From: Chthonomonas calidirosea
GTDB taxonomy: Bacteria; Armatimonadota; Fimbriimonadia; Fimbriimonadales; Fimbriimonadaceae
Reading direction: 5' to 3'
NCBI GenBank assembly: GCA_945882415.1
Contig: CAMCWC010000007.1
Location: 62,001-126,000, forward strand
DNA: 64,000 nucleotides
Part shown: in pieces, positions 1 to 64,000 of the stretch
Layout of the letters: each line of letters begins with the position of its first letter
Numbering within the stretch: position 1 is the first letter of the stretch
Position numbers and translations under genes: made by a program
The notes under the pieces: generated by a model
What the model was told of the DNA's origin: nothing
Databases searched by the model: none
Seen by the model: only the letters and a program-made list of their open reading frames with translations

Positions 1-760
1 CGTTGCAAGCGGCATCTTGGATTATTCGAACCTTTGAAGAGCCTTTCGTCCATACAAGTCCCTCACGCCTTACCACTGCATCCTCGCCCCAGACCGCTCG
101 GCTCGTAACCACGGTTCCACTTGTGTTCATATCCGTTATCGAAATCTCAAAACTCTCAAACTCAGAAGGCAACCAAAAGTACTTACCCTTGGAATAGATA
201 AATGGGCTTGATTCGAATTTTTTGAACCTGGAGGAGAGTCCTAGAAACTCTCCCTTCGAATTGATTGCTAGGAGCTTGCTTATATTCCCGTTTGGCCAGT
301 TCGTAACCGGCTTCCATATCGTCTTTCGACCTCGCCGTAGGATGAACCCACGCCAACTAGAACTGCCAATGATTGTCCCGTCACGAGCGATGTCGGCAAC
401 TTCTCCAGATCCACCCGTATCCTTGAGAATGGTCAACTTTCCGTTCTTGAGTAGGGCAGCGTTCGACATCTCAAGTCCCGACATAAAGAGGGGACTTCCG
501 TTTCCGTATGAGCCACCAATGGTCCCGTCATCCGCAACAACACGGATGCCGAATCCGCTTTCATCTTCGTACTTGACAAACTTCCCTTGGGTCGCGCGCC
601 AACGCACCTTTCCGCCCTGCCAAACGTAAACAAACCCCTTCGCGGCAATGGCTACATAGCCGGTATCCGATATCTGGACCCTCATAGCATTGCCCTTCAC
701 TTCGTTGAGTGGGACCGACACGAAGCTTGGGGCAGAGACGAGGAGCAGAGCCAGCACCAT
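1..760 (-). CDS. Secreted HAF-type/beta-propeller repeat protein (C-terminus off left edge)
   Basis: An open frame runs on the minus strand from an ATG at 760 to the left edge (about 253 codons, no stop), so the gene is truncated by the window. The first 16 residues (MVLALLLVSAPSFVSV) look like a short signal peptide. The rest is made of imperfect repeats of the type 'xxINxxGxxxG' (for example LLAINSKGEFLG, VADDGTIGGS, IARDGTIIGSS), the pattern of HAF-family extracellular repeats that fold as beta-propeller blades. No catalytic motif is visible. No clear Shine-Dalgarno precedes the ATG. It is divergent from the gene starting at 978. The function is unknown; calling it a secreted repeat protein is secure, the HAF name is moderately so. 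Confidence 0.6.
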   Translation of the reverse strand, partial: MVLALLLVSAPSFVSVPLNEVKGNAMRVQISDTGYVAIAAKGFVYVWQGGKVRWRATQGKFVKYEDESGFGIRVVADDGTIGGSYGNGSPLFMSGLEMSNAALLKNGKLTILKDTGGSGEVADIARDGTIIGSSSWRGFILRRGRKTIWKPVTNWPNGNISKLLAINSKGEFLGLSSRFKKFESSPFIYSKGKYFWLPSEFESFEISITDMNTSGTVVTSRAVWGEDAVVRREGLVWTKGSSKVRIIQDAACN

Positions 761-977
761 ATCGCGAAGTATGTATGAGTCGCGGCGAGTTGCTTGGGCA
801 CTCGTACGATCCTCGTCCGAATCCCGTCAGCCCAGCGCTGATGCCAGCCGGAGTTGTTTCGTCCAAGCAATTTTCGGGAGTAGGTCCATCTCGAGAGAAG
901 TTGTTGTATAAAGGGATTCAACCCAGCAAGGCGCCCAACGAGACGGCCGCGCAAGGGTGACGTTGAGACCAGAATCA

Positions 978-2174
978 ATGAAGATTTACGCTCCCGTTCT
1001 AGTTGGTCTGCTAGTGGTGCCCGGTTTCGGATGTCGACCCGATCCCGCTGTTTCTCCCGAGGTCGTCTCAGTCCCAACCAGTTCTCAGGGCCAAATCGGC
1101 ACTCAGGCAAAGCCGCTTTTCCTCAATGGCATCTTCCCGATTGGTGTCTTTTCTCAGCCGCAAGAGTCCTTCGCAAAGTGGAAGTCGCGCGGAATCAATA
1201 CCATTCTTGAAGTGCCCCAAGGACACGACCCGGTGAGTTGGGACAAAGCGGCTCGAGCCGCGGGCTTGTTCACCATTCGGCGACCAATGGCTGATCCTAA
1301 GCAAGACATCGGCCGCAAGGACCTCTTGGCTTGGTCTCACTGGGACGAACCCGATGCCGCTGGCCGTATTGCGCAATGGACGCCGATGTTTGAGAAAACG
1401 GCTAAAGAGTGGCGTGCCATCGATCCCAACCGCCGAATCTTCATTAACTTCGCCGGCCCCGATCTCAGCTGGTTTACCACCCAACGCGACGCATATTCGA
1501 CCAACTACGCTTCCCACTACCCGCGTTTGTTGGCTACGGCAGACTGGATAGCCAATGACCTGTATCCTTGTGGCGGCTGGCTGAACCAAGCTCATGCCCG
1601 CCGACGTGGAGACATCACCCTGCTCGGGGAGCCCATCAAAATCCTGAAGCGGATGACGACAAAGCCCCAGTTCGCTTTCATTGAAGCCAGCGAAATCGAA
1701 CGCGGAAACGTCGAGGGTGCGCGTTGTCCAACGGCGGCGGAGTTCAGAGGTGAGCTCTGGTACGCAATCACCCAGGGTGTTCGTGGTTTGTTCTACTTCC
1801 CTGCCGTGGTCGGCAAAAGTGGCTTCTCATTCGATGGCGCTCCGCCCGAAATCGTCGCGGAAATGACGAAACAAAACGCGATCATCCAGAAGATCGCTCC
1901 GCTGCTTCAAACCGAGATTGACCCGCCCGGGTTCGGCGCGGAAGTGCCAGAGGGGATCGCCGTTGGATGGCGGGTGAGCAATGGAAAGGTGCTTGTGATT
2001 CTGGTGAACACCAAAGACTCAGCGGTGAATACCCGAATCAAACTTAACCGATTAGAACAAGTGAGTTCTGGTGTTTCGCTGAGCACGGGCGCGACGGTTT
2101 CATTGCAATCTGGTGTCCTCAATGAGACGTTCGATCCGCACGAAGTCCAAGTTCTGATGTTCGAGTATCGCTGA
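978..2174 (+). CDS. Secreted TIM-barrel-like protein, glycoside-hydrolase-like
   Basis: About 398 residues from the ATG at 978; an in-frame GTG at 957 would only add seven residues in front of the hydrophobic leader MKIYAPVLVGLLVVPGFGC. The Cys at the leader's end suggests a lipoprotein, although the lipobox is not canonical. The body carries 'WSHWDEPD' (about residue 120), 'NDLYP' and 'GVRGLFYFP', the kind of segments seen in TIM-barrel glycosidase-like proteins, where DEP would supply an acidic residue. The last 90 residues look like a beta-sandwich (GWRVSNGKVLVILVNT). I do not recognise a defined GH family. It is convergent with the esterase that ends at 2204. Confidence 0.6.
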   Translation: MKIYAPVLVGLLVVPGFGCRPDPAVSPEVVSVPTSSQGQIGTQAKPLFLNGIFPIGVFSQPQESFAKWKSRGINTILEVPQGHDPVSWDKAARAAGLFTIRRPMADPKQDIGRKDLLAWSHWDEPDAAGRIAQWTPMFEKTAKEWRAIDPNRRIFINFAGPDLSWFTTQRDAYSTNYASHYPRLLATADWIANDLYPCGGWLNQAHARRRGDITLLGEPIKILKRMTTKPQFAFIEASEIERGNVEGARCPTAAEFRGELWYAITQGVRGLFYFPAVVGKSGFSFDGAPPEIVAEMTKQNAIIQKIAPLLQTEIDPPGFGAEVPEGIAVGWRVSNGKVLVILVNTKDSAVNTRIKLNRLEQVSSGVSLSTGATVSLQSGVLNETFDPHEVQVLMFEYR

Positions 2175-2203
2175 TACTCAAGCGATTCCTTGAGAATGCT
2201 AGC

Positions 2204-3061
<858 letters not shown>

Positions 3062-3073
3062 TCAGTAGAGCAA

Positions 3074-4144
3074 CTACGCAAACAGCGGTTCGCAAGCTTC
3101 AAGCCGCGGCCCCTTCTCGTCACAAACCGCAAACTGCGACCGTCCGCTCATGCAGACTCCGGCGTAACGCCCCTGTTTGTCTAGGACGTAAAAGTTAAGG
3201 CCGAAGTTCGGTCGCCCACCCGGTCCGAGCAAGCGCTTTTCTTTGGTGTTGCTTACGACGCGCTTTAGCGCTTCCAGCCCGGCGTCCTTCGGGTGCTTCC
3301 CGCGTCGAAGCTCCTCGACAATCAGATAGGAGCACAGGTTGTACAGGTTCGCTTCTCCTCGCCCGGTAGAGCCCGCGGCACCGATTTCGCCGTCCACGTA
3401 AAGTCCTGCCCCCAGAATTGGCGAATCGCCCACCCGACCGGGAATCTTGAAGGCCAAACCGCTGGTTGTCGTCACGCCGCAAATCTCGCCCTTCGCGTTC
3501 ATGCCGTTGCAGTTGATCGTGCCCCAAACGTGCTCGGGATCAAGGATCCCTTCCTCCGCCATCTGCAGGGCAACCGCAAGTCCGTCGCGCTTCGTTGGGT
3601 CCAGGTAGTGCGTTGGGTCGGTTCTTCGCTTCCACTCCAGCCACTTGCCGCGACTGTTTGGAGTGTTCAAATCTGGCTCAATCGTCATGCCCATGCCGCG
3701 CGCGAACCGCTGCGCACCTTCGCCGACGAGGAGGTGATGGTCGGTGCTCGCCGCCACGGCTTTCGCCACGAGCGATGGCGTCCGAATGCCCTCCAGCCCG
3801 GCCACGCCGCCGGCCCAACGCTTCGGTCCGTGCATCACGCACGAATCAAGTTGGACCACGCCTTCCGCATTTGGCAGTCCACCGTATCCCACCGAGTCAT
3901 CCTGCGGGTCGAGTTCAACGATGTTCACTCCGGCGATCACGGCGTCGAGGACATCTGCCCCTTCGGTAATCATCCGGAAAGCCCGCTCCACGCAAGTCTC
4001 CGTCCCGCCGTTTTTAAACTGATATCCGTTGCCGGAGCTCACCACCAGCGGCCGCGGCGCGGACTTTGGGATGAAGGAGAATCCAATCGAAGGCTGCAGG
4101 GCTAAGGCAGCAGAACTCGCTAAAACGTCGCGGCGGGTGAGCAT
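3074..4144 (-). CDS. N4-(beta-N-acetylglucosaminyl)-L-asparaginase family, Tat-exported
   Basis: 356 residues, starting with a twin-arginine leader (MLTRRDVLASSAALAL). It belongs to the Ntn-hydrolase glycosylasparaginases, which cleave the GlcNAc-Asn bond of glycoproteins after autoproteolysis in front of a Thr. The diagnostic block FKIPGRVGDSPILGAG (232-247) and a downstream GAAGSTGRGE are present. Aligning by eye, the catalytic Thr is T209 in WGTINCNG; the usual preceding His-Asp is replaced by Trp-Gly, which is odd and may alter self-processing. The start is supported by a -10-like TAAGAT ending 6 nt before the ATG. The CE1-like esterase follows 18 nt downstream. Confidence 0.82.
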   Translation of the reverse strand: MLTRRDVLASSAALALQPSIGFSFIPKSAPRPLVVSSGNGYQFKNGGTETCVERAFRMITEGADVLDAVIAGVNIVELDPQDDSVGYGGLPNAEGVVQLDSCVMHGPKRWAGGVAGLEGIRTPSLVAKAVAASTDHHLLVGEGAQRFARGMGMTIEPDLNTPNSRGKWLEWKRRTDPTHYLDPTKRDGLAVALQMAEEGILDPEHVWGTINCNGMNAKGEICGVTTTSGLAFKIPGRVGDSPILGAGLYVDGEIGAAGSTGRGEANLYNLCSYLIVEELRRGKHPKDAGLEALKRVVSNTKEKRLLGPGGRPNFGLNFYVLDKQGRYAGVCMSGRSQFAVCDEKGPRLEACEPLFA

Positions 4145-4150
4145 CCGACT

Positions 4151-4156
4151 ATCTTA
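4151..4156 (-). promoter_or_regulatory. -10-like element for 4144 gene, leaderless type
   Basis: TAAGAT on the minus strand, separated by 6 nt from the ATG at 4144. This geometry would place the transcription start at or next to the A of the start codon. No convincing -35 is seen. Confidence 0.45.
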
Positions 4157-4180
4157 ACAACAAACGGTGAGAAACCACCC

Positions 4181-5098
4181 TCATGGTCGAACGCCTCGGC
4201 GAAATCCGCCAAACCCGAACTTGCTCGGGTTGTATTCACCCACTAAAGAAACGTCCGCCGTGGCCGGCACCGCCGCGCCACTTGCCCAATAAACGCTATT
4301 TACAATCATTCGCCGAAAACCGGGGTTAACAAAGTCGGTCGCCGCGCCCATGGTGCACGTCACCACGCGGTTCGTTACTCCGGCAGAGTTCACCGGTTCG
4401 CGAACCCAAAGGATCGGCATCATCGGCTCGTTCACGTCCTGTTCCGTGCCCTTCGCCGTCTTCTTGCTTCCGTTAAACTTCGGGTCACCTGAGGTCATTC
4501 CCGCGACCACTTCCCCGCGCATCAAAACTTGCGCGTTTTCGGGAGGAGCTGCTTCGTAAACGTCGGTGGTGCCAAAGACATCTGACACGCCATTCAAGAT
4601 TGGATGCTTCGCCACGGCGACGGCGCGCGTGCCCTGAGACCCGTGATCGCCCCAATGGCTGACCCAAGTTTCGCCCAAAACCTGCTTGCCAAAGCCGCCC
4701 GGCCAAGCTTGCGAGTTAAAGGAAAAGCGTTTGTAGGCGCTCTTCGAGTCGCCCGGATAAGCAAAAGCGTGGGTGCTGGTTCGGATTCCGATGATCGGCT
4801 TGCCGGCGAGATAGTAGTCGACAAAATGCTTCATGGAGGCATCGCCCCACTGCCGGAACCGGAGCATCATCACGCAAACGTCGGCGGTCTTCAGCGCCTC
4901 CAGTCCGGGCTGATTCTTTTGGTTCTCCGGGTCAATCTCGCCCTTTTCGTTTACGGAGTAAAGAACGGTGCAGCGAAACCCTTGCTTCTCGAGAATCTTC
5001 GCGAGCTGCGGCAGCATCTCCTCCGAGCGGTACTCCTCGTCCCCGGCAAGAAGAACGGCATGCATCGGAGGCTTCACCATTGCCAGTAGCTCAATCAT
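4181..5098 (-). CDS. ThuA-domain protein
   Basis: 305 residues, resembling the ThuA (trehalose-utilisation-like) family, a class I glutamine-amidotransferase-like flavodoxin fold: HAVLLAGDEEYRSEEMLPQL at the start, DVCVMMLRFRQW in the middle, and a C-terminal MPILWVREP followed by RVVTCTMGAATDFVNPGFRR, which is typical of ThuA proteins of secreted carbohydrate clusters. Its ATG directly abuts the TAA of the SUMF1-like gene upstream (5098/5099) with no intervening base, indicating translational coupling. No signal peptide is obvious. The reaction is unknown for most members, so function is not assigned. Confidence 0.8.
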   Translation of the reverse strand: MIELLAMVKPPMHAVLLAGDEEYRSEEMLPQLAKILEKQGFRCTVLYSVNEKGEIDPENQKNQPGLEALKTADVCVMMLRFRQWGDASMKHFVDYYLAGKPIIGIRTSTHAFAYPGDSKSAYKRFSFNSQAWPGGFGKQVLGETWVSHWGDHGSQGTRAVAVAKHPILNGVSDVFGTTDVYEAAPPENAQVLMRGEVVAGMTSGDPKFNGSKKTAKGTEQDVNEPMMPILWVREPVNSAGVTNRVVTCTMGAATDFVNPGFRRMIVNSVYWASGAAVPATADVSLVGEYNPSKFGFGGFRRGVRP

Positions 5099-5941
5099 TT
5101 AGCCCTCGCAAACCACGCGGAAGCCGGCGAAGGGCGCGTCCGAAAGCCACCAACGGCTCTTCGGCATTTGCGGATCGGTCTCCTGCCAACTTGGCTGCCA
5201 GCGGCGACGCGTGTTCGGCGAAACCGCGTTGAGCGGATCGCGGAAAGTCGGTCCGCAAAGCAAAGGCTTCCCTTCGGCATCCGTCGTCCACTCGCCCACG
5301 TTGCCCAGCATGTCGTAGAGGCCAAACGGGTTTGGCGCTTTCTTTGCGACCGGCATGGTCATCTCGTCGGTGTTGGTCACGTTCCAAGACTGCTTTTCGA
5401 TCGCCGCTTTGTCGGCCTTCCAAGGTCCGGCGACTCCGCCACGAGCGGCCATATCCCACTCGGCTTCGGTCGGCACGCGGTACTTCTTGCCGGTGACCGA
5501 AGACAGCCAGCGGCAGAACATTTCGACGTTCGTAAAGCTCAGGTTGATCGCCGGATATCCGCGGTGACCCCAACCGAGGTCGGGAAGGATGTAGCTCTTG
5601 CTGGGTCGAGCAATGGCATCGGCGGTGTACTCAGTCTGGTCGTAAGGTTTCGACGACGGCCCGCTGGCGAGGAACACATCAAACGCTTCCCACGTCGTTT
5701 CGGTGGTGGCGATGAAAAATGGCTTGATCGTGGTAGTTTTTCCACCGACCGTCGAGTTCCCACCCGCAATCGGCACCATCTTTATTTTCACGACCGACTT
5801 AGGTAGCGTTACCTCGTAGGGCGCGGGCGCCGCTGGATCCTGAGCAACGCCCAAGCCTGCAAAAGAAGCCATGGTGATTACCAAGCCAAACGTGGAAAAA
5901 GTTCTAGCTCGAAGTCTTCGTGGGGTGGTCGCTTTACTCAT
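5099..5941 (-). CDS. SUMF1/formylglycine-generating-enzyme-like protein, secreted
   Basis: 280 residues from the ATG at 5941, with a basic-hydrophobic leader (RRLRARTFSTFGLVIT then ASFAGLGVAQ) that looks like a signal peptide. FGE-sulfatase fold markers are VPTEAEWDMAARGG, NVGEWTTD and the C-terminal FAGFRVV. Bacterial exported members of this fold often are not true formylglycine generators, and no sulfatase is seen here. An internal ATG at 5872 would remove the basic part of the leader. The region 5871-5941 also encodes the start of the divergent apbE. The downstream ThuA gene abuts its stop codon. Confidence 0.78.
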   Translation of the reverse strand: MSKATTPRRLRARTFSTFGLVITMASFAGLGVAQDPAAPAPYEVTLPKSVVKIKMVPIAGGNSTVGGKTTTIKPFFIATTETTWEAFDVFLASGPSSKPYDQTEYTADAIARPSKSYILPDLGWGHRGYPAINLSFTNVEMFCRWLSSVTGKKYRVPTEAEWDMAARGGVAGPWKADKAAIEKQSWNVTNTDEMTMPVAKKAPNPFGLYDMLGNVGEWTTDAEGKPLLCGPTFRDPLNAVSPNTRRRWQPSWQETDPQMPKSRWWLSDAPFAGFRVVCEG

Positions 5942-6932
5942 GGCGTCGTATGCTCTGACGGCTACCGCCCATTCACCGGTTCGGCAAGAGCCTGCAGAGC
6001 TAAGCCGTTTTACCTTAGTGGAATATCACATGGGCATCGACGCCCGGATCGTCCTCTACGCCCCCGACCAGAAAGCCGCCGAGGTCGCCGCCGAAGCCGC
6101 ATTTAAGCGCATAGCGGTCTTGGAGGATGTCATGAGCGACTATCGTCCCACTAGCGAGCTCATGCGTCTCTGCGCGAAGCCAGCAAAGACTCCCGTTAAG
6201 ATTTCTGCCGATCTCTTTAAGGTTCTAGAAGAGAGCCAGAAGATTTCGTCCCAGACCGGAGGCGCCTTTGATGTCACCGTTGGTCCGCTGATTCAGCTCT
6301 GGCGAAAAGCACGGAAAGAGGTCAAGCTCCCAGATCCGCAACTCATCCGAGCCGCCCAGAAACTGGTTGGCTACCGAAAGCTCAAGCTAAATGCCAAAGA
6401 CCAAACTGCCACCCTCGCCGAAAACGGAATGAAGTTAGACCTCGGAGGAATCGCGAAAGGATTTGCGGCCGATGAAGCGCTGATCCAGCTTCAGCAGAAC
6501 GGCGTCAAAAGCGCTCTTATCGAAATGGGCGGCGACATCGTTCTCGGAGACGCCCCGCCCAAGACCGAAGGTTGGCAAGTCATCGTGCCGAACAACACAA
6601 GCGGGAAACCGGAGATGACTCTGAAGAACTGCGCCATCTCGAGCTCTGGAGACACCGAACAGTTCGTGGTCATCGGCGGCAAACGCTACTCGCACGTCGT
6701 TGATCCGAAGACAGGCAACGGACTAACTCGTCGAGTTCAAGCCAGCATCATTGCCCCAAACGGACTCACGTCCGATCCGGTCTCCACCGCGCTAACGGTG
6801 TTGAACGAACGCGGACGTGAGCGTTTGTTGCGAAACTATCGGACGTCGAAGGTGTTTATCAAAACTGCCTCCGACACGGTGGGTAGCGGATCGGGATCGA
6901 GCCAAACTTTGCCCAAAATTCTCTGGCACTGA
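5871..6932 (+). CDS. apbE: FAD:protein FMN transferase (ApbE family)
   Basis: Up to 353 residues. The family transfers FMN from FAD to a Thr of target proteins (Rnf/Nqr subunits and other extracytoplasmic flavoproteins) in a Mg-dependent reaction. Visible motifs are GGAFDVTVGPLIQLW, KLDLGGIAKGFAADEAL, ALIEMGGDIVLG, the SHVVDPKTGNG block and a C-terminal TSDPVSTAL that carries the metal-binding Asp/Thr. The start is ambiguous: ATG 5871 gives a plausible signal peptide (RSLRGVVALLMASYALTATAHS) but overlaps the divergent gene; ATG 5940 would leave only a short leader. I prefer 5871. No flavoprotein target is seen nearby. Confidence 0.85.
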   Translation: MVITKPNVEKVLARSLRGVVALLMASYALTATAHSPVRQEPAELSRFTLVEYHMGIDARIVLYAPDQKAAEVAAEAAFKRIAVLEDVMSDYRPTSELMRLCAKPAKTPVKISADLFKVLEESQKISSQTGGAFDVTVGPLIQLWRKARKEVKLPDPQLIRAAQKLVGYRKLKLNAKDQTATLAENGMKLDLGGIAKGFAADEALIQLQQNGVKSALIEMGGDIVLGDAPPKTEGWQVIVPNNTSGKPEMTLKNCAISSSGDTEQFVVIGGKRYSHVVDPKTGNGLTRRVQASIIAPNGLTSDPVSTALTVLNERGRERLLRNYRTSKVFIKTASDTVGSGSGSSQTLPKILWH

Positions 6933-6987
6933 GCCGTCTTTTCTATTTTGTTGTTTTTGGCGGATATAGAATATCCAAGACAAAGAA

Positions 6988-7016
6988 TTGTCAGTTTTGA
7001 TTTCTTTTGTTATCAT
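6988..7016 (+). promoter_or_regulatory. Sigma70-type promoter candidate for the pseudopilin operon
   Basis: TTGTCA (6988-6993) and TATCAT (7011-7016) with exactly 17 bp between them, in an AT-rich stretch, about 134 nt upstream of the ATG at 7150. This would leave a leader of about 125 nt in which I see no known riboswitch. Confidence 0.5.
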
Positions 7017-7136
7017 ACTTGTGACATAAAATACGTCCTCATTTTTACGGGTCCGCTACGGATCGTGACCGCTGCAAATTCACTGGACTCCCATGCCTCT
7101 CCCGCAAGTCTATTTGTGTACTGCCGAGAAGGTAAC

Positions 7137-7141
7137 GGAGG
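7137..7141 (+). promoter_or_regulatory. Shine-Dalgarno GGAGG that sets the 7150 start
   Basis: GGAGG with 8 nt to the ATG at 7150. It favours this start over the in-frame ATG at 7093, which would add 19 residues in front of the leader. Confidence 0.7.
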
Positions 7142-7149
7142 CTGTAGAC

Positions 7150-7653
7150 ATGAAGCTTAACTACTTTAACAAGAAGACAGCCCTGATCATCTTAGGGTTA
7201 GTTGTCGGCGTAGGAGGTGTGATGACATATCGGGCTTTCGAGGCTCCTGAAGATCCGGCAAACATTGCTGCAAAAAGCGTTGGACTCTCGAGACCTGACT
7301 ATGATCGCTCCACCAACTTGGTTGATAGTTTGCGCAAGAATGGCGGCACGATCAGTGACGAGGATTGGCTGGCATTGAAAAAGCAGGCCACTTCTGGAAC
7401 GCCAGATGCACGTGCCATCGCGTTAACTGCGATCGCGCAGATTTCTCCTAGTTCGAAACACCGAGCGGATTCAATCAATCTCGCAAACCAGTTCTTGTCC
7501 GAAAATCACGAGCAGGCAAATATTCCTGCCATTCTTGTGCTGAAAAAGCTTGGGGATTCCCGTTGGGAACAGTTTGCTGAGAAACTCACAAAAAGCCCAA
7601 ATCAGTCGAACGTTGAACTTGGAAACCAGTTACTCTCTCAAAGGACACCATGA
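7150..7653 (+). CDS. Single-pass membrane/exported protein with helical repeats, upstream of pseudopilin
   Basis: 167 residues from the ATG at 7150. Residues 8-25 (KTALIILGLVVGVGGVMT) form an N-terminal membrane segment or signal anchor. The rest is alpha-helical and HEAT-like in appearance (ARAIALTAIAQIS, IPAILVLKKLGDSRWEQFAEKL). I do not recognise a family. Its stop overlaps the start of the pseudopilin gene in an ATGA (7650-7653), so the two are translationally coupled and the product may work with the pilin-like protein, which is inference from position only. Confidence 0.65.
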   Translation: MKLNYFNKKTALIILGLVVGVGGVMTYRAFEAPEDPANIAAKSVGLSRPDYDRSTNLVDSLRKNGGTISDEDWLALKKQATSGTPDARAIALTAIAQISPSSKHRADSINLANQFLSENHEQANIPAILVLKKLGDSRWEQFAEKLTKSPNQSNVELGNQLLSQRTP

Positions 7654-8291
7654 AAGTCTCTTCGACTCAAGGTGGTTTCTCACTTATGGAGACACTGGCG
7701 GTCGTTGCCATCATTTCGGTGCTGGCGGCGTTGCTGTTTCCGGTCATAGCGGCATCAAAATCCAGCGCTAAATCAACGACCTGCTTGTCAAACTTGCGTC
7801 AAGTAAACACCTCGACGTTGCTGTACACATCCGAAAGTGACGACCGGCTCCCGTGGGGAGTGAGCAAAATCACTCAGCGAACATCATTTCCATACGAAAC
7901 AAACTTGACCGAGTCAGAGATTGCCGGAATACCAGCGATCTCTGACCTTCTAGCCATCCATGGTTCCAAAAGTGAGAGTTGGAAATGCCCTGCAGATGTC
8001 ATGCGATCCGTTTATGCTGCCGACAACTGCCACTCTAGCTGGTTTCAATGCTATGAAACGAGCTATGACTATAACGCCAGATTCGCGTTGAATGGTCTAC
8101 CGCAATCACAGATCAAAAACCCCACAACGTCCTTGATGCACTACGACGTCGATGCGTTCCATCCGAATTTGACACCGAATCCTACGCAACAAAACGTTAG
8201 CCTTCAACGGATTAACGGAGCGTTTATGGATGGCCACGCCAAGTCTTTACCGTTCCACCAGCTCCCAGAAATTCTGAACACTGACCAATAA
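7650..8291 (+). CDS. Type II secretion/type IV pilin-like protein (pseudopilin) with H-X9-DG-type C-terminus
   Basis: 213 residues. A short basic leader ends in GG followed by FSLMETLAVVAIISVLAALLFPVIA: the prepilin peptidase site (cleavage after Gly, then Phe, with Glu at mature position 5) and the hydrophobic helix that anchors and assembles pilins. The C-terminus 'INGAFMDGHAKSLPF' matches the short H-X9-DG-type motif common in the many pseudopilins of Planctomycetota and Armatimonadota. Cysteines at the CPADV and DNCHSSWFQC segments may form disulphides. The gene is coupled to the one before it and ends just upstream of a strong hairpin. Confidence 0.88.
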   Translation: MKVSSTQGGFSLMETLAVVAIISVLAALLFPVIAASKSSAKSTTCLSNLRQVNTSTLLYTSESDDRLPWGVSKITQRTSFPYETNLTESEIAGIPAISDLLAIHGSKSESWKCPADVMRSVYAADNCHSSWFQCYETSYDYNARFALNGLPQSQIKNPTTSLMHYDVDAFHPNLTPNPTQQNVSLQRINGAFMDGHAKSLPFHQLPEILNTDQ

Positions 8292-8297
8292 AGCAGA

Positions 8298-8331
8298 GCA
8301 TGCTGCAATAACATTTAATATTACAGCATGC
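8298..8331. terminator. Hairpin between convergent genes
   Basis: Arms 8298-8310 and 8319-8331 pair over 12 of 13 positions around an 8-nt loop (ACATTTAA). There is no long T tract; it probably serves transcripts from both sides (the pseudopilin and the oxidoreductase ending at 8341). Confidence 0.65.
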
Positions 8332-8340
8332 CGTGACTTA

Positions 8341-9717
8341 TCAATACTCGCGATCGATGACGATGCCTGGCTGCGGAACCGGATACTTTCCGGTCGCGTC
8401 TGGCATCAGCGGCGAATCGGAAGTCGAGGTCAACTTGTCCACGTTTGGCGCGAACGAGTGCTCGCAGTTGAGCATCTGATCGTACGTGATGACCTGACCG
8501 GTGTGAGCGGCCATTCGTCCCATGCTCGTAGCAACGCTCGCCTGAACGCCGCGAGGTACTTCGTTGTAAGGCGTGTTGTTTCTAATCGCCTTCATCAGCG
8601 TTTCCCACTCGTTCTGGTACGGATTCGTTCGGTCCGTTGCAATCCACTTCGGAGTTCCCGTGAGGGTCTGGTTCGAGAAGATCGCTGCTGGGCCGCCACA
8701 GTCGCCGGTTCGGGCGGCGATAGCCGAGCCCTTGGTTCCGTGAATGTAGCTGGAGAACTGGCCGTGCGCACCGTTCACGCAGCGACCATCGAAGAAGAAC
8801 TTCGAGCCGTCGGCATAGGTGTACTCCACCGAGTACGAGTCAAAGTTCTGGTCGATGAGCGGAACGCCTTCGGAGTTGACGCGGTAGTGTCGTCCGCCAA
8901 GGCCCTGAGCCGAGACTGGCCAGCCATTCTTCATCCAAGAAAGGTGGTCGATGTGGTGGATGTAGAAGTCGCTGAAGCAGCCGCCGCTCGCCCAAAGGAA
9001 GCTGTGGAACCGTCGGATTTGGTACTCCAAGTGGCTCATGTTGTCTGGCTTCGGAGTCGATTCGAACGATGCCGCCGGACCGTGCATTCGGTAGCCGCGC
9101 ATCAAAATAATCTCGCCCAACTCGCCGCTGCTCACCTTATCGTGAAGCTGCTGAAGTCCAACCGTGTGACGGGACATCAGACCGACGCCGACCTTAAGGC
9201 CAGCCGCACTTGCCTGAGCCGCAAGTTCCAGCATCTTCTTGCTCGTGGGGCCGTCGGTGGTGACCGGCTTTTCCATGAACACGTTCAGCTTCTTCGAAAT
9301 GGCGTACTGGAAGTGGACCCATCGGAAGGCTGGCGGCGTTGTGAGAATGACGACATCCCCCGGCTTGAGGCAGTCCATGGCTTGCTTGTAGCCATCAAAG
9401 CCAACAAACTGCTTCTCTTTCGGTACTTCCATCTGGCCCGCGAAATTCTTGATGAGATTGCCGTGGCAGTCATCGAGCCGGTCCTGGAAGACATCGGCCA
9501 TTGCGACCAACTTCATCGGCCCCTGCTTGGTGGAGAGGGCGTTCGCGGCAGCACCGCCGCCTCGTCCGCCGCAGCCAACTAGAGCGACCTGAATGGTGTC
9601 GGCACCGGCAGGATGAACGTTTCCGAAGCCAATGTTCGGAAGCAGCGCACCCGCGGCAAGGGTTCCAGAGGCCTTAATGACCTGGCGGCGGGAAAAATTT
9701 GGGTTCGAAAAGTCCAT
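8341..9717 (-). CDS. Gfo/Idh/MocA-family oxidoreductase, Tat-exported
   Basis: 458 residues from the ATG at 9717, which follows a GAGG ten nt upstream; a GTG/ATG farther up (9765) is less likely because it would bury the Tat leader SRRQVIKASGTLAAGALL. The NAD(P)-binding Rossmann motif is VALVGCGGRGGGAAANAL, followed by VFMEKPVTTDGP with the conserved EKP Lys, the hallmark of the family. The C-terminal alpha/beta domain carries SGGCFSDFYIHHIDHLSWM. Exported, Tat-dependent members of this family act on sugars or glycosides in the periplasm. The substrate is not predictable. Confidence 0.88.
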   Translation of the reverse strand: MDFSNPNFSRRQVIKASGTLAAGALLPNIGFGNVHPAGADTIQVALVGCGGRGGGAAANALSTKQGPMKLVAMADVFQDRLDDCHGNLIKNFAGQMEVPKEKQFVGFDGYKQAMDCLKPGDVVILTTPPAFRWVHFQYAISKKLNVFMEKPVTTDGPTSKKMLELAAQASAAGLKVGVGLMSRHTVGLQQLHDKVSSGELGEIILMRGYRMHGPAASFESTPKPDNMSHLEYQIRRFHSFLWASGGCFSDFYIHHIDHLSWMKNGWPVSAQGLGGRHYRVNSEGVPLIDQNFDSYSVEYTYADGSKFFFDGRCVNGAHGQFSSYIHGTKGSAIAARTGDCGGPAAIFSNQTLTGTPKWIATDRTNPYQNEWETLMKAIRNNTPYNEVPRGVQASVATSMGRMAAHTGQVITYDQMLNCEHSFAPNVDKLTSTSDSPLMPDATGKYPVPQPGIVIDREY

Positions 9718-9840
9718 GGTTTGAGGTCCTCGTAGATCTCGGGTAATCGATACGATACCGCGCAATTTAGGACTACGGTGAATCGTCGTTTTGACGCGCG
9801 ACTTTGAACTCGGTTTAACCTTCCGTTAACCCGCCTCGGC

Positions 9841-9846
9841 TAGTCT
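9841..9846 (+). promoter_or_regulatory. -10-like element for 9854 gene, leaderless type
   Basis: TAGTCT ends 7 nt before the ATG at 9854. No clear -35 is seen. Confidence 0.4.
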
Positions 9847-9853
9847 GCAAGCA

Positions 9854-11062
9854 ATGAGTCTTGTGCAAACCACTCTCGCAATGATCCTTTCCGTCAACGG
9901 AATCGGACAGCAAGCCCCTGACGCAATGGGCGCCGCGAACCCTCCAACCCAGGTCCGAATTTCATACGGCGAAGATCCAACCCGAATGATGCGCGTGGTT
10001 TGGCAAACCAAGACCCCCACCAAATCGCTGGTTGTAAAGTACGGAACGACCGACAAGCTTGAGCAAATGGCCGTCGGCAACCGCCCCACCTACGTCTACG
10101 AAACCGGTGCTCTCGCCGAAGCAACCCTCTACAACTTGAAGCCAAACACGACCTACTTCTACCGTTGCGGTAGCGATCAGGGCGGTTGGAGCGATGTGCA
10201 GTCTTTCCGCACGGCCGATCCGAATCCAAGTTCGTTCGTGTTTACCGCCTTCGGCGACCATGGCGTTTCTGCGGACGCCGTTTCGAACGTTAAGAACGTG
10301 CTGTTCGAAAAGCCAGCCTTTCACCTTCTGCTCGGAGATATCTCCTACGCGAACGGGAATCAGCCGATCTGGGACACGTATCTCGCTCAAATCGAGCCGA
10401 TGACCCGCTCCATCCCTTACATGCTTGCCTACGGAAATCACGAGAACGAAGACATCACGGTGGACGGAAAGAAGTTGGACATCGGCTACATCGCCACCAT
10501 GACGCGATTTGCCATGCCTGGATTCGAACAGAGCTATGAGTTCGATTACGGCAATGCCCGCTTCGTGACGTTCAACTCGGACGACTATGAAAATCCGGTT
10601 CAGCAGATGTGGCTTGACCGAACATTAGCCGAGGCGCGCCGGAACAAGAAGGTCAAGTGGCTCATCGTTTTTGAGCACCACCCGCTCTACGGCACCTCAA
10701 AAGGTCGCGGTGATAACGAGGGCCTCATCAAGGCAATCAGCCCGATCCTGGACCGCTACAAGGTCGACCTCGTCCTCGCCGGTCACGACCACCATTACGA
10801 GCGGCAGTATCCGATGCGCAATCAGCAGATCACGAGCACGCACATGAGTAAGTACAAGAAAGGTGACGGAACCCTATACATGATTCAAGGAGGCGGAGGA
10901 AGAAGCCTTTATGACTTCACGGATCCCAAGCCCGCCAAGTGTGCGGTCCGAGAGAAGACCAACGGCTACGTGCGCATCACGGTGCCAAAGAAAGGATCTC
11001 TGAAAATTGAAGCAAAGAGAGTCGACCGGTCCTTGATCGAAGTCATCGAAATCGCAGACTGA
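9854..11062 (+). CDS. Purple acid phosphatase-type metallophosphoesterase
   Basis: 402 residues. An N-terminal fibronectin-III-like domain (about 28-120; NLKPNTTYFYRCG) is followed by a calcineurin-like metallophosphoesterase domain with all metal motifs in order: FGDHG (133-137), GDISYANG (161-168), GNHEN (194-198), FEHHPLYG and GHDHHYER (about 310). The Tyr in GDISYANG is the residue that gives purple acid phosphatases their charge-transfer colour. The N-terminal hydrophobic leader is weak. Expected to release phosphate from phosphomonoesters outside the cytoplasm. It stands alone as a transcription unit with its own terminator. Confidence 0.9.
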   Translation: MSLVQTTLAMILSVNGIGQQAPDAMGAANPPTQVRISYGEDPTRMMRVVWQTKTPTKSLVVKYGTTDKLEQMAVGNRPTYVYETGALAEATLYNLKPNTTYFYRCGSDQGGWSDVQSFRTADPNPSSFVFTAFGDHGVSADAVSNVKNVLFEKPAFHLLLGDISYANGNQPIWDTYLAQIEPMTRSIPYMLAYGNHENEDITVDGKKLDIGYIATMTRFAMPGFEQSYEFDYGNARFVTFNSDDYENPVQQMWLDRTLAEARRNKKVKWLIVFEHHPLYGTSKGRGDNEGLIKAISPILDRYKVDLVLAGHDHHYERQYPMRNQQITSTHMSKYKKGDGTLYMIQGGGGRSLYDFTDPKPAKCAVREKTNGYVRITVPKKGSLKIEAKRVDRSLIEVIEIAD

Positions 11063-11078
11063 TTCTCAGGAATTGAGC

Positions 11079-11110
11079 GCGGGGCAGAGTGACCTGCCCC
11101 GCTTTCCTTT
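11079..11110. terminator. Rho-independent terminator between convergent genes
   Basis: GCGGGGCAG (11079-11087) pairs perfectly with CTGCCCCGC (11094-11102) around AGTGAC, followed by a T-rich run on the plus strand. Confidence 0.8.
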
Positions 11111-11111
11111 A

Positions 11112-11513
11112 TCAGGCTGGCATCAAGACGGTGTCGATCACGTGGATCACGCCGTTGGAGGCTTCGACGTCGGCCGTGGTCACCGTCGCGTCGTTGACTT
11201 TCACGCCATTTGTTGCGTCAATCGCAACGTCCGAACCCTGGATGGTGGTTGCGGAGGTGAGCTTCACGACGTCAGCGGCCATTACCTTTCCGGCTATGAC
11301 GTGATACGTGAGGATCGCGGTCAACTTTTCCTTGTCGGCAAGCACGGCAGCAAGGGTTTCGGCTGGGATCTTAGCGAACGCATCGTCGGTTGGAGCGAAA
11401 ACCGTGAACGGACCTTCGCCCGAGAGAGTTTCGATGAGATCGGCCGCCGTGAGGGCGGTTGCGAGCGTGGTGAAGTTGCCGGCGGCGACGGCTGTTTCAA
11501 TAATGTTTTTCAT
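11112..11513 (-). CDS. Fasciclin (FAS1)-domain protein
   Basis: 133 residues from the ATG at 11513: a single FAS1 domain. The two conserved blocks are visible: H1-like [15 protein letters not shown] and [14 protein letters not shown], then [15 protein letters not shown]. The domain is used in adhesion and matrix proteins. There is no signal peptide from this start, as in many short bacterial stand-alone fasciclins, so the location is uncertain. A TTG/GTG-type extension upstream (to 11543) would add only [10 protein letters not shown]-like residues and no leader. Confidence 0.88.
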
Positions 11514-11665
11514 GGTTTTCCCGCGAACCCGATGGCCCGCCACCCTTGCTACGTGCCTCCCGCTAGGTTCAATCGGGAATGTGCTGAAATCTTAACAATT
11601 AATATATTTTGCGATTTCTTGCCAATCTTTCCGCTTTACAACCCGTACGCGCCGGAGCCAAGTCG

Positions 11666-12151
11666 TCACTTCTTCTTCGGCTTGGGTTGCGGGGCCACGA
11701 GCTTTCCGATGGTGACGATTTCGTCCCGCTCACCCATGACTTGAGTCGGTGCGGGCTCTGCCGCCACCGCTCCCATAACGGGCTCGTTACCTTTCGATTT
11801 CGAACTTTCAACGGGTACGGCAACCTTGCCAATCGCCGATTCTCCAACGACCGGATCCGTACAGCCAGCCATCCCGGCCGCGATAGCGCCGGTCAAAACC
11901 AACCGAGAAACCCACCCATCGCGCGTCAGAATTCCCTTCACGGGGTCCGCCATGATCCGCGTGCAAACCTTGGTTTCGGCCTGCAGGAGCGCTTCAACCT
12001 CCGAAGCCGGCATTCCGGCCAAGTTGTGAACGTGACAGCCGCAACCGGCGCACAACCGCTTCTCCTCGCCCCCCACCATCGCATCCCAACTCTCGCCACA
12101 TGGCTTCGGGATCGTGACCATCACCAATTCGCTCAACTGTCGCTTTCGCAT
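11666..12151 (-). CDS. Cys-rich N-terminal module plus membrane segment, unknown function
   Basis: 161 residues. Residues 14-65 contain PKPCGESWDAM, then CAGCGCHVHNLAGM and KVCTRI, a Cys pattern (C18, C34, C37, C39, C63) that could bind metal and resembles a short domain seen at the N-terminus of various Bacteroidota and Acidobacteriota membrane proteins ('PC..WD.M....FC..C...V.D...M'). A hydrophobic stretch follows (SRLVLTGAIAAGMAGC), ending in a lipobox-like AGC in the middle of the protein, and then a Pro/Ala-rich tail ending in KPKKK. I do not recognise a function. It is alone on its strand between the fasciclin gene and the secreted orphan. Confidence 0.6.
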   Translation of the reverse strand: MRKRQLSELVMVTIPKPCGESWDAMVGGEEKRLCAGCGCHVHNLAGMPASEVEALLQAETKVCTRIMADPVKGILTRDGWVSRLVLTGAIAAGMAGCTDPVVGESAIGKVAVPVESSKSKGNEPVMGAVAAEPAPTQVMGERDEIVTIGKLVAPQPKPKKK

Positions 12152-12235
12152 GCAAGTGAGTGCTTTGATCTCCGAGATTCGTTCAAAGCACCCTTAAACT
12201 TTTGGCGAGAAGTTGGCATGCCAAGTCGAATGCGA

Positions 12236-13525
12236 CTACATCTTGACGCGCATGATCACGGTGCTTCCGCGACCGGCTTGGTTCGCGACACTCTGGATGG
12301 TCCAAAGATCGGTGAGATTGTCGCCGTCAACGACCGAGCCGCTGTAGTCGCCCCAAGCGCCGCCTTCGGTCGCGGCGACTCCGGTTCCGATCTCAAAAAT
12401 CTCGCGCAATGTGCTCTTCTTATCCGCCGCCTTTCGCCAGGCAACGCGCGGCGAGATGAACATGTCTGGGCCGGTTTCTTGGAATCCGACCAACACGTCG
12501 TTCCGCTTATTGACCGCAATCGTGGTCTGGATGTAGCTGTTCTTCGAATGCTCAATGACTCCGCTTTGAACAAACTGGCCGTCCAACGTGACCTGGTGCC
12601 ACTGAACTCCGGCTTTTCCATTGACGTTCACTGCCTGCGAGAACCAGAGATGCTTGCCTTGCACAACGAGGTTTTTTGGATTGCGGTCGCCGCTTGAGGT
12701 CTTCGCCGTCGTGCCCTTCATCGGCGACTGAGGGGGCCAGCCGAAGTAGCGGAAGCTATGGGGAGCCTTCTTAACGGACTTCACCACCGGCGTTCCCTTG
12801 CCGTTGTCACCAACCGTAGTTAGCTCGATCTCCTTGTCCGTCAAGTTTACAAAGAGCAGATCGTCTGACTTGTCCTGATTCGAAACCGGGTGGCCGAGGC
12901 TGCCTGCAAAGTGATAAACCGTCGCCGGTTTGCCGGCTTTGGCTTCCGCAGTTTTCATCACAAACGTACGCTCTTCGCCACCTGGGAACGAGTAGCCAAT
13001 CCACTTTCGGCTGTAGCCAATGCCGCCGCCATCCACGCCGTTCGGAATTGAAACGGGATAGGTGTTCCAAGCCTTCGTCGGATCAGATGACTCCGAAATC
13101 GAAATGTTTACTGGCTTCAACTTAGCCTCATCCCATGGATTCCAGAGGTCAAATCCAAACACCTTATTGTGCGGATCGAAGAAGAGCTTCGGGTCGATGC
13201 CGTTGTTAAATTCCGACTGCGGCACGCCATCGACGTAGTTACCCTTCTTGTCGTAAATCACCAAGCCGCTGTTGGTGCCATGAAAAACAAAACCTCCGCC
13301 GACCGCGATCTGCGGGTCGACTTGGCGGTTGCCATCTGTCGAACCATCGAATACGAGGTGACCGCCGACCGTGCGTGGATTTCCGCCCTGCACGCGCTTC
13401 TTCGCCTTTCCGCCCTTGTTGAAGCTGGCATTTCGAATCGGAACGACGACTTCCGTGCGAACCGGCTCAATCGGCGTCTGGGCGAACGGAAACAGGGCAA
13501 GCGCTAACACAGCGGTCACGGGCAT
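12236..13525 (-). CDS. Large secreted protein, beta-propeller-like, unknown function
   Basis: 429 residues with a short hydrophobic leader (MPVTAVLALALFPFAQT). The body has propeller-like repeats: QIAVGGGFVFHGTNSGLVIYDKKG, WIGYSFPGGEERTFVMK, NPKNLVVQGKHLWFSQAV, AVNKRNDVLVGFQETG and a final WGDYSGSVVDGDNLTDLWTI. 'WGDYSG' near the end with an Asp-rich neighbourhood recalls sialidase-type propellers, but no catalytic set can be named. A TTTAAT hexamer 6 nt before the ATG supports the start. The alditol oxidase gene is divergent from it across only 54 bp. Confidence 0.65.
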   Translation of the reverse strand: MPVTAVLALALFPFAQTPIEPVRTEVVVPIRNASFNKGGKAKKRVQGGNPRTVGGHLVFDGSTDGNRQVDPQIAVGGGFVFHGTNSGLVIYDKKGNYVDGVPQSEFNNGIDPKLFFDPHNKVFGFDLWNPWDEAKLKPVNISISESSDPTKAWNTYPVSIPNGVDGGGIGYSRKWIGYSFPGGEERTFVMKTAEAKAGKPATVYHFAGSLGHPVSNQDKSDDLLFVNLTDKEIELTTVGDNGKGTPVVKSVKKAPHSFRYFGWPPQSPMKGTTAKTSSGDRNPKNLVVQGKHLWFSQAVNVNGKAGVQWHQVTLDGQFVQSGVIEHSKNSYIQTTIAVNKRNDVLVGFQETGPDMFISPRVAWRKAADKKSTLREIFEIGTGVAATEGGAWGDYSGSVVDGDNLTDLWTIQSVANQAGRGSTVIMRVKM

Positions 13526-13531
13526 TCCCGA

Positions 13532-13537
13532 ATTAAA
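13532..13537 (-). promoter_or_regulatory. -10-like element for 13525 gene, leaderless type
   Basis: TTTAAT on the minus strand, 6 nt before the ATG at 13525. It shares the 54-bp intergenic space with the opposite-facing element at 13569. Confidence 0.35.
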
Positions 13538-13568
13538 CCCGCGAAATTCGAACGGGCCAATGTGCGAC

Positions 13569-13574
13569 TAAAAT
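13569..13574 (+). promoter_or_regulatory. -10-like element for 13580 gene, leaderless type
   Basis: TAAAAT ends 5 nt before the ATG at 13580. Confidence 0.45.
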
Positions 13575-13579
13575 GAGCC

Positions 13580-14815
13580 ATGAAGAACTGGGCGGGAAAC
13601 CAAACCTACAGCACCGATGTGGTCGCTGCTCCCAATTCGGTCGAGGCTCTGCAGCAGGTGATCCGAGACGCGATCAAAGTGAAGGCGCATGGTAGCCGAC
13701 ACTCGTTCAACACCATTGCGGATACCACCGGAACGATCATCTCTCTGGAGAACTTTCAGCAGATTTCTGAGCCCAATCCCGAGACGCGAACCGTCACCAT
13801 TGGCGGCGGCGTTCGCTACGGCGAGCTAGCGGTTCGTCTCCAAGAAGCAGGCTGGGCCCTGCACAACTTGGCATCCCTCCCGCACATATCGGTTGCTGGG
13901 GCGATCGGTACCGCGACGCACGGTTCTGGATATCGAAACGGCAACCTCAGCACCGCCGTCGTCGGGCTAAAGTTCGTCGATGGTCGCGGCGAGGTGCACG
14001 CGTTCGATGAAAGCGATCCCGTAGCGCTCGACTCCCGAATCGTTCACCTAGGCGCGCTCGGCATTATTTTCGAACTCACGCTACGAATCCAGCCAACCTT
14101 CGAGATACGGCAGACCGTTTTCGAAAATCTGCCATTCCAAACTGGCATTGAACATCTCGCCTTCATCGCGCAACTCGGCTATTCGGTAAGCCTGTTTTCG
14201 CGTTGGTCGGAACCGGTTTTCGATCAAGTCTGGGTGAAAAGCGAGGTCGAGCTTCCCGTCCCAACGGAGATTCTCGGAACTCTTCCGGCGACAAGAAAGC
14301 TACATCCACTTGCCGAGCTACCGTCCGAAAACTGCACCGATCAGCTCGGCGTCTCTGGCCCTTGGCATCAGCGATTGGCGCACTTCAAGATGGAGTTCAC
14401 GCCGAGCGCGGGTGAGGAGCTTCAGTCCGAATACTTCGTTTCGCTTGAAGATGCTCCTTCAGCTCTGGCAACCCTTTCCGTTCTCGCGCCAGAACTGGCT
14501 CGGTTGGTGTTTGTCACCGAGGTCCGGTTCATCGCCGCCGATAGCCTGCCGATGAGCCCCGCATACCAACGCGACGTCGTCGGAATTCACTTCACTTGGA
14601 AGCCCAACTGGGCCGAAGTCGAGCCGATGCTGTCGGTGATCGAGACCCTGCTTGACCCGTTCAACCCTTGTCCGCACTTTGGAAAGCTGTTCACCTTGCC
14701 AACGGAGCGGCTGAAAGAGGTCTATCCTCGACTCCCCGAATTTGCAGGTCTCGCTGACGAGCACGATCCACACGGCAAGTTCCGCAACGACTTCCTAAAG
14801 AACATTCTCGGATAA
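13580..14815 (+). CDS. Alditol/xylitol oxidase-like FAD-dependent oxidase
   Basis: 411 residues of the vanillyl-alcohol-oxidase/PCMH FAD fold. The N-terminal NWAGN and GSRHSFN are the signature of the alditol oxidases (AldO, xylitol oxidase); by analogy His41 would hold the FAD covalently. VAGAIGTATHGSG (about 107-120) is the second FAD loop. The C-terminal substrate domain ends in HFGKLFTLP and DPHGKFRNDFL, again as in AldO and the related arabinono-/gulonolactone oxidases. The expected reaction is oxidation of a terminal alcohol of a polyol with O2, giving H2O2. No signal peptide. The gene is monocistronic and ends in a strong terminator. Confidence 0.85.
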   Translation: MKNWAGNQTYSTDVVAAPNSVEALQQVIRDAIKVKAHGSRHSFNTIADTTGTIISLENFQQISEPNPETRTVTIGGGVRYGELAVRLQEAGWALHNLASLPHISVAGAIGTATHGSGYRNGNLSTAVVGLKFVDGRGEVHAFDESDPVALDSRIVHLGALGIIFELTLRIQPTFEIRQTVFENLPFQTGIEHLAFIAQLGYSVSLFSRWSEPVFDQVWVKSEVELPVPTEILGTLPATRKLHPLAELPSENCTDQLGVSGPWHQRLAHFKMEFTPSAGEELQSEYFVSLEDAPSALATLSVLAPELARLVFVTEVRFIAADSLPMSPAYQRDVVGIHFTWKPNWAEVEPMLSVIETLLDPFNPCPHFGKLFTLPTERLKEVYPRLPEFAGLADEHDPHGKFRNDFLKNILG

Positions 14816-14816
14816 C

Positions 14817-14855
14817 AAAAAGCGTCCAGCCTGAAGCTCAGGCTGGACGCTTTTT
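14817..14855. terminator. Strong bidirectional Rho-independent terminator
   Basis: A perfect 13-bp stem (GCGTCCAGCCTGA with its complement, loop AGC) flanked by five A on one side and five T on the other. It sits between the alditol oxidase and the AIM24 gene, which converge here. Confidence 0.93.
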
Positions 14856-14872
14856 GCTGGTTGTGTCGGCTC

Positions 14873-15619
14873 TTAAGCCGAAGGAGGAGCCGGTGCGAGT
14901 TCTTCGAATGGCTGGATCACCACGAAGCCTTCGCCCTGGAACTTCATCTGGAAGGTCTCGCCGCCGCCTCGTCCGAAGATCGCCTTCATGTTAACGTCGG
15001 AATGCATTTCTGGCGTCAGGTTCCCGCTCCAAGCAACCGTTGCGTTCGGGTCGGTGAAGACAGGATCGCCTGGTCGTACTCGGAGGGTTAACGGCTTGCC
15101 ATGGGTAACGATGGCAACCATTCCGCTGCCGCTCAGGGCGGCTGAGAACAATCCGCCCGCCATCATTCCTGCAACTCGCTTGTGCATCGTGATGTTGTAG
15201 GTCACGGTGTCTTCGAACGCGAGCAGGTCGTTTCCGCTGACGTTGATCGTGTCTCCGCTCAACCGAAGAATGGTGATTTCCTTACCGGCGTCTGCCAGAT
15301 AAACCAAGCCGTCTCCTTCGATCTTGGCGAGCGGGGACATTTCACCGCTGACCATTCGCATGAACGCCTTGCCAAGGCCGCCTTCCATCATGCCTTCGCG
15401 TACAAACTTGACGTTTCCGCGATAGGCAACCATCGCGCCCAGCTTGCTCCAAATTCGGCCGCGAACTCGGGCTTCAAGCATCTTCGAACTTTCGAGTTCG
15501 AAAACATCGCCTGGGTTGTCGCGCTCTGCGGTCGCTGCTAAGAACTCGGCAATGCTGTGCGTCGCAACTTGATTCGAATTCGAAGGCCCATTGATGGGTG
15601 GTGGAGGAGGCACGTTCAT
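14873..15619 (-). CDS. AIM24 family protein
   Basis: 248 residues from the ATG at 15619 (MNVPPPPPINGPS); earlier in-frame codons reach into the upstream gene and are not protein-like. The fold is the double beta-barrel of the AIM24/TerD-like family: VYLADAGKEITILRL, LLAFEDTVTYNIT and a Gly-rich GRGGGETFQMKFQGEGFVVIQP close to the C-terminus, all characteristic. AIM24 is named after a yeast mitochondrial protein; the bacterial role is not established. It is the last gene of the minus-strand run that includes the rhamnose transporter, 58 nt after the binding protein, so it may be co-transcribed, though a functional link is only positional. Confidence 0.82.
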   Translation of the reverse strand: MNVPPPPPINGPSNSNQVATHSIAEFLAATAERDNPGDVFELESSKMLEARVRGRIWSKLGAMVAYRGNVKFVREGMMEGGLGKAFMRMVSGEMSPLAKIEGDGLVYLADAGKEITILRLSGDTINVSGNDLLAFEDTVTYNITMHKRVAGMMAGGLFSAALSGSGMVAIVTHGKPLTLRVRPGDPVFTDPNATVAWSGNLTPEMHSDVNMKAIFGRGGGETFQMKFQGEGFVVIQPFEELAPAPPSA

Positions 15620-15677
15620 AAACCGCTTTTTACCCAAGAACTCATTTTCGTTCGCCGCTAGGCTTAGGACCGAAACA

Positions 15678-16715
15678 TCAGAAGTCGAACTGGTCGATGT
15701 TCTCTTTGTTGAAGGTGATCGTGCCGCCGAGCATGACGTTGTCACCGACCACTTTTTTCTCCCCCAGCCGTCCCGCCGCTACGGTCGTGGAACCCGCTTT
15801 GAGCTTTCCGTCCACTAGTTCGCGCGCAGCAAAGACAGTCAGGTATCCGAGGTCCTTCGTGTTCCACAGAATCACCGATTTGACCACGTCTTCCTTAACG
15901 TAGGTCTTCATATCGTTGGGAGTCGAGAGTCCGGTGACGAGCACCTTGCCCGCTTTGCCGGCCTGCTTCACTGCCTCCGCCGCGCCAGGGAAGGCGACCG
16001 AGCTGATCGCAAATACGCCCTTCAGGTTCGGATAAACCTTCATGAGGTCTTGGGTAACCGAGAACGCGAGCTTCTGGTCTTCGTTAGACGGCTTCGTTGC
16101 GATGAGCTTCAAGCCCGGATACTTCTCAAGTCGGACCTTCATAAACTTGATCCATTCGTTCTGGTTTGCCGCCGTCAGCGAGGCCGTTACGATGGCGACT
16201 TCTCCCGTCGCGGAGTCGCCGCCAAGGTCCTTCGCCATCGCGTCAACCAAAGAGTTTCCGATTTCTTCAGGTGTCGCTTGGTTCACAAGGAACTCTCGGT
16301 TCGCCGCATCCGCATCCGCGTCCCAGGTCAGAACCTTTATTCCGGCATCGCAAGCGCGCTTCATCGCGGGGCCTAGAACGGCTGGGTCATTCGGGGAAAC
16401 GGCGATCACGTCCACTCCCTGCGCCGTCCACTGGTCGATCAGCTTGACCGCGTCGGCCGCATCCCCGCTGGTTGGGCCATCGTAAATCAGCTCAACGTTC
16501 CCAAGCTCTTTGGCCGCTTCCATTGCGCCTTCGGAGCAACTCGTGAAGTAGGGCACGCCCTTTTTCTTCGGCAACATCGCGACCGTGATCTGCTTGCTTT
16601 CGGACGCCGCACTGCCGCCCGGCTTATCGGTCGGCGATTCCGACTTAGCGGCATCTCCGCCGGAGCAGCCAACAAGGACAATAGCGAGGGCACAGAGGGC
16701 GAAAAGGTTTTTCAT
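15678..16715 (-). CDS. rhaS: Rhamnose-type ABC transporter substrate-binding lipoprotein
   Basis: 345 residues. Lipoprotein signal MKNLFALCALAIVLVGC with Cys17 in a good lipobox (LVGC). The periplasmic-binding-protein type 1 fold is clear (ITVAMLPKKKGVPYF, GVDVIAVSPNDPAVLGPA, VFAISSVAFPGAAEAV, VTGLSTPNDMKTYV). The overall pattern, including FVNQATPEEIG, ANQNEWI and the ending NKENIDQFDF, resembles the rhizobial RhaS family, which binds L-rhamnose. The rhamnosidase close by supports that substrate. Its ATG overlaps the stop of the permease gene (16712-16715, ATGA). Confidence 0.85.
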   Translation of the reverse strand: MKNLFALCALAIVLVGCSGGDAAKSESPTDKPGGSAASESKQITVAMLPKKKGVPYFTSCSEGAMEAAKELGNVELIYDGPTSGDAADAVKLIDQWTAQGVDVIAVSPNDPAVLGPAMKRACDAGIKVLTWDADADAANREFLVNQATPEEIGNSLVDAMAKDLGGDSATGEVAIVTASLTAANQNEWIKFMKVRLEKYPGLKLIATKPSNEDQKLAFSVTQDLMKVYPNLKGVFAISSVAFPGAAEAVKQAGKAGKVLVTGLSTPNDMKTYVKEDVVKSVILWNTKDLGYLTVFAARELVDGKLKAGSTTVAAGRLGEKKVVGDNVMLGGTITFNKENIDQFDF

Positions 16716-17671
16716 GATTTTGCAGGTGCGGGATTGACGGGTTGCGGCTTGCGGTTCTTTCGAATCTCCGCGATGTTTTCGAGGAGAACGGTGAGAATCA
16801 GCAAGCTGCCGATAACGACTAGATTAAGCTCATTTTGCTTCCAATGCCAACTGACAAACTCGCGCGTTTCGTGAATCAGTATCAGGCCAAGGACCAAACC
16901 GGTCACCCGGCCCTTGCCGCCGTGAATGCTGGCTCCGCCGAGGACAACTGCCGTAATCGCATCGAGCTCTAAGCCGGACGCCATGTCGGCCTTCGCGGTG
17001 TTGTTTCGCGCCACCAGCAAGATGGCCGCGATTCCGCAAATGAGCCCGGAGAATCCGTAAAGCCAAAGTTTCACTCGATCTACCGGAATCCGGGAGAACC
17101 GGGAAACGTTCTCTTCTGTGCCGATGGCCAGCACCCAGCGCCCGAAGTAAGTTCGGGTCATCACCAAGTGCGTGCCGAGGGCTGCGAGGACAAAGATGAC
17201 GACGGGCGTCGGTCCCTGCAAGGCACTCAGTAACCAGTCTGGGTAGCCGGAGATCGCGCGGGCCGTGCTGATTCCTTCTGCCATCCCGCGATAAGCCGCC
17301 AGGGTAGCGAGGGTGACCAGCAACGGGTGAACCTTCATCTTGGTGACGAACCAGCCGTTCAGCCCGCCGAGCAGCGTGCCAATGACTACCGTCAGCGCGA
17401 CCGCTACCACTGGCGGCACGTTTCGCTCGAACATCAAACCGAAGCTCACCGCCGAGAGGGCAACCATCGAGCCGACCGAAAGGTCAATCCCGGCCGTGAT
17501 CACGATCAACAGCATCGGGATCGCGACCAGTGCGAGTTCCCAAAGGTGCGTCGCCAAAAGCGTCTGCGCTCTCACCGTCACAAACTTAGGCTCCAGAACG
17601 CTCGCTGCTCCCATCAGGCACACCAGCAGCACGATAAGCGTCAGCTCCCTTGACCAACGAAAAGTTTTCAT
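16712..17671 (-). CDS. rhaQ: Rhamnose-type ABC transporter permease
   Basis: 319 residues from the ATG at 17671 (MKTFRWSRELTLIVLL), chosen because GGAGGG lies 7 nt upstream and because ATGA then overlaps the stop of the fused gene before it. An ATG-type start seven codons earlier (17692) is possible. It is a sugar permease of the RbsC/BPD_transp_2 type, with about eight to ten membrane segments and the ITAGIDLSVGSMVALSAVSF and GLELDAITAVVLGGASIHGG family motifs. It would pair with the permease half of the fused protein to form the channel. RhaQ versus RhaP is not resolvable by eye. Confidence 0.85.
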   Translation of the reverse strand: MKTFRWSRELTLIVLLVCLMGAASVLEPKFVTVRAQTLLATHLWELALVAIPMLLIVITAGIDLSVGSMVALSAVSFGLMFERNVPPVVAVALTVVIGTLLGGLNGWFVTKMKVHPLLVTLATLAAYRGMAEGISTARAISGYPDWLLSALQGPTPVVIFVLAALGTHLVMTRTYFGRWVLAIGTEENVSRFSRIPVDRVKLWLYGFSGLICGIAAILLVARNNTAKADMASGLELDAITAVVLGGASIHGGKGRVTGLVLGLILIHETREFVSWHWKQNELNLVVIGSLLILTVLLENIAEIRKNRKPQPVNPAPAKS

Positions 17672-20085
17672 CGTGCTGCCCTCCTTCGCCAAACCTGATC
17701 GCCGAGAATCGCCACGAGGATGAATCCACCCTGAATAGCTCGCTCCCAGTAAGTCGCGGAATCTCCGAGCTTCAGGAAGATCAGCACCGTTGAGACGATC
17801 CCAAGCGTGATTGCACCGAGGACGGTGCCGAGCACCGTCCCGCGTCCGCCCTGAATTGAGGTTCCGCCGACAATCACCGAGGCGATCGCCACCAGTTCAA
17901 AACCAGAGCCGAAGCCAGACTCGATCACCTGGAGCTGGGTCGCGCTGAAAAGCGCAGCAATCCCTGCCGCGAGCCCGGTCAGCATGAACACGCACAGCTT
18001 GATCCGATGCTCCGGGACGCCACGCAGCTTGGCCGCGCTCGGGTTGCTGCCGAGCGCGAATACCTGAACGCCGAACCGAGTTCCTTTCGCCAGCCACCAG
18101 GTGAACAAGGCAAACGCTATCGCCATGAGCACGCTCAAGGGAAGCCCGAGCCAGTTGCCTGTTCCAAAGGAGCGCAGTCCATCTGGCAGTTTTTCGATCC
18201 ACTTTCCGCCCATCGTGCGTTCCGTGACGCCCCGCAAAATGGTCAGCATCCCGAGGGTGACAATGATCGACGGAACGCGGCCGAAGGTGACGAGGAGCCC
18301 GTTGATCAGTCCGCCAAGGACTCCGATGCCAAGGCAAATGCTGACCCCAACCGGTACAGGCAGCCCCATCCTATCGGTTGAGCAAGCAACGCCGAGACAC
18401 GCGGCGCAGAGCCCCATTAGCGAGCCGACGGAGATGTCGATTTCCCGAGCCAGGATCACCAGCGTCATGGCGCACCCGACAATGAGGGCGGGTGCGACCT
18501 TTACGAGCATGTCGAGAATGTTTCCTGCCGCTAAGAATTGCGGATTCAGCCCGGCAGCGAGCGCAAGCGTGGCGATCAACAATCCGCCCACTCCAACTTC
18601 CGGCCTCAGACTCTTCTTTGGCACGCTCGTTGGTGCCGCAACTTCTGAAAGTGTCTCCGATGGCAGGGCCAACGCGAGCACCTTTTCCTGGGTCGCTGTC
18701 TCGCGGCTAAGCTCGCCAGAAATCTGGCCTTCCCGCATCACCAAAATTCGGTCCCCGAGGCCAAGTACTTCCTTGAGCTCGCTGGAGATCACCAGCACCG
18801 CTACGCCAGAGGCCGCGATCTCGGCGACCAACTCATGAATCTGCGCCTTTGCCCCGACGTCGACCCCTCGTGTGGGCTCATCTAGAATCAGCACGTTCGG
18901 CTTTGTGGCCAGCCATTTGCCCAGCAGCACCTTTTGCTGGTTGCCTCCAGACAGCGATTGCGCCGGGACTTCGTCGGACGGTGCTTTGATCGCCAACCGC
19001 TCCATGAATCCGCGCGACGTTTCGGCCTCTTGGGCGCGGGGAATCAGGCCAGTTCCCGCCGGAGCCATGGCCATGTTGTCCCGAAGTGAGAACGGCAGAT
19101 GAAGCCCCTCGTGCTGCCGGTCCTCGGGCACGAGCGCGATTTTGTCGCCATCGATCCAGACCTGCCCAGACTCGAACGGATCGATGCCAAAGATCGCTCG
19201 GGCTACTTCGGATCGGCCCGCGCCGACCAGTCCGGCCAGAGCAACAACTTCCCCGCCTCGAACTTCGAAGTTAATGTTCGAAAACTTGCCCGGCGAGGAA
19301 AGTCCGGTAACACGCAGCCGAACTGGCCCCGGTTCCGTGGCGCGAATCTCGGGAGATGCAACTTCTCTGCCCACCATTGCCTGCACCAAATCGGCGGGCG
19401 ACACTTCCGAAATGGGGCGCGTTGCAACATGGCGGCCATCACGGAGCACGGTCACGCGATCGGCGAGGGCGAAAATCTCGTCCATGCGGTGGCTCACGTA
19501 CATCACCGCGACTCTCTTATCTCGAATCGCCCGAATACTGCGGAACAAGGCATCGGTCTCGCGGCTGGAAAGCGACGCCGTTGGCTCGTCAAGAATCAGA
19601 AGTCGGCAATCCGTAGCCAGCGCCCTCGCGACCATCACCATTTGCCGCTGCGCCAGACTCCTTTGCTCCAAAGGCAGGTCCAGGTCAAACTTTTCGCCGA
19701 GTTCCTGAAGGGCGGCTTCAGTTCGCGCTTTCATCTCGGCACGGTCGATGAGAAGACCGCCGAATTTTGTCGGCTCGCGCATCAGTTGATGGTTCTCCAC
19801 CGCTGACATCGACAGGAACACCGCCGACTCCTGATGGACCATCGAGATTCCCGCCGCTTCAGCACTCGTGACGGAGCCAAAAGAAACGGCCCTGCCATCG
19901 AGCTTCACCGTGCCCGAGGTTGGCTCGACCATGCCGGCAAGGATTTTGTTGAGGGTCGATTTGCCCGCCCCGTTCTCACCGCAAATGGCATGAACCTCCC
20001 CGGCGGCGATATCAAGATCGACGCCATCCAGAGCGAGCACGCCACCGTACCGTTTGGTCAGGCCGCGGATTTCAATCGTTGCCAT
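17668..20085 (-). CDS. Fused ABC ATPase (two NBDs) and permease for rhamnose-type sugar uptake
   Basis: 805 residues. Residues 1-480 form a sugar ABC ATPase with two nucleotide-binding domains, as in RbsA/RhaT: first Walker A GENGAGKST (36-44) and ILDEPTASLS; a degenerate second Walker A (GLVGAGRSE) but an intact LSGGNQQKV signature and LDEPTRGVDVG. From about residue 494 a complete RbsC-type permease follows (LAREIDISVGSLMGL, VIVGGTSIQGGRGTVLG). These are usually separate rhaT and rhaP genes; here no stop or frameshift separates them. The start MATIEIRGLTKRYGG lies 18 nt after the SGNH hydrolase stop. Confidence 0.88.
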   Translation of the reverse strand: MATIEIRGLTKRYGGVLALDGVDLDIAAGEVHAICGENGAGKSTLNKILAGMVEPTSGTVKLDGRAVSFGSVTSAEAAGISMVHQESAVFLSMSAVENHQLMREPTKFGGLLIDRAEMKARTEAALQELGEKFDLDLPLEQRSLAQRQMVMVARALATDCRLLILDEPTASLSSRETDALFRSIRAIRDKRVAVMYVSHRMDEIFALADRVTVLRDGRHVATRPISEVSPADLVQAMVGREVASPEIRATEPGPVRLRVTGLSSPGKFSNINFEVRGGEVVALAGLVGAGRSEVARAIFGIDPFESGQVWIDGDKIALVPEDRQHEGLHLPFSLRDNMAMAPAGTGLIPRAQEAETSRGFMERLAIKAPSDEVPAQSLSGGNQQKVLLGKWLATKPNVLILDEPTRGVDVGAKAQIHELVAEIAASGVAVLVISSELKEVLGLGDRILVMREGQISGELSRETATQEKVLALALPSETLSEVAAPTSVPKKSLRPEVGVGGLLIATLALAAGLNPQFLAAGNILDMLVKVAPALIVGCAMTLVILAREIDISVGSLMGLCAACLGVACSTDRMGLPVPVGVSICLGIGVLGGLINGLLVTFGRVPSIIVTLGMLTILRGVTERTMGGKWIEKLPDGLRSFGTGNWLGLPLSVLMAIAFALFTWWLAKGTRFGVQVFALGSNPSAAKLRGVPEHRIKLCVFMLTGLAAGIAALFSATQLQVIESGFGSGFELVAIASVIVGGTSIQGGRGTVLGTVLGAITLGIVSTVLIFLKLGDSATYWERAIQGGFILVAILGDQVWRRRAAR
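17679..17684 (-). promoter_or_regulatory. Shine-Dalgarno GGAGGG that sets the permease start
   Basis: GGAGGG lies 7 nt from the ATG at 17671, inside the end of the upstream fused gene. It decides between the starts at 17692 and 17671. Confidence 0.7.
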
Positions 20086-20103
20086 GCGTGTGAGCCCGGA
20101 CGA

Positions 20104-20775
20104 TCACCAAGGGAGAAACGGCCCAACGACCTTCTTCCAAATCTTGTAGCCATCGGCATTCATGTGCAGTCGGTCGGAAACGAAGATCTCCGGCCGAGGT
20201 CCGCCCGATTCGTTTAGCATTGCGGGAAAAACATCTATAAATACTAAGTTCTCGCCATCGATGGTTTGCTTCCGAATGAGGTCATTTGCCTTTCGGAACT
20301 CCGGCCACTTTGCCTCGCGCACAGGGGATGGCGACAACGAAATGAAGGCGATACGCACATTCGGAAGTTCTGCCCGAACCGTGGAAACGAACTTGCCAAA
20401 GTCTGCGGCGACCGTCTCCGCGGTCTTGCCGCTCGCGATATCGTTTGTCCCCGCGAAGAGCACGATCATTTTCGGCTTGTACGGCGTGATGATCCGCTTG
20501 GCGAACTTGATCGAGTCGCTGAGCTGCGAACCGCCAAACCCGCGCCCGATTACATTCTTTCCGGGAAAGTCCTGCTTGAGGGTCTTCCAAAGTTTGATGC
20601 TGGAACTGCCGACGAACACGATGCCGTCTTTCTGAGGCGGATTCACCTTGTCTGCCGCTTCATATGCGACGATCTCAGGTTCAAATGGAGACTCCTGCGG
20701 CCCACCGGCGATCGAAAGGCTACCAAGCCCAAGGCCGCAGGCCAACACCCAACTCACGCACCGTCGCGTATTCAT
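20104..20775 (-). CDS. SGNH/GDSL-type secreted esterase
   Basis: 223 residues from the ATG at 20775 (a GTG sits one codon earlier). A signal peptide is visible (CVSWVLACGLGLGSLSIAGG). The SGNH blocks appear in order: VFVGSSSIKLW with the catalytic Ser, GRGFGGSQLSD, LFAGTNDIASG with the Asn, and DRLHMNADGYKIW with the Asp and His. This is close to the rhamnogalacturonan-acetylesterase/PAF-acetylhydrolase-like lipases. It is the first gene of the run that continues into the rhamnose transporter and is divergent from the rhamnosidase, so deacetylation of rhamnose-containing glycans is a reasonable guess. Confidence 0.85.
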   Translation of the reverse strand: MNTRRCVSWVLACGLGLGSLSIAGGPQESPFEPEIVAYEAADKVNPPQKDGIVFVGSSSIKLWKTLKQDFPGKNVIGRGFGGSQLSDSIKFAKRIITPYKPKMIVLFAGTNDIASGKTAETVAADFGKFVSTVRAELPNVRIAFISLSPSPVREAKWPEFRKANDLIRKQTIDGENLVFIDVFPAMLNESGGPRPEIFVSDRLHMNADGYKIWKKVVGPFLPW

Positions 20776-20822
20776 CACACGTTCTTACCCAACTACCGCT
20801 TCCCTTATCTGAGGTGCGCTAG

Positions 20823-20828
20823 TACAAT
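20823..20828 (+). promoter_or_regulatory. -10-like element for the rhamnosidase gene
   Basis: TACAAT, 12 nt before the ATG at 20841, giving a leader of only about 6 nt. The full space to the divergent SGNH gene is about 65 bp, so any operator for a rhamnose regulator would have to overlap both promoters. I see no clear palindrome there. Confidence 0.4.
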
Positions 20829-20840
20829 CGCGTCACGCAC

Positions 20841-23837
20841 ATGGTAACGCTCCTGCCGTTCGTCGCTTCAAGTTCCGTTTTTGCCTACGATTTAAGGTGC
20901 GAAGCGCTAGAAAATCCGCTCGCCATCGAGTCGGCCAAGCCAGTGCTCAGTTGGAAACTGAAAGAGGTGAGCAAAGGGGCCAAGAACCTCCAGCAAACTT
21001 CGTACGAGATTCTTGTCGCAACGAGTCCAGCGAAGCTGCAAGGCACTCGGGCCGATCTCTGGCGATCTGGCAAGATCCTATCAAACGACTCCTTCAACAT
21101 TCCGTACCGGGGTCGAGCACTACGCGCAGGCGAAAAGGCGTTCTGGACGGTGCGAGTTTGGGACCAGAACTCGATGCCGAGTCGGTTTGCGAACGCCGCA
21201 ACCTTCTCTGCCGGACTGAAAGCATGGAGCGCAAGTTGGATCCACGGTGCCAAACCGGGTGCTACCCAAGAAGCCCTCAAAGATGCGATCTGGATCGGAC
21301 CTTCAAGCTCTACCAAGACCGACGCCCCCGCCGGCACATATGTCTTCACGCGACGATTTAATCTCGCCAAACCAACGTCTGGCAAGATTCAGCTGACCGC
21401 CGACAACACCTTCGTCTTGAGTCTGAACGGCGTTCGACTCAAGGCCACGACCGAGGTCGAAGGGTGGCGAAAACCAGAATCGGTCGACCTCACCAAGCAC
21501 CTCAAGGCCGGAGAGAACGTGCTCGAAGTCTCGGTGAACAACGCTTCTCAGGGGCCAACAGGACTCCTCGCCGCAATGACGATCAAGGACGGCGGCTCAA
21601 CAAAGACGATTTACTCGGACAAGCAATGGCTGTCAGAAATGGCACCGGCGAGAGAGATTGGAAAGAACGGCGTCGGTCCCTGGAACGCGGTTCGGGATGG
21701 TCAATTAGTTAAAGCTCCGGCCCAATACTTCCGCAAATCGTTCCGTTCTGCAGGCAAAATCACCCGCGCCACCGCGTACGTCACCGCCCTAGGGATCGTC
21801 GATTTCTCGGTTAACGGAAAGCGCGTCTCGGAAGACCTGTTCACTCCTGGCTGGACAAACTACGCCAAGCGCACCCACTACCGAGCCTTCGATATCACCA
21901 AGAGCCTAAAGCCCGGGCAGAACCAGGTCGATGCGATTCTTGGCCAGGGATGGTACGCGGGCTACATCGCCTGGGGCCTGCAGCGCGAGCACTACGGCTC
22001 CACCCCGATGCTCAAGGCGCAGGTCGTCCTCGAATACGCCAACGGCAGCAAGCAGACGATCAAGACCGACGGCACCTGGCAGGTTGCCGAGGGACAAATT
22101 CTTGACGAACACTTCCTCCACGGCGAAAAGTACGACGCACGGAAGACGCCAGCCAACTGGAAACCGGCAAAGATCGGCAAGTACGCGACCAAGCTGGAAG
22201 CCTTCCCTGGTAACCCGGTTCGGGCGTACCAAACGGTCAAGGCAAAGTCGATCAAGCGCCAAGCCGACGGCACCTATCTCATCAACTTTGGGCAAAACCT
22301 CAGCGGGTTCGTGAAGCTGAAGTCGAAAGAATCCGCCGGTAAGACGATCACGATTCGCCATGCCGAGCGGCTTGATAAAGACGGCAAAATCTACACCACC
22401 AACCTCCGAGCGGCACAGGCGATCGACACCTACACCTTCCGCAGCAATGCCGTGGAGACCTGGAACCCAAGATTCACATTCCACGGATTCCAGTACATCG
22501 AGGTCGCTGGTGTGTCAAAACCGCCGACCGCCGAGACCTTCCAGGCCCTCGCGATTTCTAGCGATACGCCCGAGGTCGGCACGCTTCAGACCAGCGACAA
22601 GATGCTGAACACCCTCGTGAAGAACGCCTGGTGGACGCAAAAGATGAACTTCATCGACGTCCCTACCGACTGTCCGCAGCGCGATGAGCGACTCGGCTGG
22701 ACCGGTGACGCGCAGGCTTACGTTGAGACGGCAGCGTACTACTCCGACGTTCAAGCCTTCTTTAAGAAGTGGCTGGTCACCTTGGACGACGACCAGCGAA
22801 AAGACGGCCAATATCCAAAGGTCGCCCCGGTTCTTGCGGGACTTGACGATGGCGGCCCAGCTTGGGCTGACGCCGGTGTGATCTGCCCAATGGCGATCTA
22901 CGACGCTTACGGCGACAAAGAGCTCCTCGCCCGGCACTATCCAAACATGAAGCGGTTTATTGCCTTCTGCAAGAACCGATCGAAATCGAATCTCCTGCCG
23001 CCCGATCAGTTCCACTGCTTCGGTGACTGGCTGAGCATTCGGGCCGAAACGCCGAACGACGTCATTGCTCAGGCTTACTTTGCCGGCAGCGTTGCCCTCG
23101 TCGCCCGAGCCGCCCGCGAGCTCGGCAAAACGGAAGACGAAGCGATGTATGTAGAGCTACACGAGAAGGTGAAGAAGGCTTTCCAAGACGCCTACGTTTC
23201 CGCGGATGGCAAAGTCAAGGGCGAAACCCAATGCGCGTACGTGCTCGCTCTCGGCTTTGATCTGTTGCCAGAAAGCAAGCGTGACCAAGCCGCCGCGCAC
23301 TTGATCAAGGACATCGAAAATCGAAACTGGCACCTCAGCACCGGGTTTGTCGGAACGCGAGACCTGATGCACGTGCTCTCGAAAATCGGCCGGAATGACG
23401 TTGCCTTCCGACTTCTGCACAACACGACGTTCCCCAGTTGGGGCTTCACCATCGTGAACGGTGCGACGAGCATTTGGGAGCGATGGGACGGCTGGACGCC
23501 CGAAAAGGGCTTCCAAGACGCGGGAATGAACTCCTTTGCCCACTACGCCTACGGCGCGGTCGCGGGTTGGATGTACAAAACAATCGGCGGGATCAGCCCG
23601 GCCTCGCCCGGCTACGCCACCATCCGCATCGCTCCGCAGTACGACCCCCGATTGAATTGGGCGACAACGACCTACAACTCCGTGCGTGGCCCGATCCGGA
23701 CCTCCTGGAAGCGAATGGGGTCGAAGGTGGTTCTGACCGTTCAAGTACCGCCAAACACTCGCGCGGCGATCGAAGTGCCTCGCGGAAATGGCCAAATCGA
23801 GCGCCACAACGTCGGCTCCGGAACCTGGTCCTTCTAA
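20841..23837 (+). CDS. Alpha-L-rhamnosidase, GH78
   Basis: 998 residues. The domain order is that of GH78: beta-sandwich domains (about 20-450, including the Bac_rhamnosid-N part LKAWSASWIHG and a carbohydrate-binding part), the (alpha/alpha)6 barrel (about 570-900) and a C-terminal beta domain (GGISPASPGYATIRIAP). The conserved DCPQRDERLGWTGD (610-623) carries the general acid Glu616, and SIWERWDGW carries Glu880, the likely general base. It releases terminal alpha-L-rhamnose from glycosides and polysaccharides. The leader MVTLLPFVASSSVFA is short and lacks basic residues, but an in-frame stop at 20820 excludes a longer start. Divergent from the esterase-transporter run. Confidence 0.92.
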   Translation: MVTLLPFVASSSVFAYDLRCEALENPLAIESAKPVLSWKLKEVSKGAKNLQQTSYEILVATSPAKLQGTRADLWRSGKILSNDSFNIPYRGRALRAGEKAFWTVRVWDQNSMPSRFANAATFSAGLKAWSASWIHGAKPGATQEALKDAIWIGPSSSTKTDAPAGTYVFTRRFNLAKPTSGKIQLTADNTFVLSLNGVRLKATTEVEGWRKPESVDLTKHLKAGENVLEVSVNNASQGPTGLLAAMTIKDGGSTKTIYSDKQWLSEMAPAREIGKNGVGPWNAVRDGQLVKAPAQYFRKSFRSAGKITRATAYVTALGIVDFSVNGKRVSEDLFTPGWTNYAKRTHYRAFDITKSLKPGQNQVDAILGQGWYAGYIAWGLQREHYGSTPMLKAQVVLEYANGSKQTIKTDGTWQVAEGQILDEHFLHGEKYDARKTPANWKPAKIGKYATKLEAFPGNPVRAYQTVKAKSIKRQADGTYLINFGQNLSGFVKLKSKESAGKTITIRHAERLDKDGKIYTTNLRAAQAIDTYTFRSNAVETWNPRFTFHGFQYIEVAGVSKPPTAETFQALAISSDTPEVGTLQTSDKMLNTLVKNAWWTQKMNFIDVPTDCPQRDERLGWTGDAQAYVETAAYYSDVQAFFKKWLVTLDDDQRKDGQYPKVAPVLAGLDDGGPAWADAGVICPMAIYDAYGDKELLARHYPNMKRFIAFCKNRSKSNLLPPDQFHCFGDWLSIRAETPNDVIAQAYFAGSVALVARAARELGKTEDEAMYVELHEKVKKAFQDAYVSADGKVKGETQCAYVLALGFDLLPESKRDQAAAHLIKDIENRNWHLSTGFVGTRDLMHVLSKIGRNDVAFRLLHNTTFPSWGFTIVNGATSIWERWDGWTPEKGFQDAGMNSFAHYAYGAVAGWMYKTIGGISPASPGYATIRIAPQYDPRLNWATTTYNSVRGPIRTSWKRMGSKVVLTVQVPPNTRAAIEVPRGNGQIERHNVGSGTWSF

Positions 23838-23843
23838 AGAAAG

Positions 23844-23872
23844 TCCGGCTCGATCCTAAGGATCGAGCCGGA
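23844..23872. terminator. Hairpin terminator after rhamnosidase
   Basis: TCCGGCTCGATCC (23844-23856) pairs perfectly with 23860-23872 around TAA. It lies between the rhamnosidase and the convergent TPR gene. There is no strong T tract. Confidence 0.8.
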
Positions 23873-23875
23873 TAG

Positions 23876-24286
23876 TTAGTCTTCGTGCATCACGATCTTG
23901 GCTTCAACCCGTTGGTTGATTTCCCAACGTTCGCCACGGTGCTTGACCCGGTCTTGCAAGAAGTCTCGAAGCGCCAACAGGGTGCGATCGTTTGGCGCGA
24001 GCTTGATGCTGTCTTCGACAACGGGCCATGCTTCTTGATAGCGATTGAGTTGGATGAGGCATTGCGAAAGGTACAAGCCCGCTTTCCACATCTTCGGATC
24101 GAGGTTGAGCGCCCGTCGCAAGCTTTCAACCGCGCCGACGTGGTCCTTCCGCTGCATCAGGCACCAGCCCAGATAGCCGTTCACCTTCGGGTTCACCGGT
24201 TTGCTGCGCAGAAACTCGCGACAGCCTTCTTCGGCCGCCGTCCAATCCTGATTGGCTAATCGATCCTCGATTTCTTCCTGGGTCAT
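23876..24286 (-). CDS. Small TPR protein
   Basis: 136 residues with about three tetratricopeptide units: AEEGCREFLRSKPVNPKVNG, YLGWCLMQRKDHVGAVESLR and YLSQCLIQLNRYQEAWPVVE. No signal peptide or membrane segment, so it is probably a cytoplasmic scaffold. A GGAG sits 11 nt before the ATG. Transcribed away from the tricorn-like gene's terminator. No partner can be named. Confidence 0.8.
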   Translation of the reverse strand: MTQEEIEDRLANQDWTAAEEGCREFLRSKPVNPKVNGYLGWCLMQRKDHVGAVESLRRALNLDPKMWKAGLYLSQCLIQLNRYQEAWPVVEDSIKLAPNDRTLLALRDFLQDRVKHRGERWEINQRVEAKIVMHED

Positions 24287-24344
24287 CTCCGCAACTCCTT
24301 ACAGCATAACGCTGAAACAGCGAGTACGTTACAGCGCAAATGTT

Positions 24345-24378
24345 AAGGGCTCCGCGGCAAACGCCGAAGAGCCCTTTT
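24345..24378 (-). terminator. Terminator after the tricorn-like gene
   Basis: AAGGGCTC (24345-24352) pairs with GAGCCCTT (24369-24376), with a further inner GGC/GCC pairing. A second small hairpin, GCGGGAC-TTAT-GTCCCGC (24380-24397), sits directly after the stop codon at 24398. Confidence 0.65.
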
Positions 24379-24397
24379 CGCGGGACTTATGTCCCGC

Positions 24398-27300
24398 TTA
24401 CTTAACCTGCTGAACGAGAACGTCGATAGCCTTGTCGAGCTGGACATCCTTTCCGCTGAAGAACGCGTCTGGATCAACTTCCAGCATGAAGTCAGGAACG
24501 ACCCCCATGTTCTCAAGTGGCGAGCCATCGAGTCGGTACACGCCGGTACCTGGCATTCGAGCGATGGTTCCGTCAACCAACTGGAATCCGTTGGTGTAGA
24601 TGACGTAGCCCGGAGTTGGCATTCCGATGAGAGTTGCCAGCTTTCGAGCCTTCATGGAGTTCGGGAACATCTCCGCGTTCGAGAAGCTCGTCTGGTTGTG
24701 CAACACGACCATCGGGAAGTTTGCAACCTGACCAGGGCCAACGATCGGCGCTTCATCTCGAACTTGGTAGACCGCGTTTGGCTGTCGTTCCAAGATGTCC
24801 AAGATTCGGTCGGAGGTGTTGCCACCGCCGTTGTTTCGAACGTCGATGATGAGCGCTTTCTTGTCCTTCATCACCTGCCAGACCTGCTGCTGGAATCGAT
24901 CCAGTTCTGGCTGGCTCATGCCCGCGATGTGGACATAGCTCGCCTTTCCGTTCGACTTCTGCTCAACGTACTTGCGTCGAGACTCAAGCAGGTTCGCAAA
25001 CACGAGTCCGTTGAACTCGCCGCCGCTCATGGCTCGGTACTTCACTTCTCGAGTCTCGCCGGCCCGGTTTCTGACCGTCAATGTCAGTTCTCGGCCCGTC
25101 TCTTCGTTCAGCACGTCTCGGTACAGCGCTTCGTTTGCGCTGACCGCGACACCGTTGATCTTGGTGACCACTTCGCCCGCAACCAGCTTCGACTTCGCGA
25201 AGCTTCCCGGCGTTCGAGCCGGAACTTCCTTGATCTTGATTCCTTCGCCCTGCCAGTCGTAGTCGAAGGTGAATCCAAGGTGCGCGCTTTGCTGGCTTGA
25301 GATTGGCGCGGGCGCTGGAGCCGGCGAAACCTCGGAGTGGGAAGCTTCAAGCTCACCTACCATCATTCCAAGCACAGTAGCCATGTCATTTCGGTGACCG
25401 ACCGAAGGCAGGTACCGCTCGTACTTGGCGCGCAGGGCAACCCAGTCTCGTCCATGGAAGTTGGCGTCGTAGAAACCACGATTGAATTCGCGCCAGAACT
25501 GCGAGAATGCCGCCTTGCGCTCAAGTCGCAAGTCTCGGGTCCAGTCGGCGCGGAAGGCGACCGTCTGGGTTGGGAACTGGGGGACTCGGATGTTGAGCAA
25601 GTTGATCTGGCCGCCTCGGCTGAACTCGATCTGCTTGCCATCGGCCGCAATCTGGAAGTTTCGAACGCCGCCACCCGGTACGACCGATCGAGCGTTCTCG
25701 CCGGAGTAATCCACTCGCTGGATTTCGCCGTTCGAGGAGAAGTAGATCGCTCCGGTTTCTGGATCAACTTGGATGTTTCCGGTTACCGGAAGGCTCACGA
25801 ATCGCCGGGATCGAGTTTCGATACCGTCAAAGTCGATTTCTACCTTCACCGGTTCTTTCGGCTTCTTGTACTCGAGCTCGATTTCCGAAGCGCGGGTTTC
25901 TTCGGGCTGGAGTGGAAGAATGTAGAGGGCATCTCCGGCTCGGTTGCCGCCGTAATACAGGTACTTACCGTCGGCCGACCATCGTGGAGCGAAGTGTTGC
26001 GCGTTCAGCTGGGTGACGTCGTTGACCTTGCCGGTCTCGACGTTGACCACGTAGATGTTCTGCGCGGACTCCCAGTAGTAGTAGCCCGATCCGTTGAGAA
26101 CTTCTGCGTAGGCGACGTACTTCGAGTCAGGTGACCAAGAGTAGTCGAAGGCCGAGTTTCCGGTTCGTTCCAGAACTCGCTTCGCGGTGCCGCCATCAAC
26201 TGAAACTATGTAAAGTCCGCCCTGCTTTCCGGTTTGCCAGAAGCTCAGCGATTTCTTGTCCGGGGTGATCTGCAGGCTGCTAACGTCGGCATCGACGGTC
26301 GTGATGGCCTTCGACTCCTTCGTCGCAATATCCATGCGATACAGTCGCTCGGCACCTTCTCGGTCACTGACATAGAAGATCGCCTTGCCGTCTGGCGTCC
26401 AGATCGCCTCTTCGTCCGAGCCTTCCCAAGTGGTCAGGCGGGTGGCGTCGTCCTTGTTTGGTCCCTTCCCTTTCTTAACTGGGACGGTCCAGAGGTCGTA
26501 TCGAGCGGTGAACACGACGGTCTCACCGTTCGGGCTCAGGCTAAAGTCTTGCGCGCCGGAAGTGAGGACGAGGCGCTCTTCGGTCGCGGTCTTGTCGTCG
26601 ACGTTTGCCGTGATCGAAATCTTCTTTGGCGCATCGCCTTCGGTCGATACATAAATTTCGCCATCTCGCTCAAAAGCAACGACGGTTTTCTTCTTGGCCA
26701 CGGTGAGGAATCGAACGCCATCGCCTTCAAACTTCGTGACCGGATTGGCCTTGCCGCTGGCATCGATTTGGTAGATGTTTGGCGTGCCGCCAACGGTGTA
26801 CTTCACCTTTGGAATCGGCTTGTTTACGTAGCTACTGCTCGGGACCTTTGTGGTCATCGTAACGGTGTGAATGCCGGCTGCCGTCCAGTTGCTCCAGAGG
26901 TGCTGCAGACTGGTGTCGCGTAGGTTAGATCGCTTCTTTGCGTTCAGATCGTAAACCCACATCTGTGCGGCGTTTGAACCCTCGTAGCGCGCTCGGTTCC
27001 AAGGGAATCCAAATCGGCGGTAAAGCACCTTCTGGCCGTCGGGCGAGAACTTCGGATCGCCAATCGACATGAGGTCGGAGAAATGGCTGACGAACTTGCC
27101 GGTGGTGACATCCACGGTGAAAACGCTGGCCCAGCGGCTGTCGCGGCTGCCGCTGAAGAGAATCTTGCTGCCGTCCGGAGACCAATCGCTCGGGACGTCA
27201 TTGCCGCTGTGATAGGTAATTCGCTTCGGCGTTCCACCGTCAGCCGGGACAACGTAGATTTCGTTGTTGCCGTTTCGCGCGCTGGAAAAAGCGATCCACT

Positions 27301-27544
27301 CGCCATCCGGGGACCAAACTGGGTTATCGTCGTATTCGACGTTTGAGGTCAGCGGGGTTGCCTTTCCGCCGGTGCTGCTGGTTACCCAGATGTCACCTTG
27401 GTACGCAAAGGCAAGTCGTGTGCCGTCTGCGCTAAGCGCAAGCGAGCGCACTCCAAACAACGGAGTCGGCTTCGGCGCACCCAACTGTGCGGTCGTAAGC
27501 ACCGGGGTCATAAGCAAGGCTAGGGCATTCATTCTCAGGTTCAC
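24398..27544 (-). CDS. Tricorn-like S41 protease with beta-propeller, PDZ and tail-specific protease domains
   Basis: 1048 residues from a GTG at 27544 (an ATG at 27532 is four codons later; the leader MNALALLMTPVLTTAQ works with either). WD40/PD40 propeller blades fill about 25-660 (SPDGEWIAFSSARNG, WSPDSKYVAYAEV, WTPDGKAIFYVSDREGAERL). A helical linker and a PDZ domain (about 750-860; AKSKLVAGEVVTKINGVAVS) follow, then the S41 core: IDVRNNGGGNTSD, the nucleophile Ser955 in QTSFSNAEMFP, and a C-terminal GVVPDFMLEVDPD. This is the tricorn protease architecture; with the signal peptide it would act outside the cytoplasm on oligopeptides. Confidence 0.92.
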   Translation of the reverse strand: MNLRMNALALLMTPVLTTAQLGAPKPTPLFGVRSLALSADGTRLAFAYQGDIWVTSSTGGKATPLTSNVEYDDNPVWSPDGEWIAFSSARNGNNEIYVVPADGGTPKRITYHSGNDVPSDWSPDGSKILFSGSRDSRWASVFTVDVTTGKFVSHFSDLMSIGDPKFSPDGQKVLYRRFGFPWNRARYEGSNAAQMWVYDLNAKKRSNLRDTSLQHLWSNWTAAGIHTVTMTTKVPSSSYVNKPIPKVKYTVGGTPNIYQIDASGKANPVTKFEGDGVRFLTVAKKKTVVAFERDGEIYVSTEGDAPKKISITANVDDKTATEERLVLTSGAQDFSLSPNGETVVFTARYDLWTVPVKKGKGPNKDDATRLTTWEGSDEEAIWTPDGKAIFYVSDREGAERLYRMDIATKESKAITTVDADVSSLQITPDKKSLSFWQTGKQGGLYIVSVDGGTAKRVLERTGNSAFDYSWSPDSKYVAYAEVLNGSGYYYWESAQNIYVVNVETGKVNDVTQLNAQHFAPRWSADGKYLYYGGNRAGDALYILPLQPEETRASEIELEYKKPKEPVKVEIDFDGIETRSRRFVSLPVTGNIQVDPETGAIYFSSNGEIQRVDYSGENARSVVPGGGVRNFQIAADGKQIEFSRGGQINLLNIRVPQFPTQTVAFRADWTRDLRLERKAAFSQFWREFNRGFYDANFHGRDWVALRAKYERYLPSVGHRNDMATVLGMMVGELEASHSEVSPAPAPAPISSQQSAHLGFTFDYDWQGEGIKIKEVPARTPGSFAKSKLVAGEVVTKINGVAVSANEALYRDVLNEETGRELTLTVRNRAGETREVKYRAMSGGEFNGLVFANLLESRRKYVEQKSNGKASYVHIAGMSQPELDRFQQQVWQVMKDKKALIIDVRNNGGGNTSDRILDILERQPNAVYQVRDEAPIVGPGQVANFPMVVLHNQTSFSNAEMFPNSMKARKLATLIGMPTPGYVIYTNGFQLVDGTIARMPGTGVYRLDGSPLENMGVVPDFMLEVDPDAFFSGKDVQLDKAIDVLVQQVK

Positions 27545-27568
27545 GTTACCCGCTACCCAGATCGTATG

Positions 27569-27596
27569 TTAACAATCCAAATTGAGGGCGTACACT
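27569..27596 (+). promoter_or_regulatory. Promoter for the zinc-ribbon/hisF operon, leaderless type
   Basis: TTAACA (27569-27574), 16 bp, TACACT (27591-27596), then 6 nt to the ATG at 27603. This is the best -35/-10 pair among the leaderless-type promoters in the window. Confidence 0.55.
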
Positions 27597-27602
27597 AGCC
27601 GT

Positions 27603-27821
27603 ATGACGCGGCGATACAACTCAGAAGGGATCGCAAGGGAGGACTTGCTGGTTGCCTTACGCACGCCTAGACAAGTGAAGATGGCGCGCAGCACCAACGC
27701 GTGCCTTCTCTGCTGCGCCAGCAATGTCAACGAAGCTGGGTTGTGTAATGTCTGCTACTCGCTTTTGAACGGTGAAGAGCTGAATCTGGCCTGTCGCTGG
27801 CTTGCGGGACTTGGACCGTAG
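27603..27821 (+). CDS. Zinc-ribbon-like small protein
   Basis: 72 residues from the ATG at 27603, chosen because a -10-like TACACT ends 6 nt upstream. A CxxC-x10-CxxC pattern (CLLCCASNVNEAGLCNVC) predicts a small zinc ribbon. The N-terminal half is basic (TRRYNSEGIAREDLLVALRT). There is no family I can name. Its stop directly abuts the ATG of the membrane-anchored protein at 27822, so translation is probably coupled, and hisF follows in the same operon. Confidence 0.7.
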   Translation: MTRRYNSEGIAREDLLVALRTPRQVKMARSTNACLLCCASNVNEAGLCNVCYSLLNGEELNLACRWLAGLGP

Positions 27822-28610
27822 ATGGGTCCTGCGCTCGCCGTCATCGGCTTTGCCATTGGGTTCATCATTGCCTACATCTTCATCCGCCGCCGTCCGGCAA
27901 AGGTGTATGCGCATGCCGAGCTCTGGGTGCCGGTGAACACCGAAACGATTCCTGACCAAGCGGCGGTGATGAACCGGATGCTTCAGGACCTGACTTACGC
28001 CAAACGCGGGCGGTCGCCTATTTCTCCGGCCGAGGGACTCATCTTCTCCGATGTTCGGCTCGACATCAATGTCGTGAAGCGCGCCAAGAACGTGGCGCTG
28101 TTTGAGAAGGTCGGCTTTACTGATGCCGTCGCTTTTGTTCGGCTTCAGTACATCAGCGAGATTCCGCTGAAGGATCGGCGGCACCTGCAATTCCTCACTT
28201 TTGCCGCTGAGGCGTACATGAACTTGACGGAGGGTCCCGGGATATACAACGTTCTCACCGAACGCTTTTGGCCAGCTTCGGAAGTGCGCGACCGACTACT
28301 GTCTAACCCGCAAGGCAACACTCCCGAATGGTGGCTCGATGTTCATTGGCGCAGCGAAGGCGAAGCTGGTTACGCCGAAACCGTCGGTCTTCGCAATCTC
28401 GGGTTCGATGAACTCCGCACGCCGCTGACCGACCCGGATCAACGCTGGCTGATTACCGAGATGGTCGAGTTTGCCGCGCACAGGATTTGGGAAGAGATGA
28501 AGATTCCGGCGTTGGTCACGCACTCGGCGCATGGCGATGCCTTTGAGATTCAGCTTCGGCCCAAGCGCAAGTCGGTCGAAGTACGGATAATGCGAATCCA
28601 AGCCTCATGA
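27822..28610 (+). CDS. Membrane-anchored protein of unknown function
   Basis: 262 residues. A single N-terminal membrane segment ([19 protein letters not shown]) followed by RRRP fixes the soluble part in the cytoplasm (positive-inside). The body is a mixed alpha/beta domain of about 230 residues with no motif I recognise (for example [18 protein letters not shown] and [20 protein letters not shown]). It begins right at the stop of the zinc-ribbon gene and overlaps hisF by 4 nt (28607-28610). Confidence 0.65.
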
Positions 28611-29365
28611 GTTCTGTCCGCCTCATTCCATGCCTCGACATTCGCGACGGACGCGTGGTGAAAGGTACGAACTTTGTCGATATCCGCGACGCCGGCGACC
28701 CGATCGAGCTCGGCAAATTTTATGACCGCGAAGGAGCCGATGAGCTAGTCTTCCTCGACATCACCGCCTCGCACGAATCCCGCGCGCCGGTGATTGCACT
28801 TGCCGAGCGTGTGGCAGAGGAGATCTTTATTCCCTTCACCGTCGGCGGCGGCATCCGGACGGTTGAGGCGATTCGGGACGCGCTTGCGGCGGGCGCCGAT
28901 AAGGTGAGTTTGAACACGGCGGCGATTCAGAATCCGCTCCTTATCCGCGAATCGGCAGAGAAGTTTGGCGCGCAGTGCATTGTTGTCGCGATCGACGCGA
29001 AGCGGTCGGGGGATTCCTGGAACGTCTTTACCCACGGCGGTCGGAACGACACCGGCCTCGATGCCATCGAATGGGCCCGAACCGCCACCGAATGCGGCGC
29101 CGGGGAGATTCTGCTGACCAGCATGGACGGCGACGGGACCCGCGAAGGTTATGACTTGGCGCTGACTCGAGCAGTCAGCGAAGCCGTCGAAGTCCCCGTC
29201 ATCGCCAGCGGCGGCGCCGGGATTCCTTCGCACTTGACGGCAGCGGTTCGAGAAGGCAAGGCGGATGCTGTGCTGCTAGCGGGGATTATTCACGACGGCG
29301 TCTATCGGATTCGGGAGCTGAAGGAAGCGATGGCGGCGGATGGATTGCCGATGCGGCTCGTTTAA
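28607..29365 (+). CDS. hisF: Imidazole glycerol phosphate synthase cyclase subunit HisF
   Basis: 252 residues, the usual HisF length. A (beta/alpha)8 barrel that uses ammonia from HisH to turn PRFAR into imidazole glycerol phosphate and AICAR, step five of histidine synthesis. The catalytic residues Asp11 ([14 protein letters not shown]) and Asp130 (VVAIDAKR) are present, as are the phosphate-binding FTVGGGIRT and IASGGAG. No other his gene is in the window; it is third in an operon with two unknown proteins, overlapping the second by ATGA. Confidence 0.97.
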
Positions 29366-29427
29366 GTGTTCCAACGAGCCTGTTTGCTTCATTCCGGCAA
29401 TGATTACCCGATAACCAATAGATCACC

Positions 29428-29817
29428 ATGGCTAACGAAGTCCAAAGAATGAGCGCGCTGGAACTGGCCGAGTCAGAGCCCCTTAGTGCTCAGGAACTTG
29501 AGGCATGTGCCTTCTTTCACGACTTCTGGATCGATTCCATTTCCTTAACCGTAACCGAAGACGGCACCGACGTATGCCTGCAAGGATCGGAAGTTATTGA
29601 GTCAGTTGCGAACCCCGACGAGTACGAGCGATCTCAAATGCAAGTTCACTTTATTGATTACGACGGTCCGGACATCCGACAGGTTGAGATCGAGATGGTG
29701 TACCGCGGAAAGTTCGCCCAGCTCGCTCAGTCCGTCGGCGTTCAGTTCACTTTTTCTGGTCAGCGCGAGTGGCTTTTTGCTTGCAAGTGGGTAAAGCTTT
29801 GTCGAGCGAAGAGGTAA
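29428..29817 (+). CDS. Small acidic protein of unknown function (tandem pair, first)
   Basis: 129 residues, acidic and soluble, no leader. The central part FIDYDGPDIRQVEIEMVYRG and the later REWLFACKWVK resemble in order and spacing parts of the next gene's product (FLGFDGPD and SWLFRF), so the two look like diverged tandem copies. Small orphans of this type are often immunity-like or regulatory proteins, but nothing in the sequence proves it. It follows hisF by 62 nt and is 12 nt upstream of its partner. Confidence 0.55.
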   Translation: MANEVQRMSALELAESEPLSAQELEACAFFHDFWIDSISLTVTEDGTDVCLQGSEVIESVANPDEYERSQMQVHFIDYDGPDIRQVEIEMVYRGKFAQLAQSVGVQFTFSGQREWLFACKWVKLCRAKR

Positions 29818-29829
29818 CGATTCTTCTCC

Positions 29830-30321
29830 ATGGGACAAAGCGACATGAAAGGACTTGAACCACTCCAACTTGGTCTCCGTTGGTCTGCGGACGGCGCAGA
29901 ACTTCGGCGGTCGCTATTCCCGCAACTGGCAACGTGTACCGGCACAACTCCCGCATTTTTCGACTTCACGATTGGGCATCGTGCGATCGCGCAAGAAGAA
30001 CTGACGCTCAATCTGGTGATGCCGTTCCTCTGGCCAAATTCGCAGATCGCGCAGATCCAGACGGAGATCAAGTTCCTGGGCTTTGATGGACCAGACCTAG
30101 GCACGTTACCGACATCCCAGGTTCAGTGGATCGAATTCGAGCGGTTGCGTGAAGACTATATCGCTTCAATTTCTTTCGCTAACGCCCCTTCATGGTTGTT
30201 CCGCTTTCGAGAAACCAGGGAAGTTGGCTTCAATGAATTGACTATGCGTAGCTATCGGTATCAAGAAAGCCGCTACTCGTCACTGCCGCCAGACAGCACG
30301 ATCATCGCATCCACAGGTTGA
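29830..30321 (+). CDS. Small protein of unknown function (tandem pair, second)
   Basis: 163 residues, soluble, no leader. An alternative start MKGLEPLQLG is five codons in. It carries the FxGFDGPDL motif shared with the preceding gene and ends in a Ser/Tyr-rich stretch (YRYQESRYSSLPP). Probably co-transcribed with the gene 12 nt upstream. Its last 49 nt overlap a small membrane protein encoded on the other strand. Confidence 0.55.
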   Translation: MGQSDMKGLEPLQLGLRWSADGAELRRSLFPQLATCTGTTPAFFDFTIGHRAIAQEELTLNLVMPFLWPNSQIAQIQTEIKFLGFDGPDLGTLPTSQVQWIEFERLREDYIASISFANAPSWLFRFRETREVGFNELTMRSYRYQESRYSSLPPDSTIIASTG

Positions 30322-30476
30322 GCTGTACAAATGGCAATCACGGAAAGCAAGGACAAGGCCACCGTTCCTACCCACCACCAGCGTCCCACTTGGCGCTGCT
30401 TGATCACCAAGAACAAAATCCGAAGGATCAAGCAAAACGAGACCGCAATCCCAGCAAGTCCTATCCAGAGAGGCAT
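30273..30476 (-). CDS. Two-TM small membrane protein
   Basis: 67 residues with two membrane helices (WIGLAGIAVSFCLILRILFL and GTVALSLLSVIAICTA) joined by a basic loop (IKQRQVGRWWW). A stop codon lies a few codons upstream in frame, which fixes the start at 30476, and a TAATCT -10-like hexamer ends exactly 6 nt before that ATG. This combination makes a real gene more likely than a chance frame even though it overlaps the end of the opposite gene (30273-30321). No family is recognised. Confidence 0.5.
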   Translation of the reverse strand: MPLWIGLAGIAVSFCLILRILFLVIKQRQVGRWWWVGTVALSLLSVIAICTAQPVDAMIVLSGGSDE

Positions 30477-30482
30477 AGGTCG

Positions 30483-30488
30483 AGATTA
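30483..30488 (-). promoter_or_regulatory. -10-like element for the 30476 gene, leaderless type
   Basis: TAATCT on the minus strand, 6 nt before the ATG at 30476. Confidence 0.4.
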
Positions 30489-30623
30489 CCGGCTCGCTCG
30501 AGACAAGACCCACAATCAGGCCCTTGACGAACTCATTTAAAGAACTAGACAAATATTACGATTGGCTTCCGGAAAGCTTCATCTAAAATGACAAAGAACT
30601 GAGGAGATGAAGACAGAACCTTG

Positions 30624-31379
30624 ATGAGCGGACCAGAGGACAAGTGGGCGAGGCTAAGGCCGGATCCTCGAGTACGCGATTCGCACGGATACAGAATTTT
30701 TGAAATGTATCGGGAATCATACAATCCTGATTTCTTGCGACAAGCTAACTCGGAAAGGGCAAACGGCATTTACATTCGGCATCCGGAAGATCCTCCGGAA
30801 CTCGGATACTGGTACCTGCAGGATTGGAGCCATGTCATCAGGTGCCGGATCGTTGATTATGAGAACCGCTCCCTTGCTGCGCTCCAGCACCTTGCCAAGC
30901 TTAAGTCCCTATCGTTGGAAGTTGAATCAAAAGACGAGCTCCAGTTCGATTGGTTTCCTTCCCTAACGGATCTTGGGATGATCTGGCACGAAAAACGAAA
31001 GAACGTGCTCCAGGTTGAGGGTCTCGACAAGTTAGTGTTGTTCTACTTTAAGCCCAAACCGCTCGCCGAGGAACCCCGTCTAACCAGGCTTCAGGATCTC
31101 GCTGTCTTCTCGGCCAACTTCAGTTCGGTAGAAATGTTCAGCGCATCTCAAGACCTGCGGAAAATTCGCCTTGCCGATTGCCGAAAGTTTGAGGACATCG
31201 GCTCGCTCGCGCTCTTTCCGAAACTGGAAGATATCGAAATCCAAGGGTTCAAAAGGCTAGAAAACTTGAGCCAGTTTAACAACTTCCCAAGTCTTAAGAA
31301 GCTACGAATTGAAGGCTACTCTCGCCACGTTCCGGAGGGCGTTTTCCGGCCAGACCTTGAGGTCCGATTCAGTATGTAA
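30624..31379 (+). CDS. Leucine-rich-repeat-like protein
   Basis: 251 residues from the ATG at 30624 (a TTG precedes it). The second half is a run of about six short LRR-like units: LKSLSLEV, FPSLTDLGMI, LQDLAVFS, LRKIRLADCRKFEDI, FPKLEDIEIQGFKRLENL and FPSLKKLRIEGY. The N-terminal 80 residues are different and Arg/Tyr-rich. No signal peptide, so it is probably a cytoplasmic binding scaffold. It may belong with the orphan genes just before it; nothing more can be said. Confidence 0.6.
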   Translation: MSGPEDKWARLRPDPRVRDSHGYRIFEMYRESYNPDFLRQANSERANGIYIRHPEDPPELGYWYLQDWSHVIRCRIVDYENRSLAALQHLAKLKSLSLEVESKDELQFDWFPSLTDLGMIWHEKRKNVLQVEGLDKLVLFYFKPKPLAEEPRLTRLQDLAVFSANFSSVEMFSASQDLRKIRLADCRKFEDIGSLALFPKLEDIEIQGFKRLENLSQFNNFPSLKKLRIEGYSRHVPEGVFRPDLEVRFSM

Positions 31380-31436
31380 GCCCCGGCCATTCCCCTAAAC
31401 AGCACTCTCCTGCATAGGGGATTCGAACCTAACGAA

Positions 31437-32699
31437 TCAACGAACCGTTAGGTAACCGAACTGTTTCACCGTCTGCCCGTCGATGGTGATTTCAAAGGTT
31501 ACCGGGAACGTTCCGACCGTGTTTGCGGGAACATAAACCTCAAATCCCTGCCGCTCGCGGCCGCGTGGCGCGACGGCGAAGGGCTTCTCGAAACCGTTTA
31601 GCAATCTCAATGGTTCGGGAACCGAAACTTTCACTCGGCCGGTAACTCGCTTGCCGGAGTTTGATCGGATGTAAAAACCTTCCTTGAATGCCTTATCCTG
31701 CGCCTCTGTCTTTCGGCGTTGATACACCAAGTCAAAGTCCACAACCGGGGCGATTCGGTAGCTGGTCTGGATGAGTCCTTCAAGGCCGTCTCGGAACTTA
31801 AGCTGACCACGCACAAGTCGATAGCCTTGGATGGCACCGGCGGCGACGGACGTCTCGTAGTCGAGGAACGCTCGACCCTTGTTGTCGAACGGTGGAAACG
31901 GCGCGTCCAGCGCATTGGTGTACTCCTTCGCCACGCCTTCCGACCGCAAGTTCAGCCGGGCCAAGCCAATCGCATTCGTACCCTCGAAACCAAACCGCAA
32001 CCGGATCATCTGGTTTTCCACGACCGGCTTTCCTTCTCCTTCGGGCTTGAAAACCAGCTTTTCTGGAAGGCCCGCTCCGCGCTCAAAGACCGTTTCTACC
32101 GCCGTCACCATGCGCGGCAAGTAAGGTTCGGCCGGAGCCACCGCGCCGGAAACAACGTCCATTCGCAGACCGATCTTTCGCTTCGGGTCCTCAATCAGCG
32201 TCCCAATTCCCGGATCGGTGATGCTTGCCTCCACAAAGGTCTTCCCTTCCACCGTGCTGGCTTTTGCCACCGAAGACAGAGCAAACCCAGGAATCTCGAT
32301 CCAAGCTGGTCCGAGCGCGCTGGTCGCGTTCAAAATCCGCCCGCTGACCGTCGGCTTCAAGGTCGCATCCACGGAAATCCGAATCTCGACGTTATCCTCG
32401 CCAATCAGCCAACCGTTGTTGCGAAGGTCAAGCGACGTAATGACCGTGCTACCGGGCTGCATCAAGGCGGCGACGTGAACTTTGCCCGGCTCCCATTGGA
32501 AGTAGGTGACGTTCGAAACCTCGCTAACGAGGGGATCCCACTCTTCCGGCGAAAATTGGCCGTCAATTACGGGAGAAACGGCAATGCGCTTCGACTCAGC
32601 GAAGACTTGCGCCGTGGAGAAAGGGTTGGTTTGGCCGACTGGCTGCGGTGCCGAAATTGGCACCGCGGCCAGCGAAAGAAGGGCCAACGGTGTGAGCAT
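31437..32699 (-). CDS. Secreted protein with CBM9-like N-terminal domain
   Basis: 420 residues with a hydrophobic leader (MLTPLALLSLAAVPISA). Residues about 38-190 begin with 'IAVSPVIDGQFSPEEWD', the opening strand of family 9 carbohydrate-binding (DOMON-like) domains, and continue with ITSLDLRNNGWLIGEDNVEI. The remainder is predicted beta-rich with Ig-like ends (GFEVYVPANTVGTFPVTF). It starts 18 nt after the ftsZ stop on the same strand, so it may share its transcript, which is an odd partner for ftsZ. Confidence 0.65.
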   Translation of the reverse strand: MLTPLALLSLAAVPISAPQPVGQTNPFSTAQVFAESKRIAVSPVIDGQFSPEEWDPLVSEVSNVTYFQWEPGKVHVAALMQPGSTVITSLDLRNNGWLIGEDNVEIRISVDATLKPTVSGRILNATSALGPAWIEIPGFALSSVAKASTVEGKTFVEASITDPGIGTLIEDPKRKIGLRMDVVSGAVAPAEPYLPRMVTAVETVFERGAGLPEKLVFKPEGEGKPVVENQMIRLRFGFEGTNAIGLARLNLRSEGVAKEYTNALDAPFPPFDNKGRAFLDYETSVAAGAIQGYRLVRGQLKFRDGLEGLIQTSYRIAPVVDFDLVYQRRKTEAQDKAFKEGFYIRSNSGKRVTGRVKVSVPEPLRLLNGFEKPFAVAPRGRERQGFEVYVPANTVGTFPVTFEITIDGQTVKQFGYLTVR

Positions 32700-32717
32700 A
32701 TAGCTCTAGACGAACAA

Positions 32718-33884
32718 CTAGGCGTTTTGACGCTTGCGATGCTCGCGCAAGAAGGCAGGAATGTCCAAATCGGAGTCATCGAACACTTCTGCTGGGTTTG
32801 GTGCCGAAACTCGGCTGGCTCCGGACCGCTCAACCGACTGTCGATCGACCGAAAGTCGTTCGACCTGCGGAGCTGGCTCTACGGCCGCAACCTGCGGAAC
32901 CACGACCGTCGTCGGTGCTTCCTTGGCAACTTGTGCTTCTGGCGTTCCATGCTCGAATCCAGTGGCAAGCACGGTGATTCGAACCGTGTTCTCCATGCTG
33001 GAATCCACCACGGTGCCGAAGTAGATGTTGACGTCGTCTGCGTCGCAAAGACCCTGGATGTAGCCCATGGCTTCCGTGGTCTCGGCAAGGGTCAGATCGT
33101 CGGAACTGGTGATGTTGACCAGCAAGCCACGCGCGCCGTGGATCGTCTGCTCGAGCAATGGCGAGTTGGTCGCCGATTGTGCGGCCTGAAGCGCACGCTG
33201 GTCGCCAACGCCAAAGCCGATGCCCATAAGCGCTGGTCCCGCGTTCTGCATGACCGCGCGAACGTCGGCAAAGTCGACGTTGATTTGGCCGGGAACGGTG
33301 ATGATATCGGAGATGCCCTGAACACCCTGTCGAAGCACGTCGTCCGCAACCCGGAACGCATCCACCAAGGTCGCCTTCCGCTCGACCACGTTCATCAGTC
33401 GGTCGTTCGGAATCGTGATCATGGTGTCGACTCGGCCCATGAGGCTGGTGACACCCTGGCTCGCGAGCTTGGCTCGTCGATTGCCTTCAAAAAGAAATGG
33501 TCGAGTAACCACCGCAACCGTCAGCGCGCCGATCTCTTTTGCGAGTTCTGCAATCACGGGTGCTGCGCCGGTGCCGGTGCCGCCGCCCATGCCAGCGGTG
33601 ATGAAGACCATGTCGGCCCCTTCCAAAATCTTGCGAATATCGTTTCGCGATTCCTCGGCCGCGGCTTTGCCCACCTCGGGGTTTCCGCCGGCTCCGAGGC
33701 CGCGCGTCAGGTTTCCGCCGAGCTGCAGCTTTCGGTCTGCATTACTCAGGTCAAGAACCTGAACATCCGTGTTCATGGCGATAAATTCCACGCCTCGGAT
33801 GCCGCTTTCAATCATTCGCTGGACCGCATTAGATCCACCGCCGCCAACGCCAATTACTTTTATTACTGCAGTTTGAGAAGTCAA
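32718..33884 (-). CDS. ftsZ: Cell division GTPase FtsZ
   Basis: 388 residues. The tubulin signature [12 protein letters not shown] (98-109) and the T7 loop NVDFAD (202-207), which completes GTP hydrolysis in the neighbouring subunit, are intact. The C-terminal linker is short and ends in a conserved peptide, [13 protein letters not shown], that would bind FtsA-type partners. The start is a TTG preceded by GAGGAA; upstream the frame meets a TAA before any ATG or GTG, so TTG is the only reasonable start. It is not next to ftsA, ftsQ or mur genes, so it is outside a standard dcw cluster. Confidence 0.97.
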
Positions 33885-34015
33885 ATCGAGCTTCCTCGCG
33901 GACCCAGTGGTCCTTTGTTAAGATTAGAGTGTAGACCCGTTGTGTGTGGGTTTGGTGTGGATAACCTTACATTTTAAAGATTTTTAGGTCTTTTCGGGCT
34001 AAGCTAACGCACGTC

Positions 34016-36115
34016 ATGAATACGCGTGTGCCTTCCCGTTGGCAGACAGAAGACGTTAGCAGCGACCCGGTTGAGCAGCTCATTTACGCTTCCAATCTGC
34101 TGGGTTCAGACCCACGCATAACGAATTATGGTGGTGGGAACACAAGTTTCAAGGTCCACGCCACCGATCCTCTCACCGGCGACAGTGTTCCCGTCCTTTG
34201 GGTGAAGGCATCCGGGGGAGATTTGGGCAGCGCAAAGCGCGCAAACTTCGCCAGCCTCTACCAAGATAAGTTCCTCGGATTAAGCGGTCGCTACGACGCA
34301 GGATTATCGGAAGACGAGATGGTTCCGCTATATGCCCAGTGCGCCTTTAACCTTAACCCCGCCGCGCCGAGCATCGATACACCGCTTCATGGCTTTGTCC
34401 GTGCCGCCGCGGTTTCGCACATGCACAGCGATGCCGTGATTTCGATCGCCGCATCCGAAAATGGCGAAGCGCTGACCAAGGAAGTCTACGGCGACCGCAT
34501 GTTCTGGCTGCCTTGGAAGCGCCCTGGCTTTGAGCTCGGCCTGATGTTGAAAAAGGGGATCGAAGAGAACCCGAACGCCGTTGGCGCGATGATGGGCTCA
34601 CACGGGTTTATCTGCTGGGCCGACGATTGGCAAGCTTGCTACGAGCTGACCCTCGACCTGATCAACCAGGCGGTCGATTTCATCGAGGCCAGAACGACGA
34701 CCCATCCTTTTGGCGAAGTCGTTTCATCCCGCACGCCTCTAGCGGTGACCGAAGCGAACGCTGCCCTAACCCGGTTGCTGCCGAAGCTTCGAGGAAAGGT
34801 CGCCCACAACGGTCAGCGGCTCATCGCCTGCGTTGACCAGAGCGAGCCGGTTCTTGACTTTCTTACCCGAGAAAAATCAGACCACCTGATCCAACTCGGC
34901 ACCAGCTGCCCCGACCACTTCCTCCGCACCAAGATCCGACCTCTCGTGCTCGCGGCAGATGCCGATGACGCTGCGATTGACGCCGCGCTAGCCGATTTCC
35001 GCGCGGAGTACGCCGCTTACTATGACCGCTGCAAACAAGCCGATAGCCCGGCGATGCGTAACCCAAACCCGAGCGTGATCCTCATTCCGGGCGTCGGCAT
35101 GGTGAGCTTTAACAAGAACGCGAAAGAAGCCCGCGTGACCGGCGAGTTCTATCGAAACGCCATCGAAGTCATGCGCGGCGCGGAAGCCATCGATCGCTAC
35201 ACCGCCCTGCCCGAGCAAGAGGCATTCAACATCGAATACTGGCTTTTGGAAGAAGCCAAGTTAAAGCGGATGCCGCCGGAGAAAGAGATGGCCCGAAAGG
35301 TCGTCCTGCTCATCGGCGCTGGTCCCGGCATCGGCTACGCCACCGCCGAGCGACTGTTACAGCAAGACGCGACCGTGGTTCTGGCCGACCTCAATGGCGA
35401 ACTCGCGCAGACGTCCGGAATGCAACTATCCCAAAAGTACGGGGCCGACAATGTTGCGTGGACCAGCATCGATATCACTAATCGTGAGTCGGTGCAACGG
35501 GCGATGGAAACCGTTACCCTCCGGTTCGGCGGGCTGGATACGCTCATCAACCTCGCCGCCGTCTTCTTCCCGCCCGACACCAACGGCCGCCTGAGCGACA
35601 CGCTTTGGACCAAGACCTACGAGATCAACCTCGTCGGGTCCTACATCATCGCCGACGAAGCCGCATCGCTCTTTGGCCGACAAGGTTTGGGTGGAGACAT
35701 CGTGCTGACTTCCAGCGCAAATGCCGTGGTTTCGAAGAAGGGCTCCGTGGCTTATGACACTAGCAAGACCGCGGTGAATCACCTCGTCCGCGAGCTCGCG
35801 GTCGAGCTTGCCCCGCACATCCGCGTCAACGCCGTCGCCCCCGCCACCGTCGTCTCCGGCTCGCAAATGTTCCCCCGCGACCGAGTTCTGGCCTCCCTCG
35901 CGAAGTACGACATTCCGCATTCGGAATCGATGACCGACGAAGAACTCCGCGACCAACTCGCCGCGTTCTACGCGCAGCGGACGATGCTGAAGAAGCCGGT
36001 AACGCCAGCAAAGGTAGCGGATGCGCTGTATCTACTCGCGACGGATCGGTTGAATCTGACGACCGGGCAGGTGATCGCGGTGGATGCCGGCTTGCACGAG
36101 GCGTTTTTGCGGTGA
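34016..36115 (+). CDS. rhaD: Bifunctional rhamnulose-1-phosphate aldolase/short-chain dehydrogenase
   Basis: 699 residues. Residues 1-400 are a class II (zinc) aldolase domain: NYGGGNTS (37-44), the zinc ligands in SHMHSDAV (His135, His137) and MGSHGF (His196). From about 426 a short-chain dehydrogenase follows, with the NAD motif IGAGPGIGYA and the active-site Tyr580-xxx-Lys584 (YDTSK). This fused RhaD-type enzyme splits L-rhamnulose 1-phosphate to DHAP and lactaldehyde, and the second domain would oxidise or reduce the lactaldehyde. It fits the rhamnose transporter and rhamnosidase 10-18 kb away. No RhaA or RhaB homologue is seen in the window. Confidence 0.88.
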   Translation: MNTRVPSRWQTEDVSSDPVEQLIYASNLLGSDPRITNYGGGNTSFKVHATDPLTGDSVPVLWVKASGGDLGSAKRANFASLYQDKFLGLSGRYDAGLSEDEMVPLYAQCAFNLNPAAPSIDTPLHGFVRAAAVSHMHSDAVISIAASENGEALTKEVYGDRMFWLPWKRPGFELGLMLKKGIEENPNAVGAMMGSHGFICWADDWQACYELTLDLINQAVDFIEARTTTHPFGEVVSSRTPLAVTEANAALTRLLPKLRGKVAHNGQRLIACVDQSEPVLDFLTREKSDHLIQLGTSCPDHFLRTKIRPLVLAADADDAAIDAALADFRAEYAAYYDRCKQADSPAMRNPNPSVILIPGVGMVSFNKNAKEARVTGEFYRNAIEVMRGAEAIDRYTALPEQEAFNIEYWLLEEAKLKRMPPEKEMARKVVLLIGAGPGIGYATAERLLQQDATVVLADLNGELAQTSGMQLSQKYGADNVAWTSIDITNRESVQRAMETVTLRFGGLDTLINLAAVFFPPDTNGRLSDTLWTKTYEINLVGSYIIADEAASLFGRQGLGGDIVLTSSANAVVSKKGSVAYDTSKTAVNHLVRELAVELAPHIRVNAVAPATVVSGSQMFPRDRVLASLAKYDIPHSESMTDEELRDQLAAFYAQRTMLKKPVTPAKVADALYLLATDRLNLTTGQVIAVDAGLHEAFLR

Positions 36116-36247
36116 ATGCAGTACGCACGCACTAAAGGTCCAAAAACCAGAAATTCTGCAACTAGCCAAACTTTTGCACGCAAGACCGCAATATCCAATA
36201 ACATTTCTACAGCAAGTTCAATTCCTTTCATGGTAAGGTCTGCATGC

Positions 36248-37510
36248 ATGAAATTTCTTGCTGCAGTTTCGTTCCTAGCAATGCTTCCAGTTGTTGTTAA
36301 AGCCGACGACAGCTACACCGTTGAACTTGATTTCAGCAAGGTTCCACTTTTCAGCACGGGTTCAGTGCGCATCAATGGCGAGTATCGTCGAGCATATGCT
36401 GTCGGTTCCACAGTTCGCACGCCAGTAAACAGCGTGCTCGCGGTCAAGATTGTTCGCGTGAATCCGAACTTCACTGTTTCCTTAAAGGGTGTTGAACTTG
36501 CTTTGGAAGGCGAGAAGTTTCTTGATGCATTTAGGACTGACCTAAGATCGACTCAGCCGCGAACAAACGCAGAGAACGCTGAACTAGCAAAAGCAACTGA
36601 GGATATAAAGTTTTTGCAAGCGCCTGACAAGCCGATCCCACCGGCAGAGAGAAATCCGCTTGTCGCAGCGACAAACTTGTTTGGCGTGAGTGATGCAATG
36701 GAAGTGTTTCAGGCTAGTGCTGAAGCTAATAGCATCCAGATCAGTAGAACCGCAATTGCGAAAGTTTACAATGTAGATCTAAATGAGAATACTAGCAGCT
36801 ACAAAGCTAAATTGAAGGAATTAATCGATAGATTTATCGCAGATCGGGACTTAGTTGAAAGCAACATAGAAGATTCGCTGACTCCAAGTATGAAATCAAC
36901 GCTCACAAAGGCATACAACTTAACAAAATCTGTCAATCTACATAAACATTTTGATGACGATACATATGCAGTCGTCGGAACTTATAATTATGGAGAGGCT
37001 GATCTGTCGATTGACATTATCACAAAGTACAAAGGTCCACCGAGCAGCCGGCAGTTCTCAGATGCATTTCATCGGGTCGTCTTTCGCGCAGTGGATAGAG
37101 CAAGGTCCCGCGTAAGCTATGGATTCGCCTACGACTCGCTTGTCTCGGATTCATACTCTTTGATTGAAGGAGTTGCGGCAAACACAACACCTCGCTTCAG
37201 ACTCGACACAAGGAATACAGGTTCCCTCAATCTAGCAACGCTCTACCACATTCCGTTTGGAAGCGGCCGAGAGGGTGACTTTGCAGGCACTCTTGGTCTT
37301 GGTGTTAAGTCGGATACCACGGTACGAACTTTTGCAGGGTTGACATACTTTGCAGGTAAGGAAGGTTCGCTAGCGTTTACTATAGGCCTGGCTTTTGGAA
37401 TGGTTGACCGACCAAATGTTGACAATCCCCAGAATTTCACTGGCTCTCAAGTGCCTTTGCGAAGTGTGCAGCGTTCTGCGCTCTTTTTCGGGATCACTTT
37501 CAGAAATTAA
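36248..37510 (+). CDS. Exported protein, possible outer-membrane beta-barrel
   Basis: 420 residues from the ATG at 36248, chosen because it opens a clean signal peptide (MKFLAAVSFLAMLPVVVKADD); an in-frame frame extends upstream to 36116, where it would abut the aldolase stop, but that part is not protein-like. The C-terminal third alternates hydrophobic and polar residues with Gly (TFAGLTYFAGKEGSLAFTIG) and ends in FFGITFRN, an outer-membrane-barrel type ending. A central segment is helical. No family recognised. Base composition is noticeably more AT-rich than the neighbouring metabolic genes, suggesting acquisition. Confidence 0.6.
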   Translation: MKFLAAVSFLAMLPVVVKADDSYTVELDFSKVPLFSTGSVRINGEYRRAYAVGSTVRTPVNSVLAVKIVRVNPNFTVSLKGVELALEGEKFLDAFRTDLRSTQPRTNAENAELAKATEDIKFLQAPDKPIPPAERNPLVAATNLFGVSDAMEVFQASAEANSIQISRTAIAKVYNVDLNENTSSYKAKLKELIDRFIADRDLVESNIEDSLTPSMKSTLTKAYNLTKSVNLHKHFDDDTYAVVGTYNYGEADLSIDIITKYKGPPSSRQFSDAFHRVVFRAVDRARSRVSYGFAYDSLVSDSYSLIEGVAANTTPRFRLDTRNTGSLNLATLYHIPFGSGREGDFAGTLGLGVKSDTTVRTFAGLTYFAGKEGSLAFTIGLAFGMVDRPNVDNPQNFTGSQVPLRSVQRSALFFGITFRN

Positions 37511-37597
37511 TGTCGACTACATTATTGAAGATCAAAATATGCGTGGGTTTGTGGATGAATGCGAGCAACTGAGTCTCAGGTTTCTTGAACGTTGAGA

Positions 37598-37939
37598 TCA
37601 CTCATATGAAGCCCATGAATCTGCGATAGAGCTGTTCAAATTGCTATCACTTTTGCATACCTCTACTTCGTACACCCATATCTCCTTCATGTTGAGTTTA
37701 GGCGGCGTGCCAGAGATGCGTCCATATTCGAGAGCAAAAAACCAAATATCCGTACAAAAGAGTCCAGGATTCGTCATGAATAAAAAACCGAGTCCTTTAC
37801 GAAAGCTTTCACAGAGGAGTTTTCCCCGGCGACGGACCTGGCACGACCGCGTTATGATATCGGACCCGAGATGCGTCCGGTTTTCAAAGCGAGCCAGGTT
37901 AACTTTGTGGACCATCCTCCTCTGAGCATTCCGATACAT
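37598..37939 (-). CDS. Small orphan protein, doubtful
   Basis: About 113 residues if the ATG at 37939 is used; a later ATG at 37915 has GAGGAGG abutting it, too close for a normal ribosome site, and the frame stays open to 38041 inside the next gene. The C-terminal part (GLGFLFMTNPGLFCTDIWFFALEYG and then NMKEIWVYEVEVC) looks like a folded protein. The opposite-strand frame 37641-37925 is Arg/Ser-rich and looks like its shadow. Unknown function; it sits in the AT-rich patch after the gene at 36248. Confidence 0.35.
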   Translation of the reverse strand: MYRNAQRRMVHKVNLARFENRTHLGSDIITRSCQVRRRGKLLCESFRKGLGFLFMTNPGLFCTDIWFFALEYGRISGTPPKLNMKEIWVYEVEVCKSDSNLNSSIADSWASYE

Positions 37940-37967
37940 TAAAGAACTTATTTCACCTAACACAGCT

Positions 37968-38516
37968 CTACGAATAAGTTGCCCGATATGCCTGATGCAG
38001 ATCACTTTCGAGCGTATCGATAAGCTCTCGAATCGTGCCACAGATTGTGGTTATTGAATTCCGTTCTGTGGCAGTCGGCGTGCCACCCTCATCAGGCCAA
38101 CCTGCGACTTGTAATGTAGTAGCTCTCAGCTCATCAAATTTTGCGATGATGTCAAAACCTCTGTGATACAGACCACTAGGCAGAGCAAGTCGATGTTCTG
38201 GTGCTAATTCTAGGCTTGCCATGGTCTTGACGACCGCTGGGAACCCGGATCGAAATTCCTCGTGTGTACAGTTCGCTGCGAGTAATGAATATGATTGGCT
38301 CGAAGCGCGAATTTGTGCGGATCGAAGCGCGTCGATCCACCGGAATGCTGCGATAAGCGCGTCTCGCTGAAGAGCGATGAAACTGTCTTGACGTAGTTCT
38401 GTCCTTCTCCTCTTCTCCATTTTTTGGGTAACGATGAATTGCAGCACGCTGGTAAGAAGGACAGTTAAGAGAGTCCCAACGATAGTAATTATTTGGTTCG
38501 TTTCAGCTTCGGTCAT
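37968..38516 (-). CDS. Single-pass membrane protein of unknown function
   Basis: 182 residues. A membrane helix near the N-terminus (IITIVGTLLTVLLTSVLQFIV) is followed by a basic stretch (QKMEKRRR) and a largely helical cytoplasmic domain (LQRDALIAAFRWIDALRSAQIRA, ITTICGTIRELIDTLESDL). This arrangement is common among orphan accessory proteins of genomic islands. No motif indicates a function. Confidence 0.6.
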   Translation of the reverse strand: MTEAETNQIITIVGTLLTVLLTSVLQFIVTQKMEKRRRTELRQDSFIALQRDALIAAFRWIDALRSAQIRASSQSYSLLAANCTHEEFRSGFPAVVKTMASLELAPEHRLALPSGLYHRGFDIIAKFDELRATTLQVAGWPDEGGTPTATERNSITTICGTIRELIDTLESDLHQAYRATYS

Positions 38517-38668
38517 CTGACTTCAAATAGACGTCCTCCCGTCGAACTGGGTTGCGAAGCGTTGCCGAAATGTTTTGTGTTACTTTCGTCGCACGATGTC
38601 CAATCCAGCAGGTTCAACGCCGGCAGACTTAGCATAACTTACACTCCAGAAATCGGCCAAGATAATCC

Positions 38669-39445
38669 ATGCAGCGGCTCACCGAAGAGCAAGTTCTCTT
38701 TTTCCACCTCAACGGCTTTGTGTCCGTCCCGACCCCTGTCACCGACGACGCCGAGATTGCTCGCATGCGCGATGCTTATGACCGTATGTTCGAGCAGCGT
38801 GCTGGGCGTGAATCGGGTGACCAGTTCGATCTCGCCGGGGCCGACGAAGACGGCGAAACCGCCAGCCTGCCGCAGATCCTGAACCCCGCAAAGTACGCGC
38901 CGGAGCTGAACGAGGGCAAGTACCTCGATGTCCTCAAGGGAATGTGCCAGCAACTGTTCGGGCCAGAGGCCAGCGTCCACGTTGCCCATGCCATTTTTAA
39001 GCCGGCCGGGCACGGTGCTGCCACGCCTTGGCACCAAGACGAAGCCTACTGGGACCCGAACTACCAATACCAAAACGCCAGCATCTGGATGCCGCTGCAA
39101 GAGGCCAGCATTGAAAACGGCTGCCTTTGGTTTGCCCCAGGTAGCCATGAGTGGGAGATCACCCCGCACCAGCCGATCGGCGGCGACGTGCGCATCCACG
39201 GCCTAGAAATGACGCGGCTCGATCTTGTGGAGAACGCGGTCGCATGCCCACTCCCTGCGGGCGGCGTGACTTTCCACCGCAATCGAACCGCTCATTACGC
39301 CGGTCCGAACAAGACGAACACTCCCCGCCGTGCGCTCATCCTCGGCACGGGGCGTGGAAACCATCCGTATCCCGGAACAAGAAGCTTCCCCTGGAACGAA
39401 GTTAAGCAAACCGCCCGCGACGAGCGAGCTAGAGCCGCCTCGTAG
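38669..39445 (+). CDS. Phytanoyl-CoA dioxygenase (PhyH) family protein
   Basis: 258 residues: a cupin-fold Fe(II)/2-oxoglutarate dioxygenase. The iron triad is visible as His122-x-Asp124 (TPWHQDEAYW) and His209 (RTAHYAGPN), with Arg220 or Arg221 positioned to bind the 2-oxoglutarate carboxylate. The substrate cannot be deduced; bacterial members hydroxylate many small molecules. It is monocistronic, flanked upstream by the AT-rich orphan patch and downstream by a perfect hairpin. Confidence 0.85.
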   Translation: MQRLTEEQVLFFHLNGFVSVPTPVTDDAEIARMRDAYDRMFEQRAGRESGDQFDLAGADEDGETASLPQILNPAKYAPELNEGKYLDVLKGMCQQLFGPEASVHVAHAIFKPAGHGAATPWHQDEAYWDPNYQYQNASIWMPLQEASIENGCLWFAPGSHEWEITPHQPIGGDVRIHGLEMTRLDLVENAVACPLPAGGVTFHRNRTAHYAGPNKTNTPRRALILGTGRGNHPYPGTRSFPWNEVKQTARDERARAAS

Positions 39446-39497
39446 CCCAGAGCATTTAGTGGATTGCTAGCGAGAGCGCTATAGCCCCGCGAATAAC

Positions 39498-39529
39498 TTC
39501 GGCCATTGCATGAACTTGCAATGGCCGAA
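39498..39529. terminator. Hairpin after the PhyH gene
   Basis: TTCGGCCATTGCA (39498-39510) pairs perfectly with 39517-39529 around TGAACT. There is no T tract; it could also be a protein-binding palindrome upstream of the cellulase gene. Confidence 0.6.
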
Positions 39530-39560
39530 AGCGGTCAACCCCAAGCAAAATCAACCCAGG

Positions 39561-39566
39561 TAGCCT
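39561..39566 (+). promoter_or_regulatory. -10-like element for the 39573 gene, leaderless type
   Basis: TAGCCT ends 6 nt before the ATG at 39573. Confidence 0.4.
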
Positions 39567-39572
39567 CCGGAA

Positions 39573-40631
39573 ATGCTCAGCATCCTCATCGCCGCGGTTG
39601 CCGTTTCCCCACTAGCCGCTCCGCCAACGGCCGAAGAAATCAATCGCAAATTGGCGACCGGTTTCAACCTCGGAAACACGTTCGACTTGGGCCTCCGTAG
39701 CACCAAACTGAAGGACATTGCCCCGGTCATCGACCTCTATTCCGCAGCCGGAATGCGCCATGTCCGGCTCCCGATCACTTGGGGAAATGACGTCCAGGGC
39801 ACAAAGCTAATCGATCAATCGGGCAAGATCAACCAAGCGCACCCACGCCTTAAGGAGCTTGACCAAGTCATAGACTACGCCCTCAAGAAAGGCATGTACG
39901 TCATTGTAAACAGTCATCACGAGCATTGGCTAAAGGAGAAGTACGACGATACTCCGCGCTACAATGACGCTTTCACTAACCTATGGACGGGAATTGCCAA
40001 TCGGTACAAGAACCGTCCGCCGGAGTTGATCTTTGAAGTTCTTAACGAACCCGAGGGAGCATTCGGAGATTGGAGCGGGCCAACCAAACCGATGGAACCC
40101 AAAGCCCTCGCCCTCACTCGCCGAATAAACGAAATAGGCTACCGCGCCATCCGAGCCGTAAGCCCGACGCGAACGATCATGGTTGGCACCAACGGCCAAG
40201 GCAACCACTCAATGTTTGATGATGTCTATCCGTCTCGCACTAGCCTTCCGGGCGGCGGAAAAGATCAGTTCCTCATGGCGACTCTCCACACCTATGACCC
40301 ATGGCAATTCTGCGGCCAAGACGGTCTGAACTCGAACTGGCCCGGCGACGCCTCGATTGTTGACTCAATCAAAGCCGCTGCCGCTCACGGCAAGAAGCTC
40401 GGGATTCCGGTCAACTACGGCGAGTTTGGCGTAGGGCGAAAGGAAAATCCGGCTACGCGCGATACCGACCTAGTTCGGAACTACTATCGACTCGTCAAAC
40501 GAACGGCCGACGCCGCAGGAATTTCAACGACCCCGTGGGACGACCAAGGTTGGTTTGGTCTGGTGAGCAAGGACGCCGCTGGCAAGTACCAGTTCCAATT
40601 CAACATCGTGCCGAACATGATGCGAAAGTAG
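39573..40631 (+). CDS. GH5 endoglucanase/cellulase
   Basis: 352 residues with a short hydrophobic leader (MLSILIAAVAVSPLAA). The (beta/alpha)8 barrel shows the GH5 landmarks: GFNLGNTFDL, HVRLPITWG, VNSHHEHWL, the acid/base Glu159 in EVLNEP, ATLHTYDPWQFCGQ, and the nucleophile Glu284 in NYGEFGVG. It would cleave beta-1,4-glucan or related polysaccharide outside the cell. No carbohydrate-binding module is attached. The stop codon lies within the stem of its terminator. Confidence 0.93.
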   Translation: MLSILIAAVAVSPLAAPPTAEEINRKLATGFNLGNTFDLGLRSTKLKDIAPVIDLYSAAGMRHVRLPITWGNDVQGTKLIDQSGKINQAHPRLKELDQVIDYALKKGMYVIVNSHHEHWLKEKYDDTPRYNDAFTNLWTGIANRYKNRPPELIFEVLNEPEGAFGDWSGPTKPMEPKALALTRRINEIGYRAIRAVSPTRTIMVGTNGQGNHSMFDDVYPSRTSLPGGGKDQFLMATLHTYDPWQFCGQDGLNSNWPGDASIVDSIKAAAAHGKKLGIPVNYGEFGVGRKENPATRDTDLVRNYYRLVKRTADAAGISTTPWDDQGWFGLVSKDAAGKYQFQFNIVPNMMRK

Positions 40632-40654
40632 CCCGGAACTTACGGTTCCGGGCT
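40630..40654. terminator. Terminator overlapping the GH5 stop codon
   Basis: AGCCCGGAAC (40630-40639) pairs perfectly with GTTCCGGGCT (40645-40654), loop TTACG. It lies between the cellulase and the convergent DUF4397 gene. Confidence 0.8.
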
Positions 40655-40661
40655 AACCGGC

Positions 40662-41348
40662 TCAGTAACTCGTAGTGTAGGTGCGAGCCGTGAGCGGAGC
40701 TCCACCGCCTGCCGCATCCAAGGCCACGGCAATGGTGCTGGTGTTCGATCCTAGGGCCAGCGTGCCGGTGTCAATCGCCACCGTTCCCGGCGTGTTTGCC
40801 GGAGTAATTCGAACCTGATAGTTGCCAGAAGGCACGGTGAGCGGCGCGCTGACCGCCAAGAACGCGACGTCCTCCAGCGTCGGCGTAGCCGGAAGCGGCG
40901 CCCCTGGAGCCGTCACGTAAATGTCAACCGTTCCCGCGGTCGGCGAACCGTGAACAAACCGAACCCGCGCTTGGCCGGCTCCTGGTCCCGCGTTCACATC
41001 GTCCACGACGATTGGCGCGATGCTAGCAAGGTTGTTTGCCGCCAGAACCGTGTAGAGCCGGTTCGCGGCAAAGGTCGGCGTCACATCGATGACCGTCGTT
41101 GCCGTTCCGGCCGCGTTCACCCGAACCCGGGTCGGCCCGGCCGCCACCGTTCGTACTCCTGCGGAAAAGTACGGCACGTTTGAAAAGACGATCGAGTTGC
41201 CAAACCGAACATCCACGTTCGGCGCATTTGGCGAAGCGTGGACAACCCGAACGGTTGCCTGATTACTCACGTTGTGATCGTCTCCCCCGCATCCAGTCAA
41301 AGCGAAGGCGACGGTGCCAGCGAGCATTGCGAAAAAGATTCCTTTCAT
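40662..41348 (-). CDS. DUF4397-domain lipoprotein
   Basis: 228 residues from the ATG at 41348 (a TTG three codons earlier is less likely). Lipoprotein signal MKGIFFAMLAGTVAFALTGC. Two tandem DUF4397 units begin with VRVVHASPNAPNVDVRFG and VRFVHGSPTAGTVDIYV, which is the characteristic 'R.vHasP.ap.vDv' strand pair. The domain is a beta-sandwich of unknown role on the outer surface of many bacteria. No operon partner. Confidence 0.9.
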   Translation of the reverse strand: MKGIFFAMLAGTVAFALTGCGGDDHNVSNQATVRVVHASPNAPNVDVRFGNSIVFSNVPYFSAGVRTVAAGPTRVRVNAAGTATTVIDVTPTFAANRLYTVLAANNLASIAPIVVDDVNAGPGAGQARVRFVHGSPTAGTVDIYVTAPGAPLPATPTLEDVAFLAVSAPLTVPSGNYQVRITPANTPGTVAIDTGTLALGSNTSTIAVALDAAGGGAPLTARTYTTSY

Positions 41349-41522
41349 GTGTTCCAATCGGCGCGCAGCGCCTACAAGGAAATTACGGCATCAAACATCG
41401 CATTAATTGCGCCGTTCATCGCAATTGCATGCCTAAGTTGGACCAAACCAGGAACCCCGTGTCCCAAAATAGAGGCGATTTAAAGGTCGAGTCTGTGGAA
41501 ACGCTTTGCCCTAAATGGCTCG

Positions 41523-41528
41523 TACAAT
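41523..41528 (+). promoter_or_regulatory. -10-like element for the 41535 gene, leaderless type
   Basis: TACAAT ends 6 nt before the ATG at 41535. Confidence 0.45.
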
Positions 41529-41534
41529 ATTGCA

Positions 41535-42554
41535 ATGGCCGTGGTGCTTTCCGTTGCTCTAACTCTGCTTCTTCCCGTGTCGGTGCAGGGCAAGTCACTC
41601 CAGATCGGCGATGACTTCTACTTCCCCGGCCCACCCGTTCGCCTAGGCAGCTACATCCAATCCGAAAAGTTCAGCCGAGACGGACAGTTTCTCACCTTCA
41701 TCGACGAGCGACCAGAAGCGAGCTACCCAACTGAGAAAGATCTGATTAGCCGAGGGGTTGAAACACCCGCGCGAGCTCTCGTGCGATTCGACCTCCGGCG
41801 TGGCGTTCGGCAAACCCTTGTCGTTCCCGGTCCTGGCGAAACCCTGATGCGAATCGAACCGGTCGGCACCGGCGGGGACGTCACCGTCACCTTAGCAATT
41901 GGCAAGCCAGAGGGAGATCTGTTCCGTTGGCGAGCTATCTACTGTCCAGTTGGCGGCAGCGCCAAGGTCGTTGCCGACAACGCCATCGGCCGAAGCTTCC
42001 AAATCGCCGCGTCGTCCACGGAGCGCAAGGCATTCATCCTCATCGTCTCGCCGGACGGCCCCGCGCAGTACTCCTACATCACCCCCGAGCGGACCGAAGT
42101 TAAAACGCTTTCGACTACCGCGTTCCAAGGCTCGTTCTTCATCAAAACCTCAGCCGGCAATCCCGTCGCCGCCTTCCAAGGCCCAGCTCCGAGCTTTGAG
42201 CTTCTGGGCAACTTCGAGTTTGACTTCGCCACCGGCGCGGCGAAAGCGATTAAGGACATCACCGATGTTGAGCGGCCCGTCGAAGTACCACCGTTAGTGA
42301 ACTTAGAAACGGAACTCCGCTCGAAAGGCGACCCAGCACTGGGTCAAGTTCCCCTCAGCGACCTCGTCGCAAGTCCGGGGACCGCGAAGCTTGGCCGAGG
42401 TGTTCTGTCCGTGACTCAGGGAATCATAGGCAAACTGAGCAGTTCGCCTAGCGGGCTGGCGGTCGTGTACGTTTCTGCCGACGGTTACTTTTTGCGAGAG
42501 CTGATCAAGGCAGATCCTAAGCTTAGGGACAGGCTGAAAAGTGGAAATCGTTGA
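41535..42554 (+). CDS. Secreted beta-rich protein, unknown function
   Basis: 339 residues with a clear but unbasic leader (MAVVLSVALTLLLPVSVQG). The body repeats short beta units such as SEKFSRDGQFLTFIDERPEAS, MRIEPVGTGGDVTVTLAI and AFILIVSPDGPAQYSYI, reminiscent of TolB-like propeller blades, but no blade set is complete and no catalytic residue is evident. The start is supported by the -10-like TACAAT 6 nt upstream. Convergent with the small gene ending at 42566. Confidence 0.65.
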   Translation: MAVVLSVALTLLLPVSVQGKSLQIGDDFYFPGPPVRLGSYIQSEKFSRDGQFLTFIDERPEASYPTEKDLISRGVETPARALVRFDLRRGVRQTLVVPGPGETLMRIEPVGTGGDVTVTLAIGKPEGDLFRWRAIYCPVGGSAKVVADNAIGRSFQIAASSTERKAFILIVSPDGPAQYSYITPERTEVKTLSTTAFQGSFFIKTSAGNPVAAFQGPAPSFELLGNFEFDFATGAAKAIKDITDVERPVEVPPLVNLETELRSKGDPALGQVPLSDLVASPGTAKLGRGVLSVTQGIIGKLSSSPSGLAVVYVSADGYFLRELIKADPKLRDRLKSGNR

Positions 42555-42565
42555 AGAGCTTCACT

Positions 42566-42850
42566 TCAAAGCTTTGGCTCATTATCGGCGTGTTCTGATC
42601 CGAGCGCGAGCACTAGACGGTTAATCTCGTCGATAAGGTCCTCGACTTCCAAGCCTTTTGCGGTCGGCTCCCAAGACGCATCGAATTCTATCACTGACCC
42701 CAGCTCCATGAGTAGTTCGATGAGCGCACTTGGAACCGGGATCTCATCCGACTTCAACTGGAACGGAGCCAGCTTTTCGCTGTCGAGATGTGACTCAACC
42801 TTCGATAGAATCTTGCTCCACCTTCTTCTGAGCCTTTCTGACTTCTCCAA
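42566..42850 (-). CDS. Small acidic protein, unknown function
   Basis: 94 residues, helical and acidic (LIELLMELGSVIEFDASWEP, VEDLIDEINRLVLALGSEH), with a basic N-terminus (KSERLRRRWSKIL). The start is a TTG with GGAG 6 nt upstream; there is no ATG in frame nearby. It heads a set of orphan genes that run on the minus strand to 44196. No family recognised. Confidence 0.5.
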   Translation of the reverse strand: MEKSERLRRRWSKILSKVESHLDSEKLAPFQLKSDEIPVPSALIELLMELGSVIEFDASWEPTAKGLEVEDLIDEINRLVLALGSEHADNEPKL

Positions 42851-42959
42851 CTCTTTCTCCGCCTAGGTCATCGCATTAAGAGTCGCCAACGGTCCGCGTT
42901 AGCACCATCATAGAGAGATCGACCGCTAGCCAATTGTATCTCGCTAAAAGTAGTCTGGC

Positions 42960-43664
42960 TCAAGGACGTCCAACAAACTCATTGACCGCTAGGCAGAAGC
43001 CGATCGTAGAGACGATCGGACAAATCTCTTCAACATAATCAAGATCAATCGCAATCTTTGGGAGATCAATGTCCGTCGCAACCTGAAGCAGAAAACGGAG
43101 CCAGTACGATTGGTACGACCGAACCTGCTTGGCCAGGCCCGATTGACTGCCAGAGGTGTAAGTCATGAGATCAACCGGAGCCTGGCTGGCATCAAACAGT
43201 TCGAGCCTCCCCTCCGGTCGAATTACATGGCGCCGGTCAGAGAACAATTCATAGTGTGCCCAAGTAATCAGAAAAGCATTGATTTGGTGTTCTCTAAACC
43301 GGATTGAGTTTGGTTGACGGTCTCGAGGATGCAACGGCAGATTATGCTGAATACCCAACAGAGCCAGCAACCAATGCTCTGAGACTTCGCTTTTGAAGAA
43401 GTGGAAGCCACCATCTGCGATAACGAATGACAATAATCCCCGAAACTCATCGAGTTTCATCGACCATACTTGGTCAATAAAATCTGCCTGAACCAGCTGC
43501 TGGTATCCCCTACTCTTCGGATACCAGCGTCCAGGAAAGGCGATGCCGATATCATCGCACAGCAACCTGCCTTCGGGATCGTCGATCTGGCTCAGATCGG
43601 AAGTACGTTCAGGTCGCTCAAGCCCAAAGAGTTCCGGTCCAATCGGAAGAGCGACATACAGCAT
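42960..43664 (-). CDS. Orphan protein, unknown function
   Basis: 234 residues, no leader or membrane segment. The composition is normal for a soluble protein with many aromatic residues (GRWYPKSRGYQQLVQADFID, NAFLITWAHYELFSDRRHV). A perfect TACAAT lies 9 nt before the ATG at 43664, giving a leader of about 3 nt. It resembles nothing I can name. Its neighbours on both sides are also orphans on the same strand. Confidence 0.6.
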   Translation of the reverse strand: MLYVALPIGPELFGLERPERTSDLSQIDDPEGRLLCDDIGIAFPGRWYPKSRGYQQLVQADFIDQVWSMKLDEFRGLLSFVIADGGFHFFKSEVSEHWLLALLGIQHNLPLHPRDRQPNSIRFREHQINAFLITWAHYELFSDRRHVIRPEGRLELFDASQAPVDLMTYTSGSQSGLAKQVRSYQSYWLRFLLQVATDIDLPKIAIDLDYVEEICPIVSTIGFCLAVNEFVGRP

Positions 43665-43764
43665 AGGCTAATCATTGTATCTCTTCCAGACAGAAAGGCA
43701 CACAAGCATAGTCAAGTCACACGGTCAAAAGACCTTATCAAGGAGCTAAGCAACCAAAATGGGC

Positions 43765-44196
43765 TCATTTGCTCAATTCGTCATCTTTCTGAACAAAGTC
43801 GGAGTCCTTTCCCGGATCGGTCATCGGCGTCATCGAGAACAAATACTTACGAAGCTGCCGAAATTCCTTTACTCCAAGCTTTCGAGTCTTACCCTCGTGC
43901 AAAACCACACCATACCTATCCACGAAGTATTCAAGATTCCCGAATTGAGCACGCAATCGAATGTTATCACCATTAAAGCGTGCATTCAAGCGCGCCGAAT
44001 TCAACAACTTATAAGGCGTCTCGCTATCCTCCTTAAAGATGCAAGCATAATTCGTACGTTTTTTAAAATCCAACACACTGGTCTTAAACATAGTGTCCGC
44101 ATTCCAAGGCATAAATTGCAACTCCTTTAGTTCCGGAGCGATGATGCAAAGCGGCGCAGGACTCAAAGCGACCAAAACCGACGTTAGCCAGAGCAT
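43765..44196 (-). CDS. Exported small orphan protein
   Basis: 143 residues from the ATG at 44196 with a signal peptide (MLWLTSVLVALSPAPLC). This ATG, rather than a TTG five codons upstream, is chosen because a TACACT ends exactly 6 nt before it. The mature part is basic and Arg/Asn-rich (LLNSARLNARFNGDNIRLRA) and includes GNLEYFVDRYGVVLHEGKTR. Unknown function. The minus-strand trio at 42566-44196 is AT-richer than the flanking genes. Confidence 0.55.
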   Translation of the reverse strand: MLWLTSVLVALSPAPLCIIAPELKELQFMPWNADTMFKTSVLDFKKRTNYACIFKEDSETPYKLLNSARLNARFNGDNIRLRAQFGNLEYFVDRYGVVLHEGKTRKLGVKEFRQLRKYLFSMTPMTDPGKDSDFVQKDDELSK

Positions 44197-44202
44197 GTCA
44201 AG

Positions 44203-44208
44203 AGTGTA
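44203..44208 (-). promoter_or_regulatory. -10-like element for the 44196 gene, leaderless type
   Basis: TACACT on the minus strand, 6 nt before the ATG at 44196; it decides the start. Confidence 0.45.
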
Positions 44209-44469
44209 CAAACGTTCCTGGTAGGTTCCAAGACCATTTACAGAATTTTTGATCTTCCGTTTTCCAGGCCGATCACTGCTCGAAGCCAGGAGTCAATTTG
44301 AGGATTACCAGCAAAGCCCGCGCATCGATCATCTCCGATGTACAGCGTTCAGCCATGAACTAGTCAAAAGATGACCGCCATCGGATGCAGGCCCCTTGCT
44401 TTCAAGCCGACGATTCATCCGGCACCACCAGCCGCCAAACCAAACCCACTTCTCCGGTAAAACCAACCC

Positions 44470-46257
44470 GTGCCGGTTTTCGTCAGCCTTCTCATCGCGT
44501 CGCTTCTAAACGCCAAGCCGGACGAAAAAGCCGCCGCTCCCCGACCGCGGTTCGAACTTGCCAGCCCGCTCCCCGCTCTTCCTGGCGTGATGATGGACAG
44601 CCACCTCAACGGCGTCGGCCTCGCGCAGCAGACCGCCCGCGCGCAGGGGCTTCAGGCGCGGATCCTCTGGGTAGACGCCACAGCGAACATCGACCGCTAC
44701 AACACGCCAGAAAAAATCCAGACCCTCATGGCGCGCGTTCAGAAGGCCGGGTTCAACACCGTCGTCCTCGACGTCAAGCCCATCTCCGGCCAGGTGATCT
44801 ACCCCAGCGCTCTCGCGCCGAAGCTCACCGAATGGCGAGGCAAAACCCTTCCCGCCGACTTCGACCCGGTACCGCATTTCATCACCAACGCCAAGCAGCA
44901 CGGGCTCGGAATCTACGCCTCCCTCAACGCCTTTAGCGAGGGTCACCGGATGTTCCTCGTTGGCCCAGGTTATGCCAAAACCGACCAGCAGACCATCCTT
45001 TACGAAACTCAAAACGTCGTCAAATCGACGGATGGCAAAACCTTCCCCCTGGCCACTAAGCTCGATACCCTTCAACCGGGAACAGTCGGTGTATTCACCA
45101 ATCTCAGCAAACTCCCGGCCGACTTCACGGAAGGATTCATCCTTACGCTACGTCCAAACGGACGCGTTGCAGACGGGTACCAATTCGTCAAAGGCGGCCC
45201 CATGCCCACCATGCCACGCGGCGGTTCGCTGGTGGTTGGCGCCGGTGACGCAGGAGAGTTTCTAGCCGATTCCGCAGAACCAGGACGGCTCGTGCAGTTC
45301 GATACCAAGCCGCTCTACGTCCCCATCAGCGAGCGCCCGGAGCAGCAGTACCCGCTGATGATGAACATCAACCATCCGGCGGTACAGCAATACGCATTTG
45401 ACATTGCCAGCGAGGTAGTCCGCAACTATGCCTTCGACGGCATCATCTACGATGACCGCCTACGCTATGCCGGAATCAACGCCGACTTCAGCGATCTCAC
45501 CAAAAAGCTGTTCGAAGAACAGATCGGCAAAGCCATCAACTGGCCCGATGACGTTTTCAAGTTCACCGTCAACCCGAACCTGAGCCGAGGACAAAAGCCG
45601 GGACCGTACTATGACGAGTGGATGGCCTTCCGGGCCGATCGAATTCGACAATTTGTCGCCGGTATACGTACACAAATCGCCAAGGTCCGTCCTGGCACCC
45701 AGCTTGGAATCTATGCCGGATCATGGTACGGCGAGTACCCAAACATCGGTAGCAACTGGGCGAGCGATGCCGTTGCCTCTGGGTTCTGGTTCAGCACTCC
45801 AGCTTATCAAAAGACTGGATTCGCCAGCGAAATCGACTTCTTCATCAGCGGCTGCTACTACCCTGTGCCGACCATTCATGAGGCCATGTCGCGCGGTGCA
45901 AACCCCGGCCTTACGGTAGAAGCTGCCGGCGCGTTGACCAACCGCATGGTCGGCGACCAAACCTGGGCCTATGCTGGAATCGCCCTCTCCACCCTAAACA
46001 ACGATCCCGAGGTACTTGGAGATGTTCTTCAGGCCGCTTGCGCCAGCACTCAGGGCGTTATGGTCTTCGATCTCTCGCACGATATTGACCAGTATTGGGA
46101 CACCTTCGAGCGCGCCTTTGCCCTCCCTCGGCCAGCACCGCACAGCGTTCGAGGACTCATCAGCGACGTCCGCCGTAAGCGAGCGGCTTATCGGGCGGCT
46201 GGTAAAGCCGATCCTCCCGTCATCATCATCGCGGGTGGCGCGGGCACGGGGCAGTAG
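44470..46257 (+). CDS. GH10-like (GHL10/YngK-type) secreted glycosidase-like protein
   Basis: 595 residues from a GTG at 44470, with a weak hydrophobic leader (MPVFVSLLIASLLNAKP). The TIM-barrel features of the glycosyl-hydrolase-like-10 family are seen: ILWVDATANIDRYNTPEKIQ, FNTVVLDVKPISGQVIYPS, YDFDGIIYDDRLRYAG-type strand (VVRNYAFDGIIYDDRLRY), LGIYAGSWYGEYP and GVMVFDLSHDID. A domain of about 150 residues is inserted after the first barrel strands (TLQPGTVGVFTNLSKLP onwards). The family is thought to act on polysaccharide or glycosaminoglycan; substrate unknown. Upstream, 44197-44469 shows no gene or RNA I can identify. Confidence 0.75.
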   Translation: MPVFVSLLIASLLNAKPDEKAAAPRPRFELASPLPALPGVMMDSHLNGVGLAQQTARAQGLQARILWVDATANIDRYNTPEKIQTLMARVQKAGFNTVVLDVKPISGQVIYPSALAPKLTEWRGKTLPADFDPVPHFITNAKQHGLGIYASLNAFSEGHRMFLVGPGYAKTDQQTILYETQNVVKSTDGKTFPLATKLDTLQPGTVGVFTNLSKLPADFTEGFILTLRPNGRVADGYQFVKGGPMPTMPRGGSLVVGAGDAGEFLADSAEPGRLVQFDTKPLYVPISERPEQQYPLMMNINHPAVQQYAFDIASEVVRNYAFDGIIYDDRLRYAGINADFSDLTKKLFEEQIGKAINWPDDVFKFTVNPNLSRGQKPGPYYDEWMAFRADRIRQFVAGIRTQIAKVRPGTQLGIYAGSWYGEYPNIGSNWASDAVASGFWFSTPAYQKTGFASEIDFFISGCYYPVPTIHEAMSRGANPGLTVEAAGALTNRMVGDQTWAYAGIALSTLNNDPEVLGDVLQAACASTQGVMVFDLSHDIDQYWDTFERAFALPRPAPHSVRGLISDVRRKRAAYRAAGKADPPVIIIAGGAGTGQ

Positions 46258-46262
46258 CGGCG

Positions 46263-46916
46263 CTACTTCCCGACAACCTTAACCTGTGCACTCGACATCG
46301 CGTAAGCCACAGAAATCGTGTCGCTTCCGTCCTGTAGGAACAGCTCATAGTCCCACGCTTTAGCGGCTAACTTGCCCGTGACTACCACGGATTCGAATCG
46401 TTCGTTCACCTCGATCGCCTTCGGCACCGTCACGTAGACAATCTGGTTCGGAGCGGGCGGCGGGGTGTGAATGCATGCCCCAACCCAGGGTACTAGAAGG
46501 AACTCTTTAACTTTCGTACCCTCAAATTCCAGCGGAAGAATAAACCCAGCGAGCTCAATCGTCTTGCCATCGAGCGACTTCGTGGTGCCGTTGGATGCGT
46601 TCGCGCGCTGAGACATCATCTTGTCGCGAATCGCTAAGAGCTCGGCTACGTTTTGCTTGTTCTTCTTAAGTCGCGCCGAGGCGGCATTTGCTGCCTTAAC
46701 GTATTCCGCGTTCGGCTTCTTGCCGACCTTCTTCAGATCGTGCACTCGGGCGACGGCGGAAAGGTCGGCCAGATCGGTAGACTTCATCCCTGCAAACGGG
46801 TTCTTGAGCGATACCGGCGCCGGGGAAAGGTCGGACCAGGCGACCTTGGTCACCTCGCTGGCGACTGCACACGCGACAATCGCAATCGCTCCTACCACGC
46901 TCCCAAAACTTTTCAT
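46263..46916 (-). CDS. DUF3299 exported protein of the ABC operon
   Basis: 217 residues from the ATG at 46916, which lies 4 nt after the permease stop; the frame is open farther up but that part overlaps the permease. Leader MKSFGSVVGAIAIVACAVA. The C-terminal domain has the DUF3299 signature LPLEFEGTKVKEFLLVPWV followed by GACIHTPPPAPNQIV, with the conserved Cys-x-His and Pro run that could bind metal. It is the third gene of an operon with a LolD-like ATPase and an FtsX-like permease. In Vibrio, DUF3299 genes accompany a similar ABC pair in a zinc-responsive cluster (recalled, not checked), so a metal-linked role is possible. Confidence 0.82.
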   Translation of the reverse strand: MKSFGSVVGAIAIVACAVASEVTKVAWSDLSPAPVSLKNPFAGMKSTDLADLSAVARVHDLKKVGKKPNAEYVKAANAASARLKKNKQNVAELLAIRDKMMSQRANASNGTTKSLDGKTIELAGFILPLEFEGTKVKEFLLVPWVGACIHTPPPAPNQIVYVTVPKAIEVNERFESVVVTGKLAAKAWDYELFLQDGSDTISVAYAMSSAQVKVVGK

Positions 46917-46920
46917 GCTC

Positions 46921-48156
46921 CTAAACCCGGATCGAAATGCCATCCGAGAGTGACCTCTTATACGTTCGGTACGCCGGAATCGCTCCGACCAGGCCACCCG
47001 CCAGAAGAATCCAGCTCATCCTCGCCCATTCGCCGGGCAAAATCCCGCCCGCCGCTAACTCAAAACCATACCGCGCCTGCAGCACCGGCGCCAAGCAAAA
47101 CAGCGCAACCTGAGAAAGGGCCAACCCAAGCGCAACCCCCATCGCGGTCAACAGTAGGGCTTCTCCCAGAATCAATCCCGCGACCTGCGGCAATCCCGCC
47201 CCGACGGCGCGCAAAACCGCCATCTCGCGCCGACGCTCGTTCACCGAAGCCAACAGGTTTGTTGTGATGCCCACCAAGCCAATCACCACCACCACCCCCG
47301 AGATCCAAACCAGCGCGGTTTCCGCAATTCCGGTCAATTGCCAAAGCTCCAAGAGGGTGTCACCCGGCATCACCGCCGTCAGCGGTTCGGCACGATACTC
47401 GCCGAAGCTTCTCTGCAACCCAAGCACCGCAGCTCGCGATTTCAGCCCGACCAAAATTGCGCTCACCGACTTCTCCTCGGCATGATCCGCGTCGGCCAGC
47501 GGGTCGATGTTCTCGTGCCCACCAAACCCTTCGTGCATCGCCTCGTACCCCTCCATCGAAACGTAAATGGCCCGGTCCACTGGGGTCCCGGTTGGGGCAA
47601 GAATGCCCGAAACCTCGAACGGAGCCGCCGAATGCTCGATCAAGCTTTCGCCACCCGCGCCGTGCGCCACCAAGATCTTGCTCCCCAATTTGTAACCGAG
47701 CCCATCGGCGACTTGGGCGCCAATTACGGCCTTCCGTGTTCCGTCAAACACCACCCCCTCACGAAACGAAAGACCTCGGTTTCGTGCATAGCGGAACTTG
47801 TCAAACATTATCAAATCGGTGCCAATCACGCGATAGCCACGGTGCGAATCTCCCATCACCATCGGGATGCACCACGCCACGTTTCGATTCGAGCAAACGT
47901 GCTGAACTGCCCCTTCAGAAAGGCCGCTAGCCGGATAGCCAATGTGCATAATGCTCGCCAGCAAAATTTGCACGGAGTTCCCACGCGCGGCAACAATTAG
48001 GTCGGTCCCGGAGACCATGCCGGCAAAGTTCTCCTTCGCCTGCGTCCGAACTCGCTCGATCCCCAAAAGCAAAGCGACGCTGATTGCAATCGACAAAACC
48101 GTCAGCGCCATCGAGCCGCGCCGGAACCACAGGCTCTTTAGAGCGAGCGAAATCAT
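46921..48156 (-). CDS. FtsX/LolE-like ABC transporter permease
   Basis: 411 residues with four membrane segments in the MacB/FtsX layout: one at the N-terminus (GSMALTVLSIAISVALLLGI), a large periplasmic domain (about 45-270) and three at the C-terminus (LVWISGVVVVIGLVGITTNL, then VAGLILGEALLLTAMGVALG, and the last near 380). The NERRREMAVLRAVGA loop before TM3 is the family hallmark. It pairs with the ATPase whose stop overlaps its start by 4 nt (48153-48156). Not a channel-type importer: this class moves lipoproteins or transmits force. Confidence 0.88.
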   Translation of the reverse strand: MISLALKSLWFRRGSMALTVLSIAISVALLLGIERVRTQAKENFAGMVSGTDLIVAARGNSVQILLASIMHIGYPASGLSEGAVQHVCSNRNVAWCIPMVMGDSHRGYRVIGTDLIMFDKFRYARNRGLSFREGVVFDGTRKAVIGAQVADGLGYKLGSKILVAHGAGGESLIEHSAAPFEVSGILAPTGTPVDRAIYVSMEGYEAMHEGFGGHENIDPLADADHAEEKSVSAILVGLKSRAAVLGLQRSFGEYRAEPLTAVMPGDTLLELWQLTGIAETALVWISGVVVVIGLVGITTNLLASVNERRREMAVLRAVGAGLPQVAGLILGEALLLTAMGVALGLALSQVALFCLAPVLQARYGFELAAGGILPGEWARMSWILLAGGLVGAIPAYRTYKRSLSDGISIRV

Positions 48157-48851
48157 TGCGCCTCCGCCCGCAAATCGGCCAATTGCACCACCCGATCAAA
48201 TCGCGAAGCCAGCGATCGGTCGTGGCTCACAAAAACCAACGCCGCCCCAGAGCGCCCAACCTCCGCCAGCAACAATTCCAAAAACGCATCGCGGTTATCG
48301 GCATCCAACGCCGAAGTCGGCTCGTCGGCAATCACCACTTCCGGCTGTCCCAACAAGGCCCGAACCGCCGCCGTCCGCTGTTGCTCCCCCACGCTCAGCT
48401 CCCCGGCCGGACGGCCCAACATTTCCGCCCCGATCCCAAGCCGCTCAAGCAACTCTCTTGCCTCCCGCTCCGGCCGCGCCAGCCGCCCAAGACGCAACTT
48501 GGAGAACTTCAGCGGCAGCAGAACGTTCTCCAGAACGCTCAAGTACGGCACCAAGTTGAACATCTGAAAAATGACCCCGAGATGGTCGGCTCGGTACCGA
48601 TCGCGCTGGCTCGCCGACATCGATTCCCACGCGTGACCAAGAACGCGAACGCTGCCAGCTTGCGGCAAAAGAACGCCTGACATGAGGCCCAAAAGCGTGC
48701 TCTTTCCGGACCCGCTTGGCCCGGCGAGAAAGACCTTTTCACCGCGCTCAATGTGGATGGACGAGATCGCGAGAAGCGGCGAGGACGCGCCGCGCCATCC
48801 AAATCGGACGTCGCTCAGTTCAACTGCCGCAATCGGCGCATCCGTCCCCAT
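48153..48851 (-). CDS. LolD/MacB-type ABC transporter ATPase
   Basis: 232 residues. Walker A GPSGSGKSTLL (about 38-48), the LSVGEQQRTAAVRALL signature (with Val for Gly at its third position), Walker B VVIADEPTSALD and the His-loop VFVSHDRSL are all present. The length and the 'SGVLLPQAGSVRVLGHAWESMS' region fit the LolD group. First gene of the operon ATPase-permease-DUF3299. A TACAAC 8 nt before the ATG may be its -10. Confidence 0.93.
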   Translation of the reverse strand: MGTDAPIAAVELSDVRFGWRGASSPLLAISSIHIERGEKVFLAGPSGSGKSTLLGLMSGVLLPQAGSVRVLGHAWESMSASQRDRYRADHLGVIFQMFNLVPYLSVLENVLLPLKFSKLRLGRLARPEREARELLERLGIGAEMLGRPAGELSVGEQQRTAAVRALLGQPEVVIADEPTSALDADNRDAFLELLLAEVGRSGAALVFVSHDRSLASRFDRVVQLADLRAEAQ

Positions 48852-48972
48852 CTCGGTTCGTTGTACTCGTAAAAACCGCCGATGAACTGCCCCACGTAGA
48901 AATACGTGTTTTGAGACTTTAGTGAACAGTCAGAAAATCTTCTCGTTTCCACCGGCTGGAGAGTTCAATCCC

Positions 48973-49476
48973 ATGAAACAAACTTTGATTTTCTTAACCA
49001 TTGGCGCCCTTGGCGTCGCGTTTGCTGTGCAGTCCGGAGATAGCGGAGTTCGAGGTGCCGGCGTTGCCGAAACCACCGAAGGCAAGAAGGCCGAGGTCAA
49101 ACTGAAGCTGGTTAACCAGACGAAAGATGGCAAAACCCTTCTCTTCGGAGAGTTGGAAGCTCAGGCCGTCAATCGCCAAGAGCAAACCACTTCGATCATT
49201 CGCGTATCCCCGGCCAACAATCGCGTTCCGGTACGCGGCAAGCTGAAAGTCGACGGAAACGTTGCTACCCTCGAAGCCCTCGGCGTTCTCACCGTCCGCT
49301 CCAAGTCGAAAGTGGAACGGTTCGAAGGCACCGTCCGCGCACGAATCGAAGATAGCGCCGTCGAGGGCCAGGACAAGTTCAGCGTGAGCTTTAAGAAAGG
49401 CAATCGAAGTACTTCCTTCGAGGGCCTCGTGAAGAAAGGCAACCTCATCGTCTGGACCGGCGGCTCGCAGCCGTAA
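48973..49476 (+). CDS. Exported protein, unknown function
   Basis: 167 residues from the ATG at 48973, preceded by GGAGAG at a normal distance; the frame is open 17 codons farther up. Signal peptide MKQTLIFLTIGALGVAFAVQ. The mature part is a beta-rich domain of about 140 residues (VKLKLVNQTKDGKTLLFGEL, VPVRGKLKVDGNVATLEALG, FEGTVRARIEDSAVEG). Divergent from the ABC operon; no family recognised. Confidence 0.65.
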   Translation: MKQTLIFLTIGALGVAFAVQSGDSGVRGAGVAETTEGKKAEVKLKLVNQTKDGKTLLFGELEAQAVNRQEQTTSIIRVSPANNRVPVRGKLKVDGNVATLEALGVLTVRSKSKVERFEGTVRARIEDSAVEGQDKFSVSFKKGNRSTSFEGLVKKGNLIVWTGGSQP

Positions 49477-49498
49477 GCCGTCCACATCCGATTCGCCA

Positions 49499-49534
49499 GA
49501 GCAACTCGCACATCTGCGGGTTGCTCGGCACTTT
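49499..49534 (+). terminator. Rho-independent terminator
   Basis: GAGCAACTCGCA (49499-49510) pairs with 49515-49526 over 12 positions (one G-T), loop CATC, followed by CTTTT. It ends the gene at 48973 and separates it from the triplicated family. Confidence 0.75.
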
Positions 49535-49569
49535 TGAACGTAGTTGGAATAATATTACGTCCAAACCTC

Positions 49570-50928
49570 GTGAGTACCGAAAAACTGCGAAGCAAAACAA
49601 TCAAGTGGCTTGTGCTCGGGATTCCCGGTATCTTGCTGTTTACCTGCGGAATCGGCGGAATCTTTGCCGTCCAAAACTCAAAAAGTGCCCGCGAAAACGA
49701 GCTCAACCTTCTCGCAAAAGCTGGCCTTCCGCGGGACTATAACGACGTCAAACACACTCCTGATCCCGAAAAGGACGCCGGAGAGTTACTGGAGCAGTTC
49801 GATGTTGCTCGACGGGCAGCGGACAAGTCCGCTTCTAGCCGGAAGCTGGCCGCAGACCCGGACCGAAACCCAGAACTCATGCGCGAGTACCTGCGCGAGA
49901 ACGAAAGACTTGTCCAACTTCAAGGAGAAATCCTCCAAAAAGCCGAACTCGCAATCCTAACCGATCCAAGTAAAGGCACCGCGTTACTCTTCCCCCAACT
50001 CGCCCCAGCAAAAGGCACAACCCGCCTCGCGCTCACTCAAGCCGAGTTGCTATCCGCAGAAGGAAGGCCGGCCGAGGCCATCCAAAAACTCACGAGTGCG
50101 GTCAAGTTCGCCTCTGTAGTCAATACAGATTCGACCATGATCTCGGAGTTAGTTTCCATCGCTATGCGCGCAATGACGCATCGCACGATAATGCTCATCT
50201 TTTCGGATCACTCCGACCGTGCAGACGTGCGAAAAGAAATGGGCAACTACTTGGCGGTGGCAAAGCCGAATGTCGACATGCGGCGCGCCCTACGTTCCGA
50301 GGTCGCGCTGGCAATCGCGAGTGAGGAGATGCTTCGAACCGGAAAGATCAGTCTCCGAGAACTCTCGGGGGTCTCAGACGATGACGAGAATCGCAACTCG
50401 AGCTACAAGGAAATCGAGCAAATAATTTCCATTCCAGGAGTTAGGGAATTGCTTTTTTCTCGGCTGTACCGCTTCTACCGAAAGATGTACCAGAGTATTC
50501 CGGCAGATCGGCAGAGGCAACGTGAGCGGCTTGCCGAGGCCGAGGCGGCCGATGCCGAAATGATGAAACTGAACCGCACGACCGATTTAATCGTAGAGCT
50601 GTTCTTACCAGTCTTCAACCAAGCTTTCAAAGCCGAGGCAAAGACCATCGCCGAATGGCGGTCACTTAACGCCTTGCTCATCGCGGCAGAAGAAAAGGCA
50701 AAGACGGGTCGCTATCCAGCAAAGCTCCCGATCTCGGGACCCGAGGCCCTTGATCCGTTCACCGACAAACCTCTCTATTATAAGGCGAGTGCCAATTCAG
50801 TTAAGGTGTACAGCGTTGGAGTAGACGGCAAGGATAATAACGGTCTCCTCTTCCGACCTACCAAAGGTAGTGCTCGCGAATACGATTCCGGCTACAGCAT
50901 CCCGTACACCGTGCCCAAACGCAACTGA
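49570..50928 (+). CDS. Triplicated membrane-anchored family, member 1
   Basis: 452 residues from the GTG at 49570 (a TTG at 49534 is alternative). A membrane helix near the N-terminus (KWLVLGIPGILLFTCGIGGIF) is followed by a helical region with the family motif HTPDPEKDAGELLEQF, a TPR-like middle (LALTQAELLSAEGRPAEAIQKL), and a C-terminal module EWRSLNALLIAAEEKAKTG-YP-LP-DPFTDKPLYY-VYSVGVDGKDNNG. That last module resembles the C-terminal 'DPF.g.pl.Y...YSvG.d..D' domain attached to pseudopilin and membrane proteins in Planctomycetota-like bacteria. Unknown function. Most divergent of the three copies. Followed after 2 nt by member 2. Confidence 0.75.
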   Translation: MSTEKLRSKTIKWLVLGIPGILLFTCGIGGIFAVQNSKSARENELNLLAKAGLPRDYNDVKHTPDPEKDAGELLEQFDVARRAADKSASSRKLAADPDRNPELMREYLRENERLVQLQGEILQKAELAILTDPSKGTALLFPQLAPAKGTTRLALTQAELLSAEGRPAEAIQKLTSAVKFASVVNTDSTMISELVSIAMRAMTHRTIMLIFSDHSDRADVRKEMGNYLAVAKPNVDMRRALRSEVALAIASEEMLRTGKISLRELSGVSDDDENRNSSYKEIEQIISIPGVRELLFSRLYRFYRKMYQSIPADRQRQRERLAEAEAADAEMMKLNRTTDLIVELFLPVFNQAFKAEAKTIAEWRSLNALLIAAEEKAKTGRYPAKLPISGPEALDPFTDKPLYYKASANSVKVYSVGVDGKDNNGLLFRPTKGSAREYDSGYSIPYTVPKRN

Positions 50929-50930
50929 CC

Positions 50931-52274
50931 ATGCGGAAGTCGACGAAGCTCATACTATATGGAATCCCGACGACTCTGCTCCTCAGCTGCGCCGGCGGCC
51001 TCCTCGGCTTCGCCCACAAGTCCCGCTCCGACCGCGACCTCGCCGTAGCTCGGCTCGCGGAGGTCGGCTTGCCGACGGATCCAGATCAGATCAAGCACAT
51101 CCCCGATCCCGATAAGGACGCCGGCGAGCTCCTGAAAGAATTTAGGAGTGCATTCCTAAAAGCGCGGAAGGTCCCTGCCAACTTTGCCTTTTCTAGTCCC
51201 AACGAGCGGTCGTCAAAGGCGTTTGTAAAAGCTAATCCAAACCTCGTGCGGCTCCGGAGGCAAATCTTTACGAAGTCGGAGCTTGCCACGCAACTTGAAC
51301 CCACCCTTGGGCACTATCAGCTATTTCCCGCCCTTGAACCTTTCCGGAACGTGGTTAAACTTGCCCTAGCTGAATCGCAAGTCAGTGCTGCCGATGGTCA
51401 TCCAGTCGAAGCTATCAAGCTCTGCGAAGAAACCGTACGCTTTGTTCAACTGCTCGGAACAGACCCTAACCACATGGCTGAGCTTCAATTAGGCTCTTTA
51501 CAAAAAGGCGTCAATCAGCAGACTTCAGAAATCTTTGCCAGATACTCATCTCGGGTAGATGTTCGTATGGCGATGAGATTGTATTTAAATGCATCCATCC
51601 CAAGTTCTGATCACCGAAGAGCAATGATTGAGGACGTTTCCAACGCGCTTGTCTTAGAAGCTAACGTCCGCAAGGGGAAGATCAATTTGCCTGAACTTAT
51701 GGCGTCGATTGGCTCAAGCCCCGCTACCGCCGGCGACAAAGCAACGCTAAACCTGTACCGGATTCAAGGAGCATCAGAAATGCTCTTCGCTAAACTCTAT
51801 CAGGGCTATGCGGATTTGTACGCAACTGTTCCCGCAGATATCACTCAACATAAGAACCGAATCGACGCAGCCGCGCGATGGAAGAGGGATATCACTGGTA
51901 TCAGCGCCCCAAACGCATTCCTAGTTCAAAACTTTGTCCAAGACTATGTAGTTTGCTTCGAAACAGAAGCCCATCTCAGGGCGGAGTGGCGCAGCCTGAA
52001 CGCCCTACTAATCGCATCCGAAATCAAAGCAAAAACCGGCAGTTATCCTTCCGCCCTGCCCGTCAACGGCAAGGACGCAATTGATCCATTTACCGACAAT
52101 TCACTCAAATATCTTCTTAAGGGCGGCAGGCTGACAATCTACAGCGTCGGCGATGATCTTTCCGACGACGACGGTCAGCTCCGGCGGCAGAACTACCTAT
52201 CAACACCCGGCTCCTCCGGCCCAGCGCAGGACACCGGCTTCAGTGTTCCGTACGACTTGCCGAAGCAGAAGTAG
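50931..52274 (+). CDS. Triplicated membrane-anchored family, member 2
   Basis: 447 residues. N-terminal helix (KLILYGIPTTLLLSCAGGLL), then VGLPTDPDQIKHIPDPDKDA, a helical middle with LALAESQVSAADGHPVEAIK, and the C-terminal AEWRSLNALLIASEIKAKTG, IDPFTDNSLKYLL and IYSVGDDLSDDDGQL module. It is clearly closer to member 3 than to member 1; the N-terminal motif is nearly identical to member 3. It begins 2 nt after member 1's stop and ends 28 nt before member 3. A Cys in the membrane segment (LLSCAGG) recalls a lipobox but lies well inside the helix. Confidence 0.75.
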   Translation: MRKSTKLILYGIPTTLLLSCAGGLLGFAHKSRSDRDLAVARLAEVGLPTDPDQIKHIPDPDKDAGELLKEFRSAFLKARKVPANFAFSSPNERSSKAFVKANPNLVRLRRQIFTKSELATQLEPTLGHYQLFPALEPFRNVVKLALAESQVSAADGHPVEAIKLCEETVRFVQLLGTDPNHMAELQLGSLQKGVNQQTSEIFARYSSRVDVRMAMRLYLNASIPSSDHRRAMIEDVSNALVLEANVRKGKINLPELMASIGSSPATAGDKATLNLYRIQGASEMLFAKLYQGYADLYATVPADITQHKNRIDAAARWKRDITGISAPNAFLVQNFVQDYVVCFETEAHLRAEWRSLNALLIASEIKAKTGSYPSALPVNGKDAIDPFTDNSLKYLLKGGRLTIYSVGDDLSDDDGQLRRQNYLSTPGSSGPAQDTGFSVPYDLPKQK

Positions 52275-52302
52275 AAGAAACGAAAACGAGCCACAGACTA
52301 CA

Positions 52303-53646
52303 ATGAAAAAGTCAACGAAGGTGCTGCTCTACGGCATTCCCAGCGTCCTACTCCTCAGCTGCGCCGGTCTCTACAGCTTCGCCTACAAAACTCGTACGGA
52401 CCGCGACCGGGCGGTTGCCCGACTTGCACAGGTCGGGTTGCCAACGGACCCTGATCAGATCAAGCACATCCCCGATCCAGACAAGGACGCTGGTGAGCTT
52501 CTCAAAAAGTTTGATCGCGCATTTTTGAAAGCGCGAAAAGTACCCGCATACTTCTCCTTTTACATACCGAACTTGAAGTCTGCGAGGGCATTCGTTAACG
52601 CCAACCCGCAGCTGGTTCGGCTCAGAAAGCAACTTTTTACCAAGTCGGAGTTCGCAACACAGCTCGAACCTAGCATGGGACATCAGCATGAGTTTTATGG
52701 TTTTGCGGCCCTCGCGATCGTAGTTTGGCTCGGGTTAGCGGAAGCTCAAGTCTTATCGGCTGACGGTGCTGCCGATCGGGCCATCGACCTTTGCACGGAA
52801 ACGACACAATTTCTGCACTTGCTCAACTCTGATCCTAACCACACTGCCGAGCTTCTCAGCGTTTCTTTGCAGCAAGCAGTTAATCGTCACGTGGCTGATA
52901 TTGTTGAGAGCAATTCTGAGCGGGCCGAGGTGCGTCGGGCCCTGCAGCGTTATCTCCACGCGAGTGTCCCGAAAGTAGACTTCCGTCGGGCAGTTATTGA
53001 AGACTTATCGAACGCCCTTGCTCTCGAAAAGGATGTAACCCAGGGCAAAGTTGATTTAGTTGCATATGATGAGTCGATCAACGGTGGATACGCCAGCATT
53101 AGCGAAGTAGGCAAGCACAGCCTTTATCGAATCAAGGGTGCACCAGACATGCTCTTCGCCAGACTCTATGAAGGTTATGCAGACTTGTACGCACGAATTC
53201 CCAAAGATCCGAGCCAGCACAAGGACCGAATCGAGGTTGTCACACGATGGGATAGGGTCGTTTCTGACCAAAGGTCACCTAACTCGTACTTGCTGCAAAG
53301 CCTAATGCCGCAGTACAGCTATAGTTTCAAGTCCGAAGCAAAGCTCACCGCTGAGTGGCGCACCCTCAACGCCCTGCTTGCCGCATCTGAAATCAAAGCC
53401 AAAACGGGCTGTTATCCAACAAACCTTCCAGTGACTGGTCAGAACGCAATTGATCCTTTCACTGACCAGCCACTCAAGTATCTGCCGATGGACGGCAAGC
53501 TCGCCATCTATAGCGTTGGAGATGACCTTTTGGACAACCAGGGCAAGCTGTTTCGGCTGAACTACTTAGCCATGCCAGGGTCATCTGCACCTCCCCTCGA
53601 CATCGGCTTCAGCATCCCGTACGACGTGCCTGCTCGCCTCCGTTAG
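52303..53646 (+). CDS. Triplicated membrane-anchored family, member 3
   Basis: 447 residues from the ATG at 52303; the frame stays open back to 52153 inside member 2 but that part is in the wrong phase for the family. It matches member 2 through the whole length: KVLLYGIPSVLLLSCAGLYS, VGLPTDPDQIKHIPDPDKDA, YEGYADLYARIPKDPSQHKD, AEWRTLNALLAASEIKAKTG, IDPFTDQPLKYLPMDGKL and IYSVGDDLLDNQGKL. Same predicted topology. The equal length and order of features show duplication of a whole gene rather than of a domain. Function unknown. Confidence 0.75.
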   Translation: MKKSTKVLLYGIPSVLLLSCAGLYSFAYKTRTDRDRAVARLAQVGLPTDPDQIKHIPDPDKDAGELLKKFDRAFLKARKVPAYFSFYIPNLKSARAFVNANPQLVRLRKQLFTKSEFATQLEPSMGHQHEFYGFAALAIVVWLGLAEAQVLSADGAADRAIDLCTETTQFLHLLNSDPNHTAELLSVSLQQAVNRHVADIVESNSERAEVRRALQRYLHASVPKVDFRRAVIEDLSNALALEKDVTQGKVDLVAYDESINGGYASISEVGKHSLYRIKGAPDMLFARLYEGYADLYARIPKDPSQHKDRIEVVTRWDRVVSDQRSPNSYLLQSLMPQYSYSFKSEAKLTAEWRTLNALLAASEIKAKTGCYPTNLPVTGQNAIDPFTDQPLKYLPMDGKLAIYSVGDDLLDNQGKLFRLNYLAMPGSSAPPLDIGFSIPYDVPARLR

Positions 53647-53654
53647 GCTAGGGC

Positions 53655-54188
53655 TCAAGCCGCGCGGAACTTGCGGCGTTGGGCCGTCACGACCTCGGTA
53701 TTCATCCCCGCCATATGGAGAGCGCCGCTGTAGCGACCGTGCTCCATCTTGAAGCACTTATCCATGACCACCGTCACACCCGCCTCCAAACCTCGATGAG
53801 CCGACGGCAAATCGATAATCCGCAACTGCGTCCAAAGCGCCGGAATCCCAAGTTCCAAAACCTGATCCAACACACCCGCGATCTCCGAAGGTGCTCGGAA
53901 GACAATGACTACATCTATCTTCGAAGGAATCGTCTTCAAATCCGGATAGCTCTTCTCACCCAAAATCTCGTCCGCGCGAGGATTCACCGGGATCACCCGA
54001 TACCCCTCATCCTGCAGATACGACCCGACCATGTTGGAAGCCTTCGTCTTCTCCGTCGAAAGCCCGACGATCGCGATCGTCCGAGCCTCCCGAATCAGCC
54101 GCTGAATCTCGGTTCCGTTCTGGAAAAGCTCTCGCTGCTCCGGCGTCAGCCGGGTGTTTAGGCGAATATCACATGCAATAGCGGCCAT
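53655..54188 (-). CDS. CoA-binding (YccU-type) protein
   Basis: 177 residues from the ATG at 54188, 8 nt after the metY stop. A Rossmann-like CoA-binding domain: IREARTIAIVGLSTEKTKAS, YLQDEGYRVIPVNPRADEIL, KIDVVIVFRAPSEIAGVLDQ and GIPALWTQLRIID. The C-terminus has VVMDKCFKMEHGR, conserved in this family. Members of this family are found next to O-acetylhomoserine sulfhydrylase genes in other lineages such as Thermus (recalled, not checked). The role is unproved. Last gene of the cupin-metY-CoA-binding operon. Confidence 0.85.
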   Translation of the reverse strand: MAAIACDIRLNTRLTPEQRELFQNGTEIQRLIREARTIAIVGLSTEKTKASNMVGSYLQDEGYRVIPVNPRADEILGEKSYPDLKTIPSKIDVVIVFRAPSEIAGVLDQVLELGIPALWTQLRIIDLPSAHRGLEAGVTVVMDKCFKMEHGRYSGALHMAGMNTEVVTAQRRKFRAA

Positions 54189-54196
54189 GGTTTCTC

Positions 54197-55486
54197 TCAA
54201 ATACGTGCGAACGCTTGGTCCAGGTCCCAAAGTAGGTCATCGATGGTTTCCAGCCCAACCGACAATCGGATCATTCCGGCGGTGATTCCACCGGCCAAAA
54301 GCTCCTCGTCGCTCAACTGCTGGTGCGTGGTGCTCGCCGGATGAATCACCAAGCTCTTCGCATCGCCAACGTTCGCCAAGTGCGAGAACAACTGAAGCGA
54401 TTCGATAAACGTCTTACCGGCCAACCGAACATCACCGGAAGAAGGGGAAATCTCAAACGACATCACCGCGCCAGGCCCCTTCGGCAAGTACTTCTTCGCG
54501 CGATCAAAGTGCGGATGGCTCTCAAGCCCAGCGTAATGAACCTTGCTCACCCTCGGGTGGGCCTCCAAGTACTTCGCAACCGCCAAGGCGTTCTGCACAT
54601 GTCGATCCATTCGCAGCGAAAGCGTCTCCAAGCCCTGCAAAAGCTGGAACGAGTTGGTAGGCGAGATACAAGCGCCAATGTCCCGAATCGTCTCGGCTCG
54701 CAGCTTCACCAAGAAACCGTAATGGCCAAAGGTGTCAAAGAACCGCATCCCGTGATACGCCGGCGAAGGATCGGCAATCGAAGGATTCTGGGAGAAATCG
54801 AAATCGCCCGAGTCCACCACCACCCCACCAATACTCGTCCCGTGGCCACCAATAAACTTGGTCGCGGAGTGCACCACAATCGTCGCTCCCCACTCAATCG
54901 GTCGGCAAAGGTACGGCGTGGCAAAAGTGCTGTCCACAATCAGCGGAACCCCGACTGATTTCGACAAAGCCCCTAAACCTTCAAGGTCCGGAATGCTGTT
55001 CACCGGATTGCCGATAGTTTCCACGAACATCGCCCGCGTCTTCGGCTGAATCGCTGCTTCCCAATCCACCGTATCCGATGGATTTACGAACGTCACCTCC
55101 ACCCCGAGCTTTTTCAGAGTGTGGGCGAACATCGTCATCGTTCCGCCATAGAGTTGGTTCGACGAGACGATGTGGTCTCCGGGCGAGCACAGCGTCATGA
55201 TTGTGCTGAACTCTGCCGCCATCCCACTCGCAACCGCCAACGCCCCGGTGCCGCCTTCCAGCGACGCCATTCGCTCCTCAAAAACCGCGTTCGTCGGGTT
55301 GCTGATTCGGGAGTAGATATTCCCGTATTGCTTCAGCTCAAACAGGTGCGCCGCTTCATCTGCACTTCCGAAAACGTACGAAGTCGTCTGATAAATCGGC
55401 ACCGCCCGCGCCCCCACATGCGGGTCCGGAATCTGCCCGGCGTGGAGCATCCGCGTCTCAAATCCAAAACTGCGTGCGTTACTCAT
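54197..55486 (-). CDS. metY: O-acetylhomoserine sulfhydrylase (MetY type)
   Basis: 429 residues, the usual length for MetY rather than the shorter MetB/MetC. PLP enzyme of the Cys/Met-metabolism family: YSRISNPTNAVFEERMASLE (58-77), SNQLYGGT (109-116), DSTFATPYLCRP and the PLP-binding Lys210 in HSATKFIGGHGTSIGG. It makes homocysteine (or methionine) from O-acetylhomoserine and sulfide or thiols. It follows the cupin gene by 2 nt and precedes the CoA-binding gene by 8 nt. I saw no SAM riboswitch upstream of the operon. Confidence 0.94.
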   Translation of the reverse strand: MSNARSFGFETRMLHAGQIPDPHVGARAVPIYQTTSYVFGSADEAAHLFELKQYGNIYSRISNPTNAVFEERMASLEGGTGALAVASGMAAEFSTIMTLCSPGDHIVSSNQLYGGTMTMFAHTLKKLGVEVTFVNPSDTVDWEAAIQPKTRAMFVETIGNPVNSIPDLEGLGALSKSVGVPLIVDSTFATPYLCRPIEWGATIVVHSATKFIGGHGTSIGGVVVDSGDFDFSQNPSIADPSPAYHGMRFFDTFGHYGFLVKLRAETIRDIGACISPTNSFQLLQGLETLSLRMDRHVQNALAVAKYLEAHPRVSKVHYAGLESHPHFDRAKKYLPKGPGAVMSFEISPSSGDVRLAGKTFIESLQLFSHLANVGDAKSLVIHPASTTHQQLSDEELLAGGITAGMIRLSVGLETIDDLLWDLDQAFARI

Positions 55487-55488
55487 GT

Positions 55489-55929
55489 TCAGACCTTGAA
55501 AAATGCTCCTACGACGGGATGCTGCCGAAGCTCCGCAACTTCCTCTTCTGTCGGGCGGTGCGGACGATCGCGAACCTCATGAACCACGCATAGGAATCCA
55601 AACTCCGTCCCGCGTGTCGCCCGGAACTGGTGCCAAGTCTGGGGCGGAATCCTCACAACGTCGTGCACACCGACTTCAGTCACCGTGTCGCCAACCATCA
55701 CCTCACCGCTGCCCCGAATGATCATCACGAGGTGCGAGTGGTCGTGCCGCTCCATCGTGGAGTACCCATCCGCTGCCATTTCGAAGTAACGAAGCTCGAC
55801 CGGCAGGTCGTGCTCGGCAGGCGCCAGCGTTTGGCGCGTGATGCTCTTGAAGTGGGTGCCGCCGTCCTCTTTGTAGGGATGGATATCGACGCCGTGCCAC
55901 GTAAAATTCTCTCCAGACGGACGGATCAT
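55489..55929 (-). CDS. Small cupin-domain protein
   Basis: 146 residues, a single cupin barrel: motif 1 MERHDHSHLVMIIRGSGEVM carries the His/His/(Glu) metal ligands and motif 2 VRIPPQTWHQFRAT the last His. The overall form recalls metal-binding sensors or small dioxygenases. It is the first gene of the metY operon, 2 nt upstream of metY, so a role in sulfur-amino-acid metabolism is an inference from position. No signal peptide. Confidence 0.88.
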   Translation of the reverse strand: MIRPSGENFTWHGVDIHPYKEDGGTHFKSITRQTLAPAEHDLPVELRYFEMAADGYSTMERHDHSHLVMIIRGSGEVMVGDTVTEVGVHDVVRIPPQTWHQFRATRGTEFGFLCVVHEVRDRPHRPTEEEVAELRQHPVVGAFFKV

Positions 55930-56447
55930 AGGCTTGGTTAAACAGTGGGAACCCTTAAAGGATACTCAACTCCTCCCAATGGACCCAGCCGAAGAAATTC
56001 TGCCAAGTTCAGATTCAATGGCATTTAGCTCGGATCACGAAAGAATCTTTCGCAACCGTCAAAGACCACACCATTTTCGAAGGTCACCAAAATTGGGTTC
56101 CTAACGGAAACATTTTCATGAATCAATGTTTCGAAGTCGAACGTAAATCCAGTTAAGTGGAACGTTCCGCTGGCGCAAGGTTTTGTCTTAACAAAATGCT
56201 GCGGTTAGGGGAAAGCTCGGTCTCCCAGATGGGATGCGGACTCAGGCTTTGGCCAGGTCCAAAATCGCCAGCTGACCGAGAACTTTCTGTTTCTGACCGA
56301 CCGTCCAAGCTCATGTAGGTTTGGCTTAGGCGAATGTTAAGACGGGAGAAAATCTGAATTGTTCAGTTTTCAGACGATTCTCCGGAAAAACGTTAGAAAA
56401 TTAACGGAACCGAACGCCAAAGATACACGTTACACGCGGTGTATTCA
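55930..56447. other. 518-bp intergenic region with stem-loops, possible structured leader or RNA
   Basis: No convincing ORF. Three foldable pieces can be seen: GAAACATT-10 nt-AATGTTTC (56107-56132); a long-range CTCGGT/ACCGAG pairing between 56217-56222 and 56274-56279; and GGAGAA...TCTGAA with its complement TTCAGA...TTCTCC (56345-56383), a 6+6 bp stem about 65 nt before the ATG at 56448. I matched none of these to a known riboswitch (SAM, cobalamin, c-di-GMP, TPP motifs were looked for by eye). It could be a long 5' leader of the PEP-CTERM-type gene or an independent RNA. Confidence 0.35.
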
Positions 56448-56729
56448 ATGAAGAATTACGCACTTTCGATCATCCTTGCCATTTGCGCTGGCTCGGCTTG
56501 GGCTCAACACCAGGCCTACACGCCGGTTGCGTCAATATCCTCAGATCCGATCCAGATGAGCACGGACGCTCAGACCGCGAACAAGCGTGCTGACTCTTCC
56601 GCCACTCTCCTGAACTCGAATCCGACCGGTCCGAATGATTCGGCAACCCAAGATCAATCCGTCCCTAACCATGTGTTCATCCTTGGACTAGGTATGGCGG
56701 TGTTCTTCATCGTCGGAAAGCGACGATAA
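56448..56729 (+). CDS. Short PEP-CTERM-like surface protein
   Basis: 93 residues from the ATG at 56448 (a GTG three codons earlier). Signal peptide MKNYALSIILAICAGSAWAQ, a 45-residue Ser/Thr/Asn-rich low-complexity middle, and a C-terminal 'VPNHVFILGLGMAVFFIVGKRR': a Pro-led motif, a membrane helix and a basic tail, the layout of PEP-CTERM sorting signals, but with VPN in place of the usual PEP. Probably exported and processed by an exosortase elsewhere in the genome. Followed by a true PEP-CTERM protein 188 nt downstream. Confidence 0.65.
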   Translation: MKNYALSIILAICAGSAWAQHQAYTPVASISSDPIQMSTDAQTANKRADSSATLLNSNPTGPNDSATQDQSVPNHVFILGLGMAVFFIVGKRR

Positions 56730-56917
56730 GCTTCACAAAGCAAAAAACGCGAGCATCAGGTTCCTCGGCGACTATCGCCTTGGGACCTTCGTGTTGTGTG
56801 CCTGTCACCCAATCCCTTGTCACGCCAAGCCTGTCACGCTGAAACGGTCACGTAAGAGAGTAACTGCGCGAATGCCCGATCCTGAACCAACATTGAACTG
56901 TAATTCAGGAATCCAAC

Positions 56918-57622
56918 ATGAAGCTTTTCATTTTTGCTCTCGTATCTGTCGCTGCGATTTCTGCGGCTCAAGCTCAGCTCCTTTCCGCCCCTGCTTCAAA
57001 CGTAGATTCTTCAACCCTCACAAACTTCGCCGAAGCACGCGGACGCGTTGCCTCGAACAGCTGGAAAGAAGGACTCTTCGCCTCCGATAACCCAAGCTCC
57101 AGCAACACCAGCAACTCGGTCAGCGCCTGGACGAGCAACGTCTCCAAGCAGTTCACGCTCTCTTACGATTCCACCACGAGCACCTTCTCTTGGTCCGTCG
57201 GAAACGGTGCCACGCTCACACGCACCATCGACCCCGGCACTGGAAAAGATTTTGTCGGCTTCCGATTCGACGCAAAGTCGACCGCCCAAGCTGGCAAGAA
57301 CAACAATACGATCTCGCTCTCAAACCTGAGCTACCAAAGCAACACGAGCCAGAGCCTGAGCGGAGTTTCTGCTAGCGGCGCAAACACCGTCGGCCAGAGC
57401 TACTATTTTGCCAACGGCAAGGCAAAGAGCTTCACCATTACCGGCCTCGCCACCTACACCGCCGCTGCGAGCAGTCCGGCTGGTATCAACGACGACCGAC
57501 TCACCTTCTCCTTCCGCGCCTTCAGCGCCAAGACGACTGCCCCGGTTCCAGAGCCAGCGTCCATGCTCGCCCTCTCCGCTGGCGTCCTCGCCCTGATCCG
57601 GCGACGAAAGAACCAGGCCTAA
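56918..57622 (+). CDS. PEP-CTERM sorting domain protein
   Basis: 234 residues. Signal peptide MKLFIFALVSVAAISAAQAQ; a Ser/Thr/Asn-rich beta domain (SWSVGNGATLTRTIDPGTGK, VGQSYYFANGKAKSFTI); and the C-terminal sorting signal VPEPASMLALSAGVLALIRR plus a basic end. This is the standard exosortase-recognised form with VPEP, helix and RRRK. Such proteins are anchored or released at the cell surface. No exosortase gene is in the window. Confidence 0.93.
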   Translation: MKLFIFALVSVAAISAAQAQLLSAPASNVDSSTLTNFAEARGRVASNSWKEGLFASDNPSSSNTSNSVSAWTSNVSKQFTLSYDSTTSTFSWSVGNGATLTRTIDPGTGKDFVGFRFDAKSTAQAGKNNNTISLSNLSYQSNTSQSLSGVSASGANTVGQSYYFANGKAKSFTITGLATYTAAASSPAGINDDRLTFSFRAFSAKTTAPVPEPASMLALSAGVLALIRRRKNQA

Positions 57623-57632
57623 GCCCAAACAC

Positions 57633-57667
57633 AAAAAAGCCCTCGGCAATCTGCCGAGGGCTTTTTT
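57633..57667. terminator. Strong bidirectional Rho-independent terminator
   Basis: A perfect stem GCCCTCGGCA with its complement around ATC, flanked by six A and six T. Between the PEP-CTERM gene and the convergent regulator. Confidence 0.94.
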
Positions 57668-57678
57668 GCGTTGTTAAC

Positions 57679-58341
57679 TCAGACTTTTTCGACGAGTCGA
57701 GCTTTCACGGCCTTCATCGCGGCTTCGGTTCGGCTGTTCACCTGAAGCGCCTTCAGGATGTTCGAAACGTGGTTCTTCACCGTCTTCTCGGCAATCGTCA
57801 GCTTGGCCGCGATTTCCTTGTTTCGAAGTCCCTGGGCCACGAGGTCCAGAATCTCCTGCTCGCGATCGCTCAGGACGTAGAGTTCGGTGTCATCGATCTC
57901 TTCCTCTTCCTTCACGCGGCGGAAGTCTTCAAGGACCTTGCTCGCGATTCGCGGGGTGATCTTCGCTTCGCCGCGCTCGGCTAGTCGAATCGCATCGACG
58001 ACGTCCTGTGGAGTCGAAGTCTTCAGCAGGTAGCCCAAGGCTCCGGCGCGGAACGCCTCGTAAACCGTATCGTCATCTTCTTTGACGGTGAGGATCACCA
58101 CGTTCACGCCCTTCTCCTGCCGAAGAATGCGCCGAACGAGCTCGATGCCGTTCATGCGTGGCATGTTGATATCCGTGAGCAAAACGTCGGGCGGATCCGA
58201 AAGGCAGGCGTCCAGTGCTTCTTGGCCGTCCTTACAGACCGCTAAGATCTCGCACTCCGGCGCTAGGGTAAGCGTCTTCTCCAGGGCCTTTCGATAAGGC
58301 GCCTCGTCATCCGCAATAACAATCCGAATCTGTTGCGACAT
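57679..58341 (-). CDS. NarL/FixJ-type response regulator
   Basis: 220 residues from the ATG at 58341; the frame is open farther up but only as an antisense of the ABC ATPase gene. Receiver domain 1-120 with Asp11/Asp12, the phospho-acceptor Asp57 (LLTDINMPRMNGIEL), Thr85 region and Lys107 (YLLKTSTP). A LuxR-type helix-turn-helix follows (LSDREQEILDLVAQGLRNKE, IAEKTVKNHVSNILKALQV). No histidine kinase is adjacent, so its partner is elsewhere. A perfect TATAAT lies 7 nt before the ATG. Confidence 0.94.
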   Translation of the reverse strand: MSQQIRIVIADDEAPYRKALEKTLTLAPECEILAVCKDGQEALDACLSDPPDVLLTDINMPRMNGIELVRRILRQEKGVNVVILTVKEDDDTVYEAFRAGALGYLLKTSTPQDVVDAIRLAERGEAKITPRIASKVLEDFRRVKEEEEIDDTELYVLSDREQEILDLVAQGLRNKEIAAKLTIAEKTVKNHVSNILKALQVNSRTEAAMKAVKARLVEKV

Positions 58342-58348
58342 CAGCACG

Positions 58349-58378
58349 ATTATACGGGTTACCGGCGAAAACGTACAA
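58349..58378 (-). promoter_or_regulatory. Promoter of the response regulator gene, leaderless type
   Basis: Minus strand TTGTAC (58373-58378), 18 bp, consensus TATAAT (58349-58354), then 7 nt to the ATG at 58341. The divergent DppD-like gene starts at 58388, within this promoter's upstream edge. Confidence 0.6.
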
Positions 58379-58387
58379 AAATCCACG

Positions 58388-59344
58388 ATGCCATACTCAG
58401 GCGTGGCCGTTTTGGAAGTCCGTGATCTCGAAGTTTCGTTCGGATCGACCCGCATTTTGCGTGGCGTTAGCTTCGATCTCATCGCGGGCGAGACCCTCGG
58501 CGTCGTTGGCGAGTCCGGCTGCGGGAAGTCCATGACCGCCTTCGCGCTGATGGGCATGCTTATTCCCCCGGGCCGAATCTCTGGCGGCTCCATCAAGCTC
58601 GATGGGCGCGAACTCGTCGGCTTGCCCGAGAAGGAACTCCGAAAAATCCGTGGCGAGCAGATCGCACTGGTCATGCAGGACCCGTTCACCAGCCTTAACC
58701 CGATGATGAAGGTGGGCCACCAAATCGGTGAATCGCTTGTTTTGCATCACGGAATGTCGAAAGATGCCGCCTTCAAGCGCGCTATTGAACTGCTCGACCA
58801 AGTAGGCGTCCCCGCTCCCGAAGCCTCTGCCAGCAAGTTCCCGCACCAACTTAGCGGCGGTCAGCGGCAACGAATCGTCATCGCGATGGCCTTTGCCTGT
58901 AAGCCGAAAGTCCTCCTTGCTGACGAACCCACCACCGCCCTCGACGTCACCCTCCAAGCGCAAATCCTCCGCCTCCTGCGCGACCTTCAAAAACAAGAAG
59001 GCGTGGCGGTCATGCTCGTGAGCCACGACATCGGCGCCATTGGCGCGGTCAGTCAGCGCATCGCCGTTTTCTATGCCGGCCAAATCGTTGAGCTCGGCAC
59101 CGCCCCCCAAGTCTTGCGCGAACCGACCATGCCGTACACCAAGGCTCTGCTAAGCGCGCTCCCGCGAGTCGGCCAAACCCGCCTCGAAACCATCTCCGGC
59201 TCCCCACCCGACTTCGCCACCCTCGGCCCCGAGTGCCCCTTCTCCCCCCGCTGCCCCCACCGCCACGACAAGTGCAGCGCCAACCCGCCCCTAACCGAAA
59301 TCGGCCAAGGCCACCAATCCGCCTGCTGGCTGAATATAAAGTAG
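58388..59344 (+). CDS. Peptide/nickel-type ABC transporter ATPase (DppD/OppD)
   Basis: 318 residues. Walker A GESGCGKSM (41-49), LVMQDPFTSLNPMMKVG (the Q-loop of this family), LSGGQRQRIVIAMA signature, LLADEPTTALDVT Walker B and VSHDIGA. The C-terminal oligopeptide-transport extension is present with its Cys-rich CPFSPRCPHRHDKC and later SACWL. It normally pairs with DppF and two permeases, none of which is here, so it is an orphan copy. A TACAAA is 8 nt upstream of the ATG; the gene ends in a repeat that can form a hairpin. Confidence 0.92.
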   Translation: MPYSGVAVLEVRDLEVSFGSTRILRGVSFDLIAGETLGVVGESGCGKSMTAFALMGMLIPPGRISGGSIKLDGRELVGLPEKELRKIRGEQIALVMQDPFTSLNPMMKVGHQIGESLVLHHGMSKDAAFKRAIELLDQVGVPAPEASASKFPHQLSGGQRQRIVIAMAFACKPKVLLADEPTTALDVTLQAQILRLLRDLQKQEGVAVMLVSHDIGAIGAVSQRIAVFYAGQIVELGTAPQVLREPTMPYTKALLSALPRVGQTRLETISGSPPDFATLGPECPFSPRCPHRHDKCSANPPLTEIGQGHQSACWLNIK

Positions 59345-59347
59345 TTT

Positions 59348-59421
59348 GAGCCCCCTCCTTTCGCCTATAGCGAGAGGAGGGGGTTGGGGGTGGAGAGCCG
59401 GCCAGAGGTAACTCGTAAATC
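59348..59421 (+). repeat. 74-bp repeat, copy 1 (upstream of DUF559 gene)
   Basis: This copy and that at 59804-59876 match over nearly their whole length. Each has an internal palindrome: CCCCCTCC...TCGC pairs with GCGA...GGAGGGGG around 3-5 nt. It ends in AGAGGTAACTCGTAAATC directly before the GTG start codon at 59422, so it carries the ribosome-binding site of the DUF559 gene. Confidence 0.92.
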
Positions 59422-59799
59422 GTGAAGAAGCTGCGACTCAACCGCTCCGACGAGGCAAAGTCTCAAGCCAGGAAACTCCGCTCAAACATGAGCGTCAGCG
59501 AGAAATGGTTTTGGGCCGCCGTGCGAAAAGACCTGCTCGGCTACCGCTTCCGCCGTCAAGTGGCCATCGGCCCTTACTTTCTAGACTTCTATGTTCCAAG
59601 CGCAAAGCTCTGCATAGAAATTGATGGTGAGCAGCATCTAGATCGAACTGAGCAAGACCAACGCCGAGATGCGTATCTGGCGGAGTTTGGAATCCTAACC
59701 CTCAGAATTCCATCCCTCGACCTCTTTCACGAAGATGAGGACCGCTACTCAGCCTGGATTCGGGAAGTAGAAAGAATCTGCCAAGAACGCAAGAAGTAG
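59422..59799 (+). CDS. DUF559 domain protein, VSR-like nuclease fold
   Basis: 125 residues from a GTG at 59422, directly after the repeat's end. DUF559 belongs to the PD-(D/E)XK/very-short-patch-repair-like nucleases. Glu27 (MSVSEKWFW), Asp55 (YFLDFYVP), Glu66 and Asp68 (CIEIDGEQH), and His72 form the likely active-site set. 'RRDAYLAEFGILTLRIP' is a standard family block. Function is not proved for most members. It is bracketed by direct repeats. Confidence 0.9.
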   Translation: MKKLRLNRSDEAKSQARKLRSNMSVSEKWFWAAVRKDLLGYRFRRQVAIGPYFLDFYVPSAKLCIEIDGEQHLDRTEQDQRRDAYLAEFGILTLRIPSLDLFHEDEDRYSAWIREVERICQERKK

Positions 59800-59803
59800 C
59801 CAA

Positions 59804-59876
59804 GAGCCCCCTCCTTTCGCCTCAAGCGAGAGGAGGGGGTTGGGGGTGGAGAGCCGTACAGAGGCACCTCGTAATC
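59804..59876 (+). repeat. 74-bp repeat, copy 2 (downstream of DUF559 gene)
   Basis: Same orientation as copy 1, differing at a few positions in the loop (CTATA versus CTCAA) and towards the end (GAGGCACCTCGTAATC against GAGGTAACTCGTAAATC). It starts 4 nt after the DUF559 stop. The palindrome can also act as a terminator. Confidence 0.92.
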
Positions 59877-59887
59877 ACGCTCCCGAA

Positions 59888-60283
59888 TCACCGTTTAAAA
59901 ATGAGAATGGCAAACATCAGGTGCATCGTAGCCGCAGTGCTTGTGGAACGCGCAAGCCGCTCAAGCGGCTTCGCACCCCTCAATTCAAAGTAAACATCGA
60001 GCACCCTGAGAAGGTTCAAACCGACGAAGATCAATTCACTTTGCCAGCCCGGAACAAAAAGCGAAGCCGCCGCGGACGTCACCAAAACGCCCGCCCGAAC
60101 CTGCCCCCAAAACGGCCGCTCCTGATTCTCTAGGTAAGCGAAGAACAAATACGCCAGAGTCGACAATCCAAAGGAAATGACCGAGCGCGGAAAATAGACC
60201 GCCACCAGAAGAACGGCGATCCAAAGAATGAGGGGAGAACACTCCCGCGCAAGGACCATCTGCTCGCGAAGGTATGCCCTCAT
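59888..60283 (-). CDS. Multi-pass membrane protein, unknown function
   Basis: 131 residues from the ATG at 60283, which overlaps the upstream stop in ATGA. Three or four membrane helices are visible (PLILWIAVLLVAVYFPRSVI, FGLSTLAYLFFAYL, AGVLVTSAAASLFVPGW, ATMHLMFAILIF). The N-terminal RAYLREQMVLARE is a cytoplasmic amphipathic stretch. No family recognised. It ends just beyond the second DUF559 repeat. Confidence 0.65.
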   Translation of the reverse strand: MRAYLREQMVLARECSPLILWIAVLLVAVYFPRSVISFGLSTLAYLFFAYLENQERPFWGQVRAGVLVTSAAASLFVPGWQSELIFVGLNLLRVLDVYFELRGAKPLERLARSTSTAATMHLMFAILIFKR

Positions 60284-60522
60284 CCCACGAGCCTTGAACC
60301 GATAAATAACATCGCGTAATGAAATGCTATCGCTGGAATTGCAAGCAACCAAGCATTACCAACCCCAAATTTTTCCCGAAGGACCATTACTGTAATGAAG
60401 CCAACGCAGGAACCAGCACCGGCCATCACGGGCTTCATCAGCGTGGGCGACCAAAAGAAGAGAACCCATAACGCAAGATAGAAAATGACAGTTCCCAAGA
60501 TCGCTGCGTCTCGCTTCTTCAT
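60280..60522 (-). CDS. Small three-TM membrane protein
   Basis: 80 residues from the ATG at 60522 (GAGGG 5 nt upstream). The longer open frame to 60642 overlaps the gene before it and is not protein-like. Helices: AAILGTVIFYLALWVLFFW, LMKPVMAGAGSCVGFITVMV, and WLLAIPAIAFHYAMLFIG. Coupled with the next membrane protein by a 4-nt overlap, so the two may form a complex. No family recognised. Confidence 0.6.
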   Translation of the reverse strand: MKKRDAAILGTVIFYLALWVLFFWSPTLMKPVMAGAGSCVGFITVMVLREKFGVGNAWLLAIPAIAFHYAMLFIGSRLVG

Positions 60523-60619
60523 CGTGCCCTCGACCCTAAATCGTACACTGTCGGTCGTCAAAGTGAGTTGTGAAAGTGCAGAAATTACAGAAAGTTTTCT
60601 CGACTCGGTACGCACACGT

Positions 60620-60994
60620 TCAAAGCAAAAACTCGACCCCATCCGGCCGAATCACGCGGTCAAACGGCAAACCCTCAAGCGGCCCGAAGTTGACCGTCAC
60701 ATCGTGACTTGTAACTAGCCACAACTTTGTCGATGGCACGCGCTCTCGAATCCAAGGTGCCAAATCAATCCCGTGCCAATTCTGAAACAATGGCCCTCCA
60801 GGAAGACCACAAATCATCAGCCCTACCACGGCTGGAACTTCCCCGGTTTCAATGGCGGAAACGCAATCCTCAATCGACAAACCTTCGCGCACTAGATACC
60901 GCTCTCGGAGCTCACTCTCCGCCCCCAGTCGAGCCGGCTCAAGCAACCAAAGCTCGCCGCTGATTTCGGCCAAGTTTAAGTTTGCTTTTCCCAC
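60620..60994 (-). CDS. Soluble orphan protein
   Basis: 124 residues from a GTG at 60994. It looks like a small mixed alpha/beta protein (VPAVVGLMICGLPGGPLF, KLWLVTSHDVTVNFGPLEGL, FDRVIRPDGVEFLL) with some resemblance in form to a receiver-like or nucleotide-independent Rossmann unit, but without a phosphorylatable Asp motif. It starts 3 nt after the stop of the tiny gene upstream. Unknown function. Confidence 0.5.
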   Translation of the reverse strand: MGKANLNLAEISGELWLLEPARLGAESELRERYLVREGLSIEDCVSAIETGEVPAVVGLMICGLPGGPLFQNWHGIDLAPWIRERVPSTKLWLVTSHDVTVNFGPLEGLPFDRVIRPDGVEFLL

Positions 60995-60997
60995 TCG

Positions 60998-61129
60998 TCA
61001 ATTCTCCCACCGAAGTTCAATCAAGAGCAAATCATGCGGACCAAATTCCCGAAACGAGATCCAGGAAGTTTCCTTCAAACGCCTAGCGTCAGGCACCCAG
61101 AGCGCCCCCACCGGGTAGCGTCTCCCCAT
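60998..61129 (-). CDS. Tiny ORF, doubtful
   Basis: 43 residues if started at the ATG at 61129, which overlaps the prpB start codon on the other strand. The C-terminal half (KETSWISFREFGPHDLLLIE) looks protein-like and it ends 3 nt before the next gene's GTG, as in an operon. It is too short to judge further. Confidence 0.3.
   Translation of the reverse strand: MGRRYPVGALWVPDARRLKETSWISFREFGPHDLLLIELRWEN
61116..61121 (+). promoter_or_regulatory. -10-like element for prpB, leaderless type
   Basis: TAGCGT ends 6 nt before the ATG at 61128. Confidence 0.4.
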
Positions 61130-62003
61130 GCTTCGCCCCTCCATCCCATCCCCCGGAACCGCCCTGCGCCAACAGTTCGCCCAAGGAACCGTCGTCCTGC
61201 CGGGCGTCTTTAACGGCATCAGCGCCCTCAGCGCGACCAAGGCTGGCGCTCATGCGCTCTACATCTCCGGCGCTGGCGTCACCAACGCCTATCTCGGAGT
61301 CCCGGATATTGCCCTAGCGAGCTTGAACGAGTTCGCCGCCCAAGCCGCCGCCATCACCCAAGTCGCCCCCGTCCCCGTTATCGCCGACGCTGACACGGGT
61401 TTCGGCGAAGCTTGGAACGTCGTGCGCACTGTCCTTGAAATGGAGCGCGCTGGCCTCGCCGGCATTCACCTTGAAGACCAAGTCTCACCAAAACGTTGCG
61501 GCCACCTCGACGGGAAAGCGGTCATCCCATCCGAACAGATGCAGGAGAAGATCGCCGCTGCCGTCAGTGCGAAGCGCGATCCCAACTTCGTCCTCATCGC
61601 TCGCACCGATGCTCGCGGAGTCGAAGGACTCGATGCGGCCGTAGCGAGAGCAAACCAGTACGTCGAAGCTGGTGCCGACGCCATCTTTCCTGAAGGCTTA
61701 ACCTCAATTGAGGAATTCAAAATCTTCCGAACCCAAGTTAAAGCTCCGCTCCTCGCGAACATGACCGAGTTCGGCAAAACACCCCTCATCTCCGTCGCCG
61801 AGTTTGAAGAGATGGGCTACGAGATGGTCATATTCCCGATGACCGCATTTCGTGTGATGCTGAAAGCGCTCGACGAGTCGTATGCACTCCTGATCGAACA
61901 CGGAACGCAGGCGGGTTTCCTAGACCGAATGCGGACCCGAGCCGAGCTGTACGCAACCTTGGATTACCCGCAATACGAGTCGGAAACGTACCGAGTCGGA
62001 TAG
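61128..62003 (+). CDS. prpB: Methylisocitrate lyase
   Basis: 291 residues, of the isocitrate-lyase superfamily. The active-site loop KRCGHLDG (122-129) carries the catalytic Cys124, and DADTGFG (87-93), Glu116 (HLED) and ARTDARG bind Mg and substrate. KRCGHL is the form typical for methylisocitrate lyase and related PEP-mutase-like enzymes. It splits 2-methylisocitrate to pyruvate and succinate, the last step of the methylcitrate cycle for propionyl-CoA. It precedes prpC by 39 nt. Confidence 0.9.
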   Translation: MLRPSIPSPGTALRQQFAQGTVVLPGVFNGISALSATKAGAHALYISGAGVTNAYLGVPDIALASLNEFAAQAAAITQVAPVPVIADADTGFGEAWNVVRTVLEMERAGLAGIHLEDQVSPKRCGHLDGKAVIPSEQMQEKIAAAVSAKRDPNFVLIARTDARGVEGLDAAVARANQYVEAGADAIFPEGLTSIEEFKIFRTQVKAPLLANMTEFGKTPLISVAEFEEMGYEMVIFPMTAFRVMLKALDESYALLIEHGTQAGFLDRMRTRAELYATLDYPQYESETYRVG

Positions 62004-62042
62004 GTATCCTCAAGTCGCGTACGAATTCACCGAGGAAAACGA

Positions 62043-63191
62043 ATGAGCGAAAGTGCGACCCCGTATCCGTATAGTCCAGGCCTAGAAGGCGTTCCTGCCG
62101 GCGTTAGCCAAATCAGCGAAATCGACAGCGACCGCAGTAGCTTGCAATATCGTGGCTACGACGTTCACGACCTCGCCGAGCATGGCTCATTTGAAGAGAC
62201 CGCCTTCCTGCTTCTGCACGGCCATCTTCCGAACCAGCACGAACTCACCGATTTCAACAATCGCCTCGGCACGGAACGAGAAGTCCCGGACGCGGTCTAC
62301 ACCGCGCTGCAGGCTCTCCCGCCTACCACGCACCCGATGGACAGCATCCGGACCGCTTTCTCGGTTCTCGCTGCCTTCGATCCGGATTACACCGAACCCG
62401 CGACCAACCACGAAGCCAACCTGCGCAAAGCTGAAAGAATCGTGGCCAAGGCCGGAACGATGGTTGCGAACGGCCACCGGATCCGCCAAGGTCTGAATCC
62501 AATTAAGCCAAATCCCGAGCACACGACGTCGGAGAATTTCCTCCACCTCATGACTGGAACGGCGCCAGATCCAAAGACCGCGCACCTGCTGGACGCAAGT
62601 CTCACCCTTTACGCTGAGCACGGCTTCAACGCCTCCACTTTCGCCAACCGTGTGACCGTCAGCACCCTTAGCGACCTTTATAGCGGAATCGTCACCGGAA
62701 TCGGCACCCTTCGCGGCCCGCTCCACGGCGGCGCAAACGAAGAAGCCATGCGCATGCTTCTCGAAATTGGCGAGCCTTCCAATGCTCAAGCATGGATCGA
62801 CGACGCCCTCGAAACCAAGAAGAAGATCATGGGCTTCGGCCACCGCGAGTACAAGAAAGGCGACAGCCGCGCGATGTATCTGACGAAGATTGCCAAGGCT
62901 CTCGGCATCGAAAAGGGCAACACCAAGTTCGGCGAAATCGCCGACATCCTCGAAGACACGATGCGCGAACGGAAGAACATCTTCCCGAACGTCGACTTCC
63001 CTGCGTCGTACGCCTACTACTTGCTCGACATACCCATCGACCTCTACACGCCGATCTTCGTCGTGGCCCGCGTCTCCGGCTACTGCGCCCACGCCATTGA
63101 GCAGCTCTCGAACAACCGACTCATCCGCCCGAAGGCAATCTTCGATGGACCAGCGAACCTGACCTACGTTCCGCTCGCCGACCGAGCCTGA
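62043..63191 (+). CDS. prpC: 2-Methylcitrate synthase/citrate synthase
   Basis: 382 residues, the short (type I bacterial, methylcitrate-like) length. Citrate-synthase motifs: RGYDVHDLAEHGSFEETAFL, the catalytic His in YAEHGFNAS, GPLHGGANE and MGFGHREYKKGDSRA, and FDGPANLTYVPL at the end. It condenses propionyl-CoA (or acetyl-CoA) with oxaloacetate. Next to prpB the methylcitrate role is the likelier one. A GAGGAAAA precedes its ATG. A strong terminator follows. Confidence 0.92.
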   Translation: MSESATPYPYSPGLEGVPAGVSQISEIDSDRSSLQYRGYDVHDLAEHGSFEETAFLLLHGHLPNQHELTDFNNRLGTEREVPDAVYTALQALPPTTHPMDSIRTAFSVLAAFDPDYTEPATNHEANLRKAERIVAKAGTMVANGHRIRQGLNPIKPNPEHTTSENFLHLMTGTAPDPKTAHLLDASLTLYAEHGFNASTFANRVTVSTLSDLYSGIVTGIGTLRGPLHGGANEEAMRMLLEIGEPSNAQAWIDDALETKKKIMGFGHREYKKGDSRAMYLTKIAKALGIEKGNTKFGEIADILEDTMRERKNIFPNVDFPASYAYYLLDIPIDLYTPIFVVARVSGYCAHAIEQLSNNRLIRPKAIFDGPANLTYVPLADRA

Positions 63192-63200
63192 TCAAACGCA

Positions 63201-63238
63201 AAGAAAAGCCCCGGATGGAAACATCCGGGGCTTTTCTT
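63201..63238. terminator. Strong bidirectional Rho-independent terminator
   Basis: AAGAAAAGCCCCGGATG (63201-63217) pairs perfectly with 63222-63238 around a GAAA tetraloop; both sides carry A/T tracts. Between prpC and the convergent CAP-domain gene. Confidence 0.95.
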
Positions 63239-63247
63239 TTGTCGGCT

Positions 63248-64000
63248 CTACTTCGTCGTGAAGGACCAGGTTCGAAGCTCGGTTGCTCCGCTCGCCCGTG
63301 CCGTTCGAACCAGCACGTTGTACTCCGTGCCCTTCCGCAACGGCCGCGCCGGAATCACAAAGGCTGTCGCCTTCAAACTCTCATCTTTGGAGCCATCGAC
63401 CACAAAAATGTCGATGGATTCCGATCCGGTCGTTAGCTTCGCCTCAACCACCTTCAGCGCTTCCTTGTGGCCGAACTCCGCAATCACAATCGGATACCCA
63501 ACAATGCTCCCTGCCGACTCGAAGAACCGCAACGGATTCGGGCGCTCCGAGTTGAACCAGCTCGCCGGAACCTGCTTCTGATCTACGGAAGGACTCAAAA
63601 CGACGCCTGGCTTGCTCGAGTGACCAAAGATCAAACTCATCGATTCGCCCGACATCCCGGCCCCGGCTTCAATCGGCCCTGGAGCCAGGAATGGCAAACG
63701 GTGATAAGGAGCCGCAAAAGCTGCCTCAACCGATTCTCTCGGTGAAGCCAAGTTATGAACAACTGCTTCCGAAGCCGCCTCATTCCAACCGAACTTGTTC
63801 AGCCGGTCACGCAATGTCCGTCCAAAGAAACCGGTCCCATTTTCTTCCTGCGCGTGCCCCGTCCGCTTGTTCTGGTTCAAGTACTGGCTATGAAGCTGCG
63901 CCACGTGAGAAAGACACCGGTCTGTAATTACCGGATCAAGCCCGGTCGCTCGCCGCAGTTCGTTCACAACACTTAAGCTTTCAAGTGCGGCCGCCGATGG
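63248..64000 (-). CDS. CAP (SCP/PR-1)-domain protein, N-terminus off right edge
   Basis: The minus-strand frame is open to the window's right edge (251 codons), so the true start lies outside. A GTG at 63967 is internal to the CAP domain, not the start: the edge-proximal residues LESLSVVNELRRATGLDPV are the domain's first helix. CAP landmarks follow: LSHVAQLHSQYLNQNKRTGH, GFFGRTLRDRL, ASEAVVHNLASPRESVEAA and APYHRLPFLAP. The conserved His of the cavity are in the H..H pattern. The last 110 residues are a beta domain (EYNVLVRTARASGATELRTW). Extracellular function unknown. Confidence 0.82.
   Translation of the reverse strand, partial: PSAAALESLSVVNELRRATGLDPVITDRCLSHVAQLHSQYLNQNKRTGHAQEENGTGFFGRTLRDRLNKFGWNEAASEAVVHNLASPRESVEAAFAAPYHRLPFLAPGPIEAGAGMSGESMSLIFGHSSKPGVVLSPSVDQKQVPASWFNSERPNPLRFFESAGSIVGYPIVIAEFGHKEALKVVEAKLTTGSESIDIFVVDGSKDESLKATAFVIPARPLRKGTEYNVLVRTARASGATELRTWSFTTK

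Follow-up and report, generated by a model that had tools for sequence, protein, structure and literature searches.

A DUF559 gene and the two hairpin-forming repeats that enclose it make up a unit which, as we hold with good confidence, belongs to a widespread two-part mobile system composed of repeats and a nuclease nested among them. DUF559 is a large protein family of unknown function. The unit lies in a window of 64 kb, the whole stretch of DNA analyzed (G000:C7:62001-126000, where G000 is the genome under study), and is best read as a REP/RAYT-like mobile system whose enzyme is an unrelated Vsr-type nuclease that would cut the repeats. A preliminary description of the locus had proposed a small mobile cassette, and this proposal is supported by gene-free copies of the repeat, by the absence of the unit in congeners, by a general and cognate pairing of gene and repeats, and by duplicated units that are bounded by repeats.

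Two triplex-type repeats enclose a DUF559 gene

The window carries two repeat copies of 71 nt each, 92% identical and in direct orientation, and as described previously these same-strand copies contain an internal palindrome and flank a 378-bp DUF559 gene (Table 1). Their length had been given as 74 bp; the direct pair is present, but the extra 3 bases do not match. Each copy consists of a strong hairpin, with palindrome arms of 14 bp (59351-59364/59370-59383 in repeat 1 and 59807-59820/59826-59839 in repeat 2), followed by TT and then by a G-rich tail. This tail mirrors the purine arm (GGAGGGGG-TT-GGGGGTGG), which creates a pyrimidine-purine-purine intrastrand-triplex motif that is perfect over 8 triads in both repeats, and only two such motifs occur in the 64 kb. 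The G-rich repeat core gave exactly two matches in the window against a chance expectation of none, and the + strand of the repeats, taken as single-stranded DNA, folded far better than shuffled sequences (z -5.5 and -3.5).

The enclosed ORF, running from a GTG at 59422 to the end of its stop codon at 59799, matched PF04480 (DUF559) with E=7.5e-25 and 87.4 bits (cut-off 20.6), and the MTES_1575 profile weakly. Position 59422 is the first usable start because an in-frame TAA (59416-59418) ends repeat 1; this first copy had been thought to reach the base before the GTG and stops instead at 59418. The second copy does begin 4 nt past the DUF559 stop, at 59804. It had also been claimed that the upstream copy supplies the ribosome-binding site of the gene: AGAGGT indeed lies within the repeat, at a rather long spacer of 12 nt from the GTG, and is at most a possible ribosome-binding site. 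The upstream neighbor was recognized as DppD/OppD-like by profile match, as expected, and the small minus-strand ORFs downstream of the unit had no Pfam or NCBIfam match. At loci L034, L040, L015 and L271, the repeat itself encodes the nuclease C-terminus and stop (endings ...SPSPQPSP, ...PCPSPPEGRGEF and similar).

Table 1. Features of the repeat-DUF559 unit and its neighbors (positions in the window).
Feature	Position	Strand	Basis
DppD/OppD-like ABC ATPase, upstream neighbor, site landmark outside the unit	58388..59344	+	ORF list, profiles, congeners
Repeat copy 1, hairpin and G-rich tail	59348..59418	+	repeat comparison, folding, triplex-motif scan
YRR motif of repeat 1	Y arm 59351-59358, R arm 59376-59383, loop TT, third strand 59386-59393	+	triplex scan
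AGAGGT, possible ribosome-binding site inside repeat 1	59404..59409	+	sequence
DUF559 gene, Vsr/EDxHD-like PD-(D/E)XK nuclease, 125 aa	59422..59799	+	Pfam, alignment, structure model
Repeat copy 2, same orientation as copy 1	59804..59874	+	repeat comparison, folding, triplex-motif scan
YRR motif of repeat 2	Y arm 59807-59814, R arm 59832-59839, third strand 59842-59849	+	triplex scan
prpB methylisocitrate lyase, site landmark	61128..62003	+	profiles, congeners

The unit in the host genome and its congeners

G000 contains a single DUF559 gene, and the whole-genome search for the repeat alone that had been suggested recovered six further copies without DUF559 outside the unit. In the sister species G014 this site is occupied by the same unit, 88-90% identical. 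The suggested search for an empty site in close relatives was equally productive: of the 18 other congeners whose site was readable, 17 have no such unit after dppD, and in one more the region extends beyond the contig end. In G011 and G017, prpB directly follows dppD and the dppD-prpB site holds no repeat at all; G008 has a lone hairpin after dppD. The window unit was either gained within the genus or lost elsewhere in it. Since it is shared vertically with G014 at ordinary divergence, it is an old rather than a recent insertion, probably established between dppD and prpB before the G000/G014 split.

The lone repeats of G000 tend to sit at synteny breaks relative to G014, and no clean empty sites were found for the lone repeats of these two genomes, whose copies lie at synteny breakpoints and are not clean insertions. 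Matches to the G014 repeat region were also observed at the ends of G000 draft contigs (C3:155, C12:143, C21:143 and C33:221), so that the repeats probably broke the assembly and their true copy number may be higher.

Cognate repeat pairs accompany DUF559 across bacteria

In a set of 61 genomes (G000 and 60 relatives), DUF559 was detected in 39, with up to 11 copies per genome, and a repeat pair spanned the gene at 61 of the 79 loci with adequate flanks, inverted in 40 cases and direct in 21. A second set, which partly overlaps the first for Fimbriimonadia, comprised 80 DUF559 loci from genome_contigs, mostly of Alphaproteobacteria and Armatimonadota, 71 of them testable. Here a matching pair was found at 50/71 DUF559 genes versus 10/290 other ORFs in the same loci (Fisher 2.9e-34), and at 3/94 control ORFs that had free intergenic space to either side. 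By clade, the pair was present at 16/18 Armatimonadota-type, 30/48 alphaproteobacterial and 4/5 other DUF559 genes. About a quarter of the loci had no detectable pair (18/79 among relatives, 21/71 in the second set). Named records with repeats at DUF559 include Neisseria gonorrhoeae, Azospirillum lipoferum, Sinorhizobium meliloti, Picosynechococcus, Sphingomonas, Deinococcus and Synechocystis. The pairing is general: it is seen in many bacterial phyla and extends to E. coli. We found no paper linking DUF559 or ycjD to repeats in the literature outside subscription journals, bioRxiv and preprint servers.

Different DUF559 genes of one genome are accompanied by different repeats, as is the case for three genes in G008 and two in G026. 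When the upstream and downstream repeats of each unit were compared, they matched each other in 43/60 DUF559 units, versus 25/264 matches to other units of the same genome (p=2.6e-22). Judged by these matches, each DUF559 has its own repeat family and the pairing is cognate. Relative genomes hold up to 65 hairpins, and all six genomes with at least 20 carry at least 2 DUF559 genes; the correlation between hairpin and DUF559 counts over the 61 genomes is weak (Spearman 0.27, p=0.04) and the pattern fits only some repeat families.

It is to be noted that several database records are oddly classified. IMG/VR "viral" contigs of 4-10 kb with DUF559 (L068-L083) align over kilobases with Caulobacter chromosomal loci (L117, L118, L135 and L155) and are likely misclassified as viral, and the PLSDB "plasmid" records NZ_CP119142, NZ_CP141089 and CP090106 look like complete chromosomes (2.2, 4.9 and 3.7 Mb).

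Duplicated units end at the repeats

G033 contains two units on different contigs that are 96.7% identical over 549 nt within unrelated flanks, the homology extending from the first base of the upstream repeat to the end of the downstream one, and the proteins of two units in G035 are 98.4% identical. Recently duplicated units are thus delimited exactly by the repeats. No clear target-site duplication was seen at the two G033 units, and the loci compared yielded no high-identity pair of an occupied and a repeat-free site with target duplication.

On a plasmid of Synechocystis sp. B12 (L264:1390-1850), a DUF559 unit sits inside a BREX-type pglX methyltransferase gene. The pglX-type homologue of Pseudanabaena galeata reads through as a single open frame and has just a repeat dimer at the codon of the Synechocystis unit; it has a second in-frame repeat dimer elsewhere that is missing in Synechocystis. 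A Sphingomonas plasmid carries a unit between sufB and sufC, and a Sinorhizobium unit has the order repeat dimer, DUF559, repeat dimer, with the ends TGCCCCTCACCC/GGGTGAGGGGCA. The repeat dimers of S. meliloti pSymB were also considered as a case of an empty site and discarded, the difference between L305 and L302 being a clean 50-bp loss of one hairpin of the dimer.

The E. coli DUF559 gene ycjD and BoxC repeats

We know of no agent that spreads the BoxC/PIT/TM repeats. Their consensus in E. coli is CCCTCNCCC-N3-6-GGGNGAGGG-N3-GGGNGAGGG, and the G/C-rich TM motif occurs in more than 260 genomes (Holder et al. 2015, PMC4666352). The same study describes these loci as unstable, reports no association with mobile elements and mentions neither DUF559, ycjD nor any endonuclease, and it cites earlier work according to which BoxC/PIT elements have no promoter or terminator activity (PMC4666352). 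The link to DUF559 is new here. Triplex-type motifs were found at 7 of 8 named DUF559 loci, with such repeats lying alongside the gene in both N. gonorrhoeae and E. coli. In alphaproteobacterial repeats the loop contains another hairpin, and a test of their third-strand order was not discriminating (47/53 mirror versus 44/53 direct), so we limit the triplex claim to short-loop repeats.

Of 5,426 E. coli genomes, about 3,360 carry ycjD and about 2,000 lack it. In sampled genomes, the repeats occupied 10-24 places (median 15) when ycjD was present and 2-12 (median 4) when it was not, a comparison confounded by clonal descent. Flanked by sapF and fabI, the gene (L267:1430-1830, and L271) has repeats on a single side and continues downstream into BoxC-type copies; the K-12 ycjD-fabI repeat CCCTCGCCC CTCTG GGGAGAGGG TTA GGGTGAGGG fits the published TM_ECO consensus. 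At least some genomes without ycjD have an efflux cluster after sapF instead. Two E. coli sites were rejected as empty/occupied pairs: the alleles of the sapF-ycjD site differ by a larger rearrangement, and the tusA-zntA copy is nearly fixed in the species, the longer O145 allele holding an unrelated ORF.

A Vsr-type nuclease fold

The AlphaFold2 model of the window DUF559 protein (pLDDT 90.4) was compared with known structures and came closest to NGO0050 of N. gonorrhoeae (3hrl, Z 15.2), then to the homing endonuclease I-Bth0305I (3r3p, Z 11.7 over 95 residues), its closest non-DUF559 fold, and to Vsr (1cw0, Z 10.0). A sequence profile search agreed for 3hrl (E 9.3e-26) and found 3r3p weakly (E 0.0025). 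Residues E27, D55, E66, D68 and H72, among others, are invariant in 45 DUF559 sequences. The predicted fold is of the Vsr/I-Bth0305I homing endonuclease type, which bears out the earlier suggestion of a VSR-like nuclease. Previous work had placed YcjD near Vsr in the PD-(D/E)XK superfamily (PMC1189080), and the Caulobacter DUF559 protein VsrA, reported as a putative mismatch-repair nuclease, causes DNA damage responses in cells without a cytosine methyltransferase (PMC12907096). A role in a defense system was considered and set aside, as PADLOC matches were only weak and probably due to the shared nuclease fold.

Discussion

We propose a system whose first part is a short repeat in which a C/G-rich hairpin is joined to a G-rich tail; gene-free copies of it, from several to dozens in each genome, stand alone or form inverted dimers, and the window form has the intrastrand-triplex motif of the BoxC/PIT/TM kind. 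The second part is a nuclease gene of the DUF559 family, enclosed by copies of the repeat family that belongs to it. The nuclease may recognize its cognate repeat, perhaps as a hairpin or triplex when single-stranded at replication, and cut it; repair or replication from another copy would then spread the repeats and, less often, the gene, in the manner of RAYT/REP or of a homing endonuclease, each genome keeping lineage-specific repeat/nuclease pairs. The recurrence of the pairing across phyla suggests that the DUF559 family spreads the BoxC repeats and their kin, whose origin is so far unexplained. Whether this amounts to a new class of mobile elements, with triplex/hairpin repeats spread by dedicated Vsr-type DUF559 nucleases in many phyla and the BoxC/PIT/TM repeats of E. 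coli, cyanobacteria and rhizobia as gene-free, non-autonomous members, we regard as evenly balanced.

A homing-like variant is a tentative alternative and the less likely one: a free-standing DUF559 homing endonuclease would cut gene-free cognate repeats and be copied into them by gene conversion, the repeats having arisen and spread otherwise. I-Bth0305I is among both the profile and the fold neighbors, gene-free copies outnumber genes, duplicated units end at repeats as conversion tracts do, and the Synechocystis/Pseudanabaena pair, with a repeat dimer in one where the other has repeat-DUF559-repeat, is an indirect hint that slightly favors homing. However, this variant explains neither the spread of repeats to new sites nor their lower number in ycjD-less E. 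coli, and the dppD-prpB sites of G011 and G017 are devoid of repeats; these repeat-free sites and the E. coli copy numbers fit repeat dissemination. An ordinary Vsr-like mismatch-repair nuclease with incidental repeats is improbable: the Vsr fold and the damage responses of Caulobacter VsrA upon loss of cytosine methylation (PMC12907096) would suit it, but pairs are found at 70-77% of DUF559 genes versus 3% of controls, and a repair gene needs neither its own repeat family nor duplication bounded by repeats.

We give very little credence to the repeats being REPs mobilized by RAYT (Y1) transposases with DUF559 as a passenger. Y1_Tnp (RAYT, PF01797) genes are indeed present in 49/61 genomes, including two in G000, but in a positive control with the same method 18/21 of them had paired repeats of other families, and only 1/64 RAYT/DUF559 pairs from the same genomes shared a repeat, so that RAYT/REP and DUF559/repeat look like two separate systems. 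A second REP system in G000 consists of a RAYT transposase gene (G000:C3:56824-57159) and the inverted GGTAGCCAGGC-type repeats that belong to it. The window gene has no Y1_Tnp match and so falls outside the RAYT enzyme definition of HUH plus a catalytic tyrosine, and neither window repeat contains GTAG, the mark (GTAG or GGAG) found beside REP hairpins, the tail being TTGGGGGTGGAG. CGTC-tagged REPs, for which no transposase was reported (PMC3733652), were considered as the same class and kept apart, their stems and tails being different. Equally far-fetched is the idea that the repeats serve the small gene as transcription terminators or as hairpins of its mRNA: strong hairpins do lie near both gene ends, but the repeats recur without the gene and also inside coding sequence, and BoxC/PIT elements were reported to lack promoter or terminator activity, as cited above.

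The preferred reading, that of a repeat family spread by its own DUF559 nuclease, would offer a candidate explanation both for DUF559 and for BoxC-type repeats that is directly testable in E. coli K-12 with ycjD and BoxC. If true, a REP-like system has been built on an enzyme unrelated to the HUH transposases. The likeness to REP/RAYT systems (TnpA-REP, REPIN, "REPtron") lies in a single- to few-copy nuclease gene between short palindromic repeats, in the occurrence of these repeats without the gene, as single copies or inverted dimers, and in lineage-specific nuclease/repeat pairs. The two differ in their enzymes, a Vsr-type PD-(D/E)XK nuclease for DUF559 versus a HUH/Y1 tyrosine transposase for RAYT, and in their repeats, with a GTAG tag in REPs and a G-rich triplex-type tail in the window. 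The EDxHD homing endonuclease I-Bth0305I has a related catalytic domain, whereas the DUF559 unit has no intron or intein, encodes a much smaller protein without extra DNA-binding modules, and sits in repeats rather than in one conserved host gene. Vsr and Caulobacter VsrA are similar in fold; unlike them, the window unit has no adjacent cytosine methyltransferase and is flanked by cognate repeats. NGO0050 and E. coli YcjD are members of the DUF559 family itself. Finally, both window repeats have the YRR triplex architecture of BoxC/PIT/TM repeats, with a first loop of 17 nt, mostly base-paired, between 8-nt arms as opposed to 1-6 nt (PMC4666352), and the G/C-rich TM class and the short-loop DUF559 repeats share one common architecture.
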